In this document: positions 1 to 64,000 of the stretch, in pieces | Layout of the letters: every line of letters starts with the position of its first letter | How positions within the stretch are numbered: the stretch's first letter is position 1 | Assembly: GCF_014779595.1 (NCBI RefSeq) | Contig: NZ_JACXZT010000018.1 | Coordinates: 1-64,000, forward strand | DNA length: 64,000 nt | Direction: 5' to 3' | Source: Halomonas sp. ML-15 | Lineage (GTDB): Bacteria > Pseudomonadota > Gammaproteobacteria > Pseudomonadales > Halomonadaceae | The notes under the pieces: generated by a model | Told to the model about the DNA's origin: nothing | Seen by the model: the letters and a program-made list of their open reading frames with translations, nothing else | Database searches by the model: none | Program-made: the position numbers and the translations under genes

Positions 1-108
1 CTACGGCGAATCGCCACGCGCTATGACAAGCTGGCCCGCAGCTTTCGCGCCATGGTATGCCTGGCTTGCATAGATCGTTGCCTACGTGCCGACTTTTCGT
101 ACAAAACC
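1..108 (+). mobile_element. Right end of an IS5/IS427-like insertion sequence
   Basis: The transposase C-terminus runs into a terminal repeat at 92-108 (ACTTTTCGTACAAAACC), followed by TA at 109-110, the expected 2-bp target duplication of IS427-type elements. The terminus matches 14 of 17 positions of the right end of the MITE at 62373-62513. The IS ends 24 bases before the ATG of the BCCT gene, so it has probably displaced or replaced that gene's promoter. Confidence 0.7.
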
Positions 109-111
109 TAA
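1..111 (+). pseudogene. IS5-family transposase, C-terminal end (cut by window edge)
   Basis: Reading from base 1 in frame gives 36 residues beginning LRRIATRYDKLARSF and then a TAA stop. The R-R-I-A-T-R-Y-D-K string is typical of the extreme C-terminus of IS5-family (IS427-type) DDE transposases. The stop codon sits at 109-111, where the IS end meets its TA target duplication, so the last codon appears to be supplied partly by the target. Only the 3' end lies in the window, so whether the element is intact cannot be judged. Confidence 0.75.
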
Positions 112-132
112 CAATATAAGGAGAGATGTCCC

Positions 133-1782
133 ATGAGCTCCCCAAGCGACCCCTCGTCGCCTTCCGTGACCAGCGACATGCAGACGGATTACGTCGTTGG
201 TCAAGACAATGTCGAAGGGAGCCTTGGCCCCATCGGCTTCGATATCCACAACCGCGTCTTCGCCGTATCGGCACTCGCCTCGGTCGTCTTTATCCTCCTC
301 ACCCTGATGTTCCCCGAACGAGCGGGCGGCATCTTCCAATCTATCGTCGCCTTTTCGACCGGAACGCTAGACTGGTATTTCATGCTGGTGGTGGACTTCT
401 TCATTCTGTTCTGTATTGCGCTCGTCGTGCTGCCCTATGGGTCGATTCGGCTGGGTGGACCTGATGCGCGGCCCGACTACAACTACTTGTCGTGGTTTTC
501 GATGCTGTTCGCCGCCGGGATCGGTATCGGGCTGCTGTTCTTCGGCGTGCTGGAGCCGGTCTACCACGCCAACGTCTCGCTGCCGTTAGGCATTCCCTCG
601 CCGTTTGGCGACGACGGTGCGCTTGACCCGGAGGCGATTCCCGGCGCCACCGCCATGGGCCTTGCCGGCACCTACCTGCACTGGGGCATCCACGGCTGGG
701 CCGTCTATGTGGTGATGGCGCTGGCACTGGCCATTTTCACCTATAACAAGGGCCTGCCCTTCTCGATTCGCTCTGCATTCTTTCCGATCCTCGGCGACCG
801 CGTGTGGGGCTGGTGGGGGCATGCCATCGACATCCTGGCAGTATTCTCCACCCTGTTCGGGCTAGCGACATCTCTGGGTCTGGGCGCCCAGCAGGCCAAC
901 GCAGGGATGAATTTCGTGTTTGGTCTGGATGTTAATACCACCACCCAGGTCATCATCATCTTGTTGGTGACCGCCGCTGCGCTGGTATCGGTATGGCGCG
1001 GACTCGAGGGCGGCGTCAAGAAGCTCTCCGAAATCAATATGGTGCTGGCGGTGCTGTTCTTCTTCTTCGTGCTGATCGCCGGCCCCACGCTGGTCGCCCT
1101 GAGCGGCTTCTTTACCGGGCTCACCACCTACGTAATGGAGTTCGCTCCGCTGTCGGCCCCCTTCGGCCGTGATGACGATGACTACCGCCAGGCCTGGACC
1201 ATCTTCTACTGGGCCTGGTGGATCAGTTGGGCACCGTTCGTCGGCATGTTCATCGCCCGGGTGTCGCGTGGACGCACGATTCGGGAGTTCGTGACCTGTG
1301 TACTGCTGATCCCCAGCCTGTTCATCTTCGTCTGGATGGGAGTGTTTGGTGCGACAGCCCTGGACCAGCTCTACGCCAGCCCCGATACCAGCCTGGTCAA
1401 GGAGTACGTGATCGACAACTACAGCCCCGAATTGTCGCTGTTCGGCATGCTCAATGAGCTGCCGCTGACCGGCCTGATGTCGACACTGGCCATCGTGCTG
1501 GCGCTGATCTTCTTTATCACCTCGTCGGACTCCGGCTCCCTGGTGATCGACACCATTACCGCCGGTGGCAAGATCGACGCGCCGCGGCCCCAGCGCATGT
1601 TCTGGGCCACGGTGGAGGGCTTTATTGCCATCGTCCTGCTGATCGGCGGCGGGCTGTCGGCGCTGCAGGCCGGGGTAACGGCGACGGCGATTCCGTTCTC
1701 GGTGGTGATGCTGCTGATGTGCTATACCATTATCAAGGCGCTGAATGGCGAGCTGCGCCAACTGCGCCAAAAACCCTCTTGA
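133..1782 (+). CDS. BCCT-family betaine/choline/carnitine transporter
   Basis: This 549-residue inner-membrane secondary transporter belongs to the betaine-choline-carnitine family, which imports trimethylammonium compounds as osmoprotectants or nutrients. About 12 hydrophobic segments are visible, with the glycine-rich stretch GAGIGIGL at 127-134 and the tryptophan-rich family signature around 356-381 (WAWWISWAPFVG). The C-terminus ends soon after the last helix, unlike BetT proteins with long regulatory tails. An AAGGAGAG ribosome site at 118-125 supports the start. The substrate cannot be read from sequence. The IS end lies immediately upstream. Confidence 0.93.
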   Translation: MSSPSDPSSPSVTSDMQTDYVVGQDNVEGSLGPIGFDIHNRVFAVSALASVVFILLTLMFPERAGGIFQSIVAFSTGTLDWYFMLVVDFFILFCIALVVLPYGSIRLGGPDARPDYNYLSWFSMLFAAGIGIGLLFFGVLEPVYHANVSLPLGIPSPFGDDGALDPEAIPGATAMGLAGTYLHWGIHGWAVYVVMALALAIFTYNKGLPFSIRSAFFPILGDRVWGWWGHAIDILAVFSTLFGLATSLGLGAQQANAGMNFVFGLDVNTTTQVIIILLVTAAALVSVWRGLEGGVKKLSEINMVLAVLFFFFVLIAGPTLVALSGFFTGLTTYVMEFAPLSAPFGRDDDDYRQAWTIFYWAWWISWAPFVGMFIARVSRGRTIREFVTCVLLIPSLFIFVWMGVFGATALDQLYASPDTSLVKEYVIDNYSPELSLFGMLNELPLTGLMSTLAIVLALIFFITSSDSGSLVIDTITAGGKIDAPRPQRMFWATVEGFIAIVLLIGGGLSALQAGVTATAIPFSVVMLLMCYTIIKALNGELRQLRQKPS

Positions 1783-1830
1783 GAGATAGTCTTACTGGAA
1801 CAAGCCGACAACAGCCGAAGGAGGCGATAT

Positions 1831-2097
1831 ATGGCAGGCGGCTGGTCACGCGACGGCGCCGAGCAGGAGCAGATCGAGAGCACGGTGGAAGACGCGCTGC
1901 AGCGGGTACGCAGCCAGTTGCCCACCGGTGACAGTCTGCGACACTGCGAAGAGTGCGGCGACGAGATCCCCCAGGCTCGCCGCGAGGCGATCAAGGGGGT
2001 GCGTCTGTGCATCGCCTGTCAGAGCGAGCGCGATAAGCAGCAGACCGCCTATAGCGGCTACAACCGCCGCGGCAGCAAGGACAGTCAGCTTCGCTGA
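1831..2097 (+). CDS. ybiI: DksA/TraR-type C4 zinc-finger protein YbiI
   Basis: This 88-residue protein has the same length as Escherichia coli YbiI and resembles it closely, including the C-terminal GYNRRGSKDSQLR. The zinc finger ligands are Cys39, Cys42, Cys60 and Cys63 (CEEC, CIAC), as in the TraR/DksA family, whose members act on RNA polymerase. The long coiled coil of DksA is absent. It sits 48 bases after the BCCT gene with an AGGAGG site of its own and is followed by a hairpin, so it is probably a separate housekeeping unit. Its cellular role is not established. Confidence 0.93.
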   Translation: MAGGWSRDGAEQEQIESTVEDALQRVRSQLPTGDSLRHCEECGDEIPQARREAIKGVRLCIACQSERDKQQTAYSGYNRRGSKDSQLR

Positions 2098-2185
2098 CTC
2101 GCGACGGCATGCGTCAAGCAGTGGCTATCACTGCCCCGCTCATGGCTTGCAGCCACCTCTCAGCACGATATGATGACCACGCTCC

Positions 2186-2210
2186 AGAGCCCCGCCCCTA
2201 GCGGGGCTCT
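2186..2210 (+). terminator. Hairpin after ybiI, probable terminator
   Basis: A perfect 10-bp stem AGAGCCCCGC / GCGGGGCTCT encloses a 5-base loop. There is no T tract (GCCTTGT follows), so termination may be partial. It separates ybiI from the EamA gene, whose start lies 20 bases further on. Confidence 0.55.
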
Positions 2211-2230
2211 GCCTTGTCCATGAGGTCGCC

Positions 2231-3142
2231 ATGCCGCTGCTCTACTTTCTCGCTCCGCTGGGTGCCGTGTTGATCTGGTCGGGCAACATGACCATCAACC
2301 AGCTCACCGTAGGCGCCATCGCGCCGAGCAGCATCGCCTTTCTGCGCTGGGTGCTGGCCCTGGCCGTGCTGACGCCCTTCGTGCTGCCGGCGGTGTGGCG
2401 CCATCGCCAGGCGCTCAAGCGCGAGTGGCCCAAGCTGGCCTTCCTCGGCCTGCTGGGCATGGCAATGTGGCAGGGATTGGCCTATGTGGCCGCCGAGACC
2501 ACCTCGGCCACCAATATGGGCATTCTTGCCGCCACCGTGCCGTTGCTTACGGTGCTGCTTAGCGCATTGATTCTGCGCGAACCACCCAGCCTCGGCGGCG
2601 TGGTCGGCGGACTTGTCGCTCTCTGCGGGGTGGCGGTACTGCTTGGCCGCGGCGACCCACTGTCGCTGCTGGCACTCGATGTGTCGCTGGGCGATGCGCT
2701 GATGGTAGTCGCCGCCACCTGCTACGCCACCTATGGGGTGATGCTCAAGCGCTGGCAGATGGAGCTGCCGCCCTGGGTGATGCTCTATGTCCAGGCGGTT
2801 TTCGCCACCCTGCTGCTGCTGCCCGGCTATCTGCTCGGGCCGATGACCCCGGTGGACGCCGGTAATGTCTGGCTGATCGCCTATGCCGGCATTCCCGCCT
2901 CGATCATCACCACCTTTCTATGGATGCGCGCGGTGCGCCAGATCGGCGCCAGCAAGGCCAGCATCTTCCTCAACCTCATGCCGCTGTTCAGCGCCATCAT
3001 CGCCATGCTGTTCCTCGGCGAGCGCCTGGCCAGCTGGCATCTGCTCGGCGGTGGCCTGACGCTAGTCGGCGTGATCATGGCCCAGACCTTGACCCAGCCC
3101 CTGCGGCGCAGCCCCCAACCCAACGAGCAGGGCCAGCCATGA
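2231..3142 (+). CDS. EamA/DMT-superfamily transporter
   Basis: A 303-residue polytopic inner-membrane protein with two EamA repeats, about ten hydrophobic helices in all (roughly 5-135 and 150-290). The family comprises metabolite exporters of the drug/metabolite transporter superfamily; the substrate is unknown. A GAGGT site precedes the ATG. The stop overlaps the chaC start by four bases (ATGA), so the two are translationally coupled. The arginine- and proline-rich tail after the last helix looks cytoplasmic. Confidence 0.9.
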   Translation: MPLLYFLAPLGAVLIWSGNMTINQLTVGAIAPSSIAFLRWVLALAVLTPFVLPAVWRHRQALKREWPKLAFLGLLGMAMWQGLAYVAAETTSATNMGILAATVPLLTVLLSALILREPPSLGGVVGGLVALCGVAVLLGRGDPLSLLALDVSLGDALMVVAATCYATYGVMLKRWQMELPPWVMLYVQAVFATLLLLPGYLLGPMTPVDAGNVWLIAYAGIPASIITTFLWMRAVRQIGASKASIFLNLMPLFSAIIAMLFLGERLASWHLLGGGLTLVGVIMAQTLTQPLRRSPQPNEQGQP

Positions 3143-3705
3143 CCCTCGACACCCGCCTGATCAATCAACAGCGCATGCCCATCGACGACAGCGCTGAGCT
3201 GTGGCTGTTCGGCTACGGCTCGCTGATCTGGAAGGCCGGCTTTGACTATCTGGAGCGACGCCCTGCGCATATCGAAGGCTGGGCGCGGCGTTTCTGGCAG
3301 GCCTCCCATGACCATCGCGGCACCCCTGAGGCCCCCGGCCGCGTGGTCACCCTGATACGCCAGCCAGGCGCGCTCTGCCAGGGCATGGCCTATCGCATCG
3401 GCGGTGAGGTGCTGGGCGGCCTGGATATTCGCGAAAAGAACGGTTACCTGCGCGAAACGACGCTGATGCACTTCGCCGACGGCAGCCATGCCGAAGGCCT
3501 CCTCTACCTCGCCACTCAGAACAACGCCGCCTTTCTTGGTGACGCCCCACTCGACACCATGGCCCGCCAGATCGCCACCGCCCAGGGCCCCAGTGGCCCC
3601 AACCGCGACTACCTGCTCAACCTCGCAACCGCTTTGGAAGATCTCGGCGCCGACGATCCGCATGTGTTCGCGTTGGCAGACAGCGTTAGCAGAATGAAAC
3701 CGTAG
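3139..3705 (+). CDS. chaC: Gamma-glutamylcyclotransferase, ChaC family
   Basis: A 188-residue cytosolic enzyme predicted to degrade glutathione to 5-oxoproline and Cys-Gly. The substrate-binding loop GYGSLIW is at 25-31. The catalytic glutamate is Glu99 in LDIREKNGY, matching the family REx-GY motif. The start was set at the ATG overlapping the EamA stop, because the open frame extends upstream into EamA coding sequence with no family similarity. The link with an exporter may reflect glutathione or thiol turnover, but that is inference. Confidence 0.92.
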   Translation: MTLDTRLINQQRMPIDDSAELWLFGYGSLIWKAGFDYLERRPAHIEGWARRFWQASHDHRGTPEAPGRVVTLIRQPGALCQGMAYRIGGEVLGGLDIREKNGYLRETTLMHFADGSHAEGLLYLATQNNAAFLGDAPLDTMARQIATAQGPSGPNRDYLLNLATALEDLGADDPHVFALADSVSRMKP

Positions 3706-3797
3706 TTAATCGTAAAGTTACCCTCGCTGCGACCGATAACCCTTGGAGAACACTGTAGCGATAGAAACGGTGTCATCACTGTCAGGGAAATCACGCC

Positions 3798-5024
3798 ATG
3801 AAAGAGACCTTGCTCAGCGAGGTCGAAGCCAACCTGCTCAAGCCTTGGTATCGCCTGCGCTTTAGTCCAGCGGTGGAGACACGCTTCGAGACCGACACCT
3901 CCATCCAGCGCAGCAAGCATCTCGTCTTGACGGGCATCGTGGCGCTGATCATCTACGATCTCTTCGTCTTCTACGACTACATCTTTCGTCAGGAGACCTG
4001 GAGCATCGCCGCCTGGATTCGTTTAGGGATGGTGACCCCTGTGGGTCTCGCGTGCCTCTACTGCGTCAGCCGTCACCTGAGACCGGCGCTGCGTGAGGCA
4101 ATGATGGCGGTCGCGATCCTGATTGCGATGCTGTTCTCCAATGTGATCTTCTACGTCTCCAAGTCGCCCTACTCCTTTCTCGACACCTTCGCCTTCGGCC
4201 TGATTCCGCTGGTGAGCAATGTCGTCTTTTCGCTGCGTTTTGCGTTTGCTGTCGTAACGTCGCTGCTGTGCGGGCTGATCATGGCCGCCTTCGTGGTGGC
4301 GTATCAGCCGATGGCATTCGAAGTGAAGGTCTATACCCTTGCCCTGTTCGCCTCCAATGTGGTCTTCACGTTGCTTGCCAATTTCCGTTTGGAAGCCAGT
4401 GAGCGCCAGTCGTACCTGCTGCTGCTACGCAAGCAGCTAAGAGCGAACGCCGCTCAGGCCGAGTATCAGGCACTAACCAAGATTTCGATTACCGACCCGC
4501 TGACCGGAGTGGCCAACCGTCGCCACTTCGACAACGTGCTTGCGCAGCGCTGGGAGGCCGCCATCGCCAAACAGGCGATGGTTGGCATGCTGGTGATCGA
4601 TATTGACTACTTCAAGTTCTACAACGATCGCTACGGGCACCTGCAGGGGGATAACTGCCTCCGCCAGGTGGCGCTGGAAATACAGCAGCACGTGCGCCAG
4701 GAGGATGACCTGGTGGTGCGCTACGGCGGTGAAGAGTTCGTGGTGCTATTGCCCAATGCCTCGGTTTCCTCGACCTACCAGGCCACCGAACGTGTTCGCC
4801 AGGGCATAGAGGCGCTTGGGCTACCCAACGAAGATGCCCCGAACAGCCCCGTCGTCACGGTGAGCATTGGCGCCGCGGTGATTCGGCCCGTCCACGGCAT
4901 GGCGCCCTCCGCACTGATCCTGCATGCCGACGAAGCGCTCTACCAAGCCAAGCGCGCCGGCCGTAATCGCAGCGTGCTGGCACCGCTGCATGAGGGGCCT
5001 CTGGTTACTTACATAGCACGTTAG
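3798..5024 (+). CDS. Membrane-bound diguanylate cyclase (GGDEF domain)
   Basis: A 408-residue protein predicted to make cyclic di-GMP. The N-terminal half (about 35-205) holds roughly six hydrophobic segments with no recognisable sensory domain. The GGDEF domain follows, starting at DPLTGVANRRHF. The active-site loop reads GGEEF at 310-314, so catalysis is expected. The RxxD inhibitory site normally five residues upstream reads QEDD, with the arginine one position off, so product inhibition may be lost. An AGGGAA site lies 5' of the ATG. It stands alone, convergent with tctA. Confidence 0.92.
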   Translation: MKETLLSEVEANLLKPWYRLRFSPAVETRFETDTSIQRSKHLVLTGIVALIIYDLFVFYDYIFRQETWSIAAWIRLGMVTPVGLACLYCVSRHLRPALREAMMAVAILIAMLFSNVIFYVSKSPYSFLDTFAFGLIPLVSNVVFSLRFAFAVVTSLLCGLIMAAFVVAYQPMAFEVKVYTLALFASNVVFTLLANFRLEASERQSYLLLLRKQLRANAAQAEYQALTKISITDPLTGVANRRHFDNVLAQRWEAAIAKQAMVGMLVIDIDYFKFYNDRYGHLQGDNCLRQVALEIQQHVRQEDDLVVRYGGEEFVVLLPNASVSSTYQATERVRQGIEALGLPNEDAPNSPVVTVSIGAAVIRPVHGMAPSALILHADEALYQAKRAGRNRSVLAPLHEGPLVTYIAR

Positions 5025-5045
5025 GGAAATATGCCGCCTGCACCA

Positions 5046-6548
5046 CTATGGATTGGCATACTTGCGTGCGTTTCTACTGCGGTAATTGCGATACAACGGC
5101 AGGGCAATGGCTAGCAAGGAGAGCAGAACGAAGGTCAGACTGATCGGGCGGGTGAAGAACACGCTCCAGTCGCCATCATGCATGGTCATCCCGCGCCGGA
5201 AGTTGGATTCGACCATGTAGCCCAGGATCATTCCCAGTACCACCGGAGCGGCACTGAATCCATGGCGGTTGAGGAAGTAGCCGAAGATGCCGAAGATCAG
5301 CAGCACCCAGGCCGAGGTCAGGCTGCCGGTGATGCCGTAAGCACCGAGGATGCACATCACCATGATAAACGGCAGCAGGTAAGTCCGCGGTATCTGCAGC
5401 ACCCGGACGAAGAGCTTGATGCCCACCGACTGGAAGCTGAACATGAAGACATTGGCGACCAGGAAGGCAATGATGATGCCGTAGGCAATGTTGGCCTGTT
5501 CGTCGAACAGCATGGGGCCTGGCTGCAGTCCATGGATCAAGAGCCCCCCCATCAGGATTGCCGCCGAAGCATCCCCAGGAATCCCCAGCGTCATCATCGG
5601 AATCAGCGCGCCGCCCGTCATGCCGTTGTTGGCCGATTCGCAGGCGATAACGCCTTCATCATGTCCCTTGCCGAACTGCTCCGGCGTGCGTGAGATGCGC
5701 TTGGCCTGGTCATAAGCCAGGAAGGAGGCGATGCTGCCACCGGCACCGGGGATCGCCCCGACCAGCGAACCGATCAGCGAACTGCTCGACCAGATCTTCC
5801 AGCGCCGGAAGGTCTCGCGAAAGCGCGGGTAGGCGTTGTTGACCCTCACCCGCCCCTCGCTCGCCTGATCGGAGCGCGAGGTGGTGGTGTCGGTGATGAT
5901 CTGCGACAGGGCGAACAGGCCGATCAGCGCCGCCATGAAGTCGACACCGCCTATCAGGGCGGGGATCCCCGCCGTCAGGCGCACCACGCCGGTCAGCGAG
6001 TCGATGCCGATCAGCGAGATCAGCACACCGATCAGGCCCGCCACGATGCCCTTGATCAGCGACTTGTCCGACACCGAGGCGATGATCGTCAAGCCGAACA
6101 GGCCCAGCGTAGCGTACTCGATGGCACTGAAGCGCAGCGCCGCCTCGGCGATCAGCGGCGACATGAAGGCGAAGATCAGCACGCTGATCATGCCGCCGAT
6201 CATGGAGGCGACGATACACAGCCCCAGTGCACGCCCCGGCTCGCCGTTGCGCGCCATGGGAAAGGCATCCAGGGTGGTGGCCACCGACGAGGGCGTGCCG
6301 GGAATATTGAGCAGCGCGGCGGGGATCGAGCCACCGGAGATGGCGCCGCAGTAGACCCCCAGCAGCATGCCCATGCCGGTGACCGGCTCCATGCCGAAGG
6401 TCAACGGCAGCAGCAGGGCGATGCCCATGGTGGCAGTCAACCCCGGCAGCGAGCCGAAGATCAGACCAAGCACCGTGCCGGCGGCAATCGCCAGGAAGAT
6501 GTAGCCGTTGGCGAACAGCGTCGCCGCCTCGGCGAAATGAGCAAACAT
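5046..6548 (-). CDS. tctA: Tripartite tricarboxylate transporter, large membrane subunit TctA
   Basis: A 500-residue polytopic protein with the TctA features: GLIFGSLPGLTATMGIALLLP near residues 28-48, and the conserved repeats GGSIPAALLNIPGTP and GSLVGAIPGAGGSIASFLAY. It forms the translocation channel of a secondary, binding-protein-dependent carboxylate importer. It is the last gene of the leftward operon, 15 bases after tctB. The neighbouring dehydratase, aldolase and aldehyde dehydrogenase suggest that a sugar acid, rather than citrate, is the cargo. Confidence 0.93.
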   Translation of the reverse strand: MFAHFAEAATLFANGYIFLAIAAGTVLGLIFGSLPGLTATMGIALLLPLTFGMEPVTGMGMLLGVYCGAISGGSIPAALLNIPGTPSSVATTLDAFPMARNGEPGRALGLCIVASMIGGMISVLIFAFMSPLIAEAALRFSAIEYATLGLFGLTIIASVSDKSLIKGIVAGLIGVLISLIGIDSLTGVVRLTAGIPALIGGVDFMAALIGLFALSQIITDTTTSRSDQASEGRVRVNNAYPRFRETFRRWKIWSSSSLIGSLVGAIPGAGGSIASFLAYDQAKRISRTPEQFGKGHDEGVIACESANNGMTGGALIPMMTLGIPGDASAAILMGGLLIHGLQPGPMLFDEQANIAYGIIIAFLVANVFMFSFQSVGIKLFVRVLQIPRTYLLPFIMVMCILGAYGITGSLTSAWVLLIFGIFGYFLNRHGFSAAPVVLGMILGYMVESNFRRGMTMHDGDWSVFFTRPISLTFVLLSLLAIALPLYRNYRSRNARKYANP

Positions 6549-6563
6549 GACCGACTCCTCCCC

Positions 6564-7040
6564 TCAGGGCATGGATAGTCCAAACAGCACGGAAAACACG
6601 ACATAGATGGCACTGGTCGCGATCACTGCGAATAGCCCAGAGGTCAGCACCGAGCGACCTGTGGGCCAGGCATCGTTGAGAAACCTGTCGACGAGCAGGC
6701 GAAAGAGGCCCAGGAACACCAGGGTGCTGACGAAGAAGCCGATAAACGTCAACATGATCAGGTAGAGCACGATCGCTGCCAACGTCACCAACAGCGTGAC
6801 GGCTTCACGGCGAGCCAGCCGGACACCGCCATCGGGTTCCCGCTTTATCAGGGTTTCCACTACCAGTAGGTAGCCCACCAACAGCATGATGATGGCGCTG
6901 ACCCAAAACGGCAGGAACCCCGGCCCCGGGTCGCCGACCACCCGCATCATCGTCGGGATCGAACTGGCCAGGTGGAGGAAGTAGCCGGCCCCCAGGATCA
7001 GCAGGAGATAGAAGAGCTGCTTCTCGGTCACTCGCGTCAT
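6564..7040 (-). CDS. tctB: Tripartite tricarboxylate transporter, small membrane subunit TctB
   Basis: A 158-residue protein with four predicted membrane helices, the usual size and topology of TctB, including the GDPGPGFLPFWVSAI stretch between helices 1 and 2 that is common in this family. It pairs with TctA in the inner membrane. A GGGAG site lies 8 bases before the ATG. A strong hairpin separates it from tctC upstream, which may lower its expression relative to the binding protein. Confidence 0.9.
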   Translation of the reverse strand: MTRVTEKQLFYLLLILGAGYFLHLASSIPTMMRVVGDPGPGFLPFWVSAIIMLLVGYLLVVETLIKREPDGGVRLARREAVTLLVTLAAIVLYLIMLTFIGFFVSTLVFLGLFRLLVDRFLNDAWPTGRSVLTSGLFAVIATSAIYVVFSVLFGLSMP

Positions 7041-7065
7041 GGCGGACTCCCATTGTCAGCAAGGC

Positions 7066-7091
7066 GTCAGGCCCCACCCAAGGGGCCTGAC
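7066..7091 (-). promoter_or_regulatory. Intercistronic hairpin tctC-tctB
   Basis: A perfect 10-bp stem (GTCAGGCCCC / GGGGCCTGAC) with loop ACCCAA lies just after the tctC stop. No T tract follows on the transcribed strand. This looks like a 3' mRNA-protecting or attenuating structure rather than a full terminator. Similar hairpins follow five other binding-protein genes in operons in this window. Confidence 0.6.
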
Positions 7092-7102
7092 CATGGTCAT
7101 CA

Positions 7103-8050
7103 CTACTTGAGCCGCTGGGCGGTGTGGATGAAAGCCTCGGCGAGCTCCGCCATGCGTGAGTCCAACGCCTCGCTGGGGGGGATGTAATCCACTTCACCGC
7201 CCTGGTTGGCAATCGCCTCCTGCACCTTGGCATCGCTGGTGGCGGCTTCCAGTGCCGCTGCCCAGGCGGCCTTGACCTCTTCGTCGACGCCAGCCGGTGC
7301 CGCGATACCGCGCCAGTTGGTCAGGCTCAGCTCGTGACCGAGTTCGCTAAGGGTCGGAACGTCCGGATAGTCTTCCAGGCGATCATCGCCGAGGCTGACC
7401 AGCGGTATCAGCCGGCCAGAGCGCAGGCCGGAAGCAAGGTCGGCCAGGTTGAGCATCAGCGCATCGATATGGCCGCCCATGGCCGCGGCCACCGCGTCCG
7501 AGGAGCCATCATGGGGAATCTGGCGAGCCCGGTAGCCCACCATGTCGGCCAGGATCTCGCTGGCGACGTGGGTCGACCCGCCGGCGCCGGAGAAGCCGAA
7601 GCTCACCGTGCCAGGGTTGGCCTGCATATCTTCGACTAGCGCTTCCCAGCTATCCCAGGGGCCATCGGCACGTACCGCCACGACGTAGTCCTCGCTCATG
7701 ACGTTGCCGAGGTAATCGAAGTCCGAGTAGGTATAGGTGGCATTGCCCATCCCCTCGGTGGCGAAGATTACATTATTGGGAATGGTCACCGTATAGCCGT
7801 CGGGCTTGGCGTTGGCCACCTGGGTAAAGCCGAGAATACCGCCGCCGCCCGGCACGTTGGAGACCACGATGGTTTGCCCCAGCGACTCTTCGAGAGCCGG
7901 CTGCAGCGTTCTTGCCAGTACGTCGGTACCACCGCCGGCGCCATAGGGGATCACCATGGTGATGGTCTTGGTGGGATAATCCGCGGCAGCGATGCCTGCG
8001 GCCATCACACCGGCGAGGAGAACCGAGAGTTTAGTGGTGTTATGAGTCAT
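7103..8050 (-). CDS. tctC: Tripartite tricarboxylate transporter substrate-binding protein TctC
   Basis: A 315-residue periplasmic binding protein. A Sec signal peptide covers about residues 1-23, with cleavage near AAA-DYP. The fold signatures of the Bug/TctC family are present: ITMVIPYGAGGGTDVLAR near the N-terminus and GGGGILG(F)TQVANAKPDGYT after it. Many charged acidic residues fit a halophile periplasm. It is the first transporter gene of the operon, 136 bases after the aldolase gene. The cargo is unknown and inferred to be a sugar acid. Confidence 0.93.
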   Translation of the reverse strand: MTHNTTKLSVLLAGVMAAGIAAADYPTKTITMVIPYGAGGGTDVLARTLQPALEESLGQTIVVSNVPGGGGILGFTQVANAKPDGYTVTIPNNVIFATEGMGNATYTYSDFDYLGNVMSEDYVVAVRADGPWDSWEALVEDMQANPGTVSFGFSGAGGSTHVASEILADMVGYRARQIPHDGSSDAVAAAMGGHIDALMLNLADLASGLRSGRLIPLVSLGDDRLEDYPDVPTLSELGHELSLTNWRGIAAPAGVDEEVKAAWAAALEAATSDAKVQEAIANQGGEVDYIPPSEALDSRMAELAEAFIHTAQRLK

Positions 8051-8186
8051 GGCGTTTGCTCCTTTGCGTTATTTTAATCTTCTAATCAAGCCATCGCCGC
8101 CCTATCGCAGGTAACCAGCATCGCTCGGAACGGATCCGTCGACAGGCCTGCGAGGAGGCGGTCGGGTTTCTGCTACTTCCGTCGGG

Positions 8187-9008
8187 TCAGTAAGGCCCTC
8201 CTGTCGATTGCGCCCCTACATGCAGGTCGAAGTCCGCGGCGCGCTGGCGAACCGCCTGAGCCAGCAGCGTGACGTCCAGTCCTACCGCCACGAAGGTCGC
8301 GCCCAGTTCGAGGAAACGCCTGGCCTGGCCAATGTCACCGGTCAAGGTGCCGGCGGCCTTGCCGCACGCCACGATGGTGTGAATCGCCGCCTCGATGGCC
8401 GCCTGTACCTCGGGATGGCCGGGGTTGCCGAGGTGCCCCATCGAGGCCGCCAGGTCAGCCGGGCCGATGAAGACGCCATCCACGCCCTCCACCGCGCAGG
8501 TCGCCTCGAGATTCTTCAGCGCCGTCAGCGTCTCGGCCTGCACCAGCAGGCAGACCTCCTGATTGGCATGCTGCACATAGTCGGGCCGGCCGTTCCAGCG
8601 CGACACCCTGGCGACCCCAGCGCCGACGCCGCGAATGCCCTCAGGAGGGTAGCGCGTCGCGGCGACCATGGAGGCAGCCTGCTCGGGGGTATCGACCATC
8701 GGTATCAGCAGGGTCTGGGCGCCGATATCGAGCAGCTGTTTGAGCGACGCGGCCTCGCCCTGCAGCGCGCGCACCACGGGGTGGCCGCCATACGCGGCTA
8801 CCGCCTGCAGTTGGGCAAGCGTACTGCGCACGTCGTTGGGCGCGTGTTCGTTGTCGATCAGCAGCCAATCGAAACCCGCCGTGGCGCAAAGCTCGGCACT
8901 GTAGGCATCCCCCATCGATAGCCATAGCCCGACCTGGGGCCTGCCCTCGGCCAGGGCCTGCTTGAACGGATTGCCCGCTGCCGGACCGCTGTTGCTGGAT
9001 GCGTTCAT
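8187..9008 (-). CDS. HpcH/HpaI-family aldolase (2-keto-3-deoxy acid aldolase)
   Basis: A 273-residue class II metal-dependent pyruvate aldolase. Family motifs: [14 protein letters not shown] with the catalytic-base histidine, VRALQG with the active-site arginine, VQAET with a metal glutamate, and [14 protein letters not shown] with the metal aspartate. Relatives cleave 5-keto-4-deoxyglucarate or 2-keto-3-deoxyrhamnonate to pyruvate plus an aldehyde. I chose the ATG at 9008 because CGGAG lies at normal distance; the ATG at 9032 has its only GAGG one base away. The downstream aldehyde dehydrogenase or a tartronate semialdehyde reductase could use the aldehyde. Confidence 0.9.
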
Positions 9009-9040
9009 GGCTGCTCCGGTTGTTGTTGTCATGCCTCTTG

Positions 9041-10516
9041 TCAGCGCAAATTGCCCTGGCAGAGGTACTTGATGTGCTGGTAGTCGTCGAGGCCATGGAC
9101 CGAGCCTTCCCGTCCGTAGCCCGACTCCTTGATACCGCCGAAAGGCGCCGCTTCGGACGCCACGGCGCCCTCGTTGATGCCGACGATGCCAGCCTCCAGC
9201 GCATCGGCAACGCGATGGATGCGACTGACGCTCTCCGAGTAGAAGTAACTGGCGAGCCCGAACGGCGTGGCATTGGCGGCCGCCACCGCGTCCTCTTCCG
9301 TGGCGAAGCGCAGCAGCGGCACCAGTGGCCCGAAGGTCTCCTCATGGCACAGCCGTGCGTCGGGCGTGACATCGCCCAGCAGCGTCGGTGCCACGTAATT
9401 CGGTCCCAGATCGGTCCGCACCCGCTCGCCCCCCACCAGCAGCCTGGCGCCCCGGGTTACGGCATCGTCGATATGCGCAAGGATCTTGTCGACGGCTCGC
9501 GCATTGATCATCGGCCCGATCTGACTGTCGGGGTCACTGGCCGGCCCCACCTGCAAGGCGGCGACTCGCGCGACCAGCTTGTCGGCGAAGGCGTCGAACA
9601 CCGCCTCCTGCACATAGACGCGATTGGGGCAGACGCAGGTCTGGCCGCCATTGCGGAACTTGGCGGCCATCAGGCCCTCCACGGCGGCGTCGAGATCGGC
9701 ATCCTCGAAGACGATAAAGGGCGCATTGCCGCCCAACTCCAGCGAGAGTTTCTTGAGGGTATCGGCCGACGCCCGGGCCAGGTGCTTGCCCACCGGGGTA
9801 GAGCCGGTGAAGCTGATCTTGCGCACCCGGGCATCCTCGAGCCAGGCGTCAACCACCTCCGGTGTGCGCCCACGCGAGGCGCAGACGACATTGATCACTC
9901 CAGGAGGAATACCCGCCTCCTCGGCCAGGCGCACCAGCGCCAGCGACGTCAGCGGGGTATCCTCGGCGGGCTTGGCCACCACCGTGCAGCCTGCCGCCAG
10001 GGCCGGCGCAATCTTGCGCGCGATCATCGCCGCGGGGAAATTCCAGGGCGTGATCACCGCTACCACCCCCACCGGCTCCTTGACCGCCAGCATGCGTCGC
10101 CCGGCGACCGGCGGTGCAATCACCTCCCCGGCAATGCGTGGCGCCTCTTCGGCGAACCACTCGATATAGCTGGCCGCATAGCCCACCTCACCCTGACCTT
10201 CGGCGAGAGGCTTGCCCTGCTCCAGTGATATCAGGCGCCCCAGATCCTGCTGGTGGGCCATCACCAGGGCGTGCCAACGCTTGAGCAGCTCGCCACGCCG
10301 CTTGGCCGGCGTCGCGCGCCAGTCGGCAAAAGCGTGGTGGGCAGCATCGGCCGCTGCCCGTGCTTCGTCGGCGCCGCTGTCCGGCACCTCGGCGATGGGC
10401 TGCATATCGGCCGGATTGGAGATCGACAAGCGCGCCCCATCGGCGGCGTCGCTCCAGTGCCCGGCGATATAGTTACGGCACTGAACCAGGTCACCACTTT
10501 CCAGCGTCAGGGTCAT
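9041..10516 (-). CDS. NAD(P)-dependent aldehyde dehydrogenase (semialdehyde type)
   Basis: A 491-residue cytosolic aldehyde dehydrogenase resembling succinate-semialdehyde dehydrogenase GabD. Catalytic Asn159 lies in TPWNFP, Glu260 in LELGGNAPF and Cys294 in [16 protein letters not shown] follows at 238-243 for NAD(P) binding. The start at 10516 is set by a GAGGAGG site 7 bases upstream; the open frame continues 41 codons further without family similarity. In this operon it may oxidise the semialdehyde from sugar-acid breakdown (for example 2-oxoglutarate semialdehyde, tartronate semialdehyde or glyceraldehyde); which one is undecided. Confidence 0.92.
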
Positions 10517-10550
10517 TGTCACACCTCCTCTCTGTTGGCCGACGTTGCCA

Positions 10551-12080
10551 TCAGCTGACGATACCGACGTGCCATGGCACGAATTCGTGATCCCCGAGCC
10601 CGAGCCGCTCACTGCAGCTGCGCTCCCCCGAGGCCACACGCAGGATATGCGCGAAGATCTGCTCGCCCATCGCCTCGATCGTGGCGCTGCCGTCGATGAC
10701 CTGGCCGCAGTTGATGTCCATATCGTCGCGCAGGCGCTCGAACATGGCGGTATTGGAAGCCAGCTTGATGGTGGGGGCCGGCTTGGACCCGAACATCGAA
10801 CCGCGACCGGTGGTAAAGCAGATCAGATTGGCGCCGCTGGCGATCTGCCCGGTCGCCGATACCGGGTCATAGCCAGGCGAGTCCATGAACACGAAGCCCT
10901 TGGTCGCGATCGGCTCGGCGTACTCGTAGACCGCCTGCAGTGGCGTGGTGCCGCCCTTCATCGCCGAGCCCAGGGATTTCTCGATGATATTGGCCAGCCC
11001 GCCGGCCTGGTTGCCCGGCCCCACTACGCCGTTGAACTGGCCGCTGTGGCCGCGGGTATACTCTTTCCACCATTCCAGACGATCGAGCAGCTTCTGGCCC
11101 ACCTCGGGCGATACAGCACGCCGCGTCAGCATAAACTCGACGCCATGAATCTCCGGCGTTTCCGACAAGATGGCGGTGCCGCCCTGGCGAACCAGGATAT
11201 CCATGGCCGCCCCCAATGCCGGGTTGGCCGAGATCCCCGAGAAGCCGTCCGAGCCACCGCACTGCAGTCCGATGCTGAGATGGCTGGCACTCACCGGCTG
11301 GCGCTCGATCCGGTTGGCCTCGGGCAGCATCGCTTCGATGGCGGCGACACCGGCAGCGATGGATTCTCGGGTACCGCCACGCTCCTGCATCACCAGGGTG
11401 CGTACGTTGGCCCCCACTTCGAGGCCCTGAGACTCGACCAGACCCGACACCTGGTTGCGCTCGCAGCCCAGCCCCACGATCAGCACCCCGGCGAAGTTGG
11501 GGTGCCGCGCGTAGCCAGCCAAGGTGCGCCGCAGCAAATCGAAGTGATAGCTGGGCGATGACATGCCACAGCCACTGGTCTGGGCGAAAGCCACGACGCC
11601 ATCGACATTGGGGTAGTCGGCCAGCCGCTCCGGCGTGAAATGGTCGGCAATATGCTTGATCACCGTGGCCGAGCAGTTTACCGAGGAGAGAATACCGATG
11701 AAGTTGCGCGTGCCGACCCGGCCATCCGGGCGCACGATGCCCTGGAAGGTGGCCCGCTCGGCCTCCGGCACATACGCCACGGGCCTCACGTCCTGGCAGA
11801 AAGCCGGATCGCGATCGATCTCGGTCAGGGTAACGTTATGGGTGTGCACATGCTCCCCGGGGGCAATGTCTCGACCGGCCGCGCCAATCACCGTGTCGTA
11901 CTTCTTCACCGGCTCGCCAGCAGCGATCCTGCGGGCCGCGATCTTGTGCCCTGCCGGCACCTGGGCCCACGACTTCACCTCCAGCTCGGGCAGCCACTGG
12001 CCGAGACCGACGCCATCGCGGGCGATCAGGACATTGTCATTGGCATGCAGGCGAATCAGCGTGCGGGGGGACATTTCCAT
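10551..12080 (-). CDS. UxaA-family sugar-acid dehydratase (altronate/galactarate dehydratase type)
   Basis: About 509 residues with the UxaA/GarD layout: an N-terminal SAF-like domain (about 10-85, LHANDNVLIARDGVGLGQ and then GEHVHTHNV) and a large C-terminal dehydratase domain with GRVGTRNFIGILSSVNCSATV, QTSGCGMS and QCGGSDGFSGISANPALG. The cysteines and metal-binding pattern agree with iron-dependent hydro-lyases that convert aldonates or aldarates to 2-keto-3-deoxy acids. The start at 12080 is the most upstream ATG in frame before the divergent LysR gene; ATG 12074 is possible. It is the first gene of the operon. Confidence 0.88.
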   Translation of the reverse strand: MEMSPRTLIRLHANDNVLIARDGVGLGQWLPELEVKSWAQVPAGHKIAARRIAAGEPVKKYDTVIGAAGRDIAPGEHVHTHNVTLTEIDRDPAFCQDVRPVAYVPEAERATFQGIVRPDGRVGTRNFIGILSSVNCSATVIKHIADHFTPERLADYPNVDGVVAFAQTSGCGMSSPSYHFDLLRRTLAGYARHPNFAGVLIVGLGCERNQVSGLVESQGLEVGANVRTLVMQERGGTRESIAAGVAAIEAMLPEANRIERQPVSASHLSIGLQCGGSDGFSGISANPALGAAMDILVRQGGTAILSETPEIHGVEFMLTRRAVSPEVGQKLLDRLEWWKEYTRGHSGQFNGVVGPGNQAGGLANIIEKSLGSAMKGGTTPLQAVYEYAEPIATKGFVFMDSPGYDPVSATGQIASGANLICFTTGRGSMFGSKPAPTIKLASNTAMFERLRDDMDINCGQVIDGSATIEAMGEQIFAHILRVASGERSCSERLGLGDHEFVPWHVGIVS

Positions 12081-12216
12081 GGTCAGCGGCCTGGCTCCAT
12101 CATCAAGCGTTGTAATAATCGTTGGGGTGAGTATGAGCCGCCTCTTCATGCCGATAAAATAAAACAATAGACTCTCTTCATAACCAAAACGGAATGAACA
12201 AAGGGAGAGCGCCACC

Positions 12217-13191
12217 ATGAGCGACATCGATCGCGTACTTCGTTCGAACCTGAAGTTGCGCCATTTGCAGCTGCTGGTCGCGCTGGATGAGTTCCGCCAT
12301 ATCGGCCGGGTGGCCGACTTTCTATCGCTGACCCAGCCTGCGGTGTCGAAAATGCTCGCCGAGATAGAGCGCATGTTCGGCCTCAAGCTGTTCCTGCGCT
12401 CCACCCGCGGTACCGAGCCCACGGCCTATGGCGATACGGTGGTGCGCTTCGCCCGCTCGGTACTGGCCGACTACAGTCGCACCCAGGACGAGATCGCCGC
12501 AGTGGAGAGCGGTGCCGCCGGTCGCGTCAGCATCGGCGCCATGGTAGTCGCAACGCCGGGCCTGCTGGCTCGCGCCGTGCAGTTGCTCAAACATCGTTCC
12601 CCTCATAGCACCGCACTGATTGAAGAAGGCGATCTCAAGCGCCTGCTACCCCGCCTGCGCGTGGGTGAACTCGACCTGCTGGTGGGCCGTCTCGAACCCG
12701 GCTACGCAGCACCGGATCTGGAAACACAAGCCCTCTACGACGAGGCGATGTGCGTGGTCGCCGCCCCGGCGCACCCCATTTGCAGCATCTCCTCACCGCA
12801 GTGGGCCGATCTCGTCGAGCTGGCTTGGGTCGTGCCTCCCCCATGGGCTTCATCGCGGATCAAGCTCAACCAGATGTTCTACAAGCATGGCCTCAACCCA
12901 CCCGCGGACCTGATCGAAACAGCCTCGTTCCTCGCCACCTTGACCTTCGTGCAGCAGCGCCCCGCCCTGGGCTACCTCGCCCACGGCGTGGCACGCCACT
13001 GTGCGGCGCTGGGCTTGCTCGAGATATTGCCGCTGGAGATTCCCATCGAGCTGCCGCCGGTGGGGATCATCACCCTGCGTGGCAGAATCAAGACACCGAC
13101 CTGCCAGCAAGCACTCGAGTGCCTGCGGCAGGTGGCGCAAGAAGGGGAGCACTCGTTGCCTATCAGTTCTCACTCTTCCATTGCCGATTGA
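12217..13191 (+). CDS. LysR-family regulator of the sugar-acid operon (GbpR-like)
   Basis: A 324-residue LysR-type activator with the N-terminal winged HTH at about 12-75 (LRHLQLLVALDEFRHIGRVA, TQPAVSKMLAEIERMFG) and a C-terminal effector domain. The HTH text resembles GbpR-type regulators of sugar and sugar-acid genes. It is transcribed divergently from the dehydratase operon across 136 bases, the usual arrangement for LysR control of its neighbour. The effector is probably the transported acid or a dehydrated intermediate, by inference. Confidence 0.92.
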   Translation: MSDIDRVLRSNLKLRHLQLLVALDEFRHIGRVADFLSLTQPAVSKMLAEIERMFGLKLFLRSTRGTEPTAYGDTVVRFARSVLADYSRTQDEIAAVESGAAGRVSIGAMVVATPGLLARAVQLLKHRSPHSTALIEEGDLKRLLPRLRVGELDLLVGRLEPGYAAPDLETQALYDEAMCVVAAPAHPICSISSPQWADLVELAWVVPPPWASSRIKLNQMFYKHGLNPPADLIETASFLATLTFVQQRPALGYLAHGVARHCAALGLLEILPLEIPIELPPVGIITLRGRIKTPTCQQALECLRQVAQEGEHSLPISSHSSIAD

Positions 13192-13207
13192 CGGCGCCTC
13201 GAGTCGC

Positions 13208-14131
13208 TCAGTAGCCGCGCTGACGATCGACGACACCGACCATTTCACGGCCTTCGCGATGCCGGGCAATATTATCCAGCACCCTCTCGATCGCACTCTC
13301 TGGCTGGGTCATGCTGGCGATATGAGGCGTAATCAGAACTCTCGGATGGTGCCAGAGGGGGTGATCCACGGGTGGCGGCTCGGGATCGAAAACGTCCAGC
13401 ACGGCTGCTGACAGCTGTCCGCTGTCCAGCGCCGCGAGCAGATCGGCCGCGACCAGGTGCGGACCACGTCCGACATTGATCAATGAGGCACCGCGAGGCA
13501 GCTGCTCGAATAGCGTGGCATTGAGAATGCCGCGGGTCTCAGCGGTCAGTGGCATCAAGCAAACCAGCACCTGGCTGGTGGAGAGGAAGCGCGGCAGCTC
13601 GTCGTCACCGGCGAAGCACGCCACGTCTTGCAGCTGGCGGCGGGTACGGCTCCAGCCCTGGCAGGCGAAGCCGAGGCCGGTCAGGTGCTGCGCCACTGCG
13701 GCGCCAAGTTGCCCCAGGCCGAGGATGCCGACCCGGCACTGCGCAGCGGGACGGACCCGCAGGGCCTGCCAGGTCGCACTGCGCTGTTGGGCGATGTAGT
13801 CGACCAGATTACGGTGCAGCGCCAGCACCGCCATGGCCACGTACTCCTGCATGGTGGCGACGATGCCCGGTTCCTGCATGCGTACCAGCGGCACATGGCT
13901 AGGAATGCTGCCCAGGTCGAATTGATCGACACCAGCGCCGAGCGAGAAGACGACCTCGAGATTGGGAAAACGCGCCAGATCCTCTATCGGCGCCCAGGTC
14001 CCCAGGTAGCGCACCTCTTCTTCACTGCCGATATCGGGCCAAACACGAAACGCGATCTCCGGCGCACGCAGCTCAAACAGACGCTGCCACTCTCGCCCCC
14101 GCTCAGGGTCGGCGTTATAGACAAAACTCAT
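13208..14131 (-). CDS. ghrA: Glyoxylate/hydroxypyruvate reductase A
   Basis: A 307-residue D-2-hydroxyacid dehydrogenase very close to E. coli GhrA across the whole chain, including VVFSLGAGVD and the C-terminal VDRQRGY. The NAD(P) loop GLGQLG is at 138-143 and the catalytic triad is Arg222, Glu251 and His270. It reduces glyoxylate to glycolate and hydroxypyruvate to glycerate. The start at 14131 has GGAGAAG upstream. It is the last gene of the amine-transport operon, which suggests that the imported compound yields glyoxylate or a similar 2-oxoacid. Confidence 0.92.
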   Translation of the reverse strand: MSFVYNADPERGREWQRLFELRAPEIAFRVWPDIGSEEEVRYLGTWAPIEDLARFPNLEVVFSLGAGVDQFDLGSIPSHVPLVRMQEPGIVATMQEYVAMAVLALHRNLVDYIAQQRSATWQALRVRPAAQCRVGILGLGQLGAAVAQHLTGLGFACQGWSRTRRQLQDVACFAGDDELPRFLSTSQVLVCLMPLTAETRGILNATLFEQLPRGASLINVGRGPHLVAADLLAALDSGQLSAAVLDVFDPEPPPVDHPLWHHPRVLITPHIASMTQPESAIERVLDNIARHREGREMVGVVDRQRGY

Positions 14132-14145
14132 CTCAACTTCTCCGA

Positions 14146-14988
14146 TCAGCCCAACGCCTGACTGGCCAGGGCATAGCGTATAACGCTGCCTCCCGATCCG
14201 GCGTCGCCAGTAGTGCTCATCTGGTGTACGCGATTGACTTCCTTTAGGCCGCACGCCCCCAGCCACTCGGCCAGGACCGGATCGGGCGTATCCACTCTCA
14301 CAAAGCCACCGACCAAGCGTTCGAGCCAGGCCCCAATCAGACATCGCGCCACAGCCGGTGAATCGGCCACGACCGGGCCAATCACTAGGCCGTGGCCGAA
14401 TTCACGACACAGGGCAACGCCGGCCAAGCGACCATCTTCATGTTCGATCACCTGCGCGTCGCTATACGCGAGCAGCGCGCTCAGCAGCCTATCCCGCAAC
14501 GTACCGCAGGCCTGCTCATCGAGTCTTATGAAAGCCTCGACATCATCGCCTCGCATCTCACGGAGTAGTTGGCCAGGCAGTGGCGGCGACACTCTCCCAG
14601 TGCCAGCGACGCCCCCCTGGCACTGATGAACACCGGCAATATCGTGAAAACCCAAGTCGCGATAAAGCGCCACACCCTCCTCCGTGGCATGCAGTTCGAT
14701 GCGCGCGGTGGATATTTCGTCCAGCACCGCCTGCATGAGCTGGCGACCAAGGCCGAGCCGCTGATGCGTCGGAGCGACGATCACCATGCCCAAAGTGGTC
14801 AATGCCGGACCGCTGGCCCAATGCATGGCGGTGGCAATGAGCTGGTCATTGTCGATCAATGCCTTGCCCTGCCCCAGGGACAGCAGCTGTTGCCAGTCAC
14901 GCTCGCGATGCGGCCAGCCGGCCAGCTCGGAGAGGCCAACGGCTTGAATGAGGTGATCCGCGGTCAGGGGCACGCACCGTATGTCCAT
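14146..14988 (-). CDS. Two-domain GNAT-family acetyltransferase
   Basis: A 280-residue protein. The N-terminal GNAT domain carries the acetyl-CoA loop in VAPTHQRLGLGRQLMQAVLDE (about residues 71-91). A second domain at roughly 140-275 resembles the YitH/HolE-like C-terminal acetyltransferase domain found in two-domain GNATs. The ATG at 14988 has GGGAG 7 bases upstream; a longer start at 15021 is less likely. It lies between the permease genes and ghrA, so it may acetylate an amine intermediate or detoxify the imported amine. Substrate unknown. Confidence 0.85.
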   Translation of the reverse strand: MDIRCVPLTADHLIQAVGLSELAGWPHRERDWQQLLSLGQGKALIDNDQLIATAMHWASGPALTTLGMVIVAPTHQRLGLGRQLMQAVLDEISTARIELHATEEGVALYRDLGFHDIAGVHQCQGGVAGTGRVSPPLPGQLLREMRGDDVEAFIRLDEQACGTLRDRLLSALLAYSDAQVIEHEDGRLAGVALCREFGHGLVIGPVVADSPAVARCLIGAWLERLVGGFVRVDTPDPVLAEWLGACGLKEVNRVHQMSTTGDAGSGGSVIRYALASQALG

Positions 14989-15041
14989 GTCATCACTCCC
15001 TGGGCATGGTTGACACGCCATGCCGTGACATCGATAAATCG

Positions 15042-15830
15042 TCAGGCCGGTGAGCGCTGGCGTGCCATCACCATCAGCATCACCAGGGCGAATGACGTGG
15101 CCGTGAGCAGTGTGCTGATGGCGGCGATGGTCGGGTCTATCTCGTCTCGCAGCGCAGTGAACATACGCACCGTCAGGGTCTGGTTCTGACCGCCGGAAAT
15201 GAATAGCGCCACCATGGTTTCATCCAGCGCCTGGATAAAGGCGAAGATCGCGCCGGTCACCACGCTGGGCATGATCTGCGGCAGCGTCACGGTCATGAAG
15301 CTGCGAAAGCGATTCATGCCCAGGCTTCTCGCCACCATCTCCTGGGTTTGATCGAAGCCGTGCAGCCCGGCGGTGACCGCCGTGATCACATAGGGCAGTG
15401 CCAGCATCACATCGGCCATGATCAAGCCTGGAATGGTGTACAGCATCCCCGACAGGGCGTAGATGAAGAACACGCCCGTGGCGACGATGATGATGGGCAC
15501 GATCAGCGGCAGTAGCAGTACGATCTTCAGATAGCGCATCAGCCGGTGCGTCGAACAGTTGATGGCGTAGGCCGCCGCCACACCGATCGGCGTGGCGATC
15601 AGCGCCGTGGCAAACGCCACGATCAAGCTGGTCCTTGCCGCCGCCATCCAGCCGGGGCTGCCGAAAAAGGCCTCGTACCAGCGAAATGAAAAGCTGGATG
15701 GTGGAAAGGAGAGGAAGCGGCTATCCGAGAACGACATTGGCAGCACGATCAGTACCGGCAGTATCAGAAACAGCAGCACCAACACCACATACCCAATGAA
15801 GACGAACCGACCCAGAGATAATTTAGTCAT
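15042..15830 (-). CDS. ABC transporter permease, PotC-like
   Basis: A 262-residue inner-membrane permease with six predicted helices and the EAA-type loop (QEMVARSLGMNRFRSFMTVTLPQIMPSVVTG) that contacts the ATPase. It belongs to the PotC/CysW class of polyamine and iron/thiamine type importers. Its start overlaps the PotB-like gene by four bases, indicating coupled translation of the permease pair. Confidence 0.92.
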   Translation of the reverse strand: MTKLSLGRFVFIGYVVLVLLFLILPVLIVLPMSFSDSRFLSFPPSSFSFRWYEAFFGSPGWMAAARTSLIVAFATALIATPIGVAAAYAINCSTHRLMRYLKIVLLLPLIVPIIIVATGVFFIYALSGMLYTIPGLIMADVMLALPYVITAVTAGLHGFDQTQEMVARSLGMNRFRSFMTVTLPQIMPSVVTGAIFAFIQALDETMVALFISGGQNQTLTVRMFTALRDEIDPTIAAISTLLTATSFALVMLMVMARQRSPA

Positions 15831-16729
15831 TTGGCACCGAGTATTTTCTCAAGGGGGACCAGGCGACTGACCACATAGAAGATGATCAGCACGCAGATCA
15901 GCAGCACCACGCTGACGGCACTGGCGGCACCCCAGTCGCTGTAGAGCTGGATATTGCGACTGACTAGCATCGACGCCATGACGGTGCGACCGCCGCCGAC
16001 CAGTTCCGGTGTGATGTAGAAACCCAGGCAGAGCACGAAGACGAGCGTCATCCCTGCCATTACGCCACTCAGCGACAAGGGGAAGAACACCCGCATGAAA
16101 ACATGCAGCGGGCTTCCACCCAGACTGGAACCAGCTTGAACCAGGTCCTGGGGAATCTTCTGCATGGTGGCGTAGAGCGGCAGCACCATGAACGGCAGCA
16201 GAATGTGTACGGTGGCGATGATGGTGCCGAGCTCGTTGTGCATCAGCGCCAGCGGCTCATCGGTGATACCGCTGGCCATCAAGGTCTGATTGACCACCCC
16301 CGAGCGCTGCAGCAGGATCAACCAGGCATAGGCCCTGACCAGCACACTGGTCCAGAACGGAAGGATCACCAGGGCCAGGATCAGCATCGCCCAACGTTTC
16401 GGCAAGATTGATGCGGCATAGGCAATCGGGTACCCCATCAGCAATGCCAGCAGGGTCACGATGACACTGATGCGAAAGGTGAGATAAAAGGTGTTCCAGT
16501 AAATGCCTTCGGTGAAGATCCGTTGGTAATGCTCCAGGCTGAAGGCACCGTCGGCGTAGACGGATTGGACGATCAGCCAGCTCAAGGGCACGAGGAGCAG
16601 GGCAAAGACCACTAGCACGGCCGGCGACATCAGCAGCAGCATCAAGACGTGCTCGCGGCGGCGATGGCGCAGCGATGGGTCGATGGCACTTCCGGCAGCG
16701 TAGCGGTCATGAATCGCGGTGGCTTTCAA
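15827..16729 (-). CDS. ABC transporter permease, PotB-like, TTG start
   Basis: A 300-residue permease with six helices and an EAA loop (QDLVQAGSSLGGSPLHVFMRVFFPLSLSGV). I placed the start at a TTG (16729) because a strong AGGAGAAG site lies just upstream on the minus strand. The longer frame would begin upstream of the intergenic hairpin, in or next to the binding-protein gene. An ATG at 16639 would lose the conserved cytoplasmic lead. It pairs with the PotC-like permease. Confidence 0.88.
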   Translation of the reverse strand: MKATAIHDRYAAGSAIDPSLRHRRREHVLMLLLMSPAVLVVFALLLVPLSWLIVQSVYADGAFSLEHYQRIFTEGIYWNTFYLTFRISVIVTLLALLMGYPIAYAASILPKRWAMLILALVILPFWTSVLVRAYAWLILLQRSGVVNQTLMASGITDEPLALMHNELGTIIATVHILLPFMVLPLYATMQKIPQDLVQAGSSLGGSPLHVFMRVFFPLSLSGVMAGMTLVFVLCLGFYITPELVGGGRTVMASMLVSRNIQLYSDWGAASAVSVVLLICVLIIFYVVSRLVPLEKILGAK

Positions 16730-16761
16730 AGCGCTTCTCCTGGCATGGAATCGGCACAGCC

Positions 16762-16790
16762 GATGCCACACGCCAAGGGCGTGTGGCATC
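16762..16790 (-). promoter_or_regulatory. Intercistronic hairpin between binding-protein and permease genes
   Basis: A perfect 13-bp stem (GATGCCACACGCC / GGCGTGTGGCATC) with a three-base loop lies between the stop of the PotD-like gene and the PotB-like start. There is no T tract after it on the minus strand. It is expected to stabilise the binding-protein mRNA or reduce read-through into the permeases. Confidence 0.65.
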
Positions 16791-16796
16791 GCGTTC

Positions 16797-17852
16797 TCAT
16801 TGCTGCATGAATTCGAGCCAGCGACGCTCGGCCTGCTCACCTTCCGAAGAGGACCACCACTCGTAAGACATCAGTACCTGACGCTCGGCGTTGTCCGGAT
16901 AGCTCGGCAGTTCCCGTGCACGCTCATCGGGGATCTTGCCAGTGTCAAAGGCCGCCGGGTTGCCCGGACCATAGTCGATATGGAGCGGTAGATTGGCTTG
17001 ATATTGAGGATCGATGGCCGCGTTAACGAACTCGATCGCCGTATCAAGATTTGGTGCACCCTTGATGATGCAGAGGTGGGTGTTCTGGAGAATGCCTTCG
17101 TTGTAGGTGAAGTCGGCATTGGCACCCTCGTCCATGATGGCGCTGACGCGCCCGTTCCACATCATCAACATGTCGACTTCGCCGTCGTAGAGCAGTTGGG
17201 CAGACTGGCCGCCTGACGTCCACCAGGTGGAAATATGCGGCTTTAACTCTTCCAGTTTTTCAAAAGCGCGGTCGACATCCAGTGGATACAGCTCTTCAGC
17301 CGCTACTCCATCGGCCAGCAGGGCGGCTTCCAGCGTTCCCAGGGGGTGGTTACGCAAGGCGCGGTTGCCGGGAAACTCCTCGACGTTCCAGAAATCCTCC
17401 CACGTCTCGGGTGGGTTGCCATCGAAGGCATCAGGATTGTAGGCCAGCACGCTGGAGTAGAACTCATAGGCGACGGAGTATGGCGTCTTGTACTCCTCGG
17501 GCATCGACTCCGCGTTGGGAACTCGACTGAAATCGAGCGGCTCGATCAGCTCCTGGTTGCCGCCACGCACGCAGTTCAGCGGTGGAGTATCGACCACATC
17601 CCACACGGCCTGACCGGTGGTCCCCTGAGTACGAATCATCGGCCAGGCATCCGGAGCACTCTCCTGGTGGATGGTGATGCCCAGCGCCTCGGCGACGGGG
17701 TCGAGGATGGCGACCGTCTGCGCCTCCTGATAGGCGCCCCCCTGAGAAACGAAGGTGATCTGTCCCGCGGCCATGGCGTGGGACATCCCCATCGCTCCGA
17801 CTACGACCACACTGGTTCCCATCAAGGTCTTCAAGCCATGCGTCTGTTTCAT
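16797..17852 (-). CDS. ABC transporter substrate-binding protein, PotD/family-1 type
   Basis: A 351-residue periplasmic binding protein. The signal peptide is about residues 1-28 (MKQTHGLKTLMGTSVVVV, then AMAA). The mature start ITFVSQGGAYQEAQ is typical of the PotD/PotF-like extracellular solute-binding family that includes polyamine, opine and related amine receptors. The ATG at 17852 has GGAGAC 8 bases upstream; the frame extends 23 codons beyond it without support. A hairpin follows the gene. The FAD amine oxidase upstream suggests an amine or N-alkyl amino acid as ligand. Confidence 0.9.
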   Translation of the reverse strand: MKQTHGLKTLMGTSVVVVGAMGMSHAMAAGQITFVSQGGAYQEAQTVAILDPVAEALGITIHQESAPDAWPMIRTQGTTGQAVWDVVDTPPLNCVRGGNQELIEPLDFSRVPNAESMPEEYKTPYSVAYEFYSSVLAYNPDAFDGNPPETWEDFWNVEEFPGNRALRNHPLGTLEAALLADGVAAEELYPLDVDRAFEKLEELKPHISTWWTSGGQSAQLLYDGEVDMLMMWNGRVSAIMDEGANADFTYNEGILQNTHLCIIKGAPNLDTAIEFVNAAIDPQYQANLPLHIDYGPGNPAAFDTGKIPDERARELPSYPDNAERQVLMSYEWWSSSEGEQAERRWLEFMQQ

Positions 17853-17937
17853 CTTGTTGTCTCCGCTGCTGATGACATTTGCGATCTGTGCGCTTAAGGA
17901 AGCGCTGCATAATGCAGCCATTTATGCCTGTGTTTCC

Positions 17938-19236
17938 TTAGCGACCGATCGCGTCGAGAAATTGATACCACCCAGCCACTAGCCGAACCGCCACTTCCCG
18001 CAAGGGGTAGAGCGGTACGGCCTTGAGGCGACTCGCCTCCAGAAGGGCCACGTCCGGCGACTCGCCAAGGGCGACATCCGCCGCCAGGCCGCCGAGCAGT
18101 GTGGCCATTGCGACACCAGCGCCGTTATAGCCGGCGGCATAGCTCAGTCGATCATCGAAACGCCCCACATGAGGCAAGGCATCCATGGTCATGCCAACAT
18201 GCCCCGACCAGCGATGGGTGATAGCGACGCCCCCCAGGTCGGGAAACATCCCCACCATCGCCCGCTGTAGCGCATCGAACGCCGCCGCCGAATCACGTTT
18301 GCCAAAGGCGCCACGCCCGCCGAAGACGAAGCGGCCATCCACCTTGCGAAACCAGCGCATCATGCGGCGGGTTTCTCCATAACTCCTGGCGTTGACCAGC
18401 AGCCGCTGCTGCAGCTCTGTCGGCAACACCTCGGTGGCAATGATCGAGCTGCGAAACGGCACCAGTCGCGACTTGACCATGCGGCTTGCCGGGGTGAGAT
18501 CGGAGTAGGCATTGGTGGCCATGATGGCCTGGCGCGCGCGTATCTCCCCCCGTTCGGTCACGACCCGAATTCCATCGGCATCGCGGCGAATGCCGGTGAC
18601 CGGCGTGCGTTCGAAGAGGATGGCCCCATGGCGACGTGTCAGGCCTGCGGCTAGGCCGCGCACGTAGTTCAAGGGATGCAGGGTGCCGACATCTCGACTC
18701 AGGACACCGCCAGTGAAGGCGCCAGACCCGGTCTCCTCCGCCACCTCCCCCGCCGACAACGTCCGCAGCGAATCATCGCCCAGTGCGTGGCGCATCCACT
18801 CGGCCTCCTCGGCGATGTAGCCAAACGCCCGCTCGGTATGGGCACAACGCAGGTTGCCGCAGCGAGCAAAGCCAGCGCTTGACAGCTCATATGTCTCGAC
18901 CAGCGCCTCCACCTCATCCACCGACTGCAGCGCGAGGCGATGCATGCGCCGCGCTACGTCGATACCATGCGCTTGAGCCATGGCAGGAAACGCCAAACGA
19001 AACTTGGCCGAGACCACGCCACCGTTGCGTCCGCTACCTCCCCAGCCGAGCGGCTTGGCATCCACCACCAGGGGGGCTACGCCGCGCTGGGCCAGGCGGT
19101 GGGCCGCCGCCAGGCCGGTGTAGCCGGCCCCGATGATCACCACATCGGCCTGGGCATCGCCCGGCAGGCACGGCAGGTCGAACGTGCTGTCCGCCGTGTC
19201 GCGCCATAGCGAGGCGATGCCGGGAGACCCACTCAT
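17938..19236 (-). CDS. FAD-dependent amine oxidoreductase (PuuB/OrdL-like)
   Basis: A 432-residue DAO-family flavoenzyme with the dinucleotide-binding motif GAGYTG at 36-41 and the flavin-contact region WGGSGRNGGVVSAKF, as in gamma-glutamylputrescine oxidase PuuB and OrdL. The C-terminal half has WSGHVGMTMDALPHVG and YNGAGVAMATLLGG. It should oxidise a C-N bond of an amine or amino acid, giving an aldehyde or oxo-acid plus amine and hydrogen peroxide. The HAD gene ends two bases upstream, so the two are cotranslated. Exact substrate unknown. Confidence 0.9.
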   Translation of the reverse strand: MSGSPGIASLWRDTADSTFDLPCLPGDAQADVVIIGAGYTGLAAAHRLAQRGVAPLVVDAKPLGWGGSGRNGGVVSAKFRLAFPAMAQAHGIDVARRMHRLALQSVDEVEALVETYELSSAGFARCGNLRCAHTERAFGYIAEEAEWMRHALGDDSLRTLSAGEVAEETGSGAFTGGVLSRDVGTLHPLNYVRGLAAGLTRRHGAILFERTPVTGIRRDADGIRVVTERGEIRARQAIMATNAYSDLTPASRMVKSRLVPFRSSIIATEVLPTELQQRLLVNARSYGETRRMMRWFRKVDGRFVFGGRGAFGKRDSAAAFDALQRAMVGMFPDLGGVAITHRWSGHVGMTMDALPHVGRFDDRLSYAAGYNGAGVAMATLLGGLAADVALGESPDVALLEASRLKAVPLYPLREVAVRLVAGWYQFLDAIGR

Positions 19237-19237
19237 G

Positions 19238-19936
19238 TCACACGCCCTCCACGGCGTCAGCGAGCTGTTTGAGGGTGGCGAAGTGGAAGTCTGGCTGGAT
19301 CACCTGCGTGGGCTCGGGAGTGCCGCCAAAGCCCTGCTGGCCCTGGCGCCGCTCGATCCAGCAAGTGGTATAGCCAAGCTCCTTGGCCACGCCGATATCG
19401 TGGTACTGGCTCTGGGCGACGTGCAGGATGTCCGAGAATTTGTAGCCATGCGCCGCCTGGCGTCCCCGGTTGTAGGCGAAGAACTGCGGATTGGGCTTGG
19501 CCACCCCGGTTTCGTCGCAGGTGACGCTGTCGTCGAACGGGTCGTCGAGGGTATGGGAGTAGCAAGAGAAAGCAGTGCGATCGGCATTGGTCATGGCCAC
19601 CAGCCGGTAGTGCTTGCGCAGACGTTTGAGTGCCGCCACCGAATCCTCGAATGCCGGCCAGCGGAATACCGCCATCTGGAAGGCGTCCGCGGTGGCCGGA
19701 TCGGCGGGCAGTTTCAGCTCCTCGGCCAGCGAGCGGTAGACATCGGCCATGGCGCTGCTCGAGCGCCCTGGGAAGCGGTCGCGCCCCCGCTTGTAGGCGT
19801 CGAAGATGACGCCATCGCTCAGGTCGCGTGCGGCGCTTCCACCAAGCCGACGCACCGCCTCCAGCACCCCTGTTTCGAAGTCGATCAGCGTGCCCACGAC
19901 ATCGAAAGTCAGAACTTTGAAATGGGAAAGTTCCAT
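19238..19936 (-). CDS. HAD hydrolase, 2-haloacid dehalogenase type II-like
   Basis: About 232 residues with the HAD motifs in order: nucleophile Asp12 in TFDVVGTLIDF, Ser/Thr region VAMTNADRTAF, Lys in GVAKPNPQFF, and the acidic motif near SQYHDIGVAKELGY. The overall layout resembles type II 2-haloacid dehalogenases, but this family includes many phosphatases, so true dehalogenase activity is unproven. ATG 19936 and an in-frame TTG at 19945 share the same AGGAG site with poor spacing for either, so the start is uncertain by three codons. Confidence 0.82.
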   Translation of the reverse strand: MELSHFKVLTFDVVGTLIDFETGVLEAVRRLGGSAARDLSDGVIFDAYKRGRDRFPGRSSSAMADVYRSLAEELKLPADPATADAFQMAVFRWPAFEDSVAALKRLRKHYRLVAMTNADRTAFSCYSHTLDDPFDDSVTCDETGVAKPNPQFFAYNRGRQAAHGYKFSDILHVAQSQYHDIGVAKELGYTTCWIERRQGQQGFGGTPEPTQVIQPDFHFATLKQLADAVEGV

Positions 19937-19976
19937 GATCGTCAATGACTCCTGTTTCTTGTGCTTCGAGGTAACG

Positions 19977-21086
19977 TCAGGCGACCTGTGCCGCCGGGTG
20001 TGGACATCCGGAACGGGGCACGACGATGGTGTCCTCCGGATGCAGGACCACTGTCAGGCTTTCGCCGATCGGTGGAATCTTCTTCTGCCCCAGGTGATGA
20101 CTGGGTTGGCGCAGGCTGATGGCGGTGCCATCGTCCATTTCGAGAAACAGCCGCAGGCTGTCGCCCTGATAGACCACCTCGCGCACACGGCAGTGCAAGC
20201 GATTGACGTCGGCCTCATGGCGCCCGTCATCAATAAGCAACTTCTCGGTCTGAATCGCGAGTAGCAGGTCAGAATGGGCGGGAAGCTGTTTTGCCGAGTG
20301 CAGCGTATGCTTGCCGAGCTTGACGCTGTGTGCATCGACACGCGTCACCGGCAGCAGGGTGGAGTCGCCGATAAAGCTCGCCACGAAGGAGTCTTGGGGA
20401 GCGTTGTGGAGTGTTTCGGGGGTACCGATCTGTACCAGCTTGCCGTCCTTGAGGATCGCCACTCTATCGCTCATGGTCAGCGCCTCGCGCTGATCATGGG
20501 TCACATAGACGATGGTGGCGCCGAGCTTGCGGTGCAGCTGGCGCAGCTCGATCTGCATGGTCTCGCGCAGCTGCTTGTCCAGCGCCGATAGCGGTTCATC
20601 CATCAAGATCAGACGCGGCTCGAAGACCATGGCACGCGCCAGGGCGACACGCTGGCGCTGCCCACCAGAGAGCTGCGAGATACCGCGCTCCTGGTAACCA
20701 TCGAGTTCGACCATTGCCAGGGCATCGCGTACCCGCTCCGGCCAAGTGGACTTGGGCAGCCGGCGGGCACGCAGAGGGAACGCGACGTTCTCGCCAACCG
20801 TCATGTGCGGGAACAGCGCGTAGCTTTGAAAGACGATACCAATATTGCGTTTGTGGGGCGGCATGTAGGTCATGTCCTGGTCACCGACCCATACCGAACC
20901 CGATGATGGCAGCACGAAACCACCGAGGGCACCAAGCAGTGTGGTCTTGCCCGACCCCGAAGGGCCCAGGAGTGAGACGAACTCACCTGGCTCAATATCT
21001 AAAGTTATGTCATCTAAGGCAGTCGTTCCGCCATAGTGCTTGCTGACTGAGCGGATAGAGACGCCGACACTGTCTCGATTTTTCAT
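19977..21086 (-). CDS. ABC transporter ATP-binding protein, PotA-like
   Basis: A 369-residue ATPase: Walker A GPSGSGKT at 41-48, signature [15 protein letters not shown], Walker B LILMDEP, and the H-loop in YVTHDQREAL. A C-terminal TOBE domain (about 290-355) is typical of PotA/CysA-type importers. It opens the leftward operon ATPase, HAD, FAD oxidase, binding protein, PotB, PotC, GNAT, ghrA, and lies 106 bases from the divergent LysR gene. Confidence 0.93.
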   Translation of the reverse strand: MKNRDSVGVSIRSVSKHYGGTTALDDITLDIEPGEFVSLLGPSGSGKTTLLGALGGFVLPSSGSVWVGDQDMTYMPPHKRNIGIVFQSYALFPHMTVGENVAFPLRARRLPKSTWPERVRDALAMVELDGYQERGISQLSGGQRQRVALARAMVFEPRLILMDEPLSALDKQLRETMQIELRQLHRKLGATIVYVTHDQREALTMSDRVAILKDGKLVQIGTPETLHNAPQDSFVASFIGDSTLLPVTRVDAHSVKLGKHTLHSAKQLPAHSDLLLAIQTEKLLIDDGRHEADVNRLHCRVREVVYQGDSLRLFLEMDDGTAISLRQPSHHLGQKKIPPIGESLTVVLHPEDTIVVPRSGCPHPAAQVA

Positions 21087-21192
21087 AAAAATGCTCGTTT
21101 TATTCTTGTGAAATAGCTGTTGGAATTGAGTACAGCAGATCGAATGAAACGGAGCAATTGCGAAATTCTTTGGCTTGCCATAACCTCAACTC

Positions 21193-22164
21193 ATGCCAAC
21201 ACTGCGTCGTCAACTGCCCAGCGCCAATGCCCTGTTCGTCTTCGAGTCGGCGGCGCGTCATGGCAACTTCACCAAGGCAGCCGCCGAACTGGGCGTCACC
21301 CAGCCGGCAGTTAGCCGCATGCTGTCGCTTCTGGAGAGTCACCTGGAGGTGCCGCTCTTCCTGCGGACGCCAAACGGCACCGTACTGACCGAGAACGGCC
21401 AGATTCTGTATCAGGGGGTCACCCAGGGGTTTCAGGACATTGAGTTGGCTATCCAGGAGATCCGGGCCCGCAGCACCGGGCTCGAGACGGTCACCCTATC
21501 GGTATCGACCGCCTTCACCACCCACTGGCTGATGCCACGCATGCACAAGCTCCAGGCCGAGTTTCCTTCCATCGACCTGCGCTTCCAACTGATCTCAGGC
21601 TCGGTGAGCGGCTCGGTGGAGGATGTCGATCTGGGCGTGAGGTTCGTCAGCGGGGAGGACATCCATCACCAGGCTGCGCTGATACTGCCCGAGATCCTGG
21701 TGCCGGTATGTAGCCCAGCCTATCGCGAACAGCATGCCGCCGGCGCGCACGACGAGTCAGGCGTTACGCTTATCAGCCTGAGTGACAGCCGCATCGACTG
21801 GTTCGAACTCTTCCCCAGTTTCCAAAGCGAAGCCCTGGGCAGTGCGCACTCGCTGATTTTTTCAGACTATGCCGTCGTCCTGCAGGCAGCCCTACTCGGC
21901 CAAGGCATCGCCGTGGGTTGGATGAATGTCGTCTCGCACTGGTTGGATACCGGCGCTTTGGTGCCCGCTACCCCCAAGCCAACCGCCATCGCCACCGAGC
22001 GCCTATGCCACCTGATCAACTCGCGCAAGAAGCCCCTGAGCCCCGCAGCAGCAGAAGTGCGCGACTGGATCATCGAGGAAACTCGCAGAGACGTGGCCAA
22101 GGTCGCTGAACGCTATCCGTTATTGGATCTAGAGGCACTGATCGCCGCGCACTCGCCTCGCTGA
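21193..22164 (+). CDS. LysR-family regulator (GcvA-like) of the amine operon
   Basis: A 323-residue LysR-type regulator with an N-terminal HTH (about 10-70: LPSANALFVFESAARHGNFTKAAAELGVTQPAVSRML) and a substrate-binding-like domain. The N-terminus resembles GcvA-type regulators of amino-acid metabolism. It is divergent from the PotA-like operon over a 106-base gap, so it probably controls that operon. It converges with the UgpE-like gene. Confidence 0.92.
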   Translation: MPTLRRQLPSANALFVFESAARHGNFTKAAAELGVTQPAVSRMLSLLESHLEVPLFLRTPNGTVLTENGQILYQGVTQGFQDIELAIQEIRARSTGLETVTLSVSTAFTTHWLMPRMHKLQAEFPSIDLRFQLISGSVSGSVEDVDLGVRFVSGEDIHHQAALILPEILVPVCSPAYREQHAAGAHDESGVTLISLSDSRIDWFELFPSFQSEALGSAHSLIFSDYAVVLQAALLGQGIAVGWMNVVSHWLDTGALVPATPKPTAIATERLCHLINSRKKPLSPAAAEVRDWIIEETRRDVAKVAERYPLLDLEALIAAHSPR

Positions 22165-22204
22165 CCGTCCTGGCAGCCCGTCGTCTCAGACCAGTTCATT
22201 ACGC

Positions 22205-23047
22205 CTAGCGTATCCCCGCCCTCAGGAACGACTGCACGAACTGGCGCTGGAAGAGCAGGAAGGCGATCAGCAGCGGGGCGATGCTGAGCAGGGTGGCGGC
22301 GCTGACGGTAGCCCAGTTGACGCCGGTCTCCGGGGCCGAGAACACGCCCAGTCCCACGGTCAGCGGCCGGCTCTCCACCGAGTTGGTGACCACCAGCGGC
22401 CACAGGAAGTTGTTCCAGTGGTGGCTGATCGAGACCAGGCCATAGGCCAGGTAGGTGGGCTTGGCCAGCGGTACATAGACCTTGAGCAGGATCGCCATCC
22501 AACCGCAGCCCTCGATCCGCGCGGCGTCCTCGAGTTCGCGGGGAATGGTCTTGAAGGTCTGGCGCAGCAGGAAGATGCCGAAGGCGCTGGCCACGTAGGG
22601 CAGCCCGATACCGGTGATGGTGTCGACCAGCCCCAGAGAGCTGGCGATGCGGTAGTTCTCGACGATCAGCACCTCGGGAAACACGAACAGCTGGATCAAC
22701 ACCAGCATGAACAGGATGTCCTTGCCGGGAATCGGGAAGCGCGCGAAGGCGAAGCCGGCCAGGGTGCAGACCACGAACTGCGCCAGCACCACCCCGGTGA
22801 CCAGCAGGAAGGTGTTGAGGTAGTAGCGCGCGAACGGCGCCTGGGACCAGGCGTTGGCGAAATTATCCAGGGTCAGCGGCGCAAACAGGTCGAAGCGCAC
22901 CATGTACGCTGGCGGGTGAAATGCCGCCCAGACGGCGTAGACCAGCGGGAAGATCCAGATGATCGCCAGCAGCCAAGCGGCGGTGGTCTCGAGGCTCGGC
23001 ACGCGCAGCGCAAGCCGCCTGGCGGCAGAGAGAGTAGCCTGGCTCAT
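22205..23047 (-). CDS. CUT1 ABC transporter permease, UgpE-like
   Basis: A 280-residue permease with six helices and the CUT1 signature around SISHHWNNFLWPLVV, characteristic of UgpE/MalG-type subunits. The EAA loop reads ELEDAARIEGCGWMAILLKVYVPLAKP. It is the last gene of the Ugp-like operon, 28 bases after the UgpA-like gene. The ligand class is probably glycerol-3-phosphate, a glycerophosphodiester or a sugar. Confidence 0.9.
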   Translation of the reverse strand: MSQATLSAARRLALRVPSLETTAAWLLAIIWIFPLVYAVWAAFHPPAYMVRFDLFAPLTLDNFANAWSQAPFARYYLNTFLLVTGVVLAQFVVCTLAGFAFARFPIPGKDILFMLVLIQLFVFPEVLIVENYRIASSLGLVDTITGIGLPYVASAFGIFLLRQTFKTIPRELEDAARIEGCGWMAILLKVYVPLAKPTYLAYGLVSISHHWNNFLWPLVVTNSVESRPLTVGLGVFSAPETGVNWATVSAATLLSIAPLLIAFLLFQRQFVQSFLRAGIR

Positions 23048-23075
23048 GATCTCGCCCCTTGCAGTGATGACGTGC

Positions 23076-23963
23076 TCATTGGTAGTGCGTCCGGCGGTCG
23101 AGAATGGCGAACTTCACCGTAGCCACCACCCCCAGCACCAGCAGGATCACCACCGTGATGGTGGCGGCATAGGTGCGGTCGAAGAACGAGAAGGCGTTCT
23201 CATAGACGTAGTAGAGCAGCAGGTTGGTGGCGTTATTGGGCCCGCCCTTGGTGAGAATGAACAGGTGGTCCACCACCCGCACGGCGTTGATCAGTGCATT
23301 GATCAGCACGAACAGCGTGGTCGGCATCAGCAGCGGGAAGGTCACCCGCCAGAAGAAGCTCCAGCGGCTGGTGCCCTCCAGGTCCGAGGCCTCCTTGAGT
23401 TCCGGCGGAATGCTCTGCAGCGCCGCCAGGTAGAAGATCATGAAGAAGCCCGCCTCTTTCCATACCGTCATCACGATCACCGAGGTCAGCGCCACGCTGG
23501 GGTCGCCCAGCCAGTTGACGCCGGATAGGCCAACGGCGCCAAGCAGCTTGTTGAACAGGCCGATCTGCGGCGCGTAGAAGAACATCCAGATATTGGCCGC
23601 GGCGATCATCGGCAGGATGGTCGGCGTGAAATAGGCCATGCGCACGAAGCCGCGCCCCGGCAGCCGCGCGTTGACGAACAGCGCCATGCCCAGGGCGATG
23701 GCGATAGAGGTGGGGATGGTACCCAGCGCATAGATCAGGTTGTTGCGCGCCACCCGCCAGAAGGTGGTGTCGTCGATCAGCAGTTGGTAGTTCTCGAGGC
23801 CGACGAACTCGGCGGGCTCGCCGCGAAAACCGGGCAGAAACAGGCTGTTGATCAGCGTGGCAATCGTCGGCAGATAGGCGAAGGTCGCCAGCAGCACCGC
23901 CGCAGGCAACAGCAGCAGGGCGCCGTAGAGCTGCATGCGTCGATCAGAAGTCATCGCCGCCAT
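23076..23963 (-). CDS. CUT1 ABC transporter permease, UgpA-like
   Basis: A 295-residue permease with six helices and the EAA loop ELKEASDLEGTSRWSFFWRVTFPLLMP. Segments such as WKEAGFFMIFYLAALQSIP resemble UgpA. An AAGGAC site precedes the ATG at 23963. It is separated from the upstream binding-protein gene by an 82-base gap that holds a 14-bp perfect hairpin. Confidence 0.9.
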   Translation of the reverse strand: MAAMTSDRRMQLYGALLLLPAAVLLATFAYLPTIATLINSLFLPGFRGEPAEFVGLENYQLLIDDTTFWRVARNNLIYALGTIPTSIAIALGMALFVNARLPGRGFVRMAYFTPTILPMIAAANIWMFFYAPQIGLFNKLLGAVGLSGVNWLGDPSVALTSVIVMTVWKEAGFFMIFYLAALQSIPPELKEASDLEGTSRWSFFWRVTFPLLMPTTLFVLINALINAVRVVDHLFILTKGGPNNATNLLLYYVYENAFSFFDRTYAATITVVILLVLGVVATVKFAILDRRTHYQ

Positions 23964-24000
23964 GGGCCGTCCTTGTCGATGGTGGGATCTATGCTAAACC

Positions 24001-24032
24001 GCCCGGGCCAGGCGATAGCGCCTGGCCCGGGC
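24001..24032 (-). promoter_or_regulatory. Intercistronic hairpin between UgpB- and UgpA-like genes
   Basis: A perfect 14-bp GC-rich stem (GCCCGGGCCAGGCG / CGCCTGGCCCGGGC) with a 4-base ATAG loop. There is no T tract. It is the strongest hairpin of this class in the window and sits just after the binding-protein stop. Confidence 0.65.
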
Positions 24033-24045
24033 ATCGTACGAGGGA

Positions 24046-25329
24046 CTAGCGGGCATAGCGGCGCAGCACGCCATCGGCTTCGCGCTGGGCCTGGGCCAGT
24101 GCTTCGGCCGGCGCCATCTGCCCGGTCAGTGCCGCCTGCACGGCGTTGTCCAGCGCCCGGCGCACGCGCCCGCCCTGGTAGGTGGAGAGCTCAGCCGTAC
24201 CGTGCTCGAGCTGGTCGCGGGCCACCGCCGCCGGTGCAAAGGTCTCAACGTAGTCGCGCAGCAGTTCGGTCTCGTAGGCGTCCGGGCTGACGCCCATATA
24301 GCCGGTCTCGATCGACCAGGCCGCGGCACGCTCGGGGTCGGTCATCCAGCGGATAAAGGTCACCGCCGCGCGCTGCTCCTCTTCCGTGGTGTCGTTGAAG
24401 ATATAGAAGTTGCCACCGCCGGTGGGGCTGCCGCGCTGGGTGTTCATCGGCAGCATGGCGACGCCGAAGTCGAAGTCGGCCTCGTTGCGCACCGCAGTGA
24501 GGTTGCCGGTGGTGTGCCACATCATCGCCGTGGACTGCTCGATGAAGTTCTGGCGCAGGGTGCCCCACTCGATGGTGCCGTCGGGCATCGCCTCGTGCTC
24601 CTGGGTCAGCGATACCCAGTACTCCAGCGCCTCGACGGCGGCGGGATCGTCGAAATAGACCTCGGTGCCGTCATCGCTCATCAGCCGATGGCCGTTCTGG
24701 AAGGCGAACGCCTGGAACATCCAGTAGGGGTAACCGGTGGAGGGCACCATCACGCCCCACTGGTCGCCGCCGGAGGCCTCGCGCACCGCGGCGGCCATCT
24801 CGGCCATCTCCTCCCAGGTTTCCGGCGGCGTCTCGGGGTCGAGCCCGGCAGCCTCGAAGGCGTCCTTGTTCCAGTAGAGCACGATGGTCGAGCGCTGGAA
24901 CGGAATGCCGTAGGTCTGGCCATCCACCTGGCCGTTCTCCATCAAACCCGGGTAGAAGCTGTCGAGCCACTCGCGCTCCTCGTCGCTCTCGAGCAGATCG
25001 TCGAAGGCGACGATGGCATCCTGCTCGAGCAGCTCGTAGAGATCGATGGAGAACAGCACCGACAGCTGCGGTGCATCGCCGGCCTCGATGGCCGACATGG
25101 CGCGCACCCGGGTGTCGTCGTAGTTGCCGGCGTAGATCGCCTCGACGCTGATATCCGGATGCTCGGCCTGGAACTCGTCGACCAGCTCATCGATCACGTC
25201 GGTCAGCGCCCCACCTACTGCGATGGGGTAGTACATGGTCAGCTCGACGGGGTCGTCAGCCAGCGCCGGGCTGGCGCTCAGCACGGCGGCGGCCAGCGCC
25301 GTCAGGGGGAAAGAGAGACGCGTACGCAT
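24046..25329 (-). CDS. CUT1 ABC transporter substrate-binding protein, UgpB-like
   Basis: A 427-residue periplasmic binding protein. The signal peptide is about residues 1-24 (SASPALA-DD). The mature part resembles UgpB: ELVDEFQAEHPDISVEAIYAGNYD, GDAPQL, then STIVLYWNKDAFEAAGLDPETPPETW. The ATG at 25329 has AGGAG 8 bases upstream; the open frame goes 12 codons further. Ligand candidates are sn-glycerol-3-phosphate or a glycerophosphodiester, but other CUT1 sugars are not excluded. Confidence 0.9.
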   Translation of the reverse strand: MRTRLSFPLTALAAAVLSASPALADDPVELTMYYPIAVGGALTDVIDELVDEFQAEHPDISVEAIYAGNYDDTRVRAMSAIEAGDAPQLSVLFSIDLYELLEQDAIVAFDDLLESDEEREWLDSFYPGLMENGQVDGQTYGIPFQRSTIVLYWNKDAFEAAGLDPETPPETWEEMAEMAAAVREASGGDQWGVMVPSTGYPYWMFQAFAFQNGHRLMSDDGTEVYFDDPAAVEALEYWVSLTQEHEAMPDGTIEWGTLRQNFIEQSTAMMWHTTGNLTAVRNEADFDFGVAMLPMNTQRGSPTGGGNFYIFNDTTEEEQRAAVTFIRWMTDPERAAAWSIETGYMGVSPDAYETELLRDYVETFAPAAVARDQLEHGTAELSTYQGGRVRRALDNAVQAALTGQMAPAEALAQAQREADGVLRRYAR

Positions 25330-25361
25330 GGGATGACTCCTGTTTTTCACAGATGTGAGAC

Positions 25362-26489
25362 TCACGAGTGGGAGGCCAACGGATCAGTCGTGCCGGAGGT
25401 AGCGGCAAATGCCACGGGGGTGAGATCGTCGCGACGCAGTCCATCGGCGCCGAACAGGTGCGCCGCACTCGGCGCCCAGGCCAGCCGGCAGCGGGTGCCA
25501 GGCGGCATCGGCCGTTTGCCGGGCAGCCGCGCGCGCAGTCGCTGACTGCCTACGCCAAGCTGCAGGATGGTGTCGGCGCCGAGATACTCCTCGTCGATCA
25601 CCTCGGCGGGCACCCCGCTGGCATCACCCGAGCGCACCTCGATATCCTCGGGGCGAATCCCCAGCTGGCCACCCACCGCCGCGGCAGGCGCCACCGCCAC
25701 GCCGGGTTCTCCGTCGATGACCGAGGCGCTGTCGCTTGCTGTCAGTTGCACCAGATTCATCGCCGGACTGCCGATAAAGCTGGCCGCGAAGGCGCTGGCC
25801 GGACGGTTATAGAGCTCGGCGGGTGAGCCGTCCTGCACGATGCGTCCCTCCTGCATCAGCAGCACCCGGTCACCCATGCTCATCGCCTCGACCTGGTCGT
25901 GGGTGACGTAGATCACCGTCATCCCCAGGCGCGCCTGGAGCGCCTTGATCTCACGGCGCATCTCGCCGCGCAGGCGGGCGTCGAGGTTGGAGAGGGGTTC
26001 ATCCATCAGGCAGATCGGATGCTCGGAGATGATCGAGCGAGCCAGCGCCACGCGCTGTCGCTGGCCGCCGGAGAGCTGGGCTGGCCTGCGGTCAAGATAG
26101 GCCTCGAGATCGACCAGCTGGGCGACCCTGGCCAGGCGTTCGCGGCGTTCGGCCTTGGGCACCTTGCGGCTGCGCAGACCGAAGACGATGTTGTCGGCCA
26201 CGCTGAGATGGGGAAACAGTGCATAGGACTGGAACACCATGCTCAGGCCGCGGTCCCCCGGTGGCAGGTGCGTGACGTCGCGCTCGCCGATGGCGATGCG
26301 CCCGCTGCTTGCCTGCTCGAGGCCGGCAATCATGCGCAGGGTGGTGGACTTGCCGCAGCCCGAGGGGCCGAGCAGGATCACGAACTGGCCCGGCGTGACG
26401 TCGAACGAGATGGCGTCCACGGCGGTGGTGTCGTCCCAGCGCTTGGATACCGCCTCGAGGCGGATGCGCTGGTGATTGTTATTGGTCAT
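25362..26489 (-). CDS. CUT1 ABC transporter ATP-binding protein (UgpC/MalK-like)
   Basis: A 375-residue ATPase with Walker A GPSGCGKS at 41-48, signature [15 protein letters not shown], Walker [14 protein letters not shown], and a C-terminal TOBE/OB region (about 235-350). The MalK/UgpC class drives CUT1 importers. Here the ATPase comes first in the operon, with the binding protein, UgpA and UgpE types behind it; in E. coli ugp the binding protein is first. Confidence 0.93.
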
Positions 26490-26650
26490 GGCGTGCCCGC
26501 GGTCAAATGGCGGAGAAGGGGCATAACGGCTCCCATGAAAACTAGCGTAGTCGCTGACATCGACTTGTCATGCACCGATTATCGGCGCCCATCATGACCG
26601 TTGTCTGACAACACAATGACCGTGGCATGACCGACGCCAGCGCCGGCACA

Positions 26651-26659
26651 TGCTAGAAT
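26651..26659 (+). promoter_or_regulatory. Extended -10 promoter element
   Basis: TGCTAGAAT is an extended -10 (TGn plus TAGAAT) located 36 bases before the ATG of the GNAT-nitrilase gene. No convincing -35 hexamer was seen, as expected for extended -10 promoters. It would leave a short leader ending in AGGAA. The rest of the 205-base divergent gap to the UgpC-like gene shows no other clear element. Confidence 0.5.
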
Positions 26660-26694
26660 TCAGCCTCTTTTTTTCGTTCAGGAATTCGCTGCCC

Positions 26695-28266
26695 ATGTCC
26701 CTCGACGATCTGCATCTCAATCTGCGCAACCTGACCGCCGACGACTACCCTCAGCTCAAGGCGTTGATGGACAAGGTCTATGACGACATCGGCGGTGCCT
26801 GGCCCGAGCTGACCATCGACAAACTGGTCAGCGAGTTTCCCGACGGCCAGCTGCTTATTGAAGACGATAAAACCATCGTCGGCGTGGCGCTCACCGCGCT
26901 GGTGGATTACGACGAGTTCTCCAACCCGCACAAGTACGACGACCTGATCGGCCACCGCGAGGTCATCCTCAACGATCTCGACGGCGACGCCATGTACGGT
27001 CTCGACGTGCTGATCGATCCGGACTATCGCGGCTATCGTCTCGGCCGACGCCTCTATGAAGCGCGCAAGGAGCTGTGCCGCTCGATGAACCTGCGCGCCA
27101 TCCTGGCCGGCGGACGGATTCCCGAATACCACCAGCATGCCGACGACCTCTCCCCCAGCGAGTACATCGAGAAGGTGTCGCGCAAGGAGATTCACGACCC
27201 GATCCTCTCCTTTCAGTTGGCCAACGACTTCCTGGTCAAGCGCCTGCTGCGCAAGTACCTGCCGGAGGACGAGAAGTCCCAGGGCTTCGCCACCCTGCTG
27301 GAGTGGAACAACATTCTCTATGAACCTGCAGAGCGGGTGCTGGAGAGCCGCAGAACCCAGGTCCGCGTGGGCGCGGTGCAGTGGCAGATGCGGGAATTCG
27401 ACTCGGTGGAGACGGTGTTGCAGCAGGTCGAGTACTTCGTCGACGCGCTGTCCGGCTATCAGAGCGACTTCGCGGTCTTTCCCGAGCTGTTCAATGCCCC
27501 GCTGATGGGCCTGCAGGACCGTGCCGCCCAGCGCGACCAGCTGGCCGCAATCCGCTTTCTGTCGGGCTTTACCGAGCGTTTCAAGACCGAACTGTCACGC
27601 ATGGCGGTCTCCTACAACATCAATATCGTGGCCGGCTCGATGATCGAGGAGGCCGAGGATGGCAAGCTCTACAACATCGCCTACCTGTGCCACCGCGACG
27701 GCACCCTGGAGCGTCAGGCCAAACTGCATATCACCCCCCAGGAGCGCCGCGACTGGGTCATCGAGGGCGGCGACGACCTGCGCGTGTTCGATACCGATGC
27801 CGGCCGCGTGGGCATCCAGATCTGCTACGACGTGGAGTTTCCCGAGCTCTCGCGCCTGCTCGCCGAGCAGGATATGGACATCCTGTTCGTACCATTCTGG
27901 ACCGATACCAAGAACGGCTACCTGCGGGTGCGCCACTGCGCCCAGGCGCGGGCCATCGAGAACGAGTGCTATGTGGTGCTGTGCGGTAGTGTCGGCAACG
28001 TGCCGTCGATCGAGAACCTCGATATTCAGTACGCCCAGTCGTCGGTGTTCTCGCCGTCGGACTTCGCCTTCCCCCACGATGCGGTGCTCGCCGAGACCAC
28101 CCCCAATACCGAGATGATCATGTTCTCCGACCTCGATCTGACGCGTCTTACGGTAGTGCGCAGCGAAGGCTCGGTGACCAATCTCAAGGACCGTCGCAAG
28201 GATCTCTTCGACCTGCGCTGGCGCGACTGGTCGTGGAAGTCCGGCGCCAACCTCGAGGATAACTGA
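26695..28266 (+). CDS. GNAT acetyltransferase fused to carbon-nitrogen hydrolase (nitrilase superfamily)
   Basis: A 523-residue fusion. Residues about 8-200 are a GNAT domain with the acetyl-CoA loop in DVLIDPDYRGYRLGRRLYEAR. Residues about 222-510 are a nitrilase-superfamily amidase with the intact catalytic triad Glu264 (FPELF), Lys343 (AKLHITP) and Cys377 (IQICYDVEFPEL). This fusion is a known, widely distributed protein type of unknown substrate. I used ATG 26695 because the first 15 codons of the longer frame lie over the promoter. mtfA follows four bases later. Confidence 0.93.
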   Translation: MSLDDLHLNLRNLTADDYPQLKALMDKVYDDIGGAWPELTIDKLVSEFPDGQLLIEDDKTIVGVALTALVDYDEFSNPHKYDDLIGHREVILNDLDGDAMYGLDVLIDPDYRGYRLGRRLYEARKELCRSMNLRAILAGGRIPEYHQHADDLSPSEYIEKVSRKEIHDPILSFQLANDFLVKRLLRKYLPEDEKSQGFATLLEWNNILYEPAERVLESRRTQVRVGAVQWQMREFDSVETVLQQVEYFVDALSGYQSDFAVFPELFNAPLMGLQDRAAQRDQLAAIRFLSGFTERFKTELSRMAVSYNINIVAGSMIEEAEDGKLYNIAYLCHRDGTLERQAKLHITPQERRDWVIEGGDDLRVFDTDAGRVGIQICYDVEFPELSRLLAEQDMDILFVPFWTDTKNGYLRVRHCAQARAIENECYVVLCGSVGNVPSIENLDIQYAQSSVFSPSDFAFPHDAVLAETTPNTEMIMFSDLDLTRLTVVRSEGSVTNLKDRRKDLFDLRWRDWSWKSGANLEDN

Positions 28267-28270
28267 GGCC

Positions 28271-29137
28271 ATGCTGGGTCGGCTCAAGCGCTGGCGCAGC
28301 AGGCAGTTCGAGCAGCGCCACCCCTTCCCCGACGACGCCTGGGCCGAGGCCCGGGCGCGCATCCCGCTGCTCGACGCATTGTCCCACGCCGAGGCCGCCC
28401 TGCTCGGCCAGCGCGCCTGGCGTTTCGCCCATGCCAAGCGCCTGACCCTGCACCCCGAGCTCGCCGCCACCACCGACTTCGACCTGCCGGCGCGGCTGGC
28501 ACTGGCCGCACAGATCTGCCTGCTGACCCTGGGCTGGGATGACGACGATCACGACGAGGCCTTCGCCAACGTGCATGAAGTGCTGGTGCTGCCCGAGGCC
28601 TTCCAGCGCCAGGTGGAGGAGATGGACGAGTTCGGCGTGATGCACGAGTATGTCGACGAGCGCGCCGGCGAGACCTCTTACCAGGGGCCGGTGGTGGTGG
28701 CCTTCCCCGATCTGATGGAGAGCGGCGAGTGGAGCGGTTTCAACGTGCTGATCCACGAGTTTGCCCACAAGCTCGACATGGGCAATGCCAGCGATATCGA
28801 CGGTTTTCCGCCGCTGCCTCGAGACATCGACCCGCGCGAGTGGCACCGGGTGTTCACCGCGGTATGGGACGACCTGCAGGCGCGCCTCGAGCGCGACGAG
28901 GAGACCCCCATCGACGACTATGCGGCGAGTCACCCCGGCGAGTGCTATGCGGTATGCTGTGAATACTTCTTCAGCGCCCCCGACGTGCTCGAGGCCGCCT
29001 ATCCGGCGCTTTACACGCTGCTGGTCCGCTACTTCCGTCAGGACCCGCTGGCCCGCCAGCCTGCCGACGTCCGCGGCGCTGCCTATGACAATGACCGACA
29101 CCGCCACGAGGACACCGATGATCGATCTGCGCAGTGA
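28271..29137 (+). CDS. mtfA: M90-family metallopeptidase MtfA (Mlc titration factor)
   Basis: A 288-residue protein with the zinc motif HEFAH at 162-166 (HEFAHKLDM) and downstream Glu-rich helix GECYAVCCEYFF supplying the third ligand. MtfA proteins bind and titrate the glucose repressor Mlc and have weak aminopeptidase activity. It follows the GNAT-nitrilase gene by four bases and overlaps ltaE by 20 bases, so the three form an operon. The C-terminal 25 residues are polar and poorly conserved. Confidence 0.92.
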   Translation: MLGRLKRWRSRQFEQRHPFPDDAWAEARARIPLLDALSHAEAALLGQRAWRFAHAKRLTLHPELAATTDFDLPARLALAAQICLLTLGWDDDDHDEAFANVHEVLVLPEAFQRQVEEMDEFGVMHEYVDERAGETSYQGPVVVAFPDLMESGEWSGFNVLIHEFAHKLDMGNASDIDGFPPLPRDIDPREWHRVFTAVWDDLQARLERDEETPIDDYAASHPGECYAVCCEYFFSAPDVLEAAYPALYTLLVRYFRQDPLARQPADVRGAAYDNDRHRHEDTDDRSAQ

Positions 29138-30125
29138 TACCGTGACCCGCCCCACCCCGGCGATGCTCGCCGCCATGGCCGAGGCCCCGGTGGGCGACGA
29201 TGTATGGGGCGACGACCCCAGCGTGCAGCGCTTCCAGGACGCCGTCGCCGAGCGCGCCGGCAAGGCCGCCGCGCTGTTCTTCCCCTCCGGCACCCAGAGC
29301 AATCTGGCCGCCCTGCTCGCCCACTGCCAGCGCGGCGATGAGTATATTGCCGGCCAGTCGGCCCACACCTACAAGTACGAGGGTGGCGGCGCCGCGGTGC
29401 TCGGCAGCATCCAGCCCCAGCCGCTGGAGAACGCCGCCGACGGCTCGCTGCCGCTGGACAAGATCCGCGCCGCCATCAAACCTGCTGATTTTCACTTCGC
29501 CCGCACCCGGCTGCTGGCGCTGGAGAACACCATCGGCGGCAAGGTGCTGGATGCCGACTATGTGCTGGCGGCCACCGACCTGGCCCGCGAGCACGGCCTG
29601 GCCACTCACCTCGACGGCGCCCGGTTGTTCAACGCCGCGGTGGCCAGCGACACGCCGCTGACGAAGCTCTGCGCGCCCTTCGACAGCGTCTCGCTGTGCT
29701 TCTCCAAGGGCCTCGGCGCGCCGGTGGGCTCCGTACTGGCAGGCTCACAGCAGCTGATCGACGAAGCGCGCCACTGGCGCAAGGTGCTCGGCGGCGGCAT
29801 GCGCCAGTCGGGCCTGCTGGCCGCCGCCTGCCATCACGCCCTGGATCACCACGTCGACGACCTCGCCCTCGACCACGCCAGGGCGGCGCGGCTTGCCGAG
29901 GCCATCGCTGCCCTGCCTGGCGTCGAGGTGACCTCGGTGGCCACCAATATGCTCTTTGCACACTTTCCGGAAGCCCACCGCGAGCCGCTGGTGGCCCACC
30001 TCAAGGCCCGCGGCATCCTCGCCGAACTGCTCTATGCGACGCGCTTCGTGGTCCACCGCGATATCAGCGACGCCGATATCGACACGGTGATCGAGGCCTT
30101 CGCCGAGTACTTTGCTAGCCACTGA
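29118..30125 (+). CDS. ltaE: Low-specificity L-threonine aldolase
   Basis: A 335-residue PLP enzyme that splits L-threonine and allo-threonine to glycine and acetaldehyde. Motifs: N-terminal MIDLRSDTVTRPTPAML, GDDVWGDDPSV, active-site Lys197 in CFSKGLGAPVGS, and GGGMRQ. I placed the start at ATG 29118 inside the end of mtfA, with GAGGA 5 bases upstream, because the family begins exactly at MIDLRSDT. Convergent with ghrB. Confidence 0.94.
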   Translation: MIDLRSDTVTRPTPAMLAAMAEAPVGDDVWGDDPSVQRFQDAVAERAGKAAALFFPSGTQSNLAALLAHCQRGDEYIAGQSAHTYKYEGGGAAVLGSIQPQPLENAADGSLPLDKIRAAIKPADFHFARTRLLALENTIGGKVLDADYVLAATDLAREHGLATHLDGARLFNAAVASDTPLTKLCAPFDSVSLCFSKGLGAPVGSVLAGSQQLIDEARHWRKVLGGGMRQSGLLAAACHHALDHHVDDLALDHARAARLAEAIAALPGVEVTSVATNMLFAHFPEAHREPLVAHLKARGILAELLYATRFVVHRDISDADIDTVIEAFAEYFASH

Positions 30126-30153
30126 CGTCGCTCCGCCAGGCGCGTCGCGGACG

Positions 30154-31128
30154 CTAGCGTCGCCAGCTTTCCAGGTTGACCGGACTGATTGGCGACTCAC
30201 CGGAGAGCGCCTGACAGACGTTATCGACGGCACGCTGGGCCATCGCATCGCGCGTCTCGTGGGTTGCCGAGCCGACATGCGGCAGCAGCACCACGTTGTC
30301 CATGCCGATCAGCGGCGAGTCGGCGGGCAGCGGTTCGGTTTCAAATACATCCAGCCCGGCGGCACCCGGTTGCCCCTTCTGCAGCGCCGCGACCAGCGCC
30401 GCTTCGTCGACCACCTTGCCGCGCGAGATATTCACGAACACTGCGGTGGATTTCATCCTCGCCAACTCCGCCGCACCAATCAGGTGGACCGTTTCCTCCA
30501 CGAGCGGAACAGTGACGCAGACATAGTCCGCCTCGGCCAGCAGCACTGACATCTCACAGTGCCGCGCGCCCAGCTCCGTCTCCAGCTCGGGCTTTTGCGA
30601 CGCATTCGAGTAGAGCACCGACATGCCAAAGCCCAGCGCCCCACGCCGCGCCACTGCTGCGCCAATACGCCCCAAGCCAATCATGCCCAGGGTCTTGCCG
30701 TGGATATCGACAGCGAATTGCGCGGGCCCAATCCCGCTCTTCCAGTCGCCCTGACGCACGAATCGATCGAGCTCGGCGACCCGTCGCCCCGCCGCCATGA
30801 TCAGTGCGAAGCCGGTATCCGCAGTGGTTTCGGTCAGCACATCGGGCGTGTTGCAGAGCAGGATCCCGCGCCGCGAAAGCTCATCGACGGGATAGGCGTC
30901 ATAGCCTACCGAGATAGTGGCGATCACCCGCAGCGTAGGCGCCCGATCAAGCCGCTCCGGGGTGATGGCCAGGCCGCCGTTTATCAAGGCAGTGGCCTCG
31001 GCCAGGGCCGCCTCGAGCCTCGGGTTATCATTCACAGGCTCGTCGCGGAAATCGTCGACGCTGAAGGTCTCGCGCATCTGCGCGATCTGGCGATCGCTGA
31101 CGGCACCGCATACCAGAATTCGTACCAT
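30154..31128 (-). CDS. ghrB: Glyoxylate/hydroxypyruvate reductase B (2-ketoaldonate reductase type)
   Basis: A 324-residue D-2-hydroxyacid dehydrogenase equal in length to E. coli GhrB and similar throughout: TISVGYD, NTPDVLTETTADT, GLGRIG at 151-156, catalytic Arg236, Glu265 and His284. It reduces glyoxylate, hydroxypyruvate or 2-ketogluconate. It is the last gene of the leftward arm of the GntR divergon, which already holds a glyoxylate-using aminotransferase, so disposal of hydroxypyruvate or glyoxylate is the likely task. Confidence 0.9.
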   Translation of the reverse strand: MVRILVCGAVSDRQIAQMRETFSVDDFRDEPVNDNPRLEAALAEATALINGGLAITPERLDRAPTLRVIATISVGYDAYPVDELSRRGILLCNTPDVLTETTADTGFALIMAAGRRVAELDRFVRQGDWKSGIGPAQFAVDIHGKTLGMIGLGRIGAAVARRGALGFGMSVLYSNASQKPELETELGARHCEMSVLLAEADYVCVTVPLVEETVHLIGAAELARMKSTAVFVNISRGKVVDEAALVAALQKGQPGAAGLDVFETEPLPADSPLIGMDNVVLLPHVGSATHETRDAMAQRAVDNVCQALSGESPISPVNLESWRR

Positions 31129-31212
31129 GATTGTCTCCCGCTGGTTGTGTGTCAGCCCGGCTGGGGAATCGCATTGCCCGGGCCGACGCTGTTCCCCTGG
31201 AACGGGAGCGTC

Positions 31213-32130
31213 TCAGTCATCGGGTCCGACATCCGGCGCGTCGCCCATGCGCACGCCATCGCTGTGGCGCTCCAGCGCAAGCAGCCAGGCGCTGTGATCC
31301 CACTGGGTCTTGCCCTCGTCGTAGAGCTCGCGATAGAACTCGGCGGCCTTCTCCAGTACCGGCAGCGACATGCCCAGAGCCTTCGCTTCGGCCAAGCAGG
31401 TATCGATATCCTTGATGAAATTGCGCATCGGGGCCCCGGGAATGAAGCGCCGCTCGAGCATCCGCTGACCATGCTCCTGCAAGGTCCTGCTGTCGCCATG
31501 CCCCCCCGCCAGGGCCACCGGGATCTGCGCCGGGTCGGCACCGCCGGCAGACGCCAGCAGCAGGGCCTGAGCCACGCCGGTGATATTCACCGCCACCATC
31601 ACCTGATTGGAGAGCTTGACCAACTGACCGGAACCCGCGGGGCCGACGTGGGTGGTGCGCCCCATCGGCTTGAAGATGCCATCCGCCTCGGCACGTTCGA
31701 AGGCCGCCTTGTCGCCACCGGCCATGATCGCCAGCGACGCTTCGGCCGCGCCCAGACTCCCGCCGGATACCGGGGCGTCGATATGCGCCACACCGATCTC
31801 GGCGAGCCGTTCGGCGTGCTCCCGAGCCATCGAGGGCGGAATCGATGCCATGTCGATGAACACAGCACCACGCTTCATTCGTTCGGTGGCCCCCGAGTCG
31901 AAGAAGACCTCTTTTACTACCGGCCCACTATCGAGAATCGAGAGGATGTAGTCGGCGTTCTCGACCGCGTCAACGGGACTGTCGGCGACTGTCGCCCCAT
32001 GCGCCTCGAGTGCCTCTGCCTTGCTACGGGTGCGGTTCCAGACCGTGACCGAAAAGCCTGCCTTGAGCAGGTTGGTAGCCATGGGGCCACCCATCAGGCC
32101 GGTGCCTAGAAAAGCGACTTGCGTGCTCAT
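31213..32130 (-). CDS. NAD(P)-dependent beta-hydroxyacid dehydrogenase (HIBADH family)
   Basis: A 305-residue reductase of the 3-hydroxyisobutyrate / tartronate semialdehyde type. The Rossmann motif is FLGTGLMGGPMA (7-18); DAPVSGG is at 118-124; catalytic Lys172 lies in GQLVKLSNQ. An AAGGAGAC site supports ATG 32130 over 32151. It is a distant paralogue of the GarR-like protein at 41561-42457; the two presumably act on different semialdehydes. The acidic C-terminal tail (DAPDVGPDD) is unusual for the family. Confidence 0.9.
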   Translation of the reverse strand: MSTQVAFLGTGLMGGPMATNLLKAGFSVTVWNRTRSKAEALEAHGATVADSPVDAVENADYILSILDSGPVVKEVFFDSGATERMKRGAVFIDMASIPPSMAREHAERLAEIGVAHIDAPVSGGSLGAAEASLAIMAGGDKAAFERAEADGIFKPMGRTTHVGPAGSGQLVKLSNQVMVAVNITGVAQALLLASAGGADPAQIPVALAGGHGDSRTLQEHGQRMLERRFIPGAPMRNFIKDIDTCLAEAKALGMSLPVLEKAAEFYRELYDEGKTQWDHSAWLLALERHSDGVRMGDAPDVGPDD

Positions 32131-32197
32131 ATAGCGTCTCCTTGTTGTCATTATGAGGATCGGGGCACGAGCTGCCCCGCTGCACTGCCAGCAGGGG

Positions 32198-32956
32198 TCA
32201 GGTCAGCCTCAGCGTCGCCCGCCCGATGCCCGCAAAGACCGCCTCTACCTCGACCGGCCGGTCGGCGACGATCTTGCCGGTGTAGGAGCCGCAGGTAACG
32301 AACTCCCCGGCGCGAAGCGCCTGCCCGCATTGCGGCAGCGCATTGGCCAGCCATACCAGCAGCGATGCCGGATCTCCGGCCGGATTGCCGCCCTGACCGC
32401 TGACCACGAGTTGCCCACCAATCGTCAGCGCCACCTCGACTTGCGCAAGCGGCAACGCGTGCCAGGCCGGCTCGCCGTCACCGATCACCAGGCAACCGTT
32501 ATTTTGCAGGTCGGCCAGCTGCGAGAGCTTGTCGACACCGTCGGGCCAGTCGCGAAAGCGGGAGTCGACGATCTCGATGGCCGCATGGGCAGAGCCAACC
32601 GCTGCCAAGACCTCGTCACGCGTGTAGGGGGTGTCCCGCGGCAACAGATCCTGCTTCATCCGGAATGCCACCTCGGCCTCGATGGCGCCCACCGCAAAGC
32701 CGGACCATGGCAGTTCGACATGTCCCTCGTGCAGCAGGCGGGCGGGTAGCGCGGAGTAGTGTGGCGCCGACTCGGGGCTCGCCGCCCCGACCTTCCAGCC
32801 GGCTCGAGTGCCGAGCCGTTCGACAAGCCGCTGCTGAATTCGATAGGCCTCTTCGGACGTACGCGGGCGACACTCGGAGGGCAGGGACGATAATCGCGCG
32901 CCCCCGTTCAACGCCCCTTCCAGCAAGCTGGCGGCCTGATCACTCGAATCGTTCAT
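32198..32956 (-). CDS. 2-keto-4-pentenoate hydratase-like protein (FAH superfamily)
   Basis: A 252-residue member of the MhpD/fumarylacetoacetase superfamily: EAYRIQQRLV near the N-terminus, GWKVGA, the metal-ligand region EAEVAFRM with acidic residues, and GNPAGDPASLLVWLAN, followed by TCGSYTG. Relatives hydrate 2-hydroxypentadienoate or decarboxylate oxaloacetate-like 2-oxoacids. Its start overlaps the gntR stop by four bases. In a glyoxylate-centred operon a hydratase or decarboxylase of a 2-oxoacid fits better than aromatic degradation; no aromatic genes are nearby. Confidence 0.87.
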   Translation of the reverse strand: MNDSSDQAASLLEGALNGGARLSSLPSECRPRTSEEAYRIQQRLVERLGTRAGWKVGAASPESAPHYSALPARLLHEGHVELPWSGFAVGAIEAEVAFRMKQDLLPRDTPYTRDEVLAAVGSAHAAIEIVDSRFRDWPDGVDKLSQLADLQNNGCLVIGDGEPAWHALPLAQVEVALTIGGQLVVSGQGGNPAGDPASLLVWLANALPQCGQALRAGEFVTCGSYTGKIVADRPVEVEAVFAGIGRATLRLT

Positions 32957-33729
32957 GATTCACTCGATCCTTTCGACGGAGAGTGGCTCTCGGCTTCCAG
33001 CAGCGTTGTCCTGGCAGCATCGGCCTTGTTCTTCAGATGTTCGCGGAGGATTCGGAACAGTCGCTCTCCGTCGCGGCTCTCCAGGGCATTGAGCATGGCG
33101 GCATGTTCGCCAACCGCCTGTTTCCAGCGCCGGTCGGACAGGCTACTGAGATAGCGGCTACGGCGAATGCGCCCGGTCAGCCGGGAGTAGACATCGGCCA
33201 GGTTACGGTTGCCGGCGCCTGCCATGATGCGCTCATGGATCTCCTGGTTAATCTTGAAGTAGGGCATACGCTCGCCACGCTCGTAGTGTTCGACCATACG
33301 CTCATGCAGCTCGCGAATGTCGGCGATTTCGGCATCGCTCATGCGCAGGCAGGCGAGCTCCCCGGACAGCGCTTCCAGCACCCCCAGCACCTCGAAGATT
33401 TCATCGATATCTTCCACGGTCGTCTGAGTGACTCGTACGCCACGGCTGGGGAGCAATTCGACGATATTCTCGGCCGCCAACACCTTGAAAGATTCACGTA
33501 GCGGAGTACGAGACACACCGAAGTACTCACACAGTTCCTTCTCCGGCAACTTGGCACCGGGAGGGAATTGACCCGAGATGATCATGTCCCTGAGCGACTC
33601 GACGATAGAGTCGTGCAGCGTCTTGCGAGCGATAGGCCGCCGTGGTGCCAGTTCAGCCCCCCATTCAGGATGTTCAGGCCCCGCGACCTCTAGGGGTTCG
33701 GTACCATAGTCTGGGGTGGATGTTGCCAT
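32953..33729 (-). CDS. GntR-family regulator (FCD/FadR subfamily)
   Basis: A 258-residue repressor-type protein. The wHTH lies at about 37-100 (LHDSIVESLRDMIISGQFPPGAKLPEKELCEYFGVSRTPLRE) and an all-helical FCD ligand-binding domain at about 115-235 with the metal-site pattern E...H..H. A possible autoregulatory operator, TATTGCATACAATA, lies 73 bases upstream and a related palindrome is upstream of the aminotransferase. It is inferred to control both arms of this locus. Confidence 0.92.
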   Translation of the reverse strand: MATSTPDYGTEPLEVAGPEHPEWGAELAPRRPIARKTLHDSIVESLRDMIISGQFPPGAKLPEKELCEYFGVSRTPLRESFKVLAAENIVELLPSRGVRVTQTTVEDIDEIFEVLGVLEALSGELACLRMSDAEIADIRELHERMVEHYERGERMPYFKINQEIHERIMAGAGNRNLADVYSRLTGRIRRSRYLSSLSDRRWKQAVGEHAAMLNALESRDGERLFRILREHLKNKADAARTTLLEAESHSPSKGSSES

Positions 33730-33801
33730 AGTCAGTATCCTTACATTGCCAATGAGTCTTTAAGGCTTAGCCTAAGTCGACCAGGCAAGGAGTCAATAGG
33801 A

Positions 33802-33815
33802 TATTGCATACAATA
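33802..33815. promoter_or_regulatory. Candidate GntR operator upstream of gntR
   Basis: TATTGCATACAATA is an inverted repeat of 5-bp arms TATTG / CAATA around CATA. It shares the TTG(C/T)AT and ATACAA half-sites with the palindrome at 35103-35120 and lies in the 171-base gap between gntR and the aminotransferase gene. Sites of the TTGTATACAA class are typical of FCD-type GntR proteins. Assignment is inference. Confidence 0.45.
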
Positions 33816-33900
33816 CGCAAGGGTTCGTTCTACTCTCCACTCGGCAGACCCTCCGCCCGCTGGCACGAAGCCTCTGGACAGACTGACCGGCACTCAGCCC

Positions 33901-35073
33901 TCAACCCGCGGTCTCGGCCAGATAGTTCATTGCCGTCTGGGTACCTCCGGGTCGGTGGGGGACGCCGGCCAGCTGCAGCCCCATCTCTACGCCACCCAGC
34001 GTGCCGATCAAAGTGACATCGTTGAAGGCGCCCACATGACCGATACGGAAGACCTTGCCTGCCACCTTGGAAAGCCCAGCACCCAGCGACATATCAAAGC
34101 GCTCCAGTATCAGCTTGCGCAGCGCATCGGCATCATGCCCTTCCGGCATGAGAATCGCGGTAAGCACCTGGGAATACTCTTCGGGGGAGTCGCAGAGGAT
34201 CTCCAGTTCCCAGGCCCGCACGGCGCGACGAGTCGCCTCACCGTGACGGCGATGTCGCGAGAAGACATTTTCCAGCCCCTCTTCGAGCAGCATATCCAGT
34301 GACTTGTCGAGGCCGTAGAGCAGATTGGTGGCCGGCGTGTAGTGGGTGAAGCCACGCTCATTGGCCTTGAGTACCTCGCCCCAGTCCCAATAGGAGCGGC
34401 GCATGCCGCCATTCTGGGTGGAGATCGCCAGCGCCTTGTCCGAGACGGCATTGAATCCGAGCCCTGGCGGCAGCATCAGTCCCTTCTGTGAACAGCACAC
34501 CGTGACATCCACGCCCCAGCCGTCATGCTCATAAGGCAGCGACCCCAGCGACGATATGGTGTCCACCAACAGCAGAGCAGGATGTCCCGCATTATCGATC
34601 GCCTGGCGGACTAGCGGTATGCGACTGGCGACACCCGTTGACGTTTCATTGTGAACGACGGCCACCGCCTTGATGCGGTGATCCTTGTCTTCACGCAGAC
34701 GCGCCTCAATCTGGTCTGGGTCTGCGCCGCGTCGCCAGTCTCCAGGGATAAGATTCACCTCGAGACCAAGGCGCTTGGCCATCTGCTCCCAGAGCGAGGA
34801 GAAATGCCCTGTTTCGGACATCAGCACTCGATCGCCTTCTGCCAGGACATTGACCAGCGCAGCCTCCCAGGCACCGGTGCCGGACGAGGGAAAGATCACC
34901 ACCTTGTCAGTACCGAAGACCGGTCGTAGCTTGTCGAGAATACCCAGCAGCATATTAGAGAAGTCAGGGCCTCGATGGTCGATAGTGGGCATATCCATGG
35001 CCCGCAGCACCGCGTCTGGCACATTGGTGGGACCCGGAATCTGCAGAAAATGACGACCGCTGGAATATGCCAT
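33901..35073 (-). CDS. Class V aminotransferase, serine-glyoxylate type
   Basis: A 390-residue PLP enzyme. FQ(L)PGPTNVP-type N-terminus (IPGPTNVPDAVLRAMDMPTIDHRG), cofactor Lys197 in CCSQKGLMLPPGLG, and the C-terminal GLSKVAGKVFRIGHVG match serine-glyoxylate aminotransferases of methylotrophs, which make hydroxypyruvate and glycine. Aspartate-glyoxylate (BhcA) enzymes share much of this text, so aspartate or another donor is possible. A hydroxypyruvate product would feed ghrB. It opens the leftward arm; a palindromic operator is 30 bases upstream. Confidence 0.9.
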   Translation of the reverse strand: MAYSSGRHFLQIPGPTNVPDAVLRAMDMPTIDHRGPDFSNMLLGILDKLRPVFGTDKVVIFPSSGTGAWEAALVNVLAEGDRVLMSETGHFSSLWEQMAKRLGLEVNLIPGDWRRGADPDQIEARLREDKDHRIKAVAVVHNETSTGVASRIPLVRQAIDNAGHPALLLVDTISSLGSLPYEHDGWGVDVTVCCSQKGLMLPPGLGFNAVSDKALAISTQNGGMRRSYWDWGEVLKANERGFTHYTPATNLLYGLDKSLDMLLEEGLENVFSRHRRHGEATRRAVRAWELEILCDSPEEYSQVLTAILMPEGHDADALRKLILERFDMSLGAGLSKVAGKVFRIGHVGAFNDVTLIGTLGGVEMGLQLAGVPHRPGGTQTAMNYLAETAG

Positions 35074-35695
35074 TATTCATCTCCTGAGCTGCAAACTTAT
35101 TATTGTATTATTGAATACAAGATTCAGTATAGACGCGAAAGGCGACCCTGCAAGCTTCGCAAGCAACTCTTCGATAAATTCATTAAAAACAATATCTTAA
35201 ATGAATTTTCGCAAGACTTATCAAGACATGAATGGTACTTTCCTCTCTAAGCCCACTCCCATTTTCACATCCAGCTTGCCCACCTATTTCTTTTACAAAA
35301 CCTATCCACCATTTATACGACAAATTAAGAACATATCAACAAACCATTAAAAAACAATGGATTAAAATTAACCAAAACTACAGAATCGACGTTAGCGCCT
35401 GACTGTCCGATGTCACATACCTTGACGGCTCCAGAAGAGGCAACTATAAAAAATACAATATTCAAGAAACATATCAGGGCTTCACCCGTCGCCGTGCCGC
35501 TTGTGGCAATAACACTACTTACAACGCCCAACGAGCTGCCAGGCAACAACACATAACAATATCCAGGAGCCACGCCATGGTCTCGACACGCCCTTCCAAG
35601 GCGGTGTTTGACGCTGCTTGCAGGTCACATATCCGCCCTGTCCATGCGCCACCAAGCGTTGTGCCCTCTCCTCCCGAAGCGAGCGGGGTGGCGTC
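35074..35695. other. AT-rich divergent control region, no gene seen
   Basis: This 622-base gap lies between the two arms of the GntR divergon. The part from about 35090 to 35560 is visibly AT-rich, with runs of A and T, in contrast to its GC-rich surroundings. It holds the palindrome at 35103-35120 and a weaker inverted repeat CCATT-7-AATGG at 35344-35360. An 82-codon frame on the minus strand (35325-35573) has no family likeness or ribosome site and was not accepted. Confidence 0.7.
35103..35120. promoter_or_regulatory. Candidate GntR operator upstream of the aminotransferase gene
   Basis: TTGTATTATTGAATACAA is a perfect inverted repeat of 7-bp arms (TTGTATT / AATACAA) with a 4-base centre, 29 bases before the aminotransferase ATG, overlapping the expected promoter. 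Its half-sites recur at 33802-33815 upstream of gntR. Confidence 0.5.
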
Positions 35696-36717
35696 ATGAG
35701 CGATACCCGTGCGCTACTCGATGTCAAAGGTCTGCAGGTTCATTTCGATACACCAGATGGCGTGGTAAAAGCCGTAAATGACGTCGACTTCGAAGTGAAG
35801 CGTGGCGAGACGCTGGCCGTAGTCGGTGAGTCTGGCTCAGGAAAATCAGTGACCAGCCTGGCCATCATGCGGCTGATCTCTGGACGCAACGCCGGCGGTA
35901 AGATCCTTTTCGAAGGGAAAAACCTCCTCGATAAGTCGATGGACGAGATGCGCGGTATCCGCGGCAATGACATTTCGATGATCTTCCAGGAGCCAATGAC
36001 CAGCCTCAACCCGGTTTACACGGTCGGCTGGCAGATTATCGAGGCCATCACTACCCACCTCGACTACACCCACAAACAGGCCTACGAGCGTGCCGTCGAG
36101 TCCCTCGATCTGGTCGGGATCCCTGAGCCTCGCGCGAGGATGTCCAACTATCCGCACCAGCTGTCAGGCGGCATGCGTCAACGGGTAATGATTGCCATGG
36201 CGCTCTCCACAGAGCCCAAACTGCTGATCGCCGATGAGCCGACGACTGCACTGGATGTCACTATTCAGGCACAGATTCTGCAGCTCATGCGGCGTCTTCA
36301 GCGCGAGATGGGGATGAGCATCATCTTCATTACCCACGACCTGGCAGTGGTGGCCGAGATGGCACATCGGGTGGTGGTCATGTACTCCGGCAACGTGGTC
36401 GAAGAAGCGCCAGTTAGCGAACTCTTCAAACGCCCTCGCATGCCTTACACCATTGGCTTGATGCGCTCCATGCCCGGTCGGTACGGCTACAAGACCGCCA
36501 AAAACCGCCTCGAGATCATTCCTGGCAATGTGCCCAACCCACTACAGCTTCCCAGCGGATGTGCCTTCCACCCGCGCTGCAAGTTCATGAAACCGGGGGT
36601 TTGTACCACCGAGGCACCCAAGCTCGAACCCATCGAAGATGACCGTCTGATCCGCTGTTTCCGTTGGGAGGACGTCCAGGAGCAGGTTCAGCAGGAAACA
36701 ACCAGGAGGCTCGCCTG

Positions 36718-36718
<1 letters not shown>
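35696..36718 (+). CDS. Peptide/opine-type ABC transporter ATPase, DppD-like
   Basis: A 340-residue ATPase: Walker A GESGSGKS at 44-51, signature [15 protein letters not shown], Walker [13 protein letters not shown]. The C-terminal oligopeptide/dipeptide domain has the [13 protein letters not shown] cysteine cluster (about 309-321) typical of DppD/OppD. The ATG at 35696 is chosen because family similarity begins at LLDVKGL; only a weak GGGGTGG precedes it. First gene of the rightward arm, overlapping the next by one base. Confidence 0.93.
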
Positions 36719-37725
<1,007 letters not shown>

Positions 37726-37765
37726 GCGCTGCCCCACGACACAACAACGACAGGAGGCATACGAC

Positions 37766-38758
37766 ATGGCAACCGACATCCCCCGTAGCGATACCGAAAA
37801 GCGCAATGCCCAGGATCCGCGGCAGCCCATGGATCCTCTGGCACCGGAGCAACCCACCGGCCAGATCACCGACAGCGAGGTGCCCGAACAGATCATCGCG
37901 GTGCGCCGCAATCCGTGGAAAGTGGCGCTCAAGGAGCTCTATGCCTCCAAGGCAGCACTGATCTCGGCGGGTTTCATTCTACTGCTGATCATGCTGGCGC
38001 TATTCGCCGACGTGATCGCCCCCCACGACCCTCAAGCGATGAGCCTGATCGATCGCATGCTGCCCCCCGCCTGGAACGCCGAGGGCGACATGCGCTATCT
38101 GCTCGGCACCGACGGTCAGGGGCGCGACATCCTCAGCCGCATCATCCACGCCTCCCAGATGACCCTGATGGTGGGTCTCGCCTCGGTGGTGCTTGGCGGC
38201 ATCGTCGGCGTCACCCTGGGGCTGCTGGCCGGCTATTTCGGCGGTTGGCTGGACGCCATCCTGATGCGCTTTACCGACTTGCAGCTGGCCTTTCCCAGCC
38301 TGCTGCTGGGGCTGCTGGTCATGGCGATCATCGGTACGGGGGTGCTCGAACTCGTCTGCGTCATCGCCCTGGCTCAGTGGGCCTTCTATGCCCGCGTAGT
38401 AAGGTCCGAGGCAATCAAGACGCGCGAACTGGAGTTCGTGCAAGGGGCCATCGCCCTCGGTGCCAGCAACACCCGCATCCTGTTACAGCACATCCTGCCC
38501 AACTGCGTGGCCTCGATGCTGATCATTGCCAGTTTTTCACTGGCCATGGCGATCTATTACGAGGCCGCCCTGAGCTTCTTTGGACTCGGGATCCCGCCCG
38601 CGATTCCTACCTGGGGCAACATGCTGGCCGGGGCGCGCGACATCATGCTGGCCAACTTCTGGGCCCCTGTCTTCCCTGGGATTGCCATCACCCTGACCGT
38701 TCTCGCCTTCAACCTGCTAGGCGATTGGGCAAGGGATTTCTTCGACGTCAGAGTCTGA
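37766..38758 (+). CDS. Peptide/opine-type ABC transporter permease, DppC-like
   Basis: A 330-residue permease. A polar N-terminal extension (about 1-55) precedes the first helix, then a periplasmic loop with the DppC-type LLGTDGQGRDILSRIIH, and the EAA loop FVQGAIALGASNTRILLQHILPN. Six helices. AGGAGG lies 8 bases before the ATG. The partner permease is separated from it by the binding-protein gene, an uncommon order for Dpp loci. Confidence 0.93.
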   Translation: MATDIPRSDTEKRNAQDPRQPMDPLAPEQPTGQITDSEVPEQIIAVRRNPWKVALKELYASKAALISAGFILLLIMLALFADVIAPHDPQAMSLIDRMLPPAWNAEGDMRYLLGTDGQGRDILSRIIHASQMTLMVGLASVVLGGIVGVTLGLLAGYFGGWLDAILMRFTDLQLAFPSLLLGLLVMAIIGTGVLELVCVIALAQWAFYARVVRSEAIKTRELEFVQGAIALGASNTRILLQHILPNCVASMLIIASFSLAMAIYYEAALSFFGLGIPPAIPTWGNMLAGARDIMLANFWAPVFPGIAITLTVLAFNLLGDWARDFFDVRV

Positions 38759-38856
38759 TGTTCACCACAACAACCAAGAGGAGATACGTCGACAAGCATT
38801 GGGGAGCAACCCAGCAATAGAACAGCGACAACAACAGAACCCATAGAGGTATCGAC

Positions 38857-40443
38857 ATGTTCAAGCGTAAATTTCCCCTACAACGCGCCCGGCGCACGCT
38901 GCCCACCACTCTGGCCGCTGCCGGCACCGCAGCAGCCTCTCTCGCCTTGGCTGGTCTGCTAGCGGCACCCGCCATCGCCGACGATGACAAGATCAGCATT
39001 ACCTACGTGATGCACGAGGCCATCGACATCTTCGGTGATCCGATTCGCGGCTCCACCTACGATGAGCATCGCGCCCACCTGGCCCAGTTCGAGCCCCTGG
39101 TCTATGACTTCGACGGTCGTACCGGCGAGTCGGGCATCCGCCCCGGCCTGGCCGTCGATTGGGAGCAGACCGATGACCTGACCTGGCGCTTCCACCTTCG
39201 CGAGGGCGTGACCTTTCATAACGGTGAGCCCTTCAATGCCGATGCGGTGAAGTTCTCCATCGACCGGGTCTTCGATGAAGACTATCCGGGCGCCGACAAG
39301 TTTCTGGACGTTCCCATCACCGAGGTGGAGGTGATCGACGACTATACCGTCGATATACACACCTCTGACCCCGTCCCCATCATGCTCGAGCGGCTATCGC
39401 GCAACGGCGCCTTCATTCTCGAACCGAGCCACTACCAGGACCTTAGCCATGAGGACGCACTGACCAGCCCCATGGGCACAGGCCCTTATCGGCTGGTCGA
39501 TTACGCCACCGACGAGCACTACACCTTCGAAGCCTATGAGGATTACTGGGGCTGGGATGACAAGAGCAACGTCGATGAGATGCGCATCCTGATGATCCCG
39601 GAAATATCCACCTCGGTGGCGGAACTGATGACCGGGAATGTGGATATCGTGCGTCTCACCGCCGACCTGGTGCGTCCGGTCGAGGAGAACGACGGTACCG
39701 ATGTGATCGTCGCCCCCAGCCTGGTGCGTGCGGTGGTGATGTTCAACCTGACGGTCGACGAGTGTCTCGAGGATGCCAGAGTACGCCAGGCCCTCAACTA
39801 TGCCGTAGACCGCCCGGCGATGATCGACGCCTTTGCGTTCGGCAACCAGGAGTTGGCCATGAAGACCATGGTCAATCCGCCCAACGACCACCCCGACCTT
39901 GAGCCCTACCCCTTTGATCCAGACAGGGCTCGAGAGCTGCTCGCCGAAGCTGGCTGTGAGAGCTTCGAGATACCCGAGATCGATGTCATGCAGCCCCAGG
40001 CCATGGAGCACGCCGAGGCCACCGCACAGTACTGGCGCATGGTAGGTGTCGATGTCGGCTCGGTGTCGCTGGTCGATCCCGCCATCATGCGTGAGCGCTG
40101 GATGGACCGTTCGCTAGGGGTACATGCCTATACCTGGTCGGCGGCGGAAAACACCCCCGAGACCGACATGTACGCCATCAGCGACTCGCGGCAGCGCAAC
40201 TCCACCCATTGGGATCGCCCCGAGTTCGAGGAGATGTACGAGGAGCTGCAGCGTACCGTCGACCCTGATCGTCGCAACGAGCTCAACTACAAGCTCCAGG
40301 AGATGCAGTACGAGGATCCCCCCGGCACCTTCCTCTATCTGCGTCCCATCGTCATGGGTGTGAGCGAGCGTATCGGCGGCTACCTCCCTCATCCATCCAT
40401 GCTGATGGAGGACTGGAGAGCGATCTACGTCAAGGAAGAGTAA
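38857..40443 (+). CDS. Peptide/opine-type ABC transporter substrate-binding protein, DppA-like
   Basis: A 528-residue periplasmic family-5 binding protein. The signal peptide ends near AIA-DD at about 42. Family features: LVYDFDGRTGESGIRPGLAVDW, the FHLREGVTFHNGEPFNADAVKFSIDR segment, and ALNYAVDRPAMID. The family binds dipeptides, nickel, opines and glycosides; the nearby aminotransferase and hydroxyacid reductases suggest an amino-acid conjugate or opine. It is very acidic. A 10-bp hairpin follows. Confidence 0.92.
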   Translation: MFKRKFPLQRARRTLPTTLAAAGTAAASLALAGLLAAPAIADDDKISITYVMHEAIDIFGDPIRGSTYDEHRAHLAQFEPLVYDFDGRTGESGIRPGLAVDWEQTDDLTWRFHLREGVTFHNGEPFNADAVKFSIDRVFDEDYPGADKFLDVPITEVEVIDDYTVDIHTSDPVPIMLERLSRNGAFILEPSHYQDLSHEDALTSPMGTGPYRLVDYATDEHYTFEAYEDYWGWDDKSNVDEMRILMIPEISTSVAELMTGNVDIVRLTADLVRPVEENDGTDVIVAPSLVRAVVMFNLTVDECLEDARVRQALNYAVDRPAMIDAFAFGNQELAMKTMVNPPNDHPDLEPYPFDPDRARELLAEAGCESFEIPEIDVMQPQAMEHAEATAQYWRMVGVDVGSVSLVDPAIMRERWMDRSLGVHAYTWSAAENTPETDMYAISDSRQRNSTHWDRPEFEEMYEELQRTVDPDRRNELNYKLQEMQYEDPPGTFLYLRPIVMGVSERIGGYLPHPSMLMEDWRAIYVKEE

Positions 40444-40449
40444 CCGTCG

Positions 40450-40475
40450 AGCCGGGCGGTAAATCCCGCCCGGCT
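40450..40475 (+). promoter_or_regulatory. Intercistronic hairpin after the DppA-like gene
   Basis: A perfect 10-bp stem (AGCCGGGCGG / CCGCCCGGCT) with a 6-base loop, starting 6 bases after the stop. There is no T tract. The 134-base gap to the DppB-like gene holds nothing else evident. It likely lifts binding-protein mRNA over the downstream permease. Confidence 0.6.
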
Positions 40476-40577
40476 AACGGGACCACGCTACCAACAATCA
40501 CAATGACGGCTCTCTCGCGACAACACTGTCCAGCGCAGGATGCCGAAGCCTGAACGCCCACACGAGGAGTAGATGCC

Positions 40578-41513
40578 GTGTATTACCTCTTGAATCGGAT
40601 AGCGCAAGGCCTGGTGGTCATCTTCTTTGCGCTTACGCTTGGCTTCTTGCTGGTCTTCGTCATCGGCGACCCGGTATTGATGCGGGTCGGGGAGGATGCC
40701 TCCCAGGAAATGATCGATCGCTATCGCCAAATGATGGGGCTCGACCGGCCAATCATTGTTCAATATGTCGATTTCATGACCCGCGCCGTCCAAGGGGATT
40801 TCGGCCTCTCCTATCGCAGCCAACAGGACGTGCTTTCGCTGCTGCTCGAGCGCCTCTCGCGCTCCGCTGAGCTGGCCATTCCGGCCATCATTCTCGCCCT
40901 GGTGGTCTCCATTCCTGTCGGCGTGCTGAGTGCCATCAAGCGTAATACCTGGATCGACTATGTGGCTCGAGTGCTGGCACTGATCGGCCAGGCCGCGCCA
41001 CAGTTCTGGGTGGCGATCATGGCCATCGTCATCTTCGCCGTGGCGCTGGGCTGGATGCCCTCTTCCGGGCGGGTGACTGATCAGGGCTTCTGGACCTATG
41101 TGGCGCACATGGCCATGCCGACCTTCGTGCTGGCCCTGACGCCCATGGCCTACCTGACACGGATGATGCGCTCCACGGTGCTCGAGGTGATCAATGAAGA
41201 CTATGTACGCACCGCCCGTGCCAAGGGGCTGGCGGAACACCGCATCATCTATTATCACGCCGTGCGCAACGCCCTGGTCCCCTACGTCACCCTCACCGCC
41301 CTGCAGGTGGGTAATGTCATCGCCGGTTCGATGGTCGTGGAGAGCGTCTTCTCATGGCCCGGCCTGGGGCGCCTGTTCATGAACTCCATCCGTCAGCTCG
41401 ACATCCCCGTAGTGGCCGGCGGTCTGGCCCTGGTCGCGGTGATCTACGTGGTGCTCAACCTGCTCGCGGACCTCAGCTACACCCTGCTCGACCCGCGGGT
41501 CCGCAACAAGTAA
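40578..41513 (+). CDS. Peptide/opine-type ABC transporter permease, DppB-like, GTG start
   Basis: A 311-residue permease with six helices, beginning YYLLNRIAQGLVVIFFALTLGF, the DppB-type N-terminus. EAA loop: NEDYVRTARAKGLAEHRIIYYHAVRNALVP. GTG at 40578 is the start, with GAGGAG nine bases before; the ATG at 40573 is out of frame and hits a stop after six codons. It completes the five-gene importer DppD, F, C, A, B types. Confidence 0.93.
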   Translation: MYYLLNRIAQGLVVIFFALTLGFLLVFVIGDPVLMRVGEDASQEMIDRYRQMMGLDRPIIVQYVDFMTRAVQGDFGLSYRSQQDVLSLLLERLSRSAELAIPAIILALVVSIPVGVLSAIKRNTWIDYVARVLALIGQAAPQFWVAIMAIVIFAVALGWMPSSGRVTDQGFWTYVAHMAMPTFVLALTPMAYLTRMMRSTVLEVINEDYVRTARAKGLAEHRIIYYHAVRNALVPYVTLTALQVGNVIAGSMVVESVFSWPGLGRLFMNSIRQLDIPVVAGGLALVAVIYVVLNLLADLSYTLLDPRVRNK

Positions 41514-41560
41514 ACCAGCGCCGACAACGGCCCACACTAGGTACCACAAGGAGCAAGACC

Positions 41561-42457
41561 ATGAGTAATCTCGATATCGGCTTTATCGGCCTCGGCATCA
41601 TGGGCAAGCCCATGGCCGGCCATCTGCTGGATGCCGGGCACCGGGTCACCACCAGCACCCACCACAAGGCAGCGCCAGCCGAGTTGCTAAAGGCCGGGCT
41701 GGGCAGTGTAGGGACACCCCGCGAGGTAGCCAGCAGCAACGAGGTGATCATCTTGATGGTCCCTGACACTCCCCAGGTGGAAGAGGTCCTGTTCGGGCCC
41801 GACGGGGTCGGCGAGAGCCGGCTCGACGGCAAGGTGGTGATCGATATGAGCTCCATCGCCCCGATGGCCACCAAGACGTTTGCCGAGCGGGTCCGCGCTC
41901 TGGGCGGGGACTATGTCGATGCCCCGGTATCCGGTGGCGAAGTGGGTGCCAAGAATGCCGCCTTGTCGATCATGGTCGGCGCCGCGGAGGCAACCTTCGA
42001 GCGCATCAAGCCGATTCTGGAGATCATGGGCAAGAACATCATCCGCATCGGCGAGGTCGGCGACGGCCAGACCTGCAAGGTGGCCAACCAGATTGCGGTG
42101 GCCCTGACCATTCAGGCGGTCGCCGAGTCCCTCACCTTCGCCTCCAAGGCGGGTGCCGACGTCGCGAAGGTCCGTGAGGCACTGCTCGGAGGGCTGGCCA
42201 CGTCACGGATTCTCGAGATCCATGGCGAGCGGATGATCAAGCGAACTTTCGAGCCTGGCTTTCGTATCGAGCTGCACCAGAAGGATCTCAATCTGGCCCT
42301 CAGCGGCGCCCGCGAACTAGGCGTGGCACTGCCCAACACCGCCATCGCCCAGGAAATGTTCAATGCCTGCCGGGCCGCTGGTGGTCAGGGCTGGGATCAC
42401 TCGGGGCTGGTGCGCGCCATCGAAATGCTCAGCAATCACGAGATCGGACAGAAATAG
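41561..42457 (+). CDS. garR: 2-hydroxy-3-oxopropionate (tartronate semialdehyde) reductase
   Basis: A 298-residue reductase matching GarR/GlxR: N-terminal IGFIGLGIMGKPMA (6-19), VVIDMSSIAP, DAPVSGGEVGAKNA, and catalytic Lys173 in TCKVANQ. It converts tartronate semialdehyde to D-glycerate with NAD(P)H. It lies 47 bases after the DppB-like gene with AAGGAG upstream, hence in the same operon. The supply of tartronate semialdehyde could come from this locus or from the HpaI-type aldolase at 8187-9008. Confidence 0.9.
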   Translation: MSNLDIGFIGLGIMGKPMAGHLLDAGHRVTTSTHHKAAPAELLKAGLGSVGTPREVASSNEVIILMVPDTPQVEEVLFGPDGVGESRLDGKVVIDMSSIAPMATKTFAERVRALGGDYVDAPVSGGEVGAKNAALSIMVGAAEATFERIKPILEIMGKNIIRIGEVGDGQTCKVANQIAVALTIQAVAESLTFASKAGADVAKVREALLGGLATSRILEIHGERMIKRTFEPGFRIELHQKDLNLALSGARELGVALPNTAIAQEMFNACRAAGGQGWDHSGLVRAIEMLSNHEIGQK

Positions 42458-42476
42458 GACAAGGGAGAGACGTGCC

Positions 42477-42944
42477 ATGCCTTTCGATGTGTTCCGACGC
42501 AAGTCGACCCTTTCGCTGGCGCAGGCCCGGCAGATCATTACTGCGGCGCTCGCCGAAGCCAGGCGACTCGAGCTCGAACCGCTAGTGGTGACGGTAATCG
42601 ATGCCGGCGGCCAGCTGATTTCCGCCGACTGCGAGGATGGTGCCGGCACCCTGCGCTTGCAGATCGCTCAGGGCAAGGCAGGTGCTGCACTTGGCATGGG
42701 CATCTCGAGTGCCACCGTGGGAGAACGCACCCAAGGCCGCGAAGCGTTCGTCACCGGTGTGGCCAGCGCCTCCCAGGGGCACTTCGTGCCAGTTCCCGGT
42801 GGCGTACTGGTGCTCGACGATGAGCGCACGGTGATAGCTGCCGTGGGTGCCAGCGGCGACAGTCCAGGCAACGACCAGACCTGTGTATTGGCCGGTATCC
42901 GTGCCGCCGGCCTCACGCCCGGGCTAGACCCTGCCGAGACATAG
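42477..42944 (+). CDS. GlcG/HbpS-family heme-binding-like protein (DUF336)
   Basis: A 155-residue cytosolic protein of the GlcG/HbpS fold: LSLAQARQIITAALAEA, VVTVIDAGGQLIS, GKAGAALGMGISS, and VPVPGGVLVLD with GASGDSPGNDQTCVLAGI near the end. Family members often sit next to glycolate, propanediol and short hydroxyacid genes; HbpS binds heme, but most have no proven function. GGGAGAG precedes the ATG, 20 bases after garR. Last gene of the rightward arm. Confidence 0.88.
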   Translation: MPFDVFRRKSTLSLAQARQIITAALAEARRLELEPLVVTVIDAGGQLISADCEDGAGTLRLQIAQGKAGAALGMGISSATVGERTQGREAFVTGVASASQGHFVPVPGGVLVLDDERTVIAAVGASGDSPGNDQTCVLAGIRAAGLTPGLDPAET

Positions 42945-42998
42945 CGCTGGCAACATGGCGCCGCAACCATCCATATTGCCGGGCCAAGCGCCTTGCGT

Positions 42999-43901
42999 TT
43001 ACGACTGTGTGGCTACCGGTCCGGCGACATCGTCGAGGTCGCGTTCCGCGGCCAGCCAGCGCCACAGCGACTCGGCGTCTTCAGTGACATTGCGGCGGCT
43101 CGGGCGCACCAACCAGAAGCGTTCATCGCTGGCCAGGCCATGACCCAGAGGCGTGACCAGGTCATCGCGCTCGTCGAGCAGTCGTCGATGGGCCAGCGCG
43201 ACCCCTACCCCCTGGCTGGCCAAGGCCAGGGTCATCACCTGATTGTCACAGCTCAGGGCAAGACACTCTGTCTCCAGTCCCGCCACGCCCGCCCCCTCCA
43301 GCCAGGCCGACCAGCCCACCCCGAAACCCAACGCATGCAGCAGGGTGTGGCCAGCGAGGTCACGTGGCGTCTCGAGCGTCGCTGCCAGCGCCGGAGCGCA
43401 GACCGGCACCAGCCACTCCGCTCCCAGCGACAGCGCCTCGACGCCCGACCAGTCACCGTGACCGTAGCGAACCTCGATGTCCGCCCCCTCCGGGCCAAAG
43501 TCATCCGGCCAGATGGCACTGACCAGACGTATGGCGATCAACGGATGCTCACGGTGAAGACGCAGTAAGCGCGGCGCCAGCCAGTTCTGCTGAATCACCG
43601 GCGTGGTACGCAGTGTCACCGAATGCCCCGCAGCGCTGCCGAATACCTCGGCGGTGCCTTCGCCAAGCCGCGTAAAGGCGTCGTTGATGCTCGGTAGCCA
43701 GGCCTGGCCGGCCGGCGTCAGACTGAGGCTGCGCGGATGGCGCACGAACAGCTTATGGCCCAGGCGATCCTCCAACAGGCGAATGCGCTGGCTGATCGCC
43801 GCCTGGGTCACGCCCAGTTCGCGCCCTGCCGCGGTGAAACTCAGGGTGCGTGCCGCCGCCTCGAAGGCTTGCAGCCACGCCAGGGGGGGTAACTGGCTCA
43901 T
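42999..43901 (-). CDS. LysR-family regulator next to gamma-butyrobetaine dioxygenase
   Basis: A 300-residue LysR-type regulator with an N-terminal HTH (about 6-65: PLAWLQAFEAAARTLSFTAAGRELGVTQAAISQRI). It is divergent from the butyrobetaine dioxygenase gene across 123 bases and convergent with the GlcG gene. The most likely target is the dioxygenase and ProX pair, with a quaternary amine or a breakdown product as effector. Confidence 0.91.
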   Translation of the reverse strand: MSQLPPLAWLQAFEAAARTLSFTAAGRELGVTQAAISQRIRLLEDRLGHKLFVRHPRSLSLTPAGQAWLPSINDAFTRLGEGTAEVFGSAAGHSVTLRTTPVIQQNWLAPRLLRLHREHPLIAIRLVSAIWPDDFGPEGADIEVRYGHGDWSGVEALSLGAEWLVPVCAPALAATLETPRDLAGHTLLHALGFGVGWSAWLEGAGVAGLETECLALSCDNQVMTLALASQGVGVALAHRRLLDERDDLVTPLGHGLASDERFWLVRPSRRNVTEDAESLWRWLAAERDLDDVAGPVATQS

Positions 43902-44024
43902 GAGAAAGTCCGTTATAAGCTGTGCTTGGCCTTAGAGGCCAGATTAATCGTTTGTCACTGTCATGGCGAGCCACCATGCTGTGCTGCGTCATCAACGCCC
44001 AAGCACAGGAGCGCCATCACCACG

Positions 44025-45233
44025 ATGAACAGCACCGTCCCATCCCCCGACATCCTCACCGCCCACCTTGATACCGCCAATCCAGTCGACCCGCATGCGC
44101 CGGTCATGGCTGAGCTGATGCCTTTTCCGGCTGCTCCACTACTGTGCGAGGCGCGCATCGACAACGAGGCGATCGAGCTGTACTGGGAAGACGGTGAACG
44201 AGCACGCCTGCCGTCGGTCTGGCTGCGTGATCACTGCCCGTGCACGACATGCCGGCACCTCCAGACCCGTGAACGTCTGTTCATCCCCCTCGATGAGCCT
44301 GTGCCACCCATCGAGGTGCAGCTCGAGGCGGGTCATCTCCAGCTGCGTTGGGCCGACGGACACCTCAGCCAGTTCGCCGCGGGCTGGCTCTACCAGCGCC
44401 GCCCCGAGGCGCCAGCCGAGAGCGCACTGCCCCCGCGTAAGCCCTGGTGCGAGTCCTTCACCCCGGTCCGGGTCGCGCATGCCGACATCTTCACCCCGCG
44501 AGGCGAAACCGCCTGGCTCGAGGCGCTGCTGCGTGACGGTCTGGTGTTGCTCGACGGTGGCCCGCTGGCAGACGAGGAGGTCAGTCGCATCGCCGAACGT
44601 ATCGGCCCCCAGCGGCCGACCAATTTCGGCGCCCGCTTCGACGTTCGCTCCAAGCCCAACCCCAACAATGCCGCCTATACGTCGATTGGCCTGGCGCTGC
44701 ATACCGATCTGCCTAACTGGCGCCAGCCGCCGGACATCCAACTGCTCTACTGCCTGCAGAACGAAGCCGAGGGCGGTGAGTCGCTGTTCGCCGACGGCTT
44801 TCAGGTTGCCGAGACACTGCGCCAGCAGGCCCCTGAGCACTTCCGCCTGCTCAGCGAGCTGGCCATCGATTTCCGTTTTCAGGACGAGACTCAGGATATC
44901 GCCACGCGCGCGCCGATCATCGAGTGCGACGCCAATGGCGAGGTGGTAGAGATCCGCTTCAACAACTGGATTCGCGACACCCTGCGCCTGCCCGCCGAGC
45001 AGATGGCCGCCTGGTACCGCGCCTATCGCCACTTCTGGACACTGCTTCACTCGCCGCGCTACCAGATCGACTTCGCGCTGGCCCCGGGGGGGATGGTGGC
45101 CTTCGACAACCGCCGCGTGCTCCACGGCCGGCGTGCCTTCGACCCCAATACCGGCGCCCGGCACCTGCAGGGCACCTACCTCGACCGCGACATGCTCGAA
45201 TCGCGGCTGCGCGTCCTGGCGCGCAACAGCTGA
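44025..45233 (+). CDS. Gamma-butyrobetaine dioxygenase (Fe(II)/2-oxoglutarate)
   Basis: A 402-residue BBOX-type enzyme that hydroxylates gamma-butyrobetaine to L-carnitine. The N-terminal DUF971 zinc domain has Cys71, Cys73, Cys76 (RDHCPCTTCRH) and probably His113. The catalytic TauD-like domain has the iron facial triad His226, Asp228 and His367 (LALHTDLPNW; RRVLHGRR). The start at 44025 has AGGAG, though spaced 14 bases, so it is only moderately sure. The N-terminal 40 residues are longer than in the human enzyme. Trimethyllysine dioxygenase is the alternative. Confidence 0.9.
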   Translation: MNSTVPSPDILTAHLDTANPVDPHAPVMAELMPFPAAPLLCEARIDNEAIELYWEDGERARLPSVWLRDHCPCTTCRHLQTRERLFIPLDEPVPPIEVQLEAGHLQLRWADGHLSQFAAGWLYQRRPEAPAESALPPRKPWCESFTPVRVAHADIFTPRGETAWLEALLRDGLVLLDGGPLADEEVSRIAERIGPQRPTNFGARFDVRSKPNPNNAAYTSIGLALHTDLPNWRQPPDIQLLYCLQNEAEGGESLFADGFQVAETLRQQAPEHFRLLSELAIDFRFQDETQDIATRAPIIECDANGEVVEIRFNNWIRDTLRLPAEQMAAWYRAYRHFWTLLHSPRYQIDFALAPGGMVAFDNRRVLHGRRAFDPNTGARHLQGTYLDRDMLESRLRVLARNS

Positions 45234-45311
45234 GTCGCCGCTCACCAGCGATGCCGCGCTATCAGCACAGCGGACGCGGCATCTATCCAACATCACAACA
45301 GGAGATACTCC

Positions 45312-46244
45312 ATGTCTGCATCCCCACGTATGCTGCTCGTCGGCGGCTTGCTGTCGAGCCTGGCGCTGCCCACCCAGGCCGACGATGGAACCCTCAATTT
45401 CGGCGTACCGGCGTGGCCCGGAATTACCGTCAAGACCGAGATCGCCGAGCAACTACTGGCTCCCCTGGGCTACGATACCCGCACCCATGAGCTGGGCCTG
45501 CAGGTGGTTTACCAAGGCATGGACAGTGGCGATATCGACGTCTTCCTGGGTGGCTGGATGCCCGCTCAGCGCGAGATGTTCGACCCTCGCGAGGCCGATG
45601 ACCGGCTACGCGCGGTGGCCAACAACGTCGACGGCGCCCAGATGACCCTGGCGGTGCCCGAATACCTTTACGAGCAGGGCATCCAGAGCTTCGCCGACCT
45701 CGATGCCAACCACGAGCAGTTCAATGGCCAGATCCACGGCTTCGGCGCCGGCTCGGCGGCCAGCGAGATTCTCGAAGACGCCATCGCCAACGATACCTGG
45801 GGGCTGGGTGACTGGCGCCTGGTGGATACCAGCGAAGTCGGCATGCTGAGTGCAGCACAGGACGCCATCTCCCGCGAAGAGGCCATCGTCTGGGTCGGCT
45901 GGACGCCGCACTGGATGAACCTGGAACTGCCGATGCGCTATCTCGACGACCCGCAGGATCTGTTCGGCGAGAACAACGGCGAGAGCGACGTGCTGACCCT
46001 GATGCGCAGCGACTACGCCGAGGCCAACCCTGAGCTGGTCGCCTTCTTCGAGGCCTTCACCTTCAGCGCCGAAGAGCAGAGCTGGATGATCCAGGAGTAT
46101 GGCCAGCAGGATCGTGACCTTGAAGAGGTGGCCGGCGAATGGATCCGCGACAACGCCGAGCGGGTCGAAGCGATGTTCGCCGAGGTCAATGACCGCGACG
46201 GCCAGCCGGCATGGCCGCAGGTAGAGGCAGCCCTCGAGCTCTGA
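45312..46244 (+). CDS. Glycine betaine/choline/carnitine-type substrate-binding protein (ProX/ChoX-like)
   Basis: A 310-residue OpuAC-domain binding protein. The signal peptide ends near TQA-DD at 24. The tryptophan-containing ligand segments VPAWPGITVKTEIAEQLL and VWVGWTPHWMNLEL fit an aromatic cage for a quaternary amine. No permease or ATPase lies next to it, so it must share a membrane complex encoded elsewhere. Its stop is immediately adjacent to the stop of the convergent LysR gene, with no intergenic base. Confidence 0.9.
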   Translation: MSASPRMLLVGGLLSSLALPTQADDGTLNFGVPAWPGITVKTEIAEQLLAPLGYDTRTHELGLQVVYQGMDSGDIDVFLGGWMPAQREMFDPREADDRLRAVANNVDGAQMTLAVPEYLYEQGIQSFADLDANHEQFNGQIHGFGAGSAASEILEDAIANDTWGLGDWRLVDTSEVGMLSAAQDAISREEAIVWVGWTPHWMNLELPMRYLDDPQDLFGENNGESDVLTLMRSDYAEANPELVAFFEAFTFSAEEQSWMIQEYGQQDRDLEEVAGEWIRDNAERVEAMFAEVNDRDGQPAWPQVEAALEL

Positions 46245-47174
46245 TCAAGCCTCCTGGGTCGGCACTCGGCCGGGCATCTCGCCCGCGAGATGATCGAGGA
46301 AGGCCCGAATGCGCGCCGGCACTTGCCGGCGCTGCTCGTATACGGCGTAGAAATCCGCGCGCACCCCACGCCACTCGGGCAGCAGCGCCACCAGCGCGCC
46401 GCTGGCCAGATGGTCGTGTATGTCCCACCACGAGCGCAGCATTACCCCGTGACCATCCAGCGCCAGCCGGGTGATCACCTCGCCGTCGTTACTTGCCAGC
46501 CGCCCGCCGACCTTGACTGCTTGAGCCTCGTCGCTGCCGCGACGTTCGAAGCGCCACAGCGGAAAATCGCTGTCGTTCTCACGGATCACCAGACAGGGGT
46601 GGCGCGCCAGGTCGGCGGGCACATCGAGTCGCGGCATGGACGCGACATAGTCAGGCGCGGCACACAGCACGCGGCGATTGGCGAGAATACGCCGTGCCAC
46701 CAGCCGCGAATCGGGAGGCTCGCCGACGCGAATGCCGATATCGAAGCCGTGATCGCCGAGGTTGAGGGGAAAGTTGGTCAGCTCCAGCCAGGCGTCGAGC
46801 CGCGTATGCTCGGAACAGAAAGCCGACAACAGCGGCGCCACGTGGCGTCGGCCGAAGCCGAAAGTGGCGTTGACCCTCAGCCGACCGGAGAGCTGACCCT
46901 GGCTGCTCCCGCCGCGGGCCTCCAGAAGCGCACTTTCCAGGTCCTCCAACTCGTCGAGGAGCAGCGAGCCGCGGGACAGGTAGAGCTCTCCCTCGGCGGT
47001 CAGCGTCAAACGCCGCGTGGTGCGATGGGCCAGCGCCACTCCAAGCCGCGCCTCGAGCTGCTTGAGGCGCTTGCTCACCGCCGACAGCGATAGCCCCAGC
47101 TCACGCGCGGTGGCGGTCAGGCTCCCGGCACGGGCCAGGTGCTGAAAGAACGCCAGATCGTCAACCTGCGACAC
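46245..47174 (-). CDS. LysR-family regulator (DmlR-like), probable regulator of tartrate/malate dehydrogenase
   Basis: About 309 residues with the HTH at about 5-60 (DLAFFQHLARAGSLTATARELGLSLSAVSKRLKQLE). The sequence resembles DmlR-type regulators that control D-malate/tartrate dehydrogenase genes. I placed the start at GTG 47174, with GGAGGG 5 bases upstream; GTG 47192 is the longer option. The 43 bases preceding the start recur upstream of the tartrate dehydrogenase gene at 52181, suggesting the two genes were once direct divergent neighbours. Confidence 0.88.
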   Translation of the reverse strand: MSQVDDLAFFQHLARAGSLTATARELGLSLSAVSKRLKQLEARLGVALAHRTTRRLTLTAEGELYLSRGSLLLDELEDLESALLEARGGSSQGQLSGRLRVNATFGFGRRHVAPLLSAFCSEHTRLDAWLELTNFPLNLGDHGFDIGIRVGEPPDSRLVARRILANRRVLCAAPDYVASMPRLDVPADLARHPCLVIRENDSDFPLWRFERRGSDEAQAVKVGGRLASNDGEVITRLALDGHGVMLRSWWDIHDHLASGALVALLPEWRGVRADFYAVYEQRRQVPARIRAFLDHLAGEMPGRVPTQEA

Positions 47175-47216
47175 GCCACCCTCCACTTTCACGCAACAAT
47201 GCCTTGCACTATAGCC
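47174..47216. repeat. 43-bp direct repeat, copy 1
   Basis: These 43 bases match 52072-52114 with one mismatch (T47210 versus G52108) in the same orientation. Copy 1 is the 5' untranslated region of the LysR gene, ending exactly at its GTG and including the ribosome site. The two copies bracket the racemase-TRAP-RpiR block. Confidence 0.9.
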
Positions 47217-47266
47217 ACCATCGCGTAGTAGATAATAGAGTGGCGCTACGCTTTATCCCAACAGAG

Positions 47267-47974
47267 TCAGCCTGGCCTCACCGATACCCGCGGCGTGCCT
47301 TGAAACATCGCCGGGCAGCGACCGCGGCTGAAATGGAGGGTTCGCTGCAGCTGTACCGCCGCTGCGGTAGCATCGATTACCGGCAGTGCGAGGGAGGGGG
47401 CCAGACACATCGCCAATCCCGCCAGCGGCCCACCGCCAAGGATAATGCTGCGGCACTCACCTTGCGCGACCACCTCACGACAACGCTCCAGCAGCGGCCC
47501 CTCCACCGCCGCCTTGATCTGACCGGGATCCTCGGGAAGCGGCAGGTCGACCACATGGATGCCGGCCAGCGACGCCTGCATACCGTAGCCGACCACCAGC
47601 TGTTGCATCGAGGGCACCACCGCCTTGGCGAAAGAAACCACGGCGAAGGAGCCGCCCAGGGCACTCGCCGTGAGCAGCGAGGCGTGACCGATACCCACCA
47701 CCGGACAGTCGACGATCTCCCGCAGCGCCTTGGCCCCGGCATCACCGAAGGAGGCCACTATGATGCCGTCGACCCCCTCTCCCCTGGCCAGCACGGTGTT
47801 CACCACCGCCTGCTCGGCCAGCCGGGCATCCCTCTCATCGACAATCAGCCGCGGCGCACCATCGGCCTGTGTGACGATGATCTCGTCTTCCGGCAGCGCG
47901 GCCTGCCGAGCGGCCGCAGCGATATGGCGGGTCACGCCAGTCGAAGAGTTGGGATTGATCACCAGAAGTTTCAT
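47267..47974 (-). CDS. Asp/Glu/hydantoin racemase-family protein lacking both catalytic cysteines
   Basis: A 235-residue protein of the hydantoin racemase (HyuE) type: N-terminal LLVINPNSSTGVT, then IIVASFGDAG and IILGGGPLAG. In active racemases the positions of Ser75 (AxFGDxG) and Gly181 (LGxxGxAG) are the two catalytic cysteines. Both are replaced here, so cysteine-based racemisation is unlikely. It may be a decarboxylase, isomerase or lyase that reuses the fold. It is the last gene of the TRAP operon, 19 bases after dctM. Confidence 0.85.
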   Translation of the reverse strand: MKLLVINPNSSTGVTRHIAAAARQAALPEDEIIVTQADGAPRLIVDERDARLAEQAVVNTVLARGEGVDGIIVASFGDAGAKALREIVDCPVVGIGHASLLTASALGGSFAVVSFAKAVVPSMQQLVVGYGMQASLAGIHVVDLPLPEDPGQIKAAVEGPLLERCREVVAQGECRSIILGGGPLAGLAMCLAPSLALPVIDATAAAVQLQRTLHFSRGRCPAMFQGTPRVSVRPG

Positions 47975-47993
47975 GTGCTTTCCATGTCAGGGG

Positions 47994-49280
47994 TCAGAGG
48001 ATCACCGAGGGGAGCCACAGCGACAGGGCCGGGAAGACATTGATCAGCGCCAGCACCACCAGCATGGCGAGCAGGAACCAGGCCAGCGACGGAATGATCG
48101 CGCCGATGCTGATGCGCGCAATCGAGCAGGTGACCAGCACCACCGAGGCCACCGGCGGCGTCTGCTGGCCAATGCCCAGATTGATGGTGACGATCAGCCC
48201 GAAGTGCACCCGGTCGATGCCCAGCTGATCGGCGAGCGGCAGGAAAATGGGCACCAGCATCAGGATCGCCGGCGTGCCATGCACGATGGTACCCGCCAGC
48301 AGGAAGAAGACATTGATCGCCAACAGCACCACCCAGTAGTTGTCGGAGATACCCAGGATTCCCTCGGCGATCTCCTGGGGAATGCCCTTGTTGGTCAGGT
48401 ACCAGCCCAGCAGCGTCGAGGTGGCCACGATGAACATCAGCATGGCGCTGCGCTTGCCGGCCACGCGCAGAGTATCGAGCAGCGCCCGGAAGGTCAGCGA
48501 GCGGTAGTAGAGCGTCGCCAGGATGATCGCCCACAGCGCCGCCACGGCGCCCGCCTCGGTGGGCGTGAAAATACCGCCCAGGATACCGCCCAGAATCAGG
48601 ATCGGCAGGGTGATGGGGATGATCGCCTCGCGACCGGTATCGATCACGTTCTTGAAGACGAACTTGCCTTCGATGGGGTAGCCCTGGCGCACCGAAATCA
48701 CGTAGGCGGTGAACATCAGCGCAAAGCAGACCACGAAACCGGGCAGGATCCCCGCGGCGAAGAGCTGGGCAATGGAGGTATCCGAGACGTAGGCGTAGAG
48801 AATCAGATTGAGACTCGGCGGCACGATGATCGCCATGGTCGCCGAGGTCGCGGTAACCGCCGCCGCGAAGGCCACGGTATAGCCGCGTTTCTTCATCTGC
48901 GGGATCATCACCGAACCGATCGCCGCCGCATCCGACGTGGCCGTGCCGGATATCTCGGAGAAGAACAGCGAGGTCAGAATATTGACATGCGCCAGCCCCC
49001 CGCGAATATGCCCCACCAGCGAGCTGGCGAAGTTGATCAGGCGCTCGGCGATGCGCCCCTGATTCATCACTTCCCCGGCGACCATGAATAGCAACGCCGC
49101 CACCAGCAGGTAGTTGTTGGCCCCACCGAAGGGCACCATACCCATGATCTGCGGCATCACCGCGGGGTCGAGCAGGATCATGACCATCGCGGTCACACCC
49201 AGTACGAAGGCAATAGGCATACCGGTGAGCAGGAAAAACACCAGCATGATCAGAATGAGATGGCCTGGATCCAGAGGCAT
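47994..49280 (-). CDS. dctM: TRAP transporter large permease, DctM
   Basis: A 428-residue protein with about 12 membrane segments and the DctM motifs GMPIAFVLGVTAM near 18-31 and SEISGTATSDAAAIGSVMIPQM around 110-131. It forms the sodium-coupled channel of a periplasmic-binding-protein-dependent secondary importer. Its ATG overlaps the dctQ stop by one base. The cargo is unknown; sequence features alone do not separate C4-dicarboxylates from other acids. Confidence 0.94.
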   Translation of the reverse strand: MPLDPGHLILIMLVFFLLTGMPIAFVLGVTAMVMILLDPAVMPQIMGMVPFGGANNYLLVAALLFMVAGEVMNQGRIAERLINFASSLVGHIRGGLAHVNILTSLFFSEISGTATSDAAAIGSVMIPQMKKRGYTVAFAAAVTATSATMAIIVPPSLNLILYAYVSDTSIAQLFAAGILPGFVVCFALMFTAYVISVRQGYPIEGKFVFKNVIDTGREAIIPITLPILILGGILGGIFTPTEAGAVAALWAIILATLYYRSLTFRALLDTLRVAGKRSAMLMFIVATSTLLGWYLTNKGIPQEIAEGILGISDNYWVVLLAINVFFLLAGTIVHGTPAILMLVPIFLPLADQLGIDRVHFGLIVTINLGIGQQTPPVASVVLVTCSIARISIGAIIPSLAWFLLAMLVVLALINVFPALSLWLPSVIL

Positions 49281-49792
49281 CAGTCGGTCTCCGGGTAGAG
49301 TTCACTAGGGGCAATCTTGCCGGTCGCCAGCCCGAACAGTCGGATAGCGCAGATGATGGCGATCAGGCCGCAGCCGACCGGCATCGCCCAGCGAAACAGC
49401 GCCATAGGCAGATCAATGGAGATCAGCGAACGCCCGTGGAAGCCGAGGCTGGCGTGCATGCCGTAGTAGGCCACCACCAACGCAAACGCCAACATGAAGG
49501 CGTGGTTGACGCACAGCAGTATCCGCTGCACGACCACTGGCATGAGGCGCAGCACGCTGTCGAAGCCGAGGTGTTCGTTGATCTTCGTCAAGTAGGCAGC
49601 GCCGATGAAGGTGAGGACTGCCAGCAGGTTGGCCGGCAGCTCCTCTCCCCATGACACCGAGGCGTTCAGGATAAAACGCGAGAACACCGCATAGTTGAGA
49701 AGTACCAGCAGCAGGCCGGCCAGCAGGACCACCACGCTGTCGAGCAGGCGCAGGAAAATGCGCTCGACGCCCTGAATCACGGTCGGTGTCAT
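49280..49792 (-). CDS. dctQ: TRAP transporter small permease, DctQ
   Basis: A 170-residue protein with four predicted helices. The family features include the pattern SWGEELPANLLAVLTFIGAAYLTK in helix 2-3 and LGFDSVLRLMP in the loop. It associates with DctM in the inner membrane. It lies 36 bases after dctP with no strong hairpin between them, unlike most binding-protein genes in this window. Confidence 0.92.
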   Translation of the reverse strand: MTPTVIQGVERIFLRLLDSVVVLLAGLLLVLLNYAVFSRFILNASVSWGEELPANLLAVLTFIGAAYLTKINEHLGFDSVLRLMPVVVQRILLCVNHAFMLAFALVVAYYGMHASLGFHGRSLISIDLPMALFRWAMPVGCGLIAIICAIRLFGLATGKIAPSELYPETD

Positions 49793-49828
49793 AAGACCCC
49801 CCTTAGGGAAACGCTGAACAGAATTTAC

Positions 49829-50839
49829 TTAGCGTTGGCTCATGACATCGAGCGTGACATCGATCATGTCCTGACCGATGGCATCGACGAAGACGGGATC
49901 CTCGTAGAGCGCGGCAGCCATTTCCTGGAAGGCCGCGAAGTCGATCTCGCTCACCTCGATACTGCCTTCCAGCTCGGCCAGCACCGCGGCATCGGTCTCT
50001 TCACCCCAGGTAAAGGTCCAGGAGGCCATCTCCTGGGCCACACGCTCCAGCACCTCGACGTCCTCCTCGTCCAGACTGTTCAGGAAGGGCTCACCGAACA
50101 GCAGGAAGGTGGGCAAGTAGACATGGTTGGAGACCGAGAGGTAGTCCTGCACTTCATCGAGGCGTGCTGTCTGCACCACGTGGGCGGGATTCTCCTGACC
50201 ATCGATCACGCCCTGGTCCAGGGCCGAGTAGACCTCGCCGAAGGCTAGCGGCGTGGCATTGGCCCCCAGGTGGTTGAACATGGTCACCCGCTGGCGGTTG
50301 TTCGGGGTGCGGATGCGCAGGCCGTCCAGATCCTCAGGCACCACCACCGGGCGGACGTTGTTGGTGATATTGCGAAAGCCGTTGTCCCACATCGCCAGCA
50401 GGCGCATGCCGGTGCCCTCGAAGCCTTCACGCAGCATGTCACCCGCGTCGCTGTCGACGAAGTAGGCGACATCGTCGCGGTCCTCGAACAGGTAGGGCAG
50501 ATCGAAAATGCCGGTTCTGGCATTGAACTGCGACGTGGCCGACGCCGCCAGGGAGGCATGATGGGTGCCCATACCAAGTCCCTGAAGCACGTCATCCTCG
50601 CCGCCCAGTGTGCCGCCCATAAACAGACGCACATTGAAGCGTCCCGGCGAATCTTCCTCCAGACGTTCGCTGAACTCCTCCAGGAAGGTGTGGGCGAAGG
50701 AGCCCGACGAGTGAGTGCTGTTGATCTGGATCTCGATGGGACTGGCGAAGGCCAACGGTGCGGCAGCCAGTGCTGCCAGAGAGGTGGCAGCCGCGAGATG
50801 GGTCAGCTTGAAACGTGGGAAGTGCGCATGAGTCATCAT
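49829..50839 (-). CDS. dctP: TRAP transporter substrate-binding protein, DctP
   Basis: A 336-residue periplasmic binding protein. The signal peptide covers about 1-32 (ending AFASPIE). Family motifs: GMRLLAMWDNGFRNITNNVRPV with the Arg that binds the ligand carboxylate, LRIRTPNNRQRVTMFNHLGANATPLAFGEVYSALDQGVIDGQENP. The ligand is therefore a carboxylic acid. The ATG pair 50839/50836 has AAAGGT upstream. It begins the dctPQM-racemase operon. Confidence 0.93.
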   Translation of the reverse strand: MMTHAHFPRFKLTHLAAATSLAALAAAPLAFASPIEIQINSTHSSGSFAHTFLEEFSERLEEDSPGRFNVRLFMGGTLGGEDDVLQGLGMGTHHASLAASATSQFNARTGIFDLPYLFEDRDDVAYFVDSDAGDMLREGFEGTGMRLLAMWDNGFRNITNNVRPVVVPEDLDGLRIRTPNNRQRVTMFNHLGANATPLAFGEVYSALDQGVIDGQENPAHVVQTARLDEVQDYLSVSNHVYLPTFLLFGEPFLNSLDEEDVEVLERVAQEMASWTFTWGEETDAAVLAELEGSIEVSEIDFAAFQEMAAALYEDPVFVDAIGQDMIDVTLDVMSQR

Positions 50840-50916
50840 GGTTGAACCTTTGGTGTTGTTGATTGAAATGCCGACGACAGACACCAAAGGAAATACACTT
50901 TTCATGCCAAAGATCT

Positions 50917-50934
50917 GTGAAAATATTTTTTTAC
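50917..50934. promoter_or_regulatory. Candidate RpiR operator upstream of dctP
   Basis: GTGAAAATATTTTTTTAC is an imperfect palindrome (GTnAAAA / TTTTnnAC) in the AT-rich part of the 214-base gap between rpiR and dctP. RpiR-family proteins bind similar A/T-rich palindromes. Nothing else is evident in the gap. Confidence 0.35.
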
Positions 50935-51053
50935 GTTTATTTCAAGCACGTTGGCCATGAATTCACCGTCACGGCAGCGCTGATATCATGTTTAGGGTAT
51001 GTAAAATCTGCACAATGGGCGTGCACTGCCACCCGTCAATGCACCAGTCGGGC

Positions 51054-51902
51054 TCACTGCAACTCGTCGAGCGCCTCGTGAATCGCCTCAATCCCGCTCA
51101 ACCGCTGACGACCTTCGACGCCGGACAGCTCCAGCACCCGGGTGGCGAGATAGTGACTGATCGCCAGCACCGCTACATGGTTGAACAGAGGGCCCGAGGC
51201 AGTGGTGCGGCAGCGGAAGTGCCAGGTGAGGCCTGGCTGCTCGGGTGCGCTCTCATCGGTAATATAGAGTACCCGAGGCCCGCGACGCTCCAGCTGTTGA
51301 ATCACACCATCCAGCTGGGCAGCTCGCCGCTTCATGCCATAGAGCACCACGCAGTCTTCGGCCGTGATGCTGATCAAGCTCTCCGCCAGGGTCTCTGCCG
51401 CCTTGGGTAACAGCGCGGTATGTTCGATCACTTGCAGAATTTGCCAGTTGAGGTATTCGGCAAAGGCGTGGCTACTGCGGAACCCGATGATCCATACCCG
51501 CCGTGCCGACAGCATGGCCTGGGCGACATCATCCACCTGCTGCTGGGAGATGGACGCCCCGATCTGCTGCAGATTGGTGATGCCCTGGCCAATGTGCTGC
51601 AGGAAAAGGCTGTTCTCGGAGTCAACCTGCTTGCCCTCGACCAGCAGCAGCGCGGCCCCTTCTTCACGATTGGCGCGCACATGCTGGCGCGCCTCCTCGT
51701 AAGAGCGATAGCCCAGTTTCTTGATAAATCGCGTTACCGTGGCATTGGAGACATTGGCCAAACCAGACAGCTCGGACGCCGTATAGCTGGCCAGCTCACC
51801 AGGAAACTCGAGAATGAACTCGGCCAGGCGGCGTTCGGTGGGATGCAGGTTAGGCAGGGCCATCCTGACCCGCGTGACGAAGGACGGTTTCGTGACGGTC
51901 AT
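51054..51902 (-). CDS. RpiR/MurR-family regulator with SIS domain
   Basis: A 282-residue regulator. The N-terminal HTH_6 domain (about 8-78) includes LANVSNATVTRFIKKLGYRSYEEAR; a SIS sugar-phosphate-binding-like fold occupies about 115-255 (RRVWIIGFRSSHAFAEYL). The ATG at 51902 has GAGGA about 10 bases upstream; GTG 51938 is an alternative. It is on the same strand as and upstream of dctP, so it probably controls the TRAP operon. The SIS fold suggests a phosphorylated or acidic effector. Confidence 0.9.
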   Translation of the reverse strand: MTVTKPSFVTRVRMALPNLHPTERRLAEFILEFPGELASYTASELSGLANVSNATVTRFIKKLGYRSYEEARQHVRANREEGAALLLVEGKQVDSENSLFLQHIGQGITNLQQIGASISQQQVDDVAQAMLSARRVWIIGFRSSHAFAEYLNWQILQVIEHTALLPKAAETLAESLISITAEDCVVLYGMKRRAAQLDGVIQQLERRGPRVLYITDESAPEQPGLTWHFRCRTTASGPLFNHVAVLAISHYLATRVLELSGVEGRQRLSGIEAIHEALDELQ

Positions 51903-52071
51903 GCAGACAGCATCCTCGCGTTGACCCTTTGCTGGCACGTGAGTCGCTTACCATAGCAGAAAGCTCGCCAATCCGGCGCCATCCGATCTCGCCTCGGCCA
52001 GCCCTCTCAAGGGGGCATGCCTCATGACGCCGACCTTCGACGGTCTACACTGCGTGACGAGACGGGCAAAG

Positions 52072-52114
52072 CGCCACCCTCCACTTTCACGCAACAATGC
52101 CTTGCACGATAGCC
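52072..52114. repeat. 43-bp direct repeat, copy 2
   Basis: The second copy of the 47174-47216 sequence, one mismatch, same orientation. It holds the LysR ribosome site on the minus strand but no start codon follows, so it is a relic of the LysR leader in front of the tartrate dehydrogenase gene. Confidence 0.9.
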
Positions 52115-52180
52115 CGATTATCCCACTGGGCATAGAGACTAGACTGCAGGAGCACGCCCGTTCAGACACAGGAGACCCTC

Positions 52181-53251
52181 ATGGCCCAACGTATTGCCGT
52201 CATTGCCGGCGATGGCATCGGCACCGAAGTCATTCCCGAAGGCCTGCGCGCCCTCGAGGCCGCCGCCAAGCGCTTCAACATCGACCTCGACTGCCAGACC
52301 TTCGAGTTCGGCAGCTGCGACTACTATCTCGAACACGGCAAGATGCTGCCCGACGACTGGTTCGAGCAGCTCAAGGACTTCGACGCGCTGTTCTATGGCG
52401 CGGTGGGCTGGCCGGAGAAGGTGCCCGACCACATCTCGCTGTGGGGCTCGCTGCTGCAGTTCCGCCGGCAGTTCGACCAGTACATCAACCTGCGCCCCTG
52501 CAAGCTGATGCCCGGCATCAAGAGCCCGCTGGCCGGCCGCGAGCCCGGCGACATCGACTTCTACGTGGTCCGCGAGAACACCGAGGGCGAGTACTCCAGC
52601 GTCGGCGGCAAGATGTTCGAGGGCACCGACCGCGAGGTGGTGATTCAGGACACCGTCATGACCCGCACCGGCGTCGACCGGGTGCTCAAGTACGCCTTCG
52701 ACCTGGCAGCCACCCGCCCCAGAAAAAAGCTCACCTCTGCCACCAAGTCCAACGGCATCTCGATCACCATGCCCTACTGGGACGAGCGCGTGGAGGCCAT
52801 GGCCAAGGGCTACCCCGAGATCGCCGTGGACAAGTTCCACATCGATATACTGACCGCCAACTTCGTATTGCACCCCGACTGGTTCGACGTGGTGGTGGGC
52901 AGCAACCTGTTCGGCGACATCCTCTCCGACCTCGGCCCCGCCTGCACCGGCACCATCGGTATCGCCCCCTCGGCCAATATCAATCCGGAGGGCAAGTTCC
53001 CCAGCCTGTTCGAGCCGGTTCACGGTAGCGCCCCGGATATCGCCGGCAAGGGCATCGCCAACCCCATCGGCCAGATCTGGTCAGGCGCCATGATGCTCGA
53101 GCATCTCGGCCATCAGGACGCCGCCGATGCCATGCTCAAGGCCATTGAAGCGGTGCTCGCCAGCGGTGACCAGAGCGTGCTGACGCCGGATATCGGCGGC
53201 CAGGGCAGCACCGAAAGCCTGGGGCGGGCTATTGCAGAGCGCATCGGCTAA
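52181..53251 (+). CDS. ttuC: Tartrate/D-malate dehydrogenase (decarboxylating)
   Basis: A 356-residue member of the isocitrate/isopropylmalate dehydrogenase family. It matches the TtuC/DmlA branch: IAVIAGDGIGTEVIPEGL, VPDHISLWGSLLQFRRQFDQYINLRP, VRENTEGEYSSVGG, and the metal-binding GSNLFGDILSDLGPACTG. The usual leucine-hydrophobic site of isopropylmalate dehydrogenase is replaced by SLWG. It oxidises D-malate or tartrate with NAD. AGGAGA lies upstream. The DmlR-like LysR gene that should control it is now 5 kb away across the repeat-bracketed block. Confidence 0.92.
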   Translation: MAQRIAVIAGDGIGTEVIPEGLRALEAAAKRFNIDLDCQTFEFGSCDYYLEHGKMLPDDWFEQLKDFDALFYGAVGWPEKVPDHISLWGSLLQFRRQFDQYINLRPCKLMPGIKSPLAGREPGDIDFYVVRENTEGEYSSVGGKMFEGTDREVVIQDTVMTRTGVDRVLKYAFDLAATRPRKKLTSATKSNGISITMPYWDERVEAMAKGYPEIAVDKFHIDILTANFVLHPDWFDVVVGSNLFGDILSDLGPACTGTIGIAPSANINPEGKFPSLFEPVHGSAPDIAGKGIANPIGQIWSGAMMLEHLGHQDAADAMLKAIEAVLASGDQSVLTPDIGGQGSTESLGRAIAERIG

Positions 53252-53272
53252 ATATTAGGTGCAACAGGATAG

Positions 53273-53286
53273 TTGACCTGCGTCAA
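53273..53286. promoter_or_regulatory. FNR/ANR-type box upstream of the sulfide:quinone reductase gene
   Basis: TTGACCTGCGTCAA is a perfect inverted repeat TTGAC-4-GTCAA that fits the FNR/ANR/DNR consensus TTGAY-4-RTCAA. It lies 101 bases before the sqr ATG and predicts oxygen- or NO-responsive control. Confidence 0.6.
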
Positions 53287-53329
53287 CATAACGCACAATA
53301 CAGCAGGCGGCGGCGGCGAAAAGGGAATA

Positions 53330-53347
53330 GGTTATAAGAATATAACC
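53330..53347. promoter_or_regulatory. Palindrome overlapping the putative sqr promoter
   Basis: GGTTATAAGAATATAACC is an inverted repeat with 7-bp arms and a 4-base centre. It contains -10-like hexamers (TATAAG, ATATAA) and lies 40 bases before the ATG, the position of a repressor operator. Repressors of the BigR/SqrR (ArsR) type use AT-rich palindromes at sulfide genes; this match is only by analogy. Confidence 0.4.
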
Positions 53348-53387
53348 GAAACAGACTGGTTAACTTCCCGCTGGAGACCCGCCGCCC

Positions 53388-54782
53388 ATGCCTCGACACA
53401 ACTCCGACCTATCACGCCTGGATCGGCGCCAGTTCCTCAAGTGGAGCGCAGGCGCCGGTGCTGCAGGCCTACTCTACTCTTCCGGCCTTCACGCCAGGCC
53501 ACTCTCCACTAACGCTCGCGTCGTCATCCTCGGCGGTGGCGCCGCAGGCATGGCGATGGCCAATCGCCTGTCCCGCCGCCTCGACGGTGCGCGGATCTCG
53601 CTCGTCGAACCCCGCGAGATTCACCACTACCAGCCAGGCTGGACCCTGGTGGCCTCCGGCGTCTGGCTCCCCGAAAAGACCATGCGACCGAATGCCCGCT
53701 TCGTGCCAGCCGGCGTCTACTGGGTTCGCCAGCCTGCCGCCGGCATCGATGCGGCCAATCGCCGAGTCGAGCTGGAGGATGGCTCATCACTCGACTACGA
53801 CTACCTCATCGTGGCCACCGGACTTCAGCTCAATTATCACCTGATCGACGGGATGTCGCCCGAGCTGGTCGGCACCCAGGGTATTGGCAGCGTCTATGCC
53901 AGCCTAGAGGGTGCCACTCGCACCCGCGATGCCATCGACGCCTGGATTGCTCAGGGCAGTGGCAAGGGCATCTTTACGGCGGCCCCCACACCGGTGAAGT
54001 GTGCCGGCGCCCCGCTTAAGATGACGTTCACGACGCTGTCCCGTCTGGAGAACAGCGGCCACCGCGACGACTTCCAGGTCGAGTTCATGGCCCCCGGCGC
54101 GGCGCTATTCAGCCAGCCCTGGGTCAACGATTTCGTCAAGCAGCGCTTCGACGACCAGGGCGTCACCCGACGCCACCACTATCGGCTCTCCGCCATCGAT
54201 CCCGGCGCCCGTCAGGCAGAGTTCGCTTTCGTCGGTCCCGACAGTGAGTTCACCTCCCACCATGAGCTACGCGAGGCGGAATTCTCAGAGGAGGGCCAGC
54301 GCAAGGTGATCGCCGACTACGACTTCATCCACGTGGTGCCCCCCATGAGCGCACCGGATTTCGTCAAGGAGAGCGACCTGATCGCACAGGATGGCCCCTT
54401 CCGCGGCGAGTGGCTGGATGTCGACATCCATACCCTGCAGCACAACCGCTACCCGGAAGTGTTTGGCATCGGCGACGTGATCGGCGCACCGATCAACAAG
54501 ACCGCCGCCAGCGTCAAGGCACAGGCTCCGGTGGTGGAGGACAACCTGCTGGCCCAGATGCAGAACCAGCCGCTGCCGCTCCGCCACAACGGCTACACCT
54601 CCTGCCCGATGATTACCGGTATCGGCAAAGCGATGCTGGTGGAGTTCGGCTACGACAACGACCTGGCGTTTCTGCCCTCCTTCCCGTTCATCGATCCGCG
54701 CGACGAGTCCTGGGTGGCCTGGACGATGAAGGATCGCATGCTGCAGCCAGCCTACTACGCCGTGCTGGAAGGCCAGGCCTGA
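53388..54782 (+). CDS. Tat-exported sulfide:quinone oxidoreductase, type II-like
   Basis: A 464-residue flavoprotein. The N-terminus has a Tat signal (Arg13-Arg14 in DRRQFLKW) and hydrophobic GAGAAGLLYSSG. The FAD motif is VVILGGGAAGMAMA (about 45-58). The two redox cysteines of type II SQR are present: Cys205 in TPVKCAGAPLK and Cys406 in GYTSCPMITG. It should oxidise sulfide to sulfane sulfur and pass electrons to quinone, at the periplasmic face if exported. A small membrane protein follows 12 bases on. Confidence 0.88.
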   Translation: MPRHNSDLSRLDRRQFLKWSAGAGAAGLLYSSGLHARPLSTNARVVILGGGAAGMAMANRLSRRLDGARISLVEPREIHHYQPGWTLVASGVWLPEKTMRPNARFVPAGVYWVRQPAAGIDAANRRVELEDGSSLDYDYLIVATGLQLNYHLIDGMSPELVGTQGIGSVYASLEGATRTRDAIDAWIAQGSGKGIFTAAPTPVKCAGAPLKMTFTTLSRLENSGHRDDFQVEFMAPGAALFSQPWVNDFVKQRFDDQGVTRRHHYRLSAIDPGARQAEFAFVGPDSEFTSHHELREAEFSEEGQRKVIADYDFIHVVPPMSAPDFVKESDLIAQDGPFRGEWLDVDIHTLQHNRYPEVFGIGDVIGAPINKTAASVKAQAPVVEDNLLAQMQNQPLPLRHNGYTSCPMITGIGKAMLVEFGYDNDLAFLPSFPFIDPRDESWVAWTMKDRMLQPAYYAVLEGQA

Positions 54783-54794
54783 GGAGACAGGACA

Positions 54795-55145
54795 ATGACG
54801 ATTCAAGGTGCACTGACCATTCTGATCTACGCGCTGGCCCCCTTCCTGTGGCTGATCGTAGCCGGAGTAGCGCTGCTGGTGACCATCCAACTGGTTGCTC
54901 GCCTACGCGGCTACCGTACCTTCAGCTATCGCTGCCTGGGTGCCAACCTGGCGGCGCTGGCGGCGGGCCTCACCGGGCTGTGGTGGATACCCGCCTTCAC
55001 CAACTCGCAACTTGCCTACGTGGTTACCGCCTTCGACTGGGTAGCGCTGATCGGGGCAGTGATTGGCCTGGCCATCGCCGCCTGGCTGATACTGCATCCG
55101 CTCAGCTACCTGCTGCGAGGGCGTCGATTAGCAGCGGCCACGTGA
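54795..55145 (+). CDS. Small membrane protein paired with sulfide:quinone reductase, function unknown
   Basis: A 116-residue protein with three to four hydrophobic helices (about 8-33, 48-65, 72-103) and a positively charged C-terminus (RGRRLAAAT). GAGGAGACAGG precedes the ATG. It lies 12 bases after the SQR gene and shares its promoter. I do not recognise the family with confidence. It might anchor the exported SQR to the membrane or help quinone access; this is inference from position. Confidence 0.75.
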   Translation: MTIQGALTILIYALAPFLWLIVAGVALLVTIQLVARLRGYRTFSYRCLGANLAALAAGLTGLWWIPAFTNSQLAYVVTAFDWVALIGAVIGLAIAAWLILHPLSYLLRGRRLAAAT

Positions 55146-55175
55146 TGTTTATCGCCACCCAGTTACTAGACGACG

Positions 55176-55207
55176 ATGCCCCCGCCAGCGCGAGCTGACG
55201 GGGGCAT
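55176..55207. terminator. Bidirectional hairpin between the SQR operon and wrbA
   Basis: A 14-bp stem with one mismatch (ATGCCCCCGCCAGC / GCTGACGGGGGCAT) and a GCGA loop lies between convergent genes. It could end transcription from both sides; there is no clear T tract. Confidence 0.55.
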
Positions 55208-55254
55208 GCTTGCAGCAGCGGATCGAGGCCGCCGCGAGGGTGACGCAGGCTTGA

Positions 55255-55854
55255 TCAGCTCGCCAGCTTGGCGGCGATACCGGCCACGTGCTCGCCCTGG
55301 AAGCGGGCGATCTTCAGTTCGCGCTCATCGGGCTGACGCGAGCCGTCGCCGCCGGCCAGGGTCGCGGCGCCGTATGGCGTACCGCCGCTGACCTTGGAGA
55401 TATCGAACTGCTCCTCGATGCCGTAGCCGATCGGCACGATCACCATGCCGTGGTGGGCCAGGGTGGTCCAGGTCGAAGTGATGGTCATCTCGTCACCGCC
55501 GCCGGTACCGGTGGAAGTGAAGACGCTGGCCACCTTGCCGCGCAGCGCGCCCTTGGCCCACAGGCCGCCGGTCTGGTCGAGGAAGGTGCGCATCTGGCCG
55601 GCCATATTGCCGAAACGGGTCGGCGTGCCGAAGATGATCGCGTCGTAGTCGGCCAGTTCGCCGGGGGAGGCCTCTGGTGTTGTCTGGTCCTGCTGGCCAC
55701 CGGCATTGGCGAACGCCTCGGCGCTCATGGTTTCGGGGACCCGTTTTACGGTCACCTCGACTCCCGCAACTTTGGCGGCGCCTTCGGCCACTGCCTTGGC
55801 CATGGTGTCAATGTGTCCATACATGGAGTAGTAAAGTACCAGTACCTTGGTCAT
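55255..55854 (-). CDS. wrbA: NAD(P)H:quinone oxidoreductase WrbA
   Basis: A 199-residue flavodoxin-like enzyme, the size of E. coli WrbA (198). FMN-binding motifs: [16 protein letters not shown] at the N-terminus, GTPTRFGNM, and [14 protein letters not shown]. It carries out two-electron reduction of quinones, limiting oxidative stress. The ATG at 55854 has GAGG upstream; GTG 55869 gives a longer, less likely form. It is convergent with the SQR operon, so the two quinone enzymes are neighbours but not cotranscribed. Confidence 0.94.
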
Positions 55855-56092
55855 CGCGATAAACCTCACAGCGTTGATTGATGAATAAGCGATACGATAG
55901 CGCAGCCATGAATGAGAAAAAGCGAATGATTTCGACAGCTCGGTGCGATTTTATCGACGCATCCCTGGTCGGGAACCCCTGCTGGCCCCGGGGTGTCTCT
56001 GCCACCACACAACGCGAAGGAGCCTTACCCGTGACAACGACCCTTGTAGCCCAGCGCCGCCGCCATCAGACAGTGTCTCGGCTGCGCCAGGC

Positions 56093-56650
56093 ATGACGCA
56101 GCTGCTTAAGCACCGAAAGCTAGCCCTCGCCGCTCCCACGACCATGGCCCTGCTCCTGGCGGGCTGCACCGGCATGCCCAGCGGCACCCAGCCGGTCACC
56201 GGCTTCGAGCTGGAACGCTACCTGGGACAGTGGTACGAGATCGCGCGCCTGGACCACTCCTTCGAACGCGGCCTGGACTGCGTCACCGCCGACTACTCGA
56301 TGCGCAGCGACGACGGCGTACGCGTCATCAACCGCGGCTACAACCTCGATGAACAGGAGTGGGACGAGGCCGAAGGGCGTGCCTACTTTGTCGATGACGA
56401 GGACGTGGGGCGCCTCAAGGTGAGCTTCTTCGGGCCCTTCTTCGGCGGCTATAATATCCTCGAGCTCGACGACGACTATCAACACGCCCTGGTGTCGGGC
56501 CCCAACCGCAACTATCTGTGGATACTGGCCCGCGCCCCCGAGCTCGATGACGCGACCTACCAACGGCTGCGCGACAGCGCCGAACGCCTCGACTTCGCCG
56601 TCGAAGAGCTGATCGAGGTCGAACAGGGGGAGGCCTGCCCCTCTCGCTGA
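56093..56650 (+). CDS. blc: Outer-membrane lipoprotein Blc (bacterial lipocalin)
   Basis: A 185-residue lipoprotein. The lipobox LAGC places the lipidated cysteine at 25. The lipocalin GxW motif is LGQWYEIARLDHSFERGL (about 45-62), with the typical VINRGYN and FFGGYNILELDDDYQHALV regions. Blc binds lysophospholipids at the outer membrane, useful under envelope stress. The start at 56093 has only a weak upstream site (CCAGG), so the start is uncertain but the lipobox position supports it. A T-tailed terminator follows. Confidence 0.92.
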   Translation: MTQLLKHRKLALAAPTTMALLLAGCTGMPSGTQPVTGFELERYLGQWYEIARLDHSFERGLDCVTADYSMRSDDGVRVINRGYNLDEQEWDEAEGRAYFVDDEDVGRLKVSFFGPFFGGYNILELDDDYQHALVSGPNRNYLWILARAPELDDATYQRLRDSAERLDFAVEELIEVEQGEACPSR

Positions 56651-56655
56651 GGCAC

Positions 56656-56686
56656 GCCGGGTTTTCATTATGGCACCCGGCTTTTT
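56656..56686. terminator. Rho-independent terminator after blc
   Basis: A 7-bp stem GCCGGGT / ACCCGGC with a 12-base loop is followed directly by TTTTT (56682-56686). It is the most classical rho-independent terminator in the window and separates blc from astE. Confidence 0.75.
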
Positions 56687-56771
56687 CACCAGCTCGACGT
56701 GAACGCTTGCCGACATGATCAGTGACTTGGATGGTGGGGCACATCCCGGCCACACGACACGAGATCACGGT

Positions 56772-57770
56772 ATGCTCAGCGACTGGCTCGATTTAACCCT
56801 GGACGGCAACGCCAGCGGCGCCCTTGAGGGCCGCTTGGCATCCGGCAGCTATCGCTGCCACTCCGCCGGCATTCTCGAGCTGACGCCGGACGCCCCCAGC
56901 CCCGGCGCCTTCGCCTGCGTGATCTCCGCCGGTATTCACGGCAATGAAACCGCCCCCATCGAACTGATCGGCGAGCTACTGGCCCGCCTCGAGGCCGGCA
57001 AGCTGTCACTCGGCGCACCGCTGCTGATACTGCTGGGCAATATCCCGGCGATTCGCCAATCGCAGCGCTTTATCAGCACCAATCTCAACCGGCTGTTTCG
57101 CCGCGATCTGGCCCTCGAGGGCGACGAACCCGAGCGAGCGCGGGCGCTGATGGCTAGCGTCGATACCTTCTTCCAGCGCCACGCCGACCGACCGCGACTG
57201 CACTACGACCTGCATACCGCCATCCGCAACAGCCGCTACCCGCGCTTCGTGGTGGAGCCGTTTGCCGATACCAGCACGTCGGCCGAGCAGTGGCAGTGGT
57301 TTGCCGCCGCCGAGATGCAGGCGGTACTCCATCAGCATCAGCGCAGCTGGACCTTTTCCCATTACTCGAAGCACTACCATGGCGCCCAGGCGTTCACCCT
57401 CGAGCTGGGCCGTGTCGCCCCCTTCGGCCACAATGACATGGCCGCCCTGCGACCACTGCGCCACCTGCTCGACGCCCTGCTGGAGGGACGCGAGCCGCCG
57501 CGCGGCGACCCTCGGCGCATGGCCTTCTTCCGTGTCGAGCAGGAGCTGATGCGTCAGGCCGAGGAGTTCAGCCTGTGCTTCGCCGACGATGTGGCCAACT
57601 TCACGGAATTCCCTCCCGGCACTCGCCTGGCCCATGACGCCGTGGCAGGTGACTGCGTGGTCGGCGACCAGCCGCTGGCGGTGGTATTCCCCAATGCCGA
57701 GGTCGAGCTGGGTGCCCGCGCAGCGCTGCTGGTAAAAGCAACCGAGGCACCGGCAGATGGCATCGACTAG
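56772..57770 (+). CDS. astE: Succinylglutamate desuccinylase AstE
   Basis: A 332-residue zinc hydrolase that completes the arginine succinyltransferase pathway, releasing glutamate and succinate. Zinc ligands are His56 and Glu59 (GIHGNETAP) and His148 (HYDLHTAIRNS); the catalytic glutamate is Glu211 in ELGRVAPFG. The other ast genes are not in the window. Its position in front of an ABC transporter of the lysine/arginine/ornithine class supports a role in basic amino-acid use. Confidence 0.93.
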   Translation: MLSDWLDLTLDGNASGALEGRLASGSYRCHSAGILELTPDAPSPGAFACVISAGIHGNETAPIELIGELLARLEAGKLSLGAPLLILLGNIPAIRQSQRFISTNLNRLFRRDLALEGDEPERARALMASVDTFFQRHADRPRLHYDLHTAIRNSRYPRFVVEPFADTSTSAEQWQWFAAAEMQAVLHQHQRSWTFSHYSKHYHGAQAFTLELGRVAPFGHNDMAALRPLRHLLDALLEGREPPRGDPRRMAFFRVEQELMRQAEEFSLCFADDVANFTEFPPGTRLAHDAVAGDCVVGDQPLAVVFPNAEVELGARAALLVKATEAPADGID

Positions 57771-57919
57771 TCGTTCCGTTTAATGATTCACACTTAGGCA
57801 AGATGATTTTCTACATTACAACAACAGCTTGGAGATTTACGATGATCCCCTTCCTCACCACCCAAGACCAACGTCTAACAAAGCTCCCCGAGATCGGCCC
57901 TGTTTGCGGTCTGCTGGCC

Positions 57920-57928
57920 TGGTAGAAT
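57920..57928 (+). promoter_or_regulatory. Extended -10 promoter element before the amino-acid ABC operon
   Basis: TGGTAGAAT is an extended -10 element, 85 bases upstream of the ATPase ATG. It is nearly identical to the element before the GNAT-nitrilase gene (TGCTAGAAT at 26651). No good -35 hexamer is seen. The 242-base gap after astE holds nothing else I could support. Confidence 0.5.
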
Positions 57929-58012
57929 CGCCCCCTTTTCGCGCCAGCCACGCTCACGCTAACCACTCTGAATCAGGGCCCGCCCTCGGCCCATGTACTG
58001 GAGCTCATTGTC

Positions 58013-58783
58013 ATGGCCGCAACGCCAATGCCCCTCGAAGCGCGCAATATCAAGAAGCGCTTCGGCGATACCGAGGTACTCAAAGGTCTCTCGCTGCAAG
58101 CCCACAAGGGCGACGTCATCACCTTGATTGGCGCCTCCGGCTCCGGCAAGAGCACCTTTCTGCGCTGCATGAACCTGCTCGAGCAGCCCGATGAGGGCGA
58201 CCTGCTGATGCACGGCGAAGAGATCCTCTTCAAGCAGACCCGGCGTGGCCGCGAGCCGGCCGACTGGAAACAGGTGGTGCGCATGCGCGCCAAGCTGTCG
58301 ATGGTCTTCCAGAGCTTTAACCTGTGGGCGCATATGACGCTGCTCGAGAACATCATCGAGGCCCCCATCCACGTGCTCGGCAAGCCCAGGAAAGAGGCCA
58401 TCGAGCAGGCCAATGCGCTGCTCGAGCGGGTCGGCCTGACCGCACGGGCCAACGCCTATCCGGCGCAGATGTCGGGTGGCCAGCAGCAGCGTGGAGCGAT
58501 CGCTCGGGCGCTCGCCATGGACCCCGAGGTGATGCTGTTCGACGAGCCCACCTCGGCGCTCGATCCGGAGCTGGTCGGCGATGTGCTCAAGGTGATGCAT
58601 GGCCTGGCCGACGAGGGCCGGACCATGGTGGTGGTGACCCACGAGATGGGCTTTGCACGGGATGTCTCCAGCCAGGTGATCTACCTGCATCAAGGCCTGG
58701 TCGAAGAAGCCGGCCCGCCGCAGGACGTGCTGACCAACCCAAGCTCGCCGCGCCTCAAGCAGTTCCTGGCGCCCAAGTACTGA
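58013..58783 (+). CDS. Basic amino-acid ABC transporter ATPase (HisP/AotP-like)
   Basis: A 256-residue ATPase: Walker A GASGSGKS at 40-47, Q-loop [18 protein letters not shown], signature [16 protein letters not shown], Walker [13 protein letters not shown] and switch histidine in [13 protein letters not shown]. The insertion [23 protein letters not shown] around 75-97 is typical of HisP/AotP. GGAG lies upstream of the ATG. First gene of the operon with two permeases and three binding proteins. Confidence 0.94.
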
Positions 58784-58799
58784 CCGCGGGAGATTTCCC

Positions 58800-59501
58800 A
58801 TGCTTGACCTGCAAGGCTATGGCCCGCGGCTGATCGAAGGCGCCGGGGTCACCATTTCGCTGGCGCTGCTGTCGCTGATCCTGGCCATCGTGCTGGGGCT
58901 GCTCACCGCCAGCGCCAAGATGTCGCGCAGCTGGCTGCTGCACAAGCTCGCCACCCTCTACACCACGGTGATCCGTGGCGTGCCCGATCTGGTGCTGATG
59001 ATGCTGCTGTTCTTCGGCGGCCAGATGGCCCTCAACGTGGCCACCGACGCCCTCTACGACCGCTTCGGGGTGGACTGGTACATCAATCTCAACGCCTTTG
59101 CCGCCGGGGTGATCACCATCGGCTTCATCTTCGGCGCCTATATGGGCGAGACCTTTCGCGGTGCCTTCCTGGCCGTCGACGGCGGCCAGATCGAGGCCGG
59201 TAAAGCCTACGGCATGAGCGACTGGCTGGTGTTCCGACGCATCCGCTTCCCGCTGATGATGCGCCACGCCCTGCCCGGCCTCTCCAACAACTGGATGGTA
59301 CTGCTCAAGACCACCGCGCTGGTCTCGGTAATCGGCCTCTCGGATATGGTGCGGGTGGCCGCCGAGGCGTCCCGCGCCACCCATGAGCCCTTTACCTTCC
59401 TGCTGCCAGTCGCGGCCATCTACCTGCTGATCGCCAGCGTCTCGGAGTGGCTCTTCGCGCGGCTGCAGAAGCGCTACAACGTCGGCTTCGGAGGGCACTG
59501 A
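58800..59501 (+). CDS. Basic amino-acid ABC transporter permease (HisQ/AotQ-like)
   Basis: A 233-residue permease with about five helices and the polar amino-acid transporter EAA loop QIEAGKAYGMSDWLVFRRIRFPLMMRHALPG. The IRGVPDLVLMMLLFFGGQM segment matches HisQ/ArtQ-type permeases. It is 16 bases after the ATPase gene and one base before the second permease. Confidence 0.93.
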   Translation: MLDLQGYGPRLIEGAGVTISLALLSLILAIVLGLLTASAKMSRSWLLHKLATLYTTVIRGVPDLVLMMLLFFGGQMALNVATDALYDRFGVDWYINLNAFAAGVITIGFIFGAYMGETFRGAFLAVDGGQIEAGKAYGMSDWLVFRRIRFPLMMRHALPGLSNNWMVLLKTTALVSVIGLSDMVRVAAEASRATHEPFTFLLPVAAIYLLIASVSEWLFARLQKRYNVGFGGH

Positions 59502-59502
59502 C

Positions 59503-60225
59503 ATGGAACTCACGACCTGGTTTACCGACCTGCTCGACGGCAACCTGATCTTCACCCCGCAGACCCTGGGTTACTACTGGGACGGCCTGGTGACCACCTC
59601 CCAACTGGTGTTCCTGTCGCTGCTCGCCGGCCTGGTACTGGCAGTACCGCTGGCCATCGGCCGCAGCTCCCGGCACCGCTGGATCAGCCTGCCGATCTAC
59701 GCCTACACCTATGTCTTCCGCGGCACCCCGCTGCTGATCCAGCTCTATATCATCTACTACGGGGTGGTGTTCGTGGACGGCATCCAGGAGTCGATCTTCT
59801 GGCCGCTGCTGCGTGAAGCCTTCTTCCCGGCGCTGATCGCCTTCACCCTCAATACCGCCGCCTATACCACCGAGATATTCCGCGGCGCGATCAAGGCCAC
59901 CGCCCGCGGCGAGATCGAGGCGGCCCGCGCCTACGGCATGTCCAACGCCCTGATGATGCGACGTATCGTGCTACCCAGTGCCTTTCGTCGCGCGCTGCCG
60001 GCCTACGGCAACGAGGTGATCTTCATGCTCCACGCCAGCGCGATTGCCAGCGTGGTCACGCTGATGGACCTGACCGGGGCAGCACGCTTCGTCTATGCGC
60101 GTTTCTATGCGCCGTTCGAGGCCTTCCTGTTCGTGGCGGCGATCTACCTGTGCCTGACCTTCGCCATCCTCTACTTCTTCCGCTTTCTCGAGAAGCGGCT
60201 GCTGGCGCACCTCAGGCCGGCATGA
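59503..60225 (+). CDS. Basic amino-acid ABC transporter permease (HisM/AotM-like)
   Basis: A 240-residue permease with about five helices. RGTPLLIQLYIIYYG and the EAA loop EIEAARAYGMSNALMMRRIVLPSAFRRALPAYGNE identify the HisM/AotM class. It starts right after the preceding stop. Together with HisQ-type and HisP-type partners it forms one importer that could be served by all three following binding proteins. Confidence 0.93.
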   Translation: MELTTWFTDLLDGNLIFTPQTLGYYWDGLVTTSQLVFLSLLAGLVLAVPLAIGRSSRHRWISLPIYAYTYVFRGTPLLIQLYIIYYGVVFVDGIQESIFWPLLREAFFPALIAFTLNTAAYTTEIFRGAIKATARGEIEAARAYGMSNALMMRRIVLPSAFRRALPAYGNEVIFMLHASAIASVVTLMDLTGAARFVYARFYAPFEAFLFVAAIYLCLTFAILYFFRFLEKRLLAHLRPA

Positions 60226-60360
60226 CGGTGACGCCGTCAAACGAGCGTTGGGAAATTGGCCTGGCAAGGCCACTTTCCCTCTTCCGGCTCACCGCGTGCT
60301 GCGCTAATGTAGCCGAGTTCTCACCTTCGGGTGACCCCGACAACAACAGGGAAATGCACC

Positions 60361-61131
60361 ATGAAAAAACTGCTTACCATCTCGATTCTCGGCGCTGCCA
60401 TGGTCGCCGGCACCGCCCAGGCCCGCGATTACGACCACGTGCGCTTCGGCGTCGACGTGCCCTACGAGCCGATGGAGTACCGCACCCCGGACGGTGAACT
60501 GACCGGTTTCGATATCGACCTGGGCAACGCCCTGTGCGAGGAGATCGGCATCACCTGCGAGTGGATCGTACAGGAGTGGGACGGCATCATCCCCGGCCTG
60601 ATGTCGCGCAACTATGACGCCATCATGTCGTCGATGACCATCAACGACGAGCGTCGCCAGACGGTGCTCTTCTCCGACCCCTACTTCACTCCGCCGTCGG
60701 CCTGGTTCGCGCCAGCAGACAGCGAGCTTGAAGACGCCACCGAAGAGAGCCTCGACGGCAAGACCATCGGCGTGCAGCGCGGTACCCTGCAGGACAACTT
60801 CGCCACCGACATGTTTGGCAGCGTGGCCAGCGTCAGCCGCTACTCCACCGCCGACGACATGGTGCTGGACATGGAAGCCGGGCGCCTGGATATCCTGTTC
60901 CTCGACTACCCGGTGGGCAAGTCGACGCTGCTCGACAGCGAAAGCCGCGACTACAAAGTCGTCGGCGAGATGCTCACCGAGCCCAAGGAGTACTTCGGTG
61001 ACGGCTTCGGCATCGCCTTCCGCCAGCGCGACGAGGCGCTCGCCGAGCGCTTCAACGAGGCCTTGGCCACCCTGCAGGACGACGGCACCTACGACGAGAT
61101 CTACGAGCGCTATTTCAGCGACGACGAGTAA
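60361..61131 (+). CDS. Basic amino-acid-binding protein, paralogue 1 (ArgT/AotJ-like)
   Basis: A 256-residue periplasmic family-3 binding protein with a signal peptide ending at AQA-RD (about 20). It carries the LAO-type pattern FGVDVPYEPMEYRTPDGELTGFDIDLGNALC with the disulfide-like Cys pair in ALCEEIGITCEW. It is very acidic. A promoter-length gap of 135 bases separates it from the permease. Closest relatives are the paralogues at 61248 and 62533. Confidence 0.93.
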   Translation: MKKLLTISILGAAMVAGTAQARDYDHVRFGVDVPYEPMEYRTPDGELTGFDIDLGNALCEEIGITCEWIVQEWDGIIPGLMSRNYDAIMSSMTINDERRQTVLFSDPYFTPPSAWFAPADSELEDATEESLDGKTIGVQRGTLQDNFATDMFGSVASVSRYSTADDMVLDMEAGRLDILFLDYPVGKSTLLDSESRDYKVVGEMLTEPKEYFGDGFGIAFRQRDEALAERFNEALATLQDDGTYDEIYERYFSDDE

Positions 61132-61184
61132 TCTCGCGATGCGCTCCCGGCCCCGCCGGGCGCGTTTCTCCACCTGCCGTTGCC

Positions 61185-61210
61185 GCCGGCCTTGCGCCTG
61201 CAAGGCCGGC
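61185..61210 (+). promoter_or_regulatory. Intercistronic hairpin between binding-protein paralogues 1 and 2
   Basis: A perfect 10-bp stem (GCCGGCCTTG / CAAGGCCGGC) with a 6-base loop; a smaller CCCGGC-CCC-GCCGGG hairpin precedes it at 61146-61160. There is no T tract immediately after. It has the same position and kind as the other hairpins behind binding-protein genes. Confidence 0.6.
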
Positions 61211-61247
61211 ACCGCTTATCTTTATTCACAATAATAAGGACGTTTCC

Positions 61248-62015
61248 ATGTACCGCTATCTTGGCATCACCCTGCTTGGCGCCGCCCTGGTCGCCGGCAG
61301 CGCCCAGGCCCGCGACAGCTACGACCACGTGCGTTTTGGCGTCGACGTGCCCTACGAGCCGATGGAGTACCGCACTGCGGACGGTGAGCTGACCGGCTTC
61401 GACATCGACCTGGGCAACGCCCTGTGCGAGCAGATGGGCATCACCTGCGAATGGATCGAGCAGCAGTGGGACGGCATCATTCCCGGCCTGATGGCACGCA
61501 ACTACGACGCCATCATGTCGTCGATGACTATCAACGAGGAGCGCCGGGAGCAGGTACTGTTTTCCGATGCCTACCTGACGGTCCCCTCGGCCTGGTTCGC
61601 TCCCGAAGAGAGCGAGATCGACACCCCTGACGAGCAGACCCTCGACGGCCTGACCCTCGGCGTGCAGCGCGGCACCCTGCAGGACAGCTACGCCACCGAC
61701 TTCTACGGCGACGTGGCCAATGTGCGCCGCTACGCCACCGCCGACGACATGCTGCTCGACATGGAGTCGGGGCGTCTCGATCTGGTATTCGTCAACTATC
61801 CGGTGGGCAAGACCACCCTGCTCGACAGCGAGCGCGGCGACTATCGCGTGGTCGGCGAGATGATTCGCGAGCCCTACGAGTATTTCGGTGACGGCATCGC
61901 CATCGCCTTCCGGCCCCGCGACGAGGCACTCGCCGAGCGCTTCAACGAGGCGCTTGCCGAACTCCAGGAGAGCGGCGTCTACGACGAAATTCACGACCGC
62001 TACTTCAGCGAATAA
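61248..62015 (+). CDS. Basic amino-acid-binding protein, paralogue 2
   Basis: A 255-residue family-3 binding protein, nearly collinear with paralogue 1. VRFGVDVPYEPMEYRTADG and the C-terminal DEALAERFNEAL are shared; the signal peptide ends at AQA-RD. It has the same cysteine pair (ALCEQMGITCEW). Differences cluster in the segment after GQRGTLQD-like residues, where ligand contacts lie. AAGGACG precedes the ATG. The high likeness points to a recent tandem duplication. Confidence 0.93.
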   Translation: MYRYLGITLLGAALVAGSAQARDSYDHVRFGVDVPYEPMEYRTADGELTGFDIDLGNALCEQMGITCEWIEQQWDGIIPGLMARNYDAIMSSMTINEERREQVLFSDAYLTVPSAWFAPEESEIDTPDEQTLDGLTLGVQRGTLQDSYATDFYGDVANVRRYATADDMLLDMESGRLDLVFVNYPVGKTTLLDSERGDYRVVGEMIREPYEYFGDGIAIAFRPRDEALAERFNEALAELQESGVYDEIHDRYFSE

Positions 62016-62532
62016 GCCAGGGTACCGCGCCTGAAGATCGGCCCCGCCGTGAGGCGGAGCGCTTGACAGGCGCGGCCCGATCACGCATGTTTTCACGGTG
62101 GTTTCGACACCTGCAGAGGTTCACTTCCATGACCGTCCACCCCAGGATCGTCCAGACGAGTTTCGTTGAGAGCTTCTATCTCAGCGAATGGTTCGACGAA
62201 TAGCCCTCTCCCTCGGCCAGCCCTGGCCACTCGGCACTCCTGTGCCTGATACCGCTACTGCCGTCGCGATAAAGACACCTCTGGATTAACCCAGGACGTG
62301 ATTCGCTGACGCTACCCGCGGCCAACTCAACGCGTGACCAACAATCACAAGCTGCCACCGCGCGGCGACCTAGGCTCTGTCTGAAAAGTCGACGAGCGAG
62401 GGTCAGACAAGGCAAAAATCGGTGAGAAGACGGAGTTTACGGGTTGTAAATGAGTGCTTTGAGCCGATTTTTAACGCCGTATGGCCGAGCGCAGGCAGTT
62501 CTCGGACAAAGCCTAGACCTATGGAGATTCCC
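62016..62532 (+). other. Gap between binding-protein paralogues 2 and 3
   Basis: This 517-base gap begins with a structured segment at 62036-62082 (outer GATCGG / CCGATC, inner CCGCC-GTGA-GGCGG). It also has a 24-codon frame (62129-62203, GAGG 9 bases before the ATG) that I cannot support as a gene, and a MITE at 62373-62513. Nothing else recognisable was seen. Confidence 0.7.
62373..62513. mobile_element. MITE of the IS5/IS427 type, 141 bp
   Basis: The 17-bp terminal inverted repeats GGCTCTGTCTGAAAAGT and GGCTTTGTCCGAGAACT (13 of 17 matching) are flanked by TA on both sides (371-372 and 514-515), within CTAG-like target text. It has no coding capacity. Internal hairpins: AAAAATCGG (62414-62422) pairs with CCGATTTTT (62464-62472), and TTTAC / GTAAA at 62436-62450. 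The ends match the IS at 1-108, so a related transposase could move it. It stops 19 bases before the paralogue 3 ATG. Confidence 0.85.
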
Positions 62533-63318
62533 ATGCATTATTCCATGCTGCTGCTGAGCGCTACGCTCGGCGCCACCCTGATCACCGGCACCGCTCAAGC
62601 TCGCGACTACGACGAGGTTCGCCTCGGCGTTGATATTCCCTACGAACCCTTCATGTACCGCCAGGCCGACGGCGAACTGACCGGCTTCGAGATCGAACTC
62701 GGCGAGGCCGTCTGCGACTATCTCGACATCACCTGCAGCTGGGTCGAGCAGGACTGGGACGGCATCATTCCCGGCCTGATGGCGCGCAACTACGACGCCA
62801 TCATGTCGTCGATGGCGATCACCGAGGAGCGCGCCCAGCGAGTGCTGTTCTCCGAGCCCTACTACACCACCCCCAGTGCTTGGATCACCACCCACGAGCA
62901 TGATATCGATATCGATGATCGCGACAGCCTTGCTGGTCTGACGGTGGGCGTTCAGCGCGCTACCCTGCAGGACAACTACGTCACCGAACTGTATGGCGAC
63001 GTACTCGATATTCGCCGCTATACCGGTGTCGACGACGTGGTCACCGACCTGCGCGCCGGGCGCCTCGATCTGAGCTTCATGGACTACCCGATCGCCGAGT
63101 CGGCCATCGAGATCGACACCGAAGGTAGTGACTTCCAGCGCATCAGCGACTTTATCAAGGAGCCCGAGCATATCTTCGGCCAAGGCGTCGGCGTCGCCTT
63201 CCGCCCCCGTGACGAGGCCCTCGCGGAGCGCTTCAACGAGGCCCTGGCGGCACTCAAGGAGGACGGCACCTATGATGAGATCATGCAGCGGTACTTCAGC
63301 TACGACGTAAAACTCTAA
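62533..63318 (+). CDS. Basic amino-acid-binding protein, paralogue 3 (divergent)
   Basis: A 261-residue family-3 binding protein with a signal peptide ending at AQA-RD. It is clearly related to paralogues 1 and 2 but more divergent (VRLGVDIPYEPFMYRQADG, TTHEHDIDIDDRDSLAG in the hinge region, GVQRATLQD instead of GVQRGTLQD), so its ligand may differ. The Cys pair is kept (AVCDYLDITCSW). GGAG lies 7 bases before the ATG. The MITE upstream leaves only 19 bases of native leader. Confidence 0.92.
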   Translation: MHYSMLLLSATLGATLITGTAQARDYDEVRLGVDIPYEPFMYRQADGELTGFEIELGEAVCDYLDITCSWVEQDWDGIIPGLMARNYDAIMSSMAITEERAQRVLFSEPYYTTPSAWITTHEHDIDIDDRDSLAGLTVGVQRATLQDNYVTELYGDVLDIRRYTGVDDVVTDLRAGRLDLSFMDYPIAESAIEIDTEGSDFQRISDFIKEPEHIFGQGVGVAFRPRDEALAERFNEALAALKEDGTYDEIMQRYFSYDVKL

Positions 63319-63330
63319 CGTCACTCGCCC

Positions 63331-63364
63331 CCCATGGCGCCGGCTAGATGGCCGGCGTCATGGG
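63331..63364 (+). promoter_or_regulatory. Hairpin after binding-protein paralogue 3
   Basis: A 14-bp stem with one mismatch (CCCATGGCGCCGGC / GCCGGCGTCATGGG) and a 6-base loop, 12 bases after the stop. There is no T tract. It continues the pattern of hairpins behind binding-protein genes and lies before the peptidase gene. Confidence 0.6.
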
Positions 63365-63388
63365 TGATCTGCCTCCCAGAGAACTGCC

Positions 63389-64000
63389 ATGCTGACACTG
63401 CTCAAGAACGCCAACATTTACGCCCCCGAACCGCTGGGGCTATGCCACCTGCTGATTGCCGACCGGCGCATTGCCGCGATCAGCGCTGCACAGGAGCCCC
63501 CGCCCATTGACGGGTCCGCCGTCGAGGTGATCGACCTAGATGGCCGACGGGTGATCCCCGGTCTGGTCGACCCGCTGGTGCATATCACCGGCGGCGGCGG
63601 CGAAGGCGGCTTCGGTACACGCACCGCCGAGCTGACCAGCGCCGATGCACTCGCCTCCGGCGTCACCACCCTGGTGGCGGCGCTGGGCACCGATGCGCTG
63701 ACTCGCACCCCCGCCAATCTGATCGGCAAGGCGCGAGAACTCGCCGCCGCAGGCCTGAGCGTCTACGCCTACACCGGCTCCTATCAGCTGCCCCCGGTGA
63801 CCCTGACCGGCTCGGTGGCCAGCGATATCCTGTTCATCCCCGAGTTTATCGGCGTCGGCGAGGTCGCCATCAGCGATCATCGCGGCTCACAGCCCAGCGC
63901 CCAGGAATTGACCCGGCTCGCCTCGGAGGCGCGCACCGCTGGCCTGCTGGCCGGCAAGGCGGGAATCGTCTTCATCCACACCGGCGATGCCGAGACCCAT
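63389..64000 (+). CDS. Isoaspartyl dipeptidase (IadA)-like amidohydrolase, N-terminal part, first metal His replaced
   Basis: The first 204 residues, cut by the window edge. They follow IadA closely: LLKNANIYAPEPLG, GGGGEGGF, YTGSYQLPP, IGVGEVAISDHRGSQP. Equivalents of E. coli IadA His70, Glu77, Tyr137 and Glu162 are His65, Glu72, Tyr132 and Glu158. The first zinc histidine (His68, in QHVH) is Leu63 here (PLVH), so one metal site is incomplete. IadA normally removes isoaspartyl residues from dipeptides. It follows the amino-acid importer. Confidence 0.85.
   Translation, partial: MLTLLKNANIYAPEPLGLCHLLIADRRIAAISAAQEPPPIDGSAVEVIDLDGRRVIPGLVDPLVHITGGGGEGGFGTRTAELTSADALASGVTTLVAALGTDALTRTPANLIGKARELAAAGLSVYAYTGSYQLPPVTLTGSVASDILFIPEFIGVGEVAISDHRGSQPSAQELTRLASEARTAGLLAGKAGIVFIHTGDAETH

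Follow-up and report, generated by a model that had tools for sequence, protein, structure and literature searches.

The last gene in the window, by which we mean the whole 64,000-nucleotide stretch of DNA analyzed here (Halomonas sp. ML-15, NZ_JACXZT010000018.1, positions 1-64,000 of the forward strand), encodes a homolog of isoaspartyl dipeptidase (IadA) in which leucine stands in place of the first metal-binding histidine. This raises the question of whether the gene, here called iadA-L, is decaying, encodes a binding protein, or encodes an enzyme with an altered metal center. The window holds its first 204 codons, in a frame that reads ...VIPGLVDPLVHITGGGGEGGF... A genome search found the remainder past the window end, with the stop at contig position C16:64528, and the full gene read on contig C16 is intact, encoding 379 amino acids with no internal stop. 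The protein scores 404.1 bits against the IadA model TIGR01975, above the curated cut-off of 331.25, which places it in the IadA sequence family (peptidase family M38), as the original prediction had it. A TIGR01975 search of the genome identified iadA-L as the sole IadA, the other match being weak at 19.8 bits. The gene and its active-site codons in the window, the latter located by alignment with IadA, are as follows.

63389..64000, + strand: codons 1-204 (of 379) of iadA-L, the Leu-type isoaspartyl dipeptidase gene, open frame, TIGR01975 404.1 bits
63575..63577, + strand: codon CTG of Leu63, at the place of E. coli IadA (EcoIadA) His68
63581..63583, + strand: codon CAT of His65 (EcoIadA His70), the kept alpha-site ligand
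63602..63604, + strand: codon GAA of Glu72 (EcoIadA Glu77)
63782..63784, + strand: codon TAT of Tyr132 (EcoIadA Tyr137)
63860..63862, + strand: codon of Glu158 (EcoIadA carboxylated Lys162), the bridging ligand, Type I
63977..63979, + strand: codon CAC of His197 (EcoIadA His201), a beta-site ligand

Leu63 also aligns with the first histidine of the HxH motif in the solved IadA chains 7cdh, 7cf6, 8dqn, 5xgw, and 5xgx. The window protein reads Leu63-Val64-His65 at this motif instead of the HxH (His68 and His70) of canonical binuclear-zinc IadA, and reaching CTG from CAC or CAT requires two base changes; on both points the original prediction was correct. The remaining ligands, His226 (EcoIadA His230) and Asp287 (Asp285), are encoded beyond the window end, and both are kept. 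Also conserved are Glu72, Thr101, Tyr132, Arg165, Arg229, and Ser291, and the catalytic and substrate-binding residues of the IadA family are present at the places of E77, T106, Y137, R169, R233, D285, and S289. The prediction had rightly listed the equivalents of His70, Glu77, and Tyr137 as kept, but it had also named a Glu162, whereas E. coli IadA has a carboxylated Lys162 and glutamate at this place marks Type I IadA, according to the accessible part of PMC5517026. With Glu158 replacing the carboxylated lysine, the window protein is of Type I. The proline before Leu63 had been counted as part of the anomaly. It is not, since the Fervidobacterium enzyme (7cdh) reads DPHVH, in which Pro precedes an intact HxH, and the position is variable among homologs (P, S, G, A, T, or Q).

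The same replacement occurs in 94 of 177 distinct homologs that we aligned; 80 have His and three are unscored. Three copies of the window gene (L001, L003, and L005), another amidohydrolase (L004), and 11 identical proteins had been dropped from the pool before alignment. The unscored rows are L102, which is frameshifted and aligned as Thr, and L149 and L192, which have gaps; when these are read directly, L149 and L102 have Leu, and L192 is without that stretch. Because the residue at this position is what sorts the rows into groups, the figures of 94 and 80 are tallies and not a test; the trees described below provide the tests. The lowest identity of a Leu row to the window protein is 44%. 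A scan of genome contigs yielded at least 80 loci, and among the 80 matches listed, 38 have Leu and 42 have His. Within the Halomonadaceae, 58 of 151 genomes have a match at E 1e-40, and the 35 loci read comprise 15 Leu, 18 His, and 2 unread. All 15 readable Halomonadaceae rows with at least 74% identity to the query have Leu, and all rows with 46% or less have His. For the G497 family, a match at E 1e-40 was found in 98 of 246 genomes, the 65 loci read divide into 51 Leu and 14 His, and several of the family's IadA proteins have exact counterparts at named Alteromonadales loci. An even draw of the class gave matches at E 1e-40 in 8 of 369 genomes (the window's included), indicating that IadA is patchy in the class. 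Seven of 29 plasmid-record matches were fetched, of which three have Leu and four have His. Seven genomes carry both Leu and His types. Genome G652 has two different Leu-type iadA genes (L210 and L211), each near a cyanophycinase-like gene. A Photobacterium plasmid record (L220, positions 3001-4089) encodes an IadA with Lys near the place of the carboxylated lysine (GVKIALADHR); this protein is from the Vibrionaceae, whereas the available text of PMC5517026 confines Type II IadA to Enterobacteriales.

The residue at position 63 follows descent closely. On a tree of 110 rows, drawn from 174 rows and thinned at 82% identity, the residue label changes twice, compared with a mean of 36 changes for shuffled labels. 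On a tree of 64 rows, hand-picked for spread from 117 rows and built with the separating columns masked, it likewise changes twice, compared with 21 for shuffled labels. In the masked-column tree, the Leu types and the Bacillota His types fall on one side of a branch with support of 100/99, and in the best trees of both 110 and 64 rows the Bacillota His types are nested inside the Leu rows. A topology uniting all Leu rows in one clade is, however, not rejected (p-AU 0.181). The leucine may thus have a single origin, a single origin followed by a return to His in Bacillota, or several origins. The leucine codons in the 94 rows are CTG (44), TTA (16), TTG (14), CTT (9), CTC (8), and CTA (3), showing that leucine is retained even as its codon changes. 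Eight pairs were tried for dN/dS, and the seven that yielded an estimate range from 0.065 to 0.111. Given that all six Leu codons occur and that dN/dS is about 0.07-0.11, Leu63 is under selection. Among the Leu-type copies that we read, only L102 (Halomonadaceae, genome G040) is disrupted, by a frameshift just after the metal motif that may reflect either genuine breakage of the gene or a misassembly. Judging from these sequence comparisons, the LxH replacement is a real, selected variant of the IadA active site and not the mark of a damaged gene. It persists across numerous gammaproteobacterial relatives, largely marine, alongside genes for the uptake of arginine-rich nutrients.

The rest of the active site is constant in the Leu group, with the same residue in all 94 rows at the places of H70, E77, T106, Y137, K162 (Glu), R169, H201, H230, R233, D285, and S289. 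All 80 His rows share the Tyr at the Tyr137 place and the Glu at the Lys162 place; at the Ser289 place they vary (Ser in 63, Cys in 16, and Ala in 1). Every Leu row therefore retains a complete beta site and all but one of the four alpha-site ligands, namely His65, Glu158, and Asp287. We sought a compensating ligand in the alignment, taking as a separating column any residue common to more than 85% of Leu rows and held by fewer than 15% of His rows, and only residues 60 (Val/Ile) and 63 separate the groups. A structure model of a relative, L010 (Billgrantia, 80% identical to the window protein), built with 34 relatives, has a mean pLDDT of 93 and a pTM of 0.93. It has the fold of IadA, in that its 14 best solved entries are all IadA (Z 51.5-55.5), with an rmsd to 8dqn of 1.7 over 373 residues; the next families, dihydroorotase and enamidase, score about Z 31 (31.1).

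The original prediction held that the leucine breaks one site of the binuclear center. One metal site is indeed affected, but with three of four alpha ligands in all Leu rows, "breaks" is too strong. The published ligand lists pull in both directions. For CpsIadA, the part of PMC5517026 available to us gives His73, Glu166, and Asp293 at ZN1 and Glu166, His205, and His234 at ZN2; counting back from Glu80, His73 is the second histidine of the motif, so the first is omitted at ZN1, which speaks against a broken site. For LmIadA, the accessible text of PMC10206079 lists His64, His66, His198, His227, and Glu159 as metal ligands, and with both motif histidines included it disagrees with the CpsIadA text and speaks for a broken site. 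There is precedent for an amidohydrolase that lacks HxH and binds a single metal, at the beta site, in E. coli NagA, which has QxN instead (PMC3880350), and PpOngB is described as a beta-mononuclear amidohydrolase (PMC12017989). The chances that an LxH IadA would work with one metal or with two seem to us evenly balanced.

Next to iadA-L, on the same strand and to its 5' side, lie AstE-like, HisP/HisQ/HisM-like, and three binding-protein genes, listed here with the hairpin that follows the last of them.

56772..57770, + strand: AstE-like succinylglutamate desuccinylase, the best AstE match of the genome
58013..58783, + strand: HisP-like ATPase (profile match)
58800..59501, + strand: HisQ/ArtQ-like permease (profile match)
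59503..60225, + strand: HisM/ArtM-like permease (profile match)
60361..61131, + strand: first lysine/arginine/ornithine-type solute-binding protein (TIGR01096 240 bits, cut-off 256; PF00497 over cut-off)
61248..62015, + strand: second lysine/arginine/ornithine-type solute-binding protein (TIGR01096 213 bits, cut-off 256)
62533..63318, + strand: third lysine/arginine/ornithine-type solute-binding protein, adjoining iadA-L (TIGR01096 216 bits, cut-off 256)
63331..63364, + strand: 15-pair hairpin in the gap from the third binding-protein gene to iadA-L (DNA folding, z -4.4)

Apart from PF00497, the only cut-offs passed among the listed neighbor models are those of NF003706 (general AstE) and TIGR01726 (permease domain). 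The binding proteins and ABC genes do not reach the cut-offs of the specific models, so the substrates assigned to them are candidates. Three paralogous solute-binding proteins stand in tandem at 60361-63318, seemingly for one ABC transporter, which suggests several related ligands. The hairpin is without a T run, and different GC-rich inverted repeats were seen by eye in the gap 5' of iadA in the eight relatives inspected, of twelve sought; perhaps the hairpin tunes how much enzyme is made relative to binding protein. The genome has no strong AstE match other than that of the window, whose 292 bits fall slightly short of the equivalog cut-off; together with an AstB encoded elsewhere in the genome, this fits arginine use by the AST pathway. 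The locus may resemble the aot arginine-transport operon of Pseudomonas, which has an AstE-like member. The window genome has no match to the S51 family, and thus lacks the cyanophycinase near iadA that marks a cyanophycin utilization locus. The 15 matches to cyanophycin synthetase in this genome are all below cut-off, the best scoring 75 bits against 850. Given a genome without S51 and without a synthetase over cut-off, cyanophycin would need to be digested by other organisms.

We surveyed the genes within 7 kb of iadA in relatives, where flanks were often about 6 kb or less. Among 16 Halomonadaceae Leu loci (the window included), a binding protein is near in 16, a permease in 15, an ATPase in 15, AstE in 14, and S51 in none; three further Halomonadaceae Leu loci (L207-L209) have all four ABC and AstE parts. 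The Aeromonas Leu loci L081 and L217 also have ABC genes nearby. Outside the Halomonadaceae, 23 Leu loci (Aeromonas L081 included) have an S51 cyanophycinase-like gene near in 20, YfcC in 20, and a TonB receptor in 18, and six more (L203, L206, L210-L212, and L221) have them in 5, 5, and 4, respectively; the Shewanella locus L083, one of the 23, has none of the sought neighbors. In one annotated Pseudoalteromonas record, cyanophycinase, TonB receptor, YfcC, and iadA stand in a row. The S51 proteins of L040, L206, and L211 match TIGR02069 below its cut-off, PF03575 is matched over cut-off by that of L077 and by two of these three, and YfcC at L205 passes its model's cut-off. The complete S51 proteins at Leu loci have 415-648 residues, most of them 556-648, and most have signal-like N-termini as judged by eye.

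The His loci differ. All ten selected gammaproteobacterial His loci, seven of which were picked because the genome also has the Leu type, have a cyanophycin synthetase and a short cyanophycinase of about 270-290 residues. Cyanophycin synthetase is named for L201 and L198, and a scan of 93 further stretches, in part overlapping, gave no synthetase match. In 6 of the 10 His loci the short cyanophycinase escapes the S51 profile built from Leu loci; a short-cyanophycinase query finds it in all ten, and in no Bacillota beyond L041 and L079. Among 41 Bacillota His loci, S51 is near in these two, and YfcC is near in 22, which indicates that YfcC is not tied to Leu as such. Hits to the HisP profile occur in 20 of the 41 as well, and we take these as probable generic ABC ATPases. 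On the basis of these sampled neighbors, gammaproteobacterial His types go with the making and mobilizing of cyanophycin, and Leu types go with uptake. In the parts of the literature available to us, TonB receptors beside cyanophycinase are known in marine bacteria (PMC3400609), use of outside cyanophycin has been proposed for Thalassotalea (PMC7564069), and scavenging clusters containing iadA are named (PMC10206079). The accessible text of the last, a cyanophycin-locus paper, makes no mention of the Leu motif, and we found no mention of a Leu variant of IadA in the literature searched, a scope that took in few subscription papers.

How, then, is Leu63 to be explained? The odd residue itself and the frameshift in one relative (L102) might suggest a decaying gene or a sequencing error. 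We reject this explanation, whose probability we regard as negligible, because the frame of 379 amino acids is intact, Leu is common to 94 distinct homologs from many assemblies, dN/dS is 0.065-0.111, and six codons are used. The original prediction had likewise dismissed a sequencing error and had rightly proposed a survey of homologs as a check, and the other case it raised, a change confined to one sequence in a decaying gene, is excluded on the same grounds. It had also proposed a binding protein. One ligand is lost, as such an inactive binding or regulatory protein might allow, but the catalytic residues in all 94 Leu rows, the checked substrate residues, and the purifying selection disfavor it, as does its place on the same strand as transport and catabolic genes, and we consider it very improbable. 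A shift to a different reaction or substrate, such as some other N-acyl or isopeptide bond in place of that of isoaspartyl dipeptides, would suit a ligand change that has been long kept, the differing transporter contexts, and the presence of Leu and His types together in seven genomes, suggesting a division of labor. However, the checked substrate-binding residues are kept and the Alteromonadales neighbors point to beta-Asp-Arg, making this explanation unlikely, though less so than an inactive protein.

The more serious alternative, to which we give somewhat less than an even chance, is that the enzyme is fully binuclear and Leu63 nearly silent, the alpha metal being held by His65, Glu158, Asp287, and waters, with normal chemistry. 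The CpsIadA ZN1 site as given in the available text of PMC5517026 does without the first histidine, the three corresponding ligands are kept in every Leu row, and nothing seems to be compensated, since apart from residue 63 only residue 60 separates the groups. Against this, the accessible LmIadA text (PMC10206079) counts both motif histidines as ligands, and a silent leucine predicts frequent exchange of Leu and His; the trees show two changes, even though 17 of the 94 Leu rows use CTT or CTC, codons that a single base change would turn into His.

In the explanation that we favor as likely, the LxH protein represents a distinct kind of Type I isoaspartyl dipeptidase that is active, has a weakened alpha site, and acts on imported beta-Asp-Arg or beta-Asp-Lys. 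Its separate parts are held with different confidence: that an LxH IadA is an active beta-Asp dipeptidase is very probable, a cyanophycin-derived substrate in the Alteromonadales loci is quite likely, and beta-Asp-Arg or beta-Asp-Lys as the substrate in the window organism has about an even chance. The evidence that LxH IadA scavenges basic beta-aspartyl dipeptides is circumstantial. Under this model, the substrates would be the two dipeptides of which cyanophycin is made, beta-Asp-Arg or beta-Asp-Lys, or else different beta-Asp dipeptides. They would enter through a basic amino-acid importer, which in the window would be the HisQMP-type ABC system with its three binding proteins, and in Alteromonadales through the TonB receptor and YfcC following a seemingly secreted cyanophycinase. 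Leu63 would lower the affinity of the alpha site, giving a beta-mononuclear or asymmetric center in which a beta-site metal on Glu158, His197, and His226, together with a weaker or transient alpha metal on His65, Glu158, and Asp287, would activate water. Asp287 and Tyr132 would have their usual roles, and the products would be Asp and Arg, with Arg passing into the AST pathway. A bolder form of this model, which we offer as a doubtful possibility, is that LxH represents a natural beta-mononuclear or metal-switchable IadA that scavenges cyanophycin dipeptides, while a separate HxH kind, with two metals, handles the cyanophycin stored by the cell itself.

If such a division is true, both kinds are sometimes found within one genome, and the two gammaproteobacterial kinds of IadA would be linked to two uses of cyanophycin, namely scavenging and own storage. 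Should the best tree be correct, the histidine may have been restored in Bacillota, and the change would be reversible. LxH IadA would offer a natural, long-kept test of the need for the amidohydrolase alpha metal in a peptidase, with one ligand changed and HxH relatives on hand for comparison. The annotation "beta-aspartyl-peptidase" can mask such an altered metal site.

Compared with known systems, the window protein is closest in kind to the Type I enzymes CpsIadA (5xgw/5xgx), LmIadA (8dqn), and FiBAP (7cdh/7cf6), with which it shares the fold, the bridging Glu, and the other checked active-site residues; these chains are 39-41% identical to the L010 model and have HxH where the window protein has LxH. 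E. coli IadA (1onw, Type II) belongs to the same family and has the same fold, but it combines a carboxylated Lys162 with HxH (an E. coli copy reads DQHVH), whereas the window protein combines Glu158 with LxH. E. coli NagA is of the same superfamily and, in the text available, has lost HxH and holds one beta-site metal; it lacks both histidines (QxN), whereas the window protein lacks the first only, and the substrates differ. The cyanophycin utilization locus of Ben Hania 2017, as relayed in the accessible part of PMC10206079, combines cyanophycinase, iadA, and a transporter, as do the Alteromonadales Leu loci, whereas the window locus is without a cyanophycinase and has an ABC system instead.
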